Shown here: in pieces, positions 1 to 24,596 of the stretch
How positions within the stretch are numbered: the stretch's first letter is position 1
Layout of the letters: every line of letters begins with the position of its first letter
DNA from: a virus
Reading direction: 5' to 3' (one strand)
Virus record (IMG/VR): IMGVR_UViG_3300022744_000094
Span: 1 to 24,596 of that record
Length of the DNA stretch: 24,596 nt
The notes under the pieces: model-generated
Database searches by the model: none
Seen by the model: the letters and a program-made list of their open reading frames with translations, nothing else
Told to the model about the DNA's origin: nothing
Position numbers and translations under genes: made by a program

Positions 1-1887
1 CGGGACGTTCCCCTCAAGCGCCATGCCAATCACTCCAGGCTCAGTCTGCGCCTTGACCTGCGCGTCAACCGCGCTGCGCCCAAACGTCCTTGAGTTCGTT
101 GCAACGCTTGCCCTGAGTTCAGCCGCACGGGCAAACCGACCAAGCTGTCCGTAAAAAGCGCGCGCTTGGTTTTGCCCTACTAACGCTTCCACCTTATGAC
201 GCGCAGCCGGGGAAGACAGTGCCTTGAGGACTTCGCGCAATTGGCGCGCGTCGATATTTGGGTCAGAAGCCATTCCCTTCACATTGGCGACAACCTCGTC
301 AATGCTGTCCCGCATCCCATTCATTGCCGATCGACGCTCTGGCCCCGTCATTCCGGCCAACTCTTCAGTGACACGCTCGCGCGTCACCTTTGGGTTTAGG
401 ATGGTCGCGCCAAATTCCGTAGCCTGAACGCGCCGGATAGGGTCTGCTGCCGTATCAAGTGCAGTTCCGTATTCCGGAACCGCTTGCCGAAGTGACGCGC
501 GAATATCTTGCGCTAGACCCCCAGCCGCCGCGCCAAGCGGGGTGTTGCCACCGAGTGCGCCGCCGCGCTCACCACGAGTTGCTGCCGAGTTCAGGGCGCG
601 CGTTGCCCTGTCCAGAATGCGGACCATAGTCGGCTGTTCACCGCGCATGGCAATTTCGCTGTTAGCCTCTTCAATAGCCCACGGGGCTGATGCCTGAAGC
701 CTCTGAATATCTTGTGCAAGTTGCTGACCGGCCGGTGTGTTGAAATCGATTGGCTGGTCATAAGCCGCGTCGTATGCGTTACCGCGTGCCGCTGCCGTTC
801 CGTTCCTGATCGCCGCCTGCCGAGTCTCAACGCCAACTGGAGCGGTGCCGAATGTCTGGTCTAGAGACTGTGTGAGCCATTGGTTTGCTTGTGTTGCGCG
901 CTGCTCAATGGCCTGTCGAGCCGCCGTCGAGCCGGGGCCACTGCGCTGCAACGCGGTGTCCAGCAAGTTCGTGGCTGACTGGCCCGCATCAGCAAGCATA
1001 GACTGCGGCCCCGCCTCCTGAATGCGCTGCGCTCCTGTCTGCGTCAGGGTATCATCGGTAGACAACTGCCGGATAAGTACATTCGCAGCCTGCCGACTAA
1101 TGCCAAGCCTCTGAAGGGCTGCGTCTGATGTGAGATAGTTCATGACGCGCTTTGCGCCTGTCCCAACAGCGCCAGCGACATATGGCGTAGCCGCGCCAAG
1201 GACGCCACCAGCCACACCACCAATCGCAGCACTTCCAGCGCGGTTATCTCCTTCAGCGCGAGTAAATGCGTCAGCCGCCCCAACACCAGACCCAACTGCT
1301 CCAGCCCGAAGAGCCTGCGTTACTGTCGGCATCAAGCGCGTTGCGTTCGCGGCGCCACCGGCAACACCACCAACCCCAAGAGCGCCAAGCGTTCCTACTG
1401 TGCCGGCAATGCCGCCAGCAATCTGCGTTCCCGTGCTAAGGCCACCAAACTGCTTATCGTTGAATCGGTCGCGCGCGCGCTGATAGTCCAGGTTCTCTTG
1501 ATAGTTCCCGCCGCCCAACGTATTCAGGGCCGCGCTCGCTTCGTCCAGTCCGCCGCCAATGATTGGGATACCGCGAGCAGCATCACGGACAAAGTTGTCC
1601 GCTGCATTCGCAATGCCGGTGATGCCACCAGCTTTGGAGCGGTCTGACTGCTCCTTGCTGACATACGCATCCGCAAGCTTGGAAAGCAGTTCAGGTTTCC
1701 CACCCGTCAATTGCGCGCCATGATACTGCGCCTTGATCTGGTCAAGGCTCATCTTGGCGTATGGGTCTTCTGGCTTATGCTGACCGGCTACCGCACTCAC
1801 CAACTCCTCATGGGACGGCTCAACACCATCAGGGGTGGTGATTTCGTAGGTCTGTCCATCAGGCGAGGTGATGCGGTACTTGGGCAT
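1..1887 (-). CDS. DNA ejection / internal virion protein, 3'-truncated
   Basis: The frame stays open for 629 codons from ATG at 1887 down to base 1, so the C-terminus is missing. The start overlaps the stop of the gene before it (TAATG). The N-terminus begins MPKYRITSPDGQTYEI, a short beta-type module (pattern from memory) found at the start of many phage ejection proteins. Residues about 148-245 are very rich in Gly, Ala and Val with few charges, as expected for a segment that enters or crosses a membrane. The rest is mainly polar and helical, rich in Ala, Gln and Arg. It follows two other putative ejection genes downstream of a P22 gp10-like gene, matching the P22 order gp7, gp20, gp16, so I infer a gp16-like role: leaving the capsid with the DNA and helping it cross the host envelope. 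No lytic transglycosylase motif is visible in the part present. Confidence 0.75.
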   Translation of the reverse strand, partial: MPKYRITSPDGQTYEITTPDGVEPSHEELVSAVAGQHKPEDPYAKMSLDQIKAQYHGAQLTGGKPELLSKLADAYVSKEQSDRSKAGGITGIANAADNFVRDAARGIPIIGGGLDEASAALNTLGGGNYQENLDYQRARDRFNDKQFGGLSTGTQIAGGIAGTVGTLGALGVGGVAGGAANATRLMPTVTQALRAGAVGSGVGAADAFTRAEGDNRAGSAAIGGVAGGVLGAATPYVAGAVGTGAKRVMNYLTSDAALQRLGISRQAANVLIRQLSTDDTLTQTGAQRIQEAGPQSMLADAGQSATNLLDTALQRSGPGSTAARQAIEQRATQANQWLTQSLDQTFGTAPVGVETRQAAIRNGTAAARGNAYDAAYDQPIDFNTPAGQQLAQDIQRLQASAPWAIEEANSEIAMRGEQPTMVRILDRATRALNSAATRGERGGALGGNTPLGAAAGGLAQDIRASLRQAVPEYGTALDTAADPIRRVQATEFGATILNPKVTRERVTEELAGMTGPERRSAMNGMRDSIDEVVANVKGMASDPNIDARQLREVLKALSSPAARHKVEALVGQNQARAFYGQLGRFARAAELRASVATNSRTFGRSAVDAQVKAQTEPGVIGMALEGNVP

Positions 1888-2969
1888 TATTTACCAACCT
1901 TCGTAACGGTCCACTTGCTTGGGTCGGTAGCAGGCGCGTCTGTTTTCCCGCCAGCAGCCTTTCGCTTGGCGTCATTTTCACTTTGCTGACGAACAGCCTC
2001 AATGTACGCTTTGCGGGCGTCTTCGGCGTCCTGCTTGTATTGAGGACCAGCCGCAACGGCCATGTTGTAGATGGCAAGTTTTCTGGCGACGTTCTTTTGG
2101 TCTAGGACAGCAGGCTTGTCACCATATGTCGGGACATATTGCTGGTCAGCATTGGAGAACTCTGATGATCCGATTGCAGCGCCAGATTCACGACGAAGCT
2201 GCGCGTTAATAAGGTCGCGCTTTGCTTGGTCTCCCTGCTGGTAGGTCTCTGAAACAAGCGCATTACCAATTCCAAGCGGGATAGGCGCAACAGTTGAGTT
2301 GTAACCGCTCATCAGCTCTTTTGCAACTTCAGGAGTGGATAGCCTTCCATCTGCCATGCGAAGACGGGAGAAGAACCCAGCCGCGTCTGTCTGTTCTTTC
2401 GTCAATGGCTTATTTGATGGGTCAGCGGGACCGCCTGGAATGAACTGAAGGCTAGGTTTCCCATCTTCCCCAATAACGTACTGATACCCATTAGGCACTT
2501 TTGTTGGAACGACCTGCGGCTTGTTCTGCAAGTCTCGTGTTGCTGCAAGAGAGTGCTGGGTAGAGGCGCGGGAGGCTGCAATAGCTGCACGCTTCGACTC
2601 AAGGTCAAGCATCTGCGCGGCCTGTCCCGTCTTGATCTTCAGGCCGGGAAGGTCGGCAATGGTGAAGCTTGCAACGTCTTCCGGCTTTAGCCCAAGATTT
2701 GGATTCGACAGCGCCCTCTGCTTTGCAACCTCAAGAGCCTGTGCGTCACCATCAGGAACGGACGCGAGGATGTCATTCAAGGCCGACAGCCTCTCCTGAT
2801 GCAGTTTCATGTCGTTAAGCTGGAGGTTTTGCTGTCCTAGCTTGTCCTGCTGGATAGCACTCTGTTCCGTGCGCTTTTGCTGCTTCGCGTCGTAATAGCT
2901 TTTTAGGTAGTTATCGACGGGGCTTTCACCCTGAAACGGCTGAAGCGGGATTGAGTTGTCTTGAGGCAT
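1887..2969 (-). CDS. Internal virion / DNA ejection protein (P22 gp20-like by position)
   Basis: A 360-residue protein with no signal peptide or membrane helix. Residues about 20-75 are a Gln/Lys-rich predicted coiled coil, and a second charged helical segment lies at about 300-345. The body is Ala, Gln and Ser rich, typical of podovirus ejection proteins. No enzymatic motif is visible. It is coupled at both ends: its start overlaps the upstream stop as TAATG and its own stop overlaps the next start the same way. Its place between a small gp7-like protein and the large gly-rich protein supports an internal virion role, delivered into the host with the DNA. The assignment rests on composition and context, not on a sequence signature. 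Confidence 0.65.
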   Translation of the reverse strand: MPQDNSIPLQPFQGESPVDNYLKSYYDAKQQKRTEQSAIQQDKLGQQNLQLNDMKLHQERLSALNDILASVPDGDAQALEVAKQRALSNPNLGLKPEDVASFTIADLPGLKIKTGQAAQMLDLESKRAAIAASRASTQHSLAATRDLQNKPQVVPTKVPNGYQYVIGEDGKPSLQFIPGGPADPSNKPLTKEQTDAAGFFSRLRMADGRLSTPEVAKELMSGYNSTVAPIPLGIGNALVSETYQQGDQAKRDLINAQLRRESGAAIGSSEFSNADQQYVPTYGDKPAVLDQKNVARKLAIYNMAVAAGPQYKQDAEDARKAYIEAVRQQSENDAKRKAAGGKTDAPATDPSKWTVTKVGK

Positions 2970-3562
2970 TAGCCGAAGGCTCCCCCGTTAAAAGCACCAA
3001 AGGCCTTTGAGGCGTCAGATGAGAACTGCCTGTAGCCGTTATACGGAGCCATGATGCTGTTCGCGTTCGCATTGCCTCTGTCGGTGAAGTACTGGCCACG
3101 CTGTGCCGCTGCGTTCGCACCAAACTGGCCCGTCTGAGCGGCAGAGCTAAGACCCATGTCCGTCATCCCACCAACGCGGGACAGGTAATTGTTGTAGTCC
3201 TGGAGGTACAGTTGCCCCGTGCGGTCCCCGATGGCCTGCGCCGTCGCGCCAGAGAACAATCCCCCACGGGCGGCACTCGATCCATCAACCGCCCTCTGCG
3301 TGTTCGTGACCATCTGAGATAGGAACGGGCTTTCGGTGTGCTGGCTCAATGCCGCAGCCTGCGCGTCCTTTCCATTCATGCCGAGAAGGCCCTGATACTG
3401 GCTAAGAGCATTTCCTCCAGCTTGACGATACGGAGCGAGGTCGGCGCGCGTCTGCTCATACTGCTGCTTGATTGTATTGTTCGCAGCATCAGCAGCCCGC
3501 TTCTGTGCGTCTGCCGCCTTCTGTGAGGAGAACGCCCCCAAGATTGAACTGACTAGCGACAT
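2969..3562 (-). CDS. Small internal virion / DNA transfer protein (P22 gp7-like)
   Basis: I place the start at ATG 3562 (197 residues, MSLVSSILGAFSSQKAADAQ), because AGAAAGGA lies about six bases upstream. The frame is also open further upstream, but that start would lie deeper inside the acetyltransferase gene. The N-terminus has a short amphipathic/hydrophobic stretch followed by an Ala/Gln/Asp-rich helical region. The C-terminal half is rich in Gly, Ala, Asn and Tyr and ends in a Phe/Gly tail. Small Ala/Gly-rich proteins with this N-terminus commonly precede the larger ejection proteins in P22-like and related podophages, where they are ejected with the DNA. The gene overlaps the acetyltransferase gene by ten bases. 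Function is inferred from composition and order. Confidence 0.65.
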   Translation of the reverse strand: MSLVSSILGAFSSQKAADAQKRAADAANNTIKQQYEQTRADLAPYRQAGGNALSQYQGLLGMNGKDAQAAALSQHTESPFLSQMVTNTQRAVDGSSAARGGLFSGATAQAIGDRTGQLYLQDYNNYLSRVGGMTDMGLSSAAQTGQFGANAAAQRGQYFTDRGNANANSIMAPYNGYRQFSSDASKAFGAFNGGAFG

Positions 3563-3996
3563 TGCAATTCCTTTCTGTACCAATGTTCCGTTGGCTTGAA
3601 ACCCCAACGTCTAAAGACTTCTCTTGCGCGCTCTGCTGACTGTGGAGCCGACAGCACGAAGGCTGAGCATCCCTTCTCCTTCGCCCACCGCTGCGCGTAG
3701 TTCAACAATTTCCGTCCGTGGCCCCGATAGCGAGGCTCGACCCAGAAAAAGATTTCCGCGCACATGAGTTGACCAGATAGAAGGTTCGCCCCGACAGAAC
3801 CTAGAAAGCAGCCAGCGAACTCACCTTCATCCCGCAAGACCGCAGCCAATGCGTCCGTGCTGTCCATCGCATTAAGAACCACAGACCACAGATGATCCTC
3901 GCTGCACGCATCAGACGGATAGCCCGTCTTGGCGAACTCAACAGCCGCTTGAACAATGCGCTCGATGTCCCGTGAAACAGCCTCCGAGACAATCAA
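3553..3996 (-). CDS. GNAT-family N-acetyltransferase
   Basis: A 147-residue protein with the GNAT fold pattern. A beta strand (AEIFFWVEPRYRG, about residues 80-92) leads into the acetyl-CoA pyrophosphate loop RYRGHGRKLL (89-98), which fits the R/Q-x-x-G-x-G/A motif, followed by the helix NYAQRWAKEKGC. A late motif, VFRRWGFKPTEHWYRKEL (127-144), matches the usual GNAT motif B with a C-terminal Tyr. The start codon is TTG at 3996 and overlaps the stop of the collar gene as TTGA; no ATG lies near the expected N-terminus. Family chemistry is transfer of acetyl from acetyl-CoA to an amine. The substrate is unknown: a virion protein, a host protein or a small molecule are all possible. Its position inside the tail and ejection genes is unusual and suggests late expression. 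Confidence 0.88.
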   Translation of the reverse strand: MIVSEAVSRDIERIVQAAVEFAKTGYPSDACSEDHLWSVVLNAMDSTDALAAVLRDEGEFAGCFLGSVGANLLSGQLMCAEIFFWVEPRYRGHGRKLLNYAQRWAKEKGCSAFVLSAPQSAERAREVFRRWGFKPTEHWYRKELQCR

Positions 3997-4256
3997 GTCT
4001 TAATCACGAAGTTAGCCAGCACAGGAAGCGCTGTGCTGCCCAATGCTGCGTAAAGGTCAGGATAGGTCGTGGACGAGAATGAAGACCCGTCGCACAGCAG
4101 GAACCCATCGGGGACAGTAGTGGCAAAGTTCCGCACCGCAACGCCGGTCGGGACCAGATAAATCTGGTAGTCGAGAAGCGCTGTCAGGAAGCCGACAATC
4201 TCCCGGTCATCCTGATGAAGCTTTGACGGGATGTTGGGGCGCTTGCGGCGGGCCAT
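3993..4256 (-). CDS. Mini tail-collar domain protein
   Basis: An 87-residue protein. After a basic N-terminus (MARRKRPNIPSK), residues about 47-86 (VPDGFLLCDGSSFS, then YPDLYAALG and LPVLANFVIKT) match the core of the phage tail-collar domain, in which P-x-G-[FWY]-x-x-C-[DN]-G is followed by YP-x-L and an LP-x-L strand. In full-size tail fibres this domain sits near the tip or collar. Here it is the whole protein, with no shaft and no large C-terminal part. It starts in a TAATG overlap and ends overlapping the TTG start of the acetyltransferase. It is probably a virion component of the tail. It could also be a trimmed remnant of a fibre, but it has a clean start, intact coupling and no internal stop. 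Confidence 0.7.
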   Translation of the reverse strand: MARRKRPNIPSKLHQDDREIVGFLTALLDYQIYLVPTGVAVRNFATTVPDGFLLCDGSSFSSTTYPDLYAALGSTALPVLANFVIKT

Positions 4257-4774
4257 TACAGGGCCGGCTTCTGACCGATAGCCATCTTGATCAGGTCGTA
4301 TAACCTGCCCTTGTAGCCAGGGCTTCCAACCTCGGCTGGCATCACGGCGTTGTTGATGCGCTCCTTATCCAACATCATGCCAATGTTGTTTGATGCGTTC
4401 TTCAGGGACTGCTCACGCCCCATCGGTGAGGTTCGACCACGGCGCAACAAGTCCTGCTGCTGCAGCCGCTGCATCATGGCCTCATATTCACCCGGGGCCA
4501 TTGGCTGTATTTGCACCCTGTTTGGGCTCCCATACGGCATGATGGACTCATTGGTGATGTAGGCTTCCGGCAATTTCTGCCCCGCCAAGTCCTCCGGGAG
4601 AACGCCTCCTCCGTTGGCATCACGCCTGCGCTGGAGTTCCATCTGCATCCAGTGCTGCGTGCGCGGGTCTTTTTGCTGGGCGAGAACCGACAGAAGCGTT
4701 TGTCCGACAGGACCGCCCTTGCCAGCGTTGTACTGGGAGAGGAGGTCTTGCAATGCGTTTTTCTTTTCGGCCAT
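4256..4774 (-). CDS. Phage protein of unknown function between tail hub and collar genes
   Basis: A 172-residue protein that I do not recognise. It is soluble, with no membrane segment. Residues about 1-55 look helical (ALQDLLSQYNAGKGG, then RTQHWMQMELQRRRD), a Gln/Met-rich stretch lies at about 88-112, and the C-terminus is helical. The start overlaps the stop of the tail-hub gene (TGATG) and its stop overlaps the next start (TAATG), so it is co-translated with tail genes. A tail-assembly or minor virion role is likely from context only. Confidence 0.6.
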   Translation of the reverse strand: MAEKKNALQDLLSQYNAGKGGPVGQTLLSVLAQQKDPRTQHWMQMELQRRRDANGGGVLPEDLAGQKLPEAYITNESIMPYGSPNRVQIQPMAPGEYEAMMQRLQQQDLLRRGRTSPMGREQSLKNASNNIGMMLDKERINNAVMPAEVGSPGYKGRLYDLIKMAIGQKPAL

Positions 4775-6195
4775 CAGTGCGCCCCTGTCGATACATCAGC
4801 GTGCGCGGTCAGGAAGACAACATCAACGCTGTCGCTCACGCGAAACTTGATGATGCGCTGCCGGAAACTGCCCATTGCGTGCCACACTGCCCGCCATGTG
4901 TTCTCGCCGATTGGACCCATGCCCGCGTTTCGAGCGTCCGACCATGTCTTGCCGCCGTCATCTGAATGGCTTTCCATGACAATCGGGGCTGTCCCATCCA
5001 CAAGACCGACACCGGATTCAATCTGTAGTTCCAGCCTCGGCATGAACATCCGTCGCCCGCTGTCGTTGATTTGCGGCGTCGTGACCTCTCGAACGATACC
5101 CGTCCCGTTCTCGGTCAGCGTGTCAGCCTGGAGTTCGTACAGATTGCCGTCTGAAGCCCCCACGATCTGCTTGGAGCCGTTCAGCGTGTACGTGTTGGCA
5201 TCCCAGCCCCCGAGAGGCTCGGCACCCATGCTCCACGTCCCTGACTTCCGGTAGGACCAGAGGTTGGTGCTTACGTCCCAAGCCAGTGTCCATTCATTCG
5301 GAGCCGTGAGGATGTAGAAGAGATGTCCCCGTTGCTGGTACGAAAACGCACGCAGCGTAGTCAGGTCTGACACCGTCTCAAGATAGCCGTCAACCTGTGG
5401 CGTGCTGATCTTGCGGGGCGAGTATCCTTCCGCCCGATAGACCGACACGCCTCCCGCCCGACCATCACGCCCGACCCATGTAAGCGCGTTGTCCACGGTA
5501 ACTGCCGAGTCCCGTGAAACGCAGCCAATGGATGCGGAGGCCGTCGCAGTACGTGCGAAGGCATCTGCACCGGCATCCCCAGTCGGCCCCCAAAACTCAG
5601 TCGTTGCCGTGCCTAGCAGGGCTATTTCATTGCCTACCTTTCGCACCGCAACCAGCTTATCGCTTTCCGCTTCAGCCGTGGCAAAGTCCAATGCGCTGTA
5701 GGTGGACGTGTTCGTCAGCTTCCACCGGAACCGGCCTGAGTTGCGAACCGCCACGATGGAGTAAGAGGCAACAGATGCGGTGCTGATGGCCTGCTCGAAA
5801 CTCCCGCCCGTTTCCTCGGACAGAACACCGGAGGGCGTGTCGTAAGAGTAGGTCTTGAGGTCGGCGACGATCTGAATCTGATTACCGTTGTAGGACAGGT
5901 CGCAGGCCAGACCGCCTTCAATCTCACCGATATCGGTTGTTACCCCGCCCGATGTGACGCTGTAGAGCCTCGTCCCTGCCACCACGTAATGCACATCGGA
6001 GGCCGTAATCTGCCCACGAATGGTTGAACCGATGGAGGCGAACAGTGCCTTTCCCGGAGTGCCATAAAGCGCAACGTCCGTGCGCCCCTCCCCAGCGACA
6101 GGCTCCGAGTACATATTGACCATGGAGACCATCCCAGGCGCAGTGCTGCGGCCTCGGCCAAACGACTTGCCAAGTGGGATGTTTATCCGGCCCAT
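4774..6195 (-). CDS. P22 gp10-like packaged DNA stabilization / tail hub protein
   Basis: I choose ATG 6195, which overlaps the previous stop as TAATG and gives 473 residues, essentially the length of P22 gp10 (472). An ATG at 6219 in the same frame would overlap the spike gene by 25 bases. The N-terminal region (GKSFGRGRSTAPGMVSMVNMYSEP...) has the familiar layout of this family, with conserved VNMYSEP and GTPG segments. The rest is a run of short beta strands with repeated aromatic, Gly and Asp turns, consistent with a beta-propeller. In P22 gp10 forms a hexamer below the gp4 connector and holds the DNA in the head. It sits after connector and spike genes and before ejection genes, as expected for a short-tailed phage. 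Confidence 0.82.
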   Translation of the reverse strand: MGRINIPLGKSFGRGRSTAPGMVSMVNMYSEPVAGEGRTDVALYGTPGKALFASIGSTIRGQITASDVHYVVAGTRLYSVTSGGVTTDIGEIEGGLACDLSYNGNQIQIVADLKTYSYDTPSGVLSEETGGSFEQAISTASVASYSIVAVRNSGRFRWKLTNTSTYSALDFATAEAESDKLVAVRKVGNEIALLGTATTEFWGPTGDAGADAFARTATASASIGCVSRDSAVTVDNALTWVGRDGRAGGVSVYRAEGYSPRKISTPQVDGYLETVSDLTTLRAFSYQQRGHLFYILTAPNEWTLAWDVSTNLWSYRKSGTWSMGAEPLGGWDANTYTLNGSKQIVGASDGNLYELQADTLTENGTGIVREVTTPQINDSGRRMFMPRLELQIESGVGLVDGTAPIVMESHSDDGGKTWSDARNAGMGPIGENTWRAVWHAMGSFRQRIIKFRVSDSVDVVFLTAHADVSTGAH

Positions 6196-7523
6196 TACGT
6201 GGCTCTGGAGACCAGCCATTCATTGGGCTGGCGCGTTGGGAAATAGTCGAATGTCCTGATATGGCAATTCCCTTGCACGCCGCCAACCGTGGCGCTTCCA
6301 AGTTCAAGCTTTGTGATGGTCGGGATCGTTGCCGTCGCGTCTGTTGTCACCGCCGCGCCATTGAAAGAGTACGCAAGGTCGTTGGATGCGAATGCTATTG
6401 CGGCCTTGTAGTTGGTCGAGTTGACGAATGTCCCGTCCAGCGGGCCCTGCTGGGCAGACGTGTTCAGCATCGTGTATCGCGCCGTATCCCCCGCAGCCGT
6501 GCGAAGGACCGCGATGCGGTTGGCACCCGTCGCGTCATTGAAATCGAACACGGTCTGGGCGTTTGTTGCGTCCTGCCCCGGGCTTGCCCTGCCCGCTACA
6601 ACTACAGTCCCCGAAGTCGCAGAGAACTCAGTCGAGAGTGTGCGGATGCAGCTATCTGCAGTGCGGGCCACGCTCACTGTGGTGGTGGGGATGTAGGAGG
6701 ATGGGAAAGTTCCAGCCTCAAACTGGAACCCGTAGAGGTAAAACCCCTTCGTGACGTCCCCCGTGTAACTCGTTGACACCCCATCAATGGAATGGTTGAG
6801 GAATACAGTGGCAGAGGCAGAGATTGTGGCGGCTGCCGTCACAGAGCAGCGGAACCAGCCGTTTGCATAGCTTTCTATCCGAGAAGAGGTTGCGCCCGCT
6901 CCCGTTGAAACAACAACCGCAGACGTCAAGTCAAAGAAAGCGTGAGCATTTGCAGCAAATCCGCCTGTACCAAGGGCAATTTGGAAATACCTTCGCCCGA
7001 TGTCCTTCAGCCAAAGACTGCAAGTGTAAGTAGTTCCAGAGACAACCGTGATGTCCTGCGTTGGCCTATGCGGCGCGTTGTTGGCGCTTTCAAGGCTCTG
7101 ATCCGCGTTGGATGTACCGTCAGGAGATACCGTCTGGTTGGCCGTGACCGTGACTTCAGACTTTACCCATGTTGCATTATCAAACGTCTGTGACTGTAGC
7201 CCAATGTTCGTCCTGCTCGCTTCCATCAGAAGCCCAAGCACCTCCCCGCCTGAACCGTATTCAATGCGAGGCGTATTCGTGGCAGAGGCTATGAGAAGCC
7301 CGCTGGGGCCACGGTACATTGATTGGTTCCCGCCCGTGAACGTGAACGCGCTTGTGAGCGTGGTGACAGTCGGCGCAGCCCCCGCAGCCTTGATGACCAC
7401 TTGGCCGGTTGACGCTCGGAAACTAATCCCGTCATGGACGCCAGGAGCGCCATAAGCACCCTCAAACGAATGCCGAGAGTGGGGCCTGACGTGGGGTCTG
7501 ACGTGAGCGTGCAAGCGGCTCAT
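6195..7523 (-). CDS. Lectin-like tail or head-spike protein
   Basis: A 442-residue secreted-type beta protein without a signal peptide. After an odd His/Arg N-terminus (MSRLHAHVRPHVRPHSRH), residues about 95-285 form a carbohydrate-binding-like module. It begins LLMEASRTNIGLQSQTF, continues to PDGTSNADQ and SLWLKD, and closes with FEAGTFPSSYIPTT. This pattern is common in phage head-spike and fibre proteins. Residues about 290-440 look like a concanavalin-type/LamG sandwich (VVVAGRAS, FDFNDATGANR, AYSFNGA, ELGSA). I infer a surface adhesin that contacts host glycan. It lies directly before the tail-hub gene, whose start overlaps its stop. There is no clear ribosome site, and GGCAGA about ten bases upstream is the best candidate. 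Confidence 0.75.
   Translation of the reverse strand: MSRLHAHVRPHVRPHSRHSFEGAYGAPGVHDGISFRASTGQVVIKAAGAAPTVTTLTSAFTFTGGNQSMYRGPSGLLIASATNTPRIEYGSGGEVLGLLMEASRTNIGLQSQTFDNATWVKSEVTVTANQTVSPDGTSNADQSLESANNAPHRPTQDITVVSGTTYTCSLWLKDIGRRYFQIALGTGGFAANAHAFFDLTSAVVVSTGAGATSSRIESYANGWFRCSVTAAATISASATVFLNHSIDGVSTSYTGDVTKGFYLYGFQFEAGTFPSSYIPTTTVSVARTADSCIRTLSTEFSATSGTVVVAGRASPGQDATNAQTVFDFNDATGANRIAVLRTAAGDTARYTMLNTSAQQGPLDGTFVNSTNYKAAIAFASNDLAYSFNGAAVTTDATATIPTITKLELGSATVGGVQGNCHIRTFDYFPTRQPNEWLVSRAT
7479..7502 (-). repeat. Two 12-bp tandem repeats at the 5' end of the spike gene
   Basis: On the plus strand GTGGGGCCTGAC is followed directly by GTGGGGTCTGAC (11 of 12 bases identical), and a partial third unit GTGAG follows. 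On the coding strand this gives the repeated HVRP of residues about 7-14. The result is a short basic and His-rich N-terminus that looks recently expanded. Confidence 0.8.
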
Positions 7524-7526
7524 AGG

Positions 7527-7847
7527 CTATTTCTGCCCCAAACGATATGTGACCGTGCCTGACGTGTAAGCCGTGCAGTTCAGGCGATACTGGACGTCAA
7601 TCTCTGGCTCATCCACGAGGACAGCAACCTCAGTCGAGTTCAGCGACCATGAGGCGACTGTGCCGAGAGCATCCGAAGACACGTCAATCCACGATGAACC
7701 GCTGTCCGTGGACCGCTCAAGTTTCACCGTGGCAACGCCTGAACTCAGGTTGACCGAGAAGGTCCCGGGCATGGGAAAGAATGCAGATGACTGGCCCGTA
7801 GCGGCAAATGTGCCAGTGACAGGCTGTGCTTGGGATGGAAATGGCAT
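7527..7847 (-). CDS. Small phage structural protein, beta-rich
   Basis: A 106-residue protein with start supported by AGGAGAT four to five bases upstream. It has a run of beta strands with the pattern FAATGQS, FSVNLSSGVATVKLERSTDSGSSWIDVS, then YRLNCTAYTSGTVTYRLGQ. The layout (a strand ending in LERS-x-D-x-G-x-x-W, then a C-terminal YRLNC-x-x-Y-x-SG-T-x-x-YR) recurs in small tail or neck proteins of many phages. There is no catalytic motif. It lies between a connector-type gene and the lectin-like spike and could serve as an attachment or cap protein for it. The role is inferred from context. Confidence 0.65.
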   Translation of the reverse strand: MPFPSQAQPVTGTFAATGQSSAFFPMPGTFSVNLSSGVATVKLERSTDSGSSWIDVSSDALGTVASWSLNSTEVAVLVDEPEIDVQYRLNCTAYTSGTVTYRLGQK

Positions 7848-7855
7848 GATATCTC

Positions 7856-8200
7856 CTAGAAGTAGACGCTTTTGACGGGCTCTTTTGCAGAGCGTTGCGA
7901 CACATGCCGCTCAAGGGCGCGGAAGCCAATGTCGCCTAGCAGGTAAGGTGCTGACGAGTTTGGGCCGCGTCCGAAAATCTCAGCGCACTGACCGGCGACA
8001 ATCTGCGCGTATGGAAGAGCCGCAGCATCCGGGATGGCGTCATCGAGCCAGTAGCACAAGGATTCCTCAATCAGCCATACGCGCACCTTGGAGGCTCGAC
8101 GGCTGATCTTGTCGGACGTATCCGCGTCAAGGCTCTCAACGCCGATCAGCCCGAGTTCTTCGGCGACCAGCGTGTACAGTTCATTATTGGTGATGCTCAT
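7856..8200 (-). CDS. Putative head-tail connector / adaptor protein (gp4-like)
   Basis: A 114-residue, mostly helical protein (NNELYTLVAEELGLIG, VRVWLIEESLCYWLDDAIPDAAALPYAQIVAGQCAEIFG). The size, helix content and place (after capsid genes, before the gp10-like gene) fit the family of small head-tail connectors, such as P22 gp4 or HK97 gp6-type adaptors, that sit under the portal. Its ATG overlaps the upstream stop as ATGA. No specific signature residue fixes the subfamily. Confidence 0.55.
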   Translation of the reverse strand: MSITNNELYTLVAEELGLIGVESLDADTSDKISRRASKVRVWLIEESLCYWLDDAIPDAAALPYAQIVAGQCAEIFGRGPNSSAPYLLGDIGFRALERHVSQRSAKEPVKSVYF

Positions 8201-8493
8201 TCAGCCGCATCCGTGATGATTTCAGCGTCTTCCGCCTCAACCACCGGCTTGGGCTTGCGTCCCGGCTTCTTCTTCTCGCGCAGGACTTCGTGCACGTCGT
8301 CTTCCAGTTTCTGGAAATGCTGATGGCTGGATAGCTTCATGACCGCATGGTCAAAAGCCGCCTTGGATGGGAAGTCAGCGACAGTCAGCGTCTTGGGGAC
8401 CTCCTGGATGAACTTCTGCCCGAAGATGGTCACAGCCGCTGGGAGTTCCGTCTCGTCAAACTCAAAGCCGCCAACGTATAAGAATGTCGCCAT
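8197..8493 (-). CDS. Small protein of the head-tail region with a basic patch
   Basis: A 98-residue protein. Residues about 1-70 look like a mixed alpha/beta domain (MATFLYVGGFEFDETELP, AAVTIFGQKFIQEVP, then VADFPSKAAFDHAVMKLSSH). Short proteins with a similar start are common after the capsid genes of phages. The C-terminal part has a basic stretch, EKKKPGRKPKP (about residues 73-83), reminiscent of an AT-hook, followed by an acidic tail. It is the first gene after the intrinsic terminator at 8511-8538 and overlaps the next gene by four bases. Function is not known. A neck or head-completion role is an inference. Confidence 0.6.
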   Translation of the reverse strand: MATFLYVGGFEFDETELPAAVTIFGQKFIQEVPKTLTVADFPSKAAFDHAVMKLSSHQHFQKLEDDVHEVLREKKKPGRKPKPVVEAEDAEIITDAAE

Positions 8494-8510
8494 GTGTTGC
8501 CCTTGAATGG

Positions 8511-8538
8511 AAAAGGGGGCGGCACCATCGCCACCCCC
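8511..8538 (-). terminator. Intrinsic terminator after the capsid and decoration genes
   Basis: Read on the minus strand, GGGGGTGGC pairs with GCCGCCCCC (nine pairs, one of them T-G) around the loop GATGGT, followed by TTTT. It lies between the decoration-like gene (stop at 8548) and the next start at 8493. It probably limits transcription into the tail genes, so that capsid proteins are made in excess. Confidence 0.75.
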
Positions 8539-8547
8539 TCACTATGC

Positions 8548-8985
8548 TTACGAAGCCGATCCTTCGAAACGGCCCCAGATGGACAGGTAGATGCTGCCCG
8601 TGGTGCCGGTCGCAGGACCGGTCGGAATCGTGCCGACAATCAGCGTGTCATCCGTGTTGATGAAGTGCAGGCCCGCAACTGCCGAAGCAACCGAAGCCGT
8701 GCCCGCCTGACCAACTGTCGCTGCCGAGAAGTAGCGCGTCGCACTACCAGCGTCACCGACGTTGATGGTCACCGTTGGCGAGCCGTTGGTGTCAATGTCG
8801 GTCGATTCCAGAGTGGCCCCGAGAACTCGGAACCCCTTCGGAACTGTGCCGAAATTGAAGATGTCGCCGTTCGCCGCGTTAGCCGTCAGCACGACTTCCC
8901 AATAGAAACCGATCATGTTTCCCGGGAAAGCGCCAACCATCGACTTGGGAGAGTTAGCGTACTGCTTTGAGTTGTAAGTAGCCAT
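8548..8985 (-). CDS. Putative capsid decoration / minor head protein
   Basis: A 145-residue beta-rich protein directly after the major capsid gene, with the strong ribosome site AGGAGAG eight bases before ATG 8985. Strand patterns include GFYWEVVLTANAANGDIFNFG, FRVLGATLESTDID, TVTINVGDAGSATRYF and GSIYLSIWGRFEG. It is rich in Ala, Gly and Thr, with no membrane segment and no Cys. Small abundant beta proteins in this place usually bind the outside of the shell or its vertices. A terminator follows it, as expected for the end of a highly expressed capsid segment. The role is inferred from position, expression signals and composition. Confidence 0.6.
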   Translation of the reverse strand: MATYNSKQYANSPKSMVGAFPGNMIGFYWEVVLTANAANGDIFNFGTVPKGFRVLGATLESTDIDTNGSPTVTINVGDAGSATRYFSAATVGQAGTASVASAVAGLHFINTDDTLIVGTIPTGPATGTTGSIYLSIWGRFEGSAS

Positions 8986-9000
8986 GTGATGTCTCTCCTA

Positions 9001-10158
9001 TTAGTCAGCAACGCCAGAGCAATAGACAGTCACAATCCCCTGCTGTTTCGAAGCAGAGGACGTGCCCGTCCCGAAGTGCAGCTTGGCAATGCCACGCAGC
9101 TCTTCAATCGCAACACCCGGACGGAACATGTAGTCGTCAACCATGTCCGTGCGCGGCGTCGGTTCCTGACCCCAAGCAACCGCCATGGCCTGCTGGCCAC
9201 AGAGGAAGTTAGGCTCAACCGGAATCGAAGACGCACCCGCAGTCGAGAAGATCGTGTTCGACGCTGTAACCAGCGTGCTGATCTCTTCAATCTGGCGGAA
9301 GATGATGCCGTCATAGATCAAGTCCCCGTCCTGGAAGAGCGGGTTGTTGTCCATGGCGCTGCCTTCACGAGCCCGCGTGTCGCGGTTCGCTGCAAGCATC
9401 GAGGAGTCCAACTTGAGGTCACGGAACGAACGCGCGCCGCAGAACATCACGAAGTACTCACGACCATCTTCAAGACGGAACGGACGAATCGCCGGTGAAG
9501 CAGCCTTGGCCATACGCTTTGCGAGCGATGCCGTGGCGACCGTCAGCTTGTCGTTCGTGCTGTCTACCGTGGCGAGGCCCGTAGCGTGGGTCGCGCTATA
9601 GTTCGACGTGGCGTTACCAAACAGGATGCGATCCTGATTGGCGGCGCACCACGTGTTGTAGTTCGCAGCCGTTGCACCCGTCACAACCACGTTTCCGTCC
9701 GAGTCCAGAATATCGCTGGATGGCAGGCTTGAGGTCGTAACAGTCGGACCCGCCATGTACTTGATCATGTCGGCGCGAAGCGTGTCCGAAGACCACAGCT
9801 TCAGCATGTCCTTACCGGCGTTCAGCAGGTTGATTTCCGTCTTGAACTGAGTGGACTTCGGCACCTTTACGGCGTTGCGAACCCAATCAACGGAAACGGC
9901 GCAGTTGTAGTTGCCAAGCTGCTCTTCTTTACCGGCGAGGACACCAGAGCCACGAACACCAGCCGCGCTCAACTTCGTGATGAGCGGGATGTTGATCGTC
10001 TTGCCAGCCTCTTCGGCCAGTTCGTACTTGGTAACGATGATGGAGGACGACTTGCGTCCCATGTACGGAAGGAAGCCCGATTCACGGACGTATTCCTTCA
10101 GGTAGTCGGTGCTCCATACCTGCTTTTCCAGAGCAGATGAGAGTGTAGTTTCTGCCAT
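9001..10158 (-). CDS. Major capsid protein, N4 gp56 / DUF4043-type
   Basis: A 385-residue protein with start supported by AAGGAC about eight bases upstream. The N-terminal third carries the pattern I associate with N4 gp56-family shell proteins: YVRESGFLPYMGRKSSSIIV, then KTINIPLITKLSAAGVRG, then GVLAGKEEQLGNYNCAVSVDWVRNAV. The later segment has SLAKRMAKAAS and YFVMFCGARSFRDLK, and ends with a domain containing FLCGQQAMAVAWGQE. The protein would form the HK97-fold icosahedral shell. It is preceded by a scaffold gene and followed by a decoration-like gene. N4 gp56 itself is about 400 residues, so the length fits. Pairing with a P22-like portal and tail hub makes this a mosaic head-tail module. 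Confidence 0.88.
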   Translation of the reverse strand: MAETTLSSALEKQVWSTDYLKEYVRESGFLPYMGRKSSSIIVTKYELAEEAGKTINIPLITKLSAAGVRGSGVLAGKEEQLGNYNCAVSVDWVRNAVKVPKSTQFKTEINLLNAGKDMLKLWSSDTLRADMIKYMAGPTVTTSSLPSSDILDSDGNVVVTGATAANYNTWCAANQDRILFGNATSNYSATHATGLATVDSTNDKLTVATASLAKRMAKAASPAIRPFRLEDGREYFVMFCGARSFRDLKLDSSMLAANRDTRAREGSAMDNNPLFQDGDLIYDGIIFRQIEEISTLVTASNTIFSTAGASSIPVEPNFLCGQQAMAVAWGQEPTPRTDMVDDYMFRPGVAIEELRGIAKLHFGTGTSSASKQQGIVTVYCSGVAD

Positions 10159-10169
10159 TGTCTAAGTCC

Positions 10170-10979
10170 TTATGACTTAAACACCCCTTCAAAGGCCGCG
10201 CCTGGACCCATCGGGACACGCGGGGCTGTTCCCCCGGCGCTTCTCGCTGTGGCCAAACTCGGTTTCGGTAGAGGTGTCTGTGTGGGGGAAGGTGCTGCCC
10301 CAACAGACGCGGCTTGATGCTGTTGATCCGCTTTTACGTACCCGTTCTGCGCGGCCCATTTCTCGGCCCAGCTTTCGGGGTCATCATCGCCAATCTTTGC
10401 CAGCCTCAAGGTGCGCTGATGTTGCTGCACCACGAAGTCGTAAGGATCGACTTGACGTTGGACGGTTTGCCAAAGGTGCGGGTTGTTTTGCAGTTCTCCT
10501 GCAAGCCACTCTTCCGCAGCCTTTACCTTGTCAGCACCGTGATGGCGCATGGCCATTGAGTGACTGACGGACGTGATTGCATCCCAGCGCGCTTTCTCAA
10601 GTCGCTGGTTGATTGAGGCTTCAAAACCCTCCGGATCCGTTATCGGATCGATGGGTGCAGGCGGAGGCGCACGTCGTGCATCTTCCAACTGCTTGCGGTA
10701 AGTCTCGAGTTCTCGCTCGTACTTCTGCCGCTTGTCGCGCTCATCAAGAAGTGCGGCCATCGGAATATATCCGGGTGGGGGCTGTACATTCCCCGTGCTC
10801 GGCTGTCCGTTGGATGCTTCTTGTTCCTGAACGGGAGGAGTTGCCCCCTGCGGTTCAGGTGCAGGCGGCGGCTCTGAAGCCAATGGCTCAGGCGCGGGCT
10901 GCGTGTCTGATTTTGACGCAAATCGTCCAGTCTCGTCTCTGGGTTGATCCAGAAACGACAGCTTGTCGTCCTCGTTCAT
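10170..10979 (-). CDS. Scaffolding protein
   Basis: A 269-residue protein directly before the major capsid gene. Residues about 1-75 are low complexity (Pro, Glu, Gln, Ala). Residues about 75-105 form a charged coiled coil (LLDERDKRQKYERELETYRKQLEDARR), and residues about 118-220 are helical. A Pro/Gln/Ala linker then leads to a C-terminal tail with PRVPMGPGAAFEGVFKS. Gln/Pro-rich, highly charged, helical proteins immediately upstream of the capsid gene are the rule for scaffolds, which guide shell assembly and then leave. There is no protease motif, so removal by exit rather than cleavage is likely. A ribosome site, AGGA, lies about eight bases before ATG 10979. Confidence 0.82.
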   Translation of the reverse strand: MNEDDKLSFLDQPRDETGRFASKSDTQPAPEPLASEPPPAPEPQGATPPVQEQEASNGQPSTGNVQPPPGYIPMAALLDERDKRQKYERELETYRKQLEDARRAPPPAPIDPITDPEGFEASINQRLEKARWDAITSVSHSMAMRHHGADKVKAAEEWLAGELQNNPHLWQTVQRQVDPYDFVVQQHQRTLRLAKIGDDDPESWAEKWAAQNGYVKADQQHQAASVGAAPSPTQTPLPKPSLATARSAGGTAPRVPMGPGAAFEGVFKS

Positions 10980-11057
10980 GTCTATCCTGTAAGCGACCGG
11001 TAAAGCCCGTCGTCAGCTATGCGCGCCCTTTGGGGATGGCGGCTCCCAAGGCCCCTG

Positions 11058-11462
11058 TTACGAGAACAGAAGCAGCATTTCGTCTTCCTCGTCCTCTTCG
11101 CGGGCTAACTTGGCCTGCTCTCGGATCAAGGCGTAAAACTGGTTGATCTCCTCCAGAGCCACAGCGAGTTTCGCTTGGGCCTCCTGGCGGTCGATGTTCA
11201 GAAGCGCAAGGGCTTGCAAGGCTGCGACCTTCGCCGCCTCCTGCTGCTCCTGTACGTCTTCTGGTGCGTTAGCTAGTGGAGCGGAAAGCGTCTCAGCGAG
11301 GAACTCGCGAACGTCTTCCAGTTTGTGGCGGCGCTTGTTACGGCGCTTGTAGTAGTACGGGTCGAAGCCGCCTTTTGAGCGGGCTTCCTCGATGACAACC
11401 GGAGTTGATGCCTGCAAGCCAATTTGAAAGGCGTTGACCTGTACGAAATTGGCTTGGAACAT
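11058..11462 (-). CDS. Coiled-coil protein with acidic tail, unknown function
   Basis: A 134-residue protein. The N-terminal part (QANFVQVNAFQIGLQ) is followed by a strongly basic stretch, YYYKRRNKRRHK (about residues 36-47). A long Ala/Gln/Glu helix at about 55-120 is probably a coiled coil, and the acidic end is REEDEEDE before a short hydrophobic tail. The start follows the methyltransferase stop by one base (TGAGATG). It sits just upstream of the scaffold gene. An accessory scaffold or head-assembly chaperone is possible, but I do not recognise the family. Confidence 0.6.
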   Translation of the reverse strand: MFQANFVQVNAFQIGLQASTPVVIEEARSKGGFDPYYYKRRNKRRHKLEDVREFLAETLSAPLANAPEDVQEQQEAAKVAALQALALLNIDRQEAQAKLAVALEEINQFYALIREQAKLAREEDEEDEMLLLFS

Positions 11463-11463
11463 C

Positions 11464-12057
11464 TCACTTCTTGCAGACGAGGTTCGCGATTATATCTTGC
11501 GCGGCCTCTTTGTAGTTCGCCAGTGCGAACTGCTGGTATTCCTGGTTACGTGTCAGGAGCGACTGGTGCAGGCTGTAACCCCACGTACACTCGAAGTCGC
11601 AGGAATAGCCGTCTGGATTCCACTCAACGTCACTGTGCGGGGCCTGCGCCTTGCGCCAGTCCTTCGACAGGTAATAGAAGCCCATTTCGCTGAACGGCTC
11701 GCAATGCGTCGGGTCGCCATAAAAGCGGTTGCTTGCCCAATGCGGGAAAACCAGAGAGGCTTTCGCCCCCGGCATCATCACGCGGTGGAGTTCATTGAAG
11801 AACCGCACCCGCTCCCATTTGCCGTTCAGGTTCGTCAGGTGTTCGAGGAAGTGGCTTGAGTGCGCCTCATCGACTGAGTTGTCTTCGAATGGCCACCGCT
11901 CCCCGCCGATGCGGAAGACGTGGTCAACACCAGGCATTGCATACTGATCAACCCCAACGAAGCCCTGCTTCTTGTTGGTGCCACAGCCGATATCAAGCTT
12001 GATAGGCGTCTTCAAGGCTGGGGCGGATGCTTCTTCGATCTTCTTGGCCTTTGCCAT
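11464..12057 (-). CDS. Class I SAM-dependent methyltransferase
   Basis: A 197-residue protein with the class I methyltransferase motif I, LDIGCGTNKKQGFVGVD (residues 21-37), ending in the acidic residue that binds the ribose of S-adenosylmethionine. PFEDNSVDEAHSSHFLEHL (56-73) follows, corresponding to the motif with SSHFLEHL typical of small-molecule and glycan methyltransferases. ELHRVMMPGAKASLVFP (89-105) is the usual post-III segment. AGGAAC lies seven bases before ATG 12057. The substrate is unknown, but its pairing with a glycosyltransferase two genes upstream suggests a sugar or a glycosylated virion protein. DNA methylation is unlikely: no DPPY/NPPY motif is seen. Confidence 0.85.
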   Translation of the reverse strand: MAKAKKIEEASAPALKTPIKLDIGCGTNKKQGFVGVDQYAMPGVDHVFRIGGERWPFEDNSVDEAHSSHFLEHLTNLNGKWERVRFFNELHRVMMPGAKASLVFPHWASNRFYGDPTHCEPFSEMGFYYLSKDWRKAQAPHSDVEWNPDGYSCDFECTWGYSLHQSLLTRNQEYQQFALANYKEAAQDIIANLVCKK

Positions 12058-12175
12058 TCAATGTTCCTAGGTTGAGGGCTTCAGCGACCTCTTCAGGAGT
12101 CGCGACCGTCAAGTCAAACTGCCGTCTCTGTATGAAGTAGTCCTTGCCGTCGAACGTGACCGTTACTGTCACCAC
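11993..12175 (-). CDS. Small protein between glycosyltransferase and methyltransferase
   Basis: A 60-residue reading frame starting with GTG at 12175 (a second GTG is at 12172), overlapping the end of the glycosyltransferase gene. Its last 65 bases overlap the start of the methyltransferase gene. The N-terminal two thirds (VTVTVTFDGKDYFIQRRQFDLTVATPEEVAEALNL) read like a beta-hairpin domain followed by a helix; the end is less convincing. It may be real and coupled to its neighbours. The long overlap keeps confidence moderate. Confidence 0.5.
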   Translation of the reverse strand: MVTVTVTFDGKDYFIQRRQFDLTVATPEEVAEALNLGTLNGKGQEDRRSIRPSLEDAYQA

Positions 12176-12900
12176 ATCGTATCCGGCGGGCCGAATTTGC
12201 CCTCAAGGTCGTAGTGCCCCACCATGACATCGCAATCCACGGCACAGCGGTATCCGTACTTGCGCGCCTCACCCCAGAACGCGAGGTCTTGAGTTCCAAC
12301 GCCCTGCACGCTCGCCTTGGTCTGGAAGAATGGCCTTGGAAGCCGCTCATCCTTGAACATCGACAAGCGCCACAGGTGGAACCCCATTGAGTTCCCGTAG
12401 CACTCCATCAACTCGCCCTGACGTGGCGTCATGGGACGGTAGTTGACTTGCGGGTCGTTCACGTCGCCCCAGATGTGTGCGCAACCCCCGGGTCCCTTGC
12501 ACCAGTACAGCCCACCGATGCAGGCGTACTCTGGATGCTCGTCCATCTGCTTCAGAAGCTTCAGCACACCATCAGGCGGAGGGCAGTTGTCGCTCTCCAC
12601 CGTCAGGATGTATTCCCACTGGCTCAAGTCTGGATGGGCCAAGATATTCGTGATGGCCTGCGAGTAGGCATCCCCGACCTCGCAGCCCGTGACCAGCATC
12701 TTGTAGACGCCTTGGTTTGGCGGGTAGATCAGGTTTTCATGGCTCAGTGCCACCTTGGCCGCGATGTAGCGGTCAGATGGGACAATCTTGATGATGCGCT
12801 GCTTCTTCCAGCTTGTCCCCTGGATGACCTCACCCCGGGCTAACTTGCCGTTGTGATGGCCTGCAAAGTCATAGCTTACGATCTGCGCCGCTTGTGTCAC
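12169..12900 (-). CDS. Glycosyltransferase, GT-A-like
   Basis: A 243-residue protein starting at GTG 12900, which overlaps the upstream stop as GTGA. A GT-A nucleotide-sugar transferase pattern is visible. YILTVESDNCPPPDGVLKLL (97-116) holds the acidic ESDN in the place of the DXD metal site. It is followed by IGGLYWCKG (128-136), an acceptor-side stretch GNSMGFHLWRLSMFK (169-183), and TQDLAFWGEARKYGYRCAVDCDVMVGH (203-229). That last stretch holds the catalytic-type acid (D205) and the final His of GT2-like enzymes. Family chemistry is transfer of a sugar from a nucleotide sugar. The acceptor is unknown. Its place directly after a large fibre gene and before a methyltransferase suggests decoration of a virion protein, but lipopolysaccharide or host glycan changes cannot be excluded. 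Confidence 0.8.
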   Translation of the reverse strand: MTQAAQIVSYDFAGHHNGKLARGEVIQGTSWKKQRIIKIVPSDRYIAAKVALSHENLIYPPNQGVYKMLVTGCEVGDAYSQAITNILAHPDLSQWEYILTVESDNCPPPDGVLKLLKQMDEHPEYACIGGLYWCKGPGGCAHIWGDVNDPQVNYRPMTPRQGELMECYGNSMGFHLWRLSMFKDERLPRPFFQTKASVQGVGTQDLAFWGEARKYGYRCAVDCDVMVGHYDLEGKFGPPDTMW

Positions 12901-13145
12901 ACAACACCATATTGTTGTTTCAGCCCGTCAATCAGAGTCTGATACAGGGTCTGGATGACTGCAAGGTCTTCCGGTGAAGACATCCCGAATGTGTTCACAT
13001 TTTCCTGTTTGACGAAAACCTTTTGCCCGCTCTCGTCGCTGAACTCGATGTTCACAATTGCGAGGATTTCGGTCAGTTCGTTGGCTTCATTGGTGGAGGG
13101 TCTGAGGCTGTCAAGCCAGACTTTGGAAGCCGTGAGCGTTGCCAT
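12897..13145 (-). CDS. Small phage protein after the fibre gene
   Basis: An 82-residue protein starting at ATG 13145, one base after the fibre stop (TAACATG). The G-rich GGGGG before it overlaps the fibre stop region and serves as ribosome site. The frame is also open to 13169, but that start lies within the fibre gene. The sequence (MATLTASKVWLDSLRPSTNEANEL, then IVNIEFSDESGQKVFVKQENV, then a C-terminal helix) looks like a compact alpha/beta fold. No family recognised. It may be a fibre chaperone or cap by position. Confidence 0.55.
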   Translation of the reverse strand: MATLTASKVWLDSLRPSTNEANELTEILAIVNIEFSDESGQKVFVKQENVNTFGMSSPEDLAVIQTLYQTLIDGLKQQYGVV

Positions 13146-13146
13146 G

Positions 13147-15288
13147 TTACCCCCTGAACAAAAGAGCAAAGTTGGCCTGAGAGCGTGACGAGCCGGTCAT
13201 GGTCATCTGCGAATAACTGATCGTCGCCGGGATGCCCGTTGATGCAGCAGAGAACACGCCCGCAGGAATGAATGAGTTGTTGGTATTGCCGGTCGCCGCT
13301 GAGTAATCAGCGACCATCGCGTAGGATGCCGAATGCGTCGGGTTGCCAAGGATTGACACCGTTCTTGCCAAGGCAGTCGTTGCCGTCCCGGATGAAAACG
13401 TGTTCGTCACCCAGTTCAGCGCAACAAAGTATTGCCCCGGAGTCATGGACAGGTTGATGGGGCACGATACCGGCCTCACGCCTGAACCGTTCAACTGCGT
13501 CTGCCCTGCAGTGTTCGAGGCTATCGTGTAGGTCGTTTGCGTTGACCCGGATGATAGGCTCATCAGCCTTGAGTTCGCGGAGTCGTTGGTCAGCACCATG
13601 ACGTAGATTGACCACTGCTGGCCGTAGGTGTTGGCAGTGGCTGACGAAGCAAGCGACTGGTAGACTGGCAATTCAACCCTCGTAGCCGTGAGGCCGTAAG
13701 GGATTTGGAACATATTGACCGACACAGATGCGTTTGTAGGCGGCACCAGGAACGTGAGGTTGTTCCCGTCAGGCCCCCAATAGCTGGACATCATGCCGCC
13801 AACACCGAGCACGGTGATTGTGGCGTTGCTTCCCGCTCCACCCGTCGATTGACTCAAAGTGATGCCATTCGAACCGGCGAATACGACGTTGCCGGTGCTG
13901 ACCGTGCCCGTGCTGCCAGCCGTGTTGCCCAAGTTGGACACGCCGATGTTGGGGCCGGTCTGGTTTACCGTGCCGCCGCCAACACCTGAAAGCGAAAGGT
14001 TAACGCCAGCGCTGTTGACAGTCATCGAGCCGGATACGTTTGCACCTGCGAATGTGGTGCCAGTCCCGGCATAGCCGCGAGCGTCAAGAGATAGACCGCT
14101 GCTGTTGACGGTCCATGTCACGTTGCTCTGTGCAGTGTTCAGGCCAATCGCGTCCGTCGACGCACGAGCCGTGGTAATCGCGTTCGTGACGAACACCGGG
14201 AAGCCCATGCTAAGGCCAGCCGTGTTTTGCGTCCCAACCACCGCAGTTCCGGCAGTCGTCGTCGATGTAAAGCCTGTCCCAGCATACCCGCCAGCATTCA
14301 GGCTCAACCCACTAGAATTGACCGTCCAAGTGACATTCGTCTGGGCGGTGTTAAGCCCAATCCCGTCGTTGCTCGCCCTGCCTGTCGTAATGGCATTGTG
14401 GCTGGCAGTAATGGCGCTTCCAGCACTCGTGCCGAAGCTGATGCCGTTCAGGTTCGAGAAACTCAGCGTCTGGAAGGCAAATCCACCATTCGCAGCAGTG
14501 ATATTCTGGTTGCTTTGAGTAGATAGGTAGTCAGTCCTGACCGTCGCCGTAATGACGGAACTGTTCGCCATCCCGAAGGTGACGCCCCCGCCATCATTGA
14601 ATAGCACCGTGCCGGTCGTATTCGCAGTCTGCGTGCCAGCTGCGAGGATATTAACCCCATCTCCTGCCCCGCCAGCCCCAGCACTCAGGCTTAATTGAAG
14701 CCCGTTGCTGTTCTGCGTGATCGACCCGGAGATATTCGCCCCGTTAAAGGTCGTGCCCGTACCAGCATACCCCCTGGCGTCAAGGCTCAAGCCCGCGCTG
14801 TTGGCTGTCCAAGTGACGTTGGACTGAGCCGTAGCAAGCCCTATGGCGTCGTTACTGGCCCTAGCCGTGGTCAGGTAGTTGGTGCGAACAGTCGCCGTGA
14901 CAGTCGAGCCATTCAGCCCGAAGCTAACCCCACCACCATCCGCAAACACGAAGTTGGTGAGGTTGTTGCTCGTCGTGCCTGCCGACACGTTAATGGAGCC
15001 GCCACCACCCCCAGCAGCCGCGCTGATGTTGATGGTGGCAGCGTTCGCCCCCTGAATCCCCGAGAGCGTGACGTTGTTTGAGCCACCAAACACGATGTTG
15101 GTGCCCGAGATGGTCGATACGCCTGCGGTGTTGCCGCCAAGCGTCACGACCTGATTGTGCGCGCTGTTCCAGTCTGAAGGCTTGACCACGTCAGAGGCGG
15201 CAACGGTCGCAGTCGTCGCGCCGAACCACACGGTCATTGTGCCGGTAGCGTCTGCAACTCCGTTGCTGAAAACGTGGCTGACAGCCAT
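13147..15288 (-). CDS. Large repeat-containing tail fibre protein
   Basis: A 713-residue protein rich in Gly, Ala, Ser, Thr and Asn with very few charged residues, typical of fibrous beta-solenoid phage adhesins. Residues about 1-100 form the virion-attachment end, including DVVKPSDWNSAHN. The shaft at about 100-500 has three near-identical blocks, at about 142-181, 303-340 and 374-413, sharing RAS-[NT]-D-x-IGL and NSxGLSL. Residues about 500-713, starting SSYWGPDGNNLTFLVPPTN, form a globular beta-rich C-terminal domain with several aromatic residues, likely the receptor-binding head. It follows the portal gene by one base, an uncommon place for a fibre. A collagen-like or intramolecular chaperone domain is not seen. 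Function is inferred from architecture. Confidence 0.78.
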   Translation of the reverse strand: MAVSHVFSNGVADATGTMTVWFGATTATVAASDVVKPSDWNSAHNQVVTLGGNTAGVSTISGTNIVFGGSNNVTLSGIQGANAATINISAAAGGGGGSINVSAGTTSNNLTNFVFADGGGVSFGLNGSTVTATVRTNYLTTARASNDAIGLATAQSNVTWTANSAGLSLDARGYAGTGTTFNGANISGSITQNSNGLQLSLSAGAGGAGDGVNILAAGTQTANTTGTVLFNDGGGVTFGMANSSVITATVRTDYLSTQSNQNITAANGGFAFQTLSFSNLNGISFGTSAGSAITASHNAITTGRASNDGIGLNTAQTNVTWTVNSSGLSLNAGGYAGTGFTSTTTAGTAVVGTQNTAGLSMGFPVFVTNAITTARASTDAIGLNTAQSNVTWTVNSSGLSLDARGYAGTGTTFAGANVSGSMTVNSAGVNLSLSGVGGGTVNQTGPNIGVSNLGNTAGSTGTVSTGNVVFAGSNGITLSQSTGGAGSNATITVLGVGGMMSSYWGPDGNNLTFLVPPTNASVSVNMFQIPYGLTATRVELPVYQSLASSATANTYGQQWSIYVMVLTNDSANSRLMSLSSGSTQTTYTIASNTAGQTQLNGSGVRPVSCPINLSMTPGQYFVALNWVTNTFSSGTATTALARTVSILGNPTHSASYAMVADYSAATGNTNNSFIPAGVFSAASTGIPATISYSQMTMTGSSRSQANFALLFRG
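14050..14865 (-). repeat. Three diverged copies of a ~115-120 bp repeat in the fibre gene
   Basis: The copies lie at about 14746-14865, 14269-14382 and 14050-14169. Each codes for a block of about 38-40 residues with RAS-x-D-x-IGL-x-TAQ-[ST]-NVTWT-x-NS-[AS]-GLSL then GYAGTG. Protein identity between copies is high but third codon positions differ, so the copies are not very recent or are under selection at protein level. Confidence 0.85.
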
Positions 15289-15289
15289 C

Positions 15290-17479
15290 CTAGTTCATCT
15301 TGCCCATGTCAATTTCGACACGCTTCTCGCCGGTCAATGGGTCTTTAATCAGCTTGCGAGGGGCTGAGAGCGACTTGAGGGCCTCGCCCATCTTGTCCAG
15401 CGCCTTGGCGATCGCCGTCATGTGCGGGGCTTCAGCCGTGGCCTTCTTGACCTCGCCTTCCTGAACCCGCTGCGCGTCCGTTTCCTTCTCACGCTGCTGG
15501 AAGGAGAAGTCCATCTCTTTCTGCTGACCCGCGTGATGCAGGTCCATAGCCTTGCGCTGTGCCTCAACCTCAAGTGCATTGCGCTGCTTGACCGCGTCGG
15601 CCTCTAGCGACTGCTGGAGCTTCACCCCGTCAATCTGGGCCTGCGCCTGGAGGATTTGCATGGAGTTCTCGAACTTCTGTTGCTCGAGAGCCTGTGCACG
15701 CTGTGTCTTCGCCTGATCGGCCTGGTCCTGACGCTGCAATTCCTCTGCGTGAGCCTGTGCATCGATCTGCGTCATGGCCTGCTTCGACTGAAGCTGTACC
15801 TGTGCCTTGGCCTGCTCGGCTGCTGCCGCTGCCTGCTCTGGTCCCGGCTGGCCTTGAACCGCCTTCTTGGCCTCTTCCATCTTGTCGAGGAGAAGGCGCT
15901 TCTTCGGGAGGCTTGAGGCTTCGATGAGGACTTCAGGCGGGATCGGAATGCCACCCTGCACGAGTTCGGCCAACTTCTGGAATTGTTCTTCCTGAATGAC
16001 TGCCGTGTCAGGCGTGGAGTCGATGATGATGTCCACGTCCATTTTAGCCGGCTGGTTACGCGGTGGCTGGCTCGGGTCAATGACCGGCTGACCGTCTGGC
16101 CCAATCATCGGATGGCCCGGGTTGTTGGGGTCCATCATCAGGGCCGGTTCATTCATCATGATGAACTTTGGCGCGTTCTCGTCATCTGTGACGCGGATGT
16201 ACTTCTGGTCGGTCCAGAACTGCTTGACGCCTTCCCAGAGCGCCCGATAGACGCGGAGAACCCAGTCATCAAAGGCAGCGAGGATAGGTGACTGTTCCGT
16301 CATGCCCGCTTGCTGCTCGGCAAGGATGGCCCTGCCCGACTGGCTTGCACCACCACGCCCCACAATCCCCGGCGTGGGAGATTGGCGGCGCATCTCTTCC
16401 TTGGCATCACGCAGCAACTCAAGGTGAGCCTGTGCGAATTGCTTCTCGCCCAACTCCTCGACCTGACCCTCACGAAGCTGGAGGATGCCGTCCGGCTTGG
16501 CCCATTCGCGGCGGATGTCATCGACATCCATCGCTCCAGGATCAACGCGGAGTTTGCCCACGTTCAGGATGTGAACTGCCTTGGAGCGCGCCTTGTTGAT
16601 GGCGTCCTGCGGCCCAATCATGTCGCGAATGACGCCGTAGCGGACGTTATCGCGGGTCACATATGCCGATTGGGCGATGGTGCATTTCTTGGGACGGCCA
16701 TTGCTGTCCAGATACTTGGACGGTCCAGACTCAAGGATAGCATTCGCCACGAACACGCACTTGTGCCAATCCGCGCCCCTGCGGTGGTACATCTCGAAGC
16801 ACATGACACGGCGGGTTTTACGATCAGCCCATGACCAAGCGCGGTTGGGCCGGTCCTTGAACGTCTCGTTGACCATCGGCGTGGTGTCGATGCTCGCCCT
16901 GATTTCCTTCTCCTTGTCGGGATACAGGTCAATCAGGTCGCTCTCGTCCATCCACTTGGCGATGCCGTCATACGACACGTCGCTGAAGTCGGCTTCCCGG
17001 CTGTAGGGGTCGTAGAAGTACTCTTCAGGCTTGACGCGGGTGACTTGCAGTTCGCCCTGCTCGTCCAGTTCGACCACGCAAGCAGCAGTGCCCCAGATGA
17101 GAAGGTCCTTCAGGGCCTCGCGCTTCTTGGACTGAAGTCGTGTGATGTCTGCGCAGTAGCGCATGGAGTCGGTCGCTACTTCCGCCGCATCCTGATCCTT
17201 CGGGGTACGTCCCCAAGCCTTCGGGTCGGTCTTGCCGCGCTCGACTATGCCGATGATAGCGTTGACGGCTGGCTTCACATGGTTGAACACCAATGCGGGC
17301 TGACCACGGGCCTCAAGCGTTCTGCGCTCCTCGTCGGACCAGTGCTTGCCGTCGTAATAGTCTTGAGAGGCTTGGGAAGCGATGCGCGCGTCTTCCAGCA
17401 AGTCCATAGACGCAACGGCTTTTCGGCGCAGGTTATCCAAGTGCTTGTCCTGCTCGGATGGTCCTGTCTGCTTTGCCAT
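15290..17479 (-). CDS. Portal protein, P22-like
   Basis: With ATG 17479 (overlapping the terminase stop as TAATG) the protein has 729 residues, very close to the P22 portal (725). The N-terminal stem and wing region shows the typical sequence QDYYDGKHWSDEERRTLEARGQPALVFNHVKPAVNAIIG (about 39-77), then LLIWGTAACVVELDEQGE. The middle has ITRDN-like and MIGPQDAINKARSKAVHIL segments. The C-terminal ~200 residues (about 530-680) are an extreme Gln/Ala/Glu-rich helix, corresponding to the barrel or internal helical tube of P22-type portals. The dodecameric portal is the DNA channel at one vertex and docks the terminase. It follows the large terminase directly. Confidence 0.9.
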   Translation of the reverse strand: MAKQTGPSEQDKHLDNLRRKAVASMDLLEDARIASQASQDYYDGKHWSDEERRTLEARGQPALVFNHVKPAVNAIIGIVERGKTDPKAWGRTPKDQDAAEVATDSMRYCADITRLQSKKREALKDLLIWGTAACVVELDEQGELQVTRVKPEEYFYDPYSREADFSDVSYDGIAKWMDESDLIDLYPDKEKEIRASIDTTPMVNETFKDRPNRAWSWADRKTRRVMCFEMYHRRGADWHKCVFVANAILESGPSKYLDSNGRPKKCTIAQSAYVTRDNVRYGVIRDMIGPQDAINKARSKAVHILNVGKLRVDPGAMDVDDIRREWAKPDGILQLREGQVEELGEKQFAQAHLELLRDAKEEMRRQSPTPGIVGRGGASQSGRAILAEQQAGMTEQSPILAAFDDWVLRVYRALWEGVKQFWTDQKYIRVTDDENAPKFIMMNEPALMMDPNNPGHPMIGPDGQPVIDPSQPPRNQPAKMDVDIIIDSTPDTAVIQEEQFQKLAELVQGGIPIPPEVLIEASSLPKKRLLLDKMEEAKKAVQGQPGPEQAAAAAEQAKAQVQLQSKQAMTQIDAQAHAEELQRQDQADQAKTQRAQALEQQKFENSMQILQAQAQIDGVKLQQSLEADAVKQRNALEVEAQRKAMDLHHAGQQKEMDFSFQQREKETDAQRVQEGEVKKATAEAPHMTAIAKALDKMGEALKSLSAPRKLIKDPLTGEKRVEIDMGKMN

Positions 17480-18960
17480 TACGCTGTTTTCCAACTTCCT
17501 TGTGTCGATTGCCTACGATGTCGTGTGTAAGCGTCGTTGGGACGCTTGGTCGGGTCACTCTTGGTCATGAGCGCAGGCCATGCCTCGTCAACCGCGCGGC
17601 CAATCAAGCTGCAACAGTCAACCGCATCATCATGTTTGCCTGCGGGGAAGCGGATAAGCTGATCCACCACGTCACCAGCCCAAGGTGTCTTGGGGAATGC
17701 CACCTTGCCATTCGCCGCTAGTGCTTGGAATGCTCGTGCTCTCGTCGCCTTGTCATGGATGCTCGCCACCCACTCAACGGACGTGAACACCTTGCGCTCG
17801 TTCATGCGGCGGGTCAGGAGGCTTTCAATGGCTCTCCGAATGACACCGCCTTCAGCGAATACGGTAAACGGCTTGTGCTTGGCCACGAGGTCAAGCAGTC
17901 GCTCGATCCAGACCGACGCATCAGTCTGGCCTCGCCACCAATCGATTGCATATAGGGTCGAGTCTGAACCAACGCCCCATACTGCAAACTCAGTCCAGTC
18001 ACCGCCCGCATCCGTAACCGCGAAGTCGCATGTGATGAAAAGGTTGACACGTGGCTTGTCGTCATAGGTCTTGAACCATTCCCTGCGGAAGAACGTGCCT
18101 TCATCTGGCTGCGGGTCTTGCTGGAACAGACTGGACCAGAACCGGGGAAGCGAGTTCGCCCGGATGCGCTCTAAAGCCTCTAGTGGGTAAGCATCGGGCC
18201 AGAGCGCCGCCCCGGTATCTGATATCGCGGGAAGGCAAACCACTTCCCATTTGTCGCCACCAGCTTGCTGCTGCTCTAGCAAATAGCCTGATAGGTCATC
18301 TTCGTGCATTCGGTGGTTGATGAGGACAATCGCCCCACCGGGCTGCAATCGGTTATAGACGCTGCCCTGATACCACTCCTTGACGGCCTTGCGCTCTAAC
18401 TCAGATTGAGCGTCGGCCATTGAACCGAATGGGTCATCGATGATGAACTCATCCGCACCACGGCCCAAAATCGACGACCCGACGCCAACTGAGTAGAAGA
18501 TGCCACCGTGTTTAGTGTGCCATCTGCCAGCGGCCTGACTATCCTCGGCAAGTGTGACCGCAGGGAAAATACGGCTGTACTCTTCTGACCGGATGATGTT
18601 TCGCACTTCACGGCCAACGTCATTAGCAAACGACTCCGAAGCAGAAGCCGCGATGATCTGCCGGTGCGGATTTCGACCAAGGCACCAGGCAGGATAACGC
18701 CGACTGGCCAACTCCGTTTTGCCGTGTCTGGGCGGTAGGAGAAGCATGAGACGGTCGATTTCACGACGCTCAATCCTCTCCAGCTGCTCGGCTATGATGC
18801 GGTGATGTTGTGCAGTGCGGTAGCGTTCGTAGGTGTATTCGGTAAACTCAGTGAGGCTTGCCCTTGCCTGCCTTCGCTTCAACAGTTCCTTCGCTGCCTC
18901 CACGACCTGCGATGATGGCTGCAAGGTCTGCGTCGGTGAGTTCTGAGATGCTGAGTTCAC
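17479..18960 (-). CDS. terL: Terminase large subunit
   Basis: A 493-residue packaging motor with both domains visible. ATPase: LPPRHGKTE (Walker A, K81), EFIIDDP (Walker B, 171-177) and INHRMHEDD (coupling motif, 214-222). Nuclease, RNase H-like: CDFAVTDAGG with D312, VFAEGG with E370, and HDDAVD with D444/D445 as third acidic pair. It cuts concatemers and pumps DNA through the portal. The start is not certain. The longest frame begins at GTG 18960, giving a 113-base overlap with the small-subunit gene and no good ribosome site; a GTG at 18903 is an alternative. The family often begins with the AAKELLKRR helix, which both starts retain. The next gene is the portal, coupled as TAATG. Confidence 0.93.
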   Translation of the reverse strand: MNSASQNSPTQTLQPSSQVVEAAKELLKRRQARASLTEFTEYTYERYRTAQHHRIIAEQLERIERREIDRLMLLLPPRHGKTELASRRYPAWCLGRNPHRQIIAASASESFANDVGREVRNIIRSEEYSRIFPAVTLAEDSQAAGRWHTKHGGIFYSVGVGSSILGRGADEFIIDDPFGSMADAQSELERKAVKEWYQGSVYNRLQPGGAIVLINHRMHEDDLSGYLLEQQQAGGDKWEVVCLPAISDTGAALWPDAYPLEALERIRANSLPRFWSSLFQQDPQPDEGTFFRREWFKTYDDKPRVNLFITCDFAVTDAGGDWTEFAVWGVGSDSTLYAIDWWRGQTDASVWIERLLDLVAKHKPFTVFAEGGVIRRAIESLLTRRMNERKVFTSVEWVASIHDKATRARAFQALAANGKVAFPKTPWAGDVVDQLIRFPAGKHDDAVDCCSLIGRAVDEAWPALMTKSDPTKRPNDAYTRHRRQSTQGSWKTA

Positions 18961-19189
18961 GGGTGGTTTTCACATCCAGGCTTTGCGGGGCTTTGCCGTC
19001 AATGCGGTCTGCAATCTCCTTGAATGCAGCCAAATCCCCCTCTACTGCTTTCTCAACAACAGCAGCGGCAGCTAATGCCAGTTTCCTGCGGCCTTGCGGG
19101 TCGCCTTCCTGTACTCGGTTCACAGCAACCATGAGCGCATCACGGATTAGCTTGTCTTTGCCCTGACCTGAGTTTGAGTTGCCTGCCAT
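18848..19189 (-). CDS. Putative terminase small subunit
   Basis: A 113-residue helical protein immediately before and overlapping the large subunit gene. The pattern KDKLIRDALMVAVNR, GRRKLALAAAAVVEKAVEGDLAAFKEIADRIDGKAPQ (about 11-70) is seen in short phage proteins that regularly precede the large terminase in proteobacterial phages. Its tail has basic and Gly-rich residues. Small subunits bind the packaging start site and control cutting. A classical HTH is not obvious, so the assignment depends mainly on position and this pattern. Confidence 0.62.
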   Translation of the reverse strand: MAGNSNSGQGKDKLIRDALMVAVNRVQEGDPQGRRKLALAAAAVVEKAVEGDLAAFKEIADRIDGKAPQSLDVKTTRELSISELTDADLAAIIAGRGGSEGTVEAKAGKGKPH

Positions 19190-19212
19190 TATCGGGGTGC
19201 TATCTACTTGAT

Positions 19213-19563
19213 TCAGTTGTAGTTATCCGCAGACCGGCCATTCGCCAATCGCGGGATGATGCAGATGCGCAGGACATCCGTGTCACCACTGGACAAGGTC
19301 GCGGAAATATCCACGTAACCGAAGCCTGAGAGCCGCTGGATGATGCGGGTGGTGGTGTTTGATGTGTTGGTGACTGTGGTGCCAGTCGCGGTGCGCGTAA
19401 CCGATGAGATGGTCGCGCCGTCCAGGTAGGCTGTGTAGTCAAGCGTGTAGGTGAGAGCGTCGTCCTCGTCCTGATAGGCTTGGAACTCTTGAGGCGTGAC
19501 TACACTTAGGCCCCTCGCTGAGTGTCTGCCGTTTTGTGCGAGGACGATTGTGCGGTCAGCCAT
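19213..19563 (-). CDS. Phage fibre-tail adaptor-like structural protein
   Basis: A 116-residue protein. Residues about 37-105 form an Ig-like beta domain with the pattern LDYTAYLDGATISSV, TNTSNTTTRIIQRLSG, GYVDISATLSSGDTDVLRICI. This resembles the small fibre-tail adaptor or head-fibre proteins seen near virion genes in many phages. The start directly follows the stop of the 12-codon reading frame (TAA then ATG) and has no separate ribosome site, so its translation probably depends on the microORF. It is the second gene of the late operon, placed before the terminases, unlike the other tail genes. Confidence 0.65.
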   Translation of the reverse strand: MADRTIVLAQNGRHSARGLSVVTPQEFQAYQDEDDALTYTLDYTAYLDGATISSVTRTATGTTVTNTSNTTTRIIQRLSGFGYVDISATLSSGDTDVLRICIIPRLANGRSADNYN

Positions 19564-19602
19564 TTAGCAGCCGCCCTTGCCCTTCTTTTTGCCTTTAGCC
19601 AT
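19564..19602 (-). CDS. Twelve-residue Lys/Gly microprotein, MAKGKKKGKGGC
   Basis: A 13-codon reading frame (ATG 19602, TAA 19564-19566) coding MAKGKKKGKGGC. It has a good ribosome site, AAGGAAC, five to six bases before the ATG, and lies about 20 bases after an intrinsic terminator. The ATG of the next gene directly follows its stop, and that gene has no ribosome site of its own. It may be a leader peptide that couples translation of the next gene, or a very small basic protein with a C-terminal Cys. It is too short to assign a family. Confidence 0.6.
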   Translation of the reverse strand: MAKGKKKGKGGC

Positions 19603-19619
19603 TGCCTGTTCCTTACATG

Positions 19620-19646
19620 AAAAAAGCCCCACGCTGCCGCAGGGCT
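19620..19646 (-). terminator. Intrinsic terminator just before the late genes
   Basis: On the minus strand AGCCCT pairs with GGGGCT (one T-G pair) around a short loop that can itself pair GC/GC, followed by six T. It ends only 17 bases before the first late start codon, so any promoter for the late genes must lie upstream of it and transcription must pass through it. This is the arrangement of the lambda late terminator tR'. Confidence 0.78.
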
Positions 19647-19669
19647 ACCAAGTTTCGGGAGGAGGAAAA

Positions 19670-19696
19670 AGCGGAACCGAACGCAGTTCGGGCGCT
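19670..19696. terminator. Hairpin in the late leader, possible bidirectional terminator
   Basis: On the plus strand AGCG-GAA-CCGAAC-GCA-GTTCGG-G-CGCT forms a six-pair stem with a three-base loop, extended by a four-pair outer stem. T5 follows on the plus side after AACC, and TTTTT follows on the minus side. It could end transcription in either direction, or act as an RNA pause or antiterminator loading structure in the leader. Confidence 0.5.
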
Positions 19697-19702
19697 AACC
19701 TT

Positions 19703-19732
19703 TTTATAACTTAGAGGTCGGATTCAGCGCAA
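19703..19732 (-). promoter_or_regulatory. Candidate late promoter
   Basis: On the minus strand TTGCGC (19732 to 19727) and TATAAA (19708 to 19703) are separated by 18 bases. They fit a sigma-70 promoter with a good -10 and a weak -35. Predicted start is near 19696, at the edge of the hairpin. An inverted repeat lies just upstream. No experimental support; the -35 is weak enough to need an activator. Confidence 0.4.
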
Positions 19733-19750
19733 GTGATAATTTCATCACTT
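19731..19750. promoter_or_regulatory. Perfect inverted repeat AAGTGAT-N6-ATCACTT
   Basis: Two seven-base half-sites separated by AATTTC, overlapping the stop codon of the HTH gene that ends at 19745 and touching the -35 of the candidate late promoter. It looks like a binding site for a dimeric protein. The adjacent HTH gene product is an obvious candidate. Confidence 0.5.
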
Positions 19751-20002
19751 CGGCCATAACTTGCCGATATGTGGTGTCTTTGATGCGTATCGCCTGTCTC
19801 TTGCCTCAACGATGCGCTCGGCCTTCTGCACCAACTGCTTGACTCGAGTTCCGCTGCTCCCGATTACCCTGCCGATGTGAGCGTAGGAATATCCACATGC
19901 GTGCAGGTAGACCGCAATGAACATATGGCCGTCCCAATATGGACGAAGGTACTCGTGGGACTTTCCCTTCGACCATTCTGGTGGCTTCTTAGGCCAGCTC
20001 AT
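19745..20002 (-). CDS. Small HTH protein at the end of the early operon
   Basis: An 85-residue basic protein. Residues about 37-64, GYSYAHIGRVIGSSGTRVKQLVQKAERI, form a helix-turn-helix that resembles sigma factor region 4.2 in its GY-x-x-x-x-IG-x-x-[IL]-G-x-S-x-x-[RT]-V-[KR]-Q pattern. The remainder is basic and aromatic, with WSKG, YLRPYW and a Lys-Pro rich end. It overlaps the upstream gene as ATGA and stops inside the inverted repeat before the candidate late promoter. From place and fold I infer a regulator of late transcription, by binding DNA or acting on RNA polymerase. No match to a known Q protein is claimed. Confidence 0.72.
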   Translation of the reverse strand: MSWPKKPPEWSKGKSHEYLRPYWDGHMFIAVYLHACGYSYAHIGRVIGSSGTRVKQLVQKAERIVEARDRRYASKTPHIGKLWPK

Positions 20003-20499
20003 TTCGCTAACCCGTAATGCCTAGCCAATCCATTCCCTAGCTTGCACAGCACATCAATCGCTTCTGATGGGTTGCCTCCGATATGCTCCATCCACCACCG
20101 ACCAGCAGCCTTACCGTCGAGGATGACAGCGTCAAGGAACAGGGCGGCGTCTGTACGCAGTTTGGTGACGAACTTTATGGCGTTCGCCCTCCTGGCTTGG
20201 GCTGCAAGCCTTATGTCGCTCAACTCTGACATCCCGCCACGGACTGACTGCTGATAACCCCCAATGCAGGCCGGGAGCAGACCGGAGTTGTACCCATCGC
20301 TGCCCCAAATGCCGAAGGCGTCAGCGTGGACTTGCAGGATATGGCCTCGGCGCAGCAGCCAATCAGGTTGACTCTGCTCTACCCTGATCCTCTTGGTTGA
20401 GCGGTCCTCTGGGTTGGGCTGCTCTACGACCCAGAAAGCCTGCCTGCGGGCTTCTGGGGTGCCGTAGTCGCCGCCTTCTGACTCAATGCGCTTCGGCAT
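19999..20499 (-). CDS. Unknown early protein next to the late switch
   Basis: I choose ATG 20499 (166 residues, MPKRIESEGGDYG), because GGTGA lies about six bases before it. The longer frame from 20520 overlaps the previous gene more. The protein is mixed alpha/beta with many Trp and Tyr residues. Residues about 45-60 (DWLLRRGHILQVHADA) and a helical C-terminal half (ANAIKFVTKLRTDAALFLDAVILDGKAAGRWWMEHIGG, then SEAIDVLCKLGNGLARHYGLAK) are visible. Family not recognised. It is the second-last gene before the late control region, the usual place of Q-type antiterminators, so an antitermination role is worth testing but unproved. Confidence 0.6.
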   Translation of the reverse strand: MPKRIESEGGDYGTPEARRQAFWVVEQPNPEDRSTKRIRVEQSQPDWLLRRGHILQVHADAFGIWGSDGYNSGLLPACIGGYQQSVRGGMSELSDIRLAAQARRANAIKFVTKLRTDAALFLDAVILDGKAAGRWWMEHIGGNPSEAIDVLCKLGNGLARHYGLAK

Positions 20500-20707
20500 G
20501 GTCTTCACCGTTTGGCACAATCACCGTAGCCGACACGCTGGAAAGTTTGGGGGCCTTCATCTCCCGCTTCTTGCGCTCCTTGACGGGTCCGATCTTGAGG
20601 GCAGACGGGGCTGTGGCCTTGGAAATCAGGGCGTGAATGTCTGCTGCTAGCTGGTAGCGGGTCTTGGTGGTGTCGTTGAGCAAGTTGAGAATATCTTCGA
20701 ATGTCAT
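20483..20707 (-). CDS. Small unknown early protein
   Basis: A 74-residue protein with the strong ribosome site GAGGAGCTAGAAC just before ATG 20707. The N-terminal part is helical (FEDILNLLNDTTKTRYQLAADIHALISKA), followed by a very basic stretch, PVKERKKREMKAPK, and an acidic end. It could be a small nucleic-acid binding protein. No family assigned. Confidence 0.62.
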   Translation of the reverse strand: MTFEDILNLLNDTTKTRYQLAADIHALISKATAPSALKIGPVKERKKREMKAPKLSSVSATVIVPNGEDHAEAH

Positions 20708-20755
20708 GTTCTAGCTCCTCGGGGTTGAAGTCGAACGCGGGGCAGTAAGCGAGGG

Positions 20756-21394
20756 TCACTCCTCGCAGTCCTTCAAGTTGCAATTGGTTTTTCTGCATGT
20801 TGGTGAACAGGTCGGAAGGCCACGGGAGCGACGGACCACGCAGGTGCGAAGCAGGGCTGACGAGACGGTCATGTCCTGGCTGGCCCTGACTTCGCTCTCT
20901 TCGCCAATTCGGATTTCGTCGGACTTGTTCCAGCCGTACTGCTGCTTCCACTTCAGGACTTCAGCCGCTCGCCTTGCGATGTCATCCGCCGTCAGGTCTG
21001 CCCTCTTAGGCTCAGTGAATGGCTTCTGACCGCCAGCAGGGCCGACGCCAACGGCATCCTCCCAGCTCTCCCGCTCCTCGCGGCACAGGGCCACAATCTC
21101 GGCCAGTGACGGCCACCATTTCAGCGTCCGCAGCGCCTTGGTCACAGACCGCGCCAAGGTCTTGGAGCCAAATGGACGGAGGGCGTTGAACCACTCCTTC
21201 GCCATGAGGGCGGCGGACTCCTGCGTCCTGCCCTTCGGCTCGCCGTAAACAACAGCCAGGCGCTGCAATTGCTCGCCTAGGACGGTCGGCGTGATCGGCT
21301 CACCCGTCGCGGCTTTCAGCTTCTCGAAGCCGGTCAGTGATTGCCCCGAAGACGCCGAGCGGGTGGACACTTGACCCATGCTGTCCTGTTCCAT
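20756..21394 (-). CDS. Putative replication partner protein (P / helicase-loader-like by position)
   Basis: A 212-residue protein with start supported by AAAGG eight bases before ATG 21394, although this overlaps the O-like gene by 95 bases. Residues about 35-110 (LGEQLQRLAVVYGEP, then MAKEWFNALRPFGSKTLARSVTKALRT, then WWPSLAEIVALCREER) form a helical domain. This pattern is common in phage genes following an O-like initiator. The C-terminal 30 residues hold five Cys: C185, C196, C200, C205 and C210, the last four spaced 4-5 residues apart, suggesting a metal site. This tail is unlike the rest in composition, so a frameshift into a false tail is an alternative. No Walker motif is present. Role as helicase loader is inferred from place. 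Confidence 0.58.
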   Translation of the reverse strand: MEQDSMGQVSTRSASSGQSLTGFEKLKAATGEPITPTVLGEQLQRLAVVYGEPKGRTQESAALMAKEWFNALRPFGSKTLARSVTKALRTLKWWPSLAEIVALCREERESWEDAVGVGPAGGQKPFTEPKRADLTADDIARRAAEVLKWKQQYGWNKSDEIRIGEESEVRASQDMTVSSALLRTCVVRRSRGLPTCSPTCRKTNCNLKDCEE

Positions 21395-22100
21395 TTTGCT
21401 TGCCTTTCGAGCTAACGGCCCAATTCACAAAAGTCTGACGCCAATCCTTTTTCAGCGGCTTTGGACAATCAGTGCTTGACCAGTAGTGGCCGAACTTCGC
21501 CACCTCGTGCCGCATGTCGATTGCTCCAAGACCTGCCCGACTGCGAGCCTCGATGGCCGCGTCAATCCATTCGTCAGGCACCACGTTGTCGGGATGCCAG
21601 CGGGTTCCCTTCGATTTCTCAGAAATGGCTTTGGAGGGGTTTGCTTGGGTTTCGGCGTCGCGAATTTCTTCGCGCGCTTCCCCTCCTTGGTCCTTGGTCC
21701 CTTCCTTGGTCCTTGGTCCTTGGTCCTGAACTACTTTTCGCGAGGACTCCGGGAATACTCGCGAGCCTTCCACGAATTGCGGAAACTTGGACGCGGATGG
21801 CTTGTCAATTCGTTGGTGTTCCGCCCATTTCTGCACTTTGATGTACGTTGAACCATCGGCCTCATAACGGACGATGCACCCTTCCCGCTCAAGCTCGTCA
21901 ACCCACCCGTCGATAAGGCCAGGAGCGTCATCGTCGTATGGAAAAAGAAGGCTCGCGAGCATTCGCGAGGCCCCGCGAGTAATCCCGGAATCGTCGCAGA
22001 TCGTCCAAAGCTGGACGAACAGAAGGCGCGCATCACGCGACACGCGGCCCATGCTTTCGCTCTGGGGGAACTCCGGCTTGATGGTGCGTATACGAGCCAT
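21300..22100 (-). CDS. Phage replication initiator, O-like
   Basis: A 266-residue protein. Residues 1-100 (MARIRTIKPEFPQSESMGRVSRDARLLFVQLW, then DDSGITRGASRMLASLLFP, then GLIDGWVDELEREGCIVRY and STYIKVQKWAEHQRID) match the N-terminal winged-helix region of phage replication initiators of the lambda O type. A flexible linker at about 120-140 carries the product of a 7-bp tandem repeat, then a DnaT-like C-terminal part has FGHYWSST and KKDWRQTFVNWAVS. Such proteins bind repeats in the origin, often inside their own gene, and recruit the helicase loader, probably the next gene. AAGGA lies about ten bases before ATG 22100. Confidence 0.75.
   Translation of the reverse strand: MARIRTIKPEFPQSESMGRVSRDARLLFVQLWTICDDSGITRGASRMLASLLFPYDDDAPGLIDGWVDELEREGCIVRYEADGSTYIKVQKWAEHQRIDKPSASKFPQFVEGSRVFPESSRKVVQDQGPRTKEGTKDQGGEAREEIRDAETQANPSKAISEKSKGTRWHPDNVVPDEWIDAAIEARSRAGLGAIDMRHEVAKFGHYWSSTDCPKPLKKDWRQTFVNWAVSSKGKQNGTGQHGSSVHPLGVFGAITDRLREAESRDG
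21685..21724 (-). repeat. Five 7-bp tandem units in the O-like gene
   Basis: On the plus strand CCTTGGT occurs at 21685, 21692, 21704, 21711 and 21718. Only a five-base interruption after the second unit breaks the series. Since seven is not a multiple of three, the frame changes with each unit, giving the linker sequence QDQGPRTKEGTKDQGG. In lambda the origin repeats lie inside the O gene, so this is a candidate replication-origin iteron array. Confidence 0.8.
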
Positions 22101-22193
22101 TCGGCTGATTTCCTTACTGTGTCACTGACTCTAGAAAGTCTTGATTCAGAGGCTCTAACCCAACGTGCTATGGACTCTGATGTTTTCCACAGA

Positions 22194-22496
22194 TCACGCT
22201 GTGCGTATGACTTGGAACTTGCCCTCACTCGTCGGGATGCAATGGCACTGAAGGCCATAGGCCCGCATATGCTTCATTGCGCTGACTGCACCCTTCTTGC
22301 TCGGCTTGATGACCCAGCCACCGACAGGAAGGTTCAGGAGCCTTGAGCGTGGATGAGGTGCAACGATGACGCGACGGTCACGAACCTTGAACTCCAGCCG
22401 GTTGAACTGGCAGCGGCTTTCCATTTCATGCGCTGTAGGGGCTCGGCGGTTTGTGGCGATGGGGTCGCCCATGAGGTATGGGGTTAGGTCTCTCAT
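22194..22496 (-). CDS. Unknown early protein
   Basis: A 100-residue basic protein starting in an ATGA overlap with the upstream gene. After a helical start (MRDLTPYLMGDPIATNRRAPTAHEMES) it has a beta/alpha pattern: FKVRDRRVIVAPHP, then GGWVIKPSKKGAVSAMKHMRAYGLQCHCIPTSEGKFQVIRTA. It has three Cys, and no clear metal site. No family recognised. A reading frame on the other strand (22119-22346) is a shadow. Confidence 0.62.
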   Translation of the reverse strand: MRDLTPYLMGDPIATNRRAPTAHEMESRCQFNRLEFKVRDRRVIVAPHPRSRLLNLPVGGWVIKPSKKGAVSAMKHMRAYGLQCHCIPTSEGKFQVIRTA

Positions 22497-22684
22497 GGCC
22501 GACCACCACTAAACAGGCGGCTGATGAATGAGGGGACTTTGAGGGTGGCAAAAACCTCACCCTTCAATTGACAGAATTCCCTGATCGCCATCATCCGAAG
22601 CGTTGCTTCTGATGCGCTATCGGCCTCAATCACAATTGAATGCCAAGCCCCGCGAAACCGATATTCGAATAAAAACTTCTTCAT
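22493..22684 (-). CDS. Small unknown early protein
   Basis: A 63-residue protein overlapping its neighbours as ATGA at both ends. It begins KKFLFEYRFRGAWHSIVIEADSASEATLRMM, a beta-beta-alpha start seen in small phage proteins of early operons, and ends in a hydrophobic, basic tail. Function unknown. Confidence 0.6.
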   Translation of the reverse strand: MKKFLFEYRFRGAWHSIVIEADSASEATLRMMAIREFCQLKGEVFATLKVPSFISRLFSGGRP

Positions 22685-23076
22685 GTTTCGAGTATCTCCA
22701 CGTTGTACAGGGCGCGGACGAGCTTGCTCTTGAGGCGGTACAGGGGCGTCTTGAACCCCTTGCAGTCCTCGACAATTTGCTTGGCCTTGCCGAAATATCT
22801 GAAGTCCGCAACGTAGGTGCAGACCTTCACGCCGTTTATGGTGATGTCGTATCGCGGCTGGAGTTCCAGGCGGCTTATCTCGCCTGCACGTTCCAGCAGC
22901 TTGAGTTCCTGATAACGCTTGGCCTCCTTCTTGGAAGCGAAGCGGATGCCATCAACCTCTGTGGGGACGGCTTTGAACTTGGAATAAGGTGCCCCGACGC
23001 GCATCGCAGTGCTGGGGAGCCGCGCGTCGGGGTCTGATGACCCGGAACTCGAAGTCTGGGGGACCTTCCGGGTCAT
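22681..23076 (-). CDS. DUF1064-type PD-(D/E)XK nuclease
   Basis: I choose ATG 23076 (131 residues). Upstream sequence in this frame is basic and out of character, and the preceding gene stops only four bases before this ATG. The region from YSKFKAVPTEVDGIRFASKKEAKRYQELKLLERAGEI (about 30-66) and LELQPRYDI, then TYVADFRYF and QIVEDCKGF, to YRLKSKLVRALYNVEI matches DUF1064. Its predicted nuclease site is E (in KKEA), D (in ADF) and ExK (EDCK). Members resemble T7 endonuclease I and are proposed to resolve branched DNA in phage replication or recombination. It lies in the early operon as expected. Confidence 0.85.
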   Translation of the reverse strand: MTRKVPQTSSSGSSDPDARLPSTAMRVGAPYSKFKAVPTEVDGIRFASKKEAKRYQELKLLERAGEISRLELQPRYDITINGVKVCTYVADFRYFGKAKQIVEDCKGFKTPLYRLKSKLVRALYNVEILET

Positions 23077-23080
23077 GTTC

Positions 23081-23518
23081 TTAACCCGCTGCCTTGGCGG
23101 GGCCGGCTTGCGGAATGACCGCGCTCTCCGGCAGGCGGACAACGTGGCCAACCGGGGTCTCGTTCGTGATAAGTGCTTCCCGTGACGGAATCTTGCCGTA
23201 CTCAGCGAACAGGGCAAACACGTCCGCGTCGTATTTAGCGCGGGCCTTGGACACGAGGTCTTCAGCCTCTTTCTTTGCCGCCGCAATCTTGGCGTTCATC
23301 GTGTCAGTGGCTGACGAAACCGTCTTGTTCATGACGGCTTCCAACGTGACCGCCTTCTGGTCGAATGCCGCGCGCTGGTCAGGTGCGAGATTGAAGCTCA
23401 GTTCAATCAGACCGTTCTGGTGGGACAAGCGATGACGCCGACCCTTGACCTCGGTCACGCGACCTTCGCCCCGGATCGGAGCATCGGCCTTGTCGGTAAA
23501 CAGATTAAAGATGTTCAT
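23081..23518 (-). CDS. Unknown early protein with central coiled coil
   Basis: Start chosen at ATG 23518 (145 residues), with GGGAG five to ten bases before it. The N-terminal part (MNIFNLFTDKADAPIRGEGRVTEVKGRRHRLSHQNGLIELSFNLAPDQRAAFDQKAVTLE) is followed by a Lys/Ala/Glu-rich helix (MNAKIAAAKKEAEDLVSKARAKYDADVFALF), probably a coiled coil. A less ordered Pro/Ala tail follows. Family not recognised. Confidence 0.62.
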   Translation of the reverse strand: MNIFNLFTDKADAPIRGEGRVTEVKGRRHRLSHQNGLIELSFNLAPDQRAAFDQKAVTLEAVMNKTVSSATDTMNAKIAAAKKEAEDLVSKARAKYDADVFALFAEYGKIPSREALITNETPVGHVVRLPESAVIPQAGPAKAAG

Positions 23519-23777
23519 GATGTACTCCCGTTTCGGTGTTGTGTTCCCCACCGCTATTCCCTGTCGTGAGGCGGATGGTTCTGATCTGCCTCCCCTCCCA
23601 CGTCAGGAATCCTTTGTTGGCCAAGCCCGTGATTGCTCTGAGGGCAACCTGGCTTCCCTTGCCGTCCAGTGCGGCCTGCATCTCCTTGAGAAGCGGCGCG
23701 TAATGGTGCTTGCGGAAATGCACCTCAAGGAACGTGAGGAGCTGTGTTTCGCGATAGGCGAGCGGGCGGCGCTTCAT
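23505..23777 (-). CDS. LexA-type winged-helix DNA-binding protein without protease domain
   Basis: A 90-residue protein. Residues about 8-70 (YRETQLLTFLEVHFRKHHYAPLLKEMQAALDGKGSQVALRAITGLANKGFLTWEGRQIRTIRL) follow the LexA N-terminal winged-helix layout: Q-x-x-[LV]-L-x-F-[IL] then HHYAP-x-[LM]-x-E-[IM] then LA-x-KG-[FY]-[IL]. Full LexA and CI-like proteins have a self-cleaving protease half, absent here; the rest is a short His/Asn tail. It therefore should not be directly cut by RecA. It is coupled to the HTH gene before it (ATGA) and may regulate the early operon or compete for host LexA sites. Confidence 0.68.
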   Translation of the reverse strand: MKRRPLAYRETQLLTFLEVHFRKHHYAPLLKEMQAALDGKGSQVALRAITGLANKGFLTWEGRQIRTIRLTTGNSGGEHNTETGVHHEHL

Positions 23778-23995
23778 TGGCCGAGCCTCGCCATTGCATT
23801 GTAAACAGCGGACTCTGGAACCTTCAGCATCCGCGCGATTTCCATCGTGTCAGCGCCTGCTGAGAACAGTTCTGAACACTTCACCGCAAAGTCTTGGGAC
23901 CTGCGGTCGGTCGAAACGCTAAATGACTCGCTACCCACAGGTGTTTGGTTATCGGTTGAATGCGTCTTGAGTTGTTCGCTTGGTGCGCGCTTCAT
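23774..23995 (-). CDS. Small HTH-like protein
   Basis: A 73-residue protein overlapping both neighbours as ATGA. The N-terminal 35 residues are polar and probably flexible. Residues about 38-73 (VKCSELFSAGADTMEIARMLKVPESAVYNAMARLG) form a clear helix-turn-helix similar to those of small DNA-binding regulators. Target unknown. As the second gene of the early operon it may be a second repressor or excision-type factor. Confidence 0.65.
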   Translation of the reverse strand: MKRAPSEQLKTHSTDNQTPVGSESFSVSTDRRSQDFAVKCSELFSAGADTMEIARMLKVPESAVYNAMARLGQ

Positions 23996-24207
23996 GGTTG
24001 AACATCCGCCGCCTGCGCTGACTTGAAGAAGTCATTCGCGGTAACAGCGCCCCCAGTGGCCTGATGCAGACGGGTAATCGTGGTCCAACTTGGTAACGGC
24101 GTTTCACCGTTCAACAATCGCGAGATTGTTGGCTGGGACACGTTCGAGAGCTTTGCCAGCTCGGCCTGAGTGATGCCCTGACGGGCTAACCATGTTTCGA
24201 GTTTCAT
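23992..24207 (-). CDS. Cro-like repressor, first gene of the early operon
   Basis: Start chosen at ATG 24207 (71 residues). In this frame, the upstream part to 24243 runs through the operator region. The protein KLETWLARQGITQAELAKLSNVSQPTISRLLNGETPLPSWTTITRLHQATGGAVTANDF is a Cro/C1-type HTH protein throughout, HTH at about 11-33. It is the typical size of phage Cro and has no dimerisation or protease domain of CI. No ribosome site is visible before the ATG; a -10-like TAACTT lies seven bases before it, so the message may be leaderless. It probably represses the divergent promoter. Confidence 0.85.
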   Translation of the reverse strand: MKLETWLARQGITQAELAKLSNVSQPTISRLLNGETPLPSWTTITRLHQATGGAVTANDFFKSAQAADVQP

Positions 24208-24226
24208 AGGGCGCAAGTTACATGGG

Positions 24227-24241
24227 GCGCATACTTTGCGC
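24227..24241. promoter_or_regulatory. Operator-like inverted repeat GCGCA-N5-TGCGC
   Basis: A perfect five-base inverted repeat with a five-base spacer, TACTT, in the gap between the two divergent HTH genes. It fits a dimeric HTH repressor site. A partial copy, GCGCAAG, is also at 24211-24217. Confidence 0.6.
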
Positions 24242-24255
24242 AAGGGGGGCTTGCG
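24239..24255. promoter_or_regulatory. Second operator-like inverted repeat CGCAAG-N5-CTTGCG
   Basis: A perfect six-base inverted repeat with spacer GGGGG, overlapping the first by three bases and sharing its CGCA/TGCG core and N5 spacing. It lies between the two -10 boxes on the plus side. Two similar sites in tandem suggest cooperative or alternating binding by the two HTH proteins. Confidence 0.6.
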
Positions 24256-24269
24256 AGCAAAATGATGGG

Positions 24270-24566
24270 ATGAGCAAAAGAGTCTTCATCAGGGAATGGC
24301 GGAAGTATCGGGGATTAACCCTGATGCAGCTCTCCCACCGCGTCGGGATCACCCAGCCATCCCTCTCACGCATCGAGACGGGCAAGCAGCCCTATTCCCA
24401 ACCCATCCTAGAGGCCCTAGCGGAAGCGCTGGCCTGCGAGCCTTCTGACTTAATTGGCCGTCTGCCTGGCGCTCCAAACGAATTGACCGTGCTGATTAAC
24501 AAGGTCCCTGCCGATGCAGTCGATGCTGTGACCGCCATGATCAAGGCCGTCATCAAGGCCGCTTAG
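24270..24566 (+). CDS. XRE-family HTH repressor (CI-like by position)
   Basis: Start chosen at ATG 24270 (98 residues); the longer frame from 24222 covers the operator region. HTH_3 domain at about 5-60 (IREWRKYRGLTLMQLSHRVGITQPSLSRIETGKQPYSQPILEALAEALACEPSDLI), with the motif QLSHRVGITQPSLSRIETG as recognition helix region. The remaining 38 residues are Ala/Val-rich and probably form a dimerisation helix. No S24 peptidase or LexA-type Ser-Lys site, so induction by RecA cleavage is not expected. It is the only plus-strand gene and diverges from the early operon, the normal arrangement for a lysogeny repressor. No strong ribosome site. Confidence 0.82.
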   Translation: MSKRVFIREWRKYRGLTLMQLSHRVGITQPSLSRIETGKQPYSQPILEALAEALACEPSDLIGRLPGAPNELTVLINKVPADAVDAVTAMIKAVIKAA

Positions 24567-24596
24567 GCCGCTCTTCTCGCTACCCCCCCCTACTGC

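Follow-up and report, generated by a model that had tools for sequence, protein, structure and literature searches.

A conserved late-control module of lambda-like layout beside a putative DUF6456/GafZ relative in a virus record

Comparison with related viral contigs points to a real, conserved late-control module at the early/late gene junction of a 24.6-kb virus record, lambda-like in its layout and not in its protein family. The whole stretch analysed (the window, 24,596 nucleotides) carries replication genes followed by late genes on the minus strand, and all features of the switch lie on that strand in the order 166-residue gene, 85-residue gene, inverted repeat, −35, −10, hairpin, CU-rich stretch, terminator, 12-codon open reading frame (ORF) and terminase genes (Table 1). 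We consider it probable that this arrangement constitutes a Q-like module for late anti-termination built with a different protein family, in which the 166-residue protein would take the part of Q.

Table 1. Features of the predicted late switch and its neighbours, in window coordinates.
Feature	Position	Strand	Remarks
166-aa DUF6456/GafZ-like protein, candidate late anti-terminator	19999..20499	-	Conserved beside the element in L002/L003/L004/L005
85-aa protein, sigma-region-4-like helix-turn-helix (HTH)	19745..20002	-	Accessory; inserted after the 166-aa gene, ahead of the element
Inverted repeat AAGTGAT-N6-ATCACTT, candidate activator or loading site	19731..19750	-	7+7 arms; overlaps the −35
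−35-like hexamer TTGCGC (weak)	19727..19732	-	TTGCGC in window/L004/L005, TTGACC in L002
−10-like hexamer TATAAA	19703..19708	-	TATAAA/TAGAAA/CATAAA/GATAAA in the four phages
Predicted 77-nt leader RNA (pR'-tR' transcript)	19620..19696	-	+1 predicted at 19696 from −10 spacing; kept in four phages
5'-terminal hairpin	19670..19696	-	Covarying lower stem, invariant upper stem and loop
CU-rich stretch CCUCCUCCCGAAACU, anti-Shine-Dalgarno-like	19651..19665	-	Contains CUCCUCCC
Intrinsic terminator (tR'-like)	19620..19646	-	Stem 19646-19625, T run to 19620
First late ORF, 12 codons, MAKGKKKGKGGC	19567..19605	-	Lys/Gly-rich; read from sequence
First long late genes: gp77-like, small-terminase-like, TerL	17479..19563	-	

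An initial annotation of the window had described promoter, leader hairpin and terminator in the manner of pR' and tR', and conservation, covariation and modular exchange support this layout. The terminator sits exactly where it had been drawn. Since the first late ORF begins 14 nt past the T run, no promoter fits between terminator and late genes, as had been argued; short basic ORFs resembling that of the window also stand directly past the terminator in two related contigs (L002 and L004). A loose pattern count finds terminators in the window no more often than chance (2 found, 2.6 expected); by energy, this one (−13.3 kcal/mol) is one of only two strong ones on the late strand. On the coding strand of two relatives, L060 (18.8 kb) and L061 (first 20 kb), no strong terminator other than this one occurs, and among the relatives the stems stay at −12 to −15 kcal/mol despite base changes. 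The other strong terminator-like hairpin of the window (8538-8515, minus strand, −19.9 kcal/mol) is inside the late operon, between a 145-aa virion gene and the next gene, and was not found in L060. Also amid the virion genes is a methyltransferase-like gene (phrog_6636; 11464-12057, minus strand).

The promoter-like pair is present at the place first proposed for it and proved weaker than described: it matches 8 of 12 consensus positions, and a strict promoter scan passes no site. Its spacer measures 18 nt (17 in L002). The −10 ends exactly 6 nt ahead of the first base of the hairpin in all four phages, so that the predicted transcript begins with the hairpin. Two features had escaped the initial annotation, the inverted repeat and the CU-rich stretch. 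The arms of the repeat are perfect (7+7) in the window, L002 and L005 and degenerate in L004, and the repeat is a possible activator or loading site. We rejected a role as repressor operator: GTGATN6ATCAC has one exact copy in the window, the dyad at the −35, and no second, the divergent repressor region included.

The hairpin is real and lies as originally placed. Its upper stem and loop, CGAAC-TGC-GTTCG, are invariant in all four sequences, and its lower stem covaries (AGCG/CGCT, AGTG/CACT, GCG/CGC), with 15 of 16 pairs possible, a degree of pairing matched by 1 of 200,000 shuffles. We discarded the idea that this hairpin is a second terminator, as a T run follows it in the window only and not in the relatives. 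Within the CU-rich stretch, UCCUCC and CGAAAC are invariant in the four phages.

Relatives of the 166-residue protein (63-69% identity) were found in four viral contigs only, of which L002 and L003 have the same sequence, so that the element is sampled by four distinct sequences (window, L002, L004 and L005). Each relative carries the same noncoding element downstream of the gene, comprising dyad, weak −35, −10, 5'-terminal hairpin, CU-rich stretch and terminator. Over aligned columns, the element is 72-85% identical between phages as against 66-83% for the gene, which is about equal or higher. In L005, similarity extends from the gene end as far as the terminator and no further; in both L002 and L005 the genes beyond the terminator are unrelated to those of the window. 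L004 shares the late genes of the window, but another gene stands upstream of the 166-residue gene there. From these differing flanks we conclude that the gene and the element travel as one module amid exchangeable neighbours. In the window, the position upstream of the 166-residue gene is held by a 74-aa gene (20483-20707, minus strand) that is conserved in L002 (PSALK..P.KERKKR) and replaced in L004. Neither the element nor the 166-residue protein turned up in DNA and protein searches of phage records, and the bacterial genomes searched contained no relative; seven pattern matches in bacterial genomes were set aside as chance sequences, the rest of the element being absent.

The late regulator had been sought in one of the two genes just upstream. 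The 166-residue gene is the conserved partner of the element, and the 85-residue HTH gene is missing at all four related loci, with an unrelated small ORF in its slot in L004. Given this absence from every relative, we dropped the HTH protein as the regulator and take the 166-residue protein as the candidate. The HTH protein has weak matches to phrog_79 (E 0.01) and Sigma70_r4 (E 0.035), and sigma region 4 structures align with its model (pLDDT 63) at Z up to 7.7.

The initial annotation had further held that the 166-residue protein is of unknown kind and outside the recognised Q families. The second part stands, as no Pfam or PHROG model hits the family at E<=10 and no protein of a recognised Q family lies beside the element; the first gives way to a likeness to DUF6456. 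A C-terminal LARHYGL in the family, suggestive of DUF6456, supplied the lead. No protein of the window or its relatives matches Pfam PF20057 (DUF6456) above the curated cut-off; a match is present in the Caulobacter control genome. We collected DUF6456 domains from alphaproteobacterial genomes and compared profiles with hhalign, which aligned the 166-residue family to DUF6456 with Prob 96 (E 4e-9, 137 columns), rising to 97 with a merged profile (137-147 aligned columns across comparisons). Controls were negative: the best of 60 column shuffles scored 20.7 vs 56, and the reversed family 13.7. With a plain HMM of the DUF6456 domains, three relatives score 36 bits and the window protein, the weakest, 12; in the reverse direction, the 166-residue profile hits a single place in 385 alphaproteobacterial genomes, itself a DUF6456 protein. 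Compared with the phage DUF6456 subgroup on its own, the family gives a weak link (Prob 20), and the AlphaFold model of the protein is poor (pLDDT 60), with no fold match in Foldseek. Together, the profile comparisons place the 166-residue family as a distant relative of DUF6456. Since gafA is annotated as DUF6456 (PMC9765227; PMC9638019) and GafZ is homologous to the C-terminus of GafA (PMC9632790), the protein would be related to GafZ as well. GafZ of the Caulobacter gene transfer agent (GTA) is an experimentally supported anti-terminator that passes a terminator, associates with RNA polymerase and NusA/G/E, and has its element located between −35 and −10 (PMC11150451).

DUF6456-like genes occupy comparable positions in other phages, where the family's genes carry the label 'unknown function' (phrog_31762 and phrog_21451). 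In a Bradyrhizobium phage, such a gene (a hypothetical protein) follows a DUF1376 replication gene, precedes the late genes and has a terminator-like hairpin at its stop. Its relatives occur in nineteen viral contigs, and in 14 of the 19 a TerL gene lies downstream on the same strand, 0.7-2.8 kb away, these TerLs belonging to several lineages. With the queries used, the remaining five gave no TerL hit; a strong terminator directly behind the gene is missing from most of them. A strong terminator within 450 nt after the DUF6456-like gene was found in 6/20 cases vs 24/328 background windows (p 0.002), and downstream of several other such genes are hairpins whose T runs are shorter. A covariance model of the leader matches leaders directly after DUF6456-like genes in L066 (E 0.034), L063 (0.53) and L076 (0.77), matches that are suggestive only, as the terminators add to the scores. 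Eight contigs (L058, L063, L065, L068, L070, L071, L072 and L075) share sequence around GCAAATCAC directly after the DUF6456-like stop, preceded in several of them by a dyad, TTGCTGGTCCAGCAA; the two may form a late operator/promoter element of that phage group. In L072 the DUF6456-like gene and TerL are separated by a tRNA gene (6069-6142). One bacterial genome (L048) has a DUF6456-like gene with a strong terminator immediately ahead of what look like clustered portal, protease and capsid genes, names that come from reading the translations only.

For the window we propose that RNA polymerase would start at about 19696 and by default stop at about 19620, yielding the short leader RNA. The 166-residue protein, made from the early operon, would accumulate late in the early phase and load on polymerase at the promoter via the dyad or promoter DNA, possibly aided by the nascent hairpin. 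Polymerase so loaded would pass the terminator and enter the late operon, an effect like that of GafZ at the Caulobacter GTA promoter. With less confidence, we suggest that the terminated leader could persist as a small RNA of the anti-Shine-Dalgarno type.

The main rival, which we judge unlikely, is activation without anti-termination: the 166-residue protein would only bind the dyad at about −44 and recruit RNA polymerase to a weak promoter, and a leaky terminator would tune late output. A weak −35 bordered directly by an inverted repeat, perfect in three of the four phages, fits this scheme, as does the GafA/GafY side of the GTA system, which activates at promoters with a degenerate −35 (PMC11150451). 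However, a mere activator would hardly explain why a strong terminator separates the late genes from the only conserved promoter and persists despite exchange of the genes downstream; the degenerate dyad of L004 also speaks against this scheme.

Less probable still is that the element serves chiefly to encode a small RNA of anti-Shine-Dalgarno, mmgR-like type from a promoter and terminator of its own, with the late genes expressed by low-level read-through or from elsewhere. Its 5' hairpin, CU-rich CCUCCUCCC stretch and terminator reproduce the layout of alphaproteobacterial trans-acting small RNAs, and Stx phages make the small RNA StxS from pR'-tR' (PMC7873438). Matches to the Rfam family mmgR/suhB (RF00519) reach 19.6 bits in the window (E 0.027) and 35.9 bits in the L063 leader at the same position (E 8e-4 in 50 kb), but every Rfam score is below the gathering score (41 for this family), and the leaders of L002, L004 and L005 give chance-level Rfam matches only. 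Among the phage start regions, none pairs with the CU-rich stretch better than with shuffled seeds, and this reading accounts neither for the linked DUF6456-like gene nor for a location at the late-gene junction that many phages share. Sub-threshold matches to 6C RNA and to CcsR1, a CCUCCUCCC-motif RNA, also occur at 441-513 of L063, ~4.5 kb upstream of its DUF6456-like gene.

Least probable of all, to the point of being improbable, is RNA-based anti-termination, in which a leader hairpin that is HK022 put-like or boxB-like and bound by protein, and not promoter DNA, would commit the polymerase: a transcript that opens with an invariant upper stem and loop over a covarying lower stem would suit it, but put RNAs are ~70 nt with two stem-loops (PMC9378689), whereas here one conserved hairpin precedes the terminator with no Rfam match above the gathering score, and a put-type element would presumably also act on early-operon transcripts, which would make the terminator purposeless.

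The anti-termination reading that we prefer also bears comparison with known systems. Caulobacter GafZ and the C-terminal domain of Rhodobacter GafA (DUF6456), by profile comparison a homologous family, regulate phage-type late genes, and GafZ lets polymerase pass a terminator downstream of the promoter, a property of GafZ that we would extend to the protein described here. Unlike the 166-residue protein, which comes from a phage where we saw no GafY homologue, GafZ works with GafY and IHF at the GTA promoter. It uses a palindrome between −35 and −10, whereas we saw none by eye in the 17-18-nt spacers; the dyad here overlaps the −35 instead, and the terminator precedes the first late gene. With lambda Q/pR'/tR' (also Q21 and 82Q), the module shares a regulator gene ending the early operon, followed by a promoter (here by consensus position only), a short leader, an intrinsic terminator directly before the late genes, and independent movement relative to the terminase genes. 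It differs in having no sequence similarity to recognised Q families and in a leader with a conserved 5'-terminal hairpin and CU-rich stretch. Pseudomonas AlpA, compared by its literature description, is likewise a promoter-loaded anti-terminator that bypasses a downstream intrinsic terminator, but it is of another protein family and function (a cell-death pathway).

The leader may act as a small RNA in addition to its part in the proposed switch. StxS offers a parallel for a terminated late leader as a possible regulatory RNA, with no sequence relation claimed. The leader resembles mmgR/suhB and AbcR1/2 in its 5' hairpin, UUUCCUCCC-type unpaired stretch and terminator, and CUCCUCCC is the aSD1 motif of AbcR1/2 (PMC8844928); it departs from mmgR/suhB in the scores of the window and L063, which fall under the gathering score.

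Our results suggest that phages use a poorly known GafA/GafZ-related family to switch on late genes, as lambda uses Q. A wider and more tentative proposal, which we regard as possible and on balance doubtful, is that DUF6456-like proteins are widespread, unrecognised late anti-terminators of alphaproteobacterial phages, that GTA regulators like GafZ were domesticated from them, and that the leader doubles as an mmgR-type anti-Shine-Dalgarno small RNA. If DUF6456-like proteins do act as late anti-terminators, many phages would have a late switch that can be read, and the origin of GTA control by GafA/GafZ would be accounted for by domestication of a phage late switch. The conserved leader, for its part, offers a direct test of whether a by-product of a late promoter works as a small RNA outside the enteric phages.
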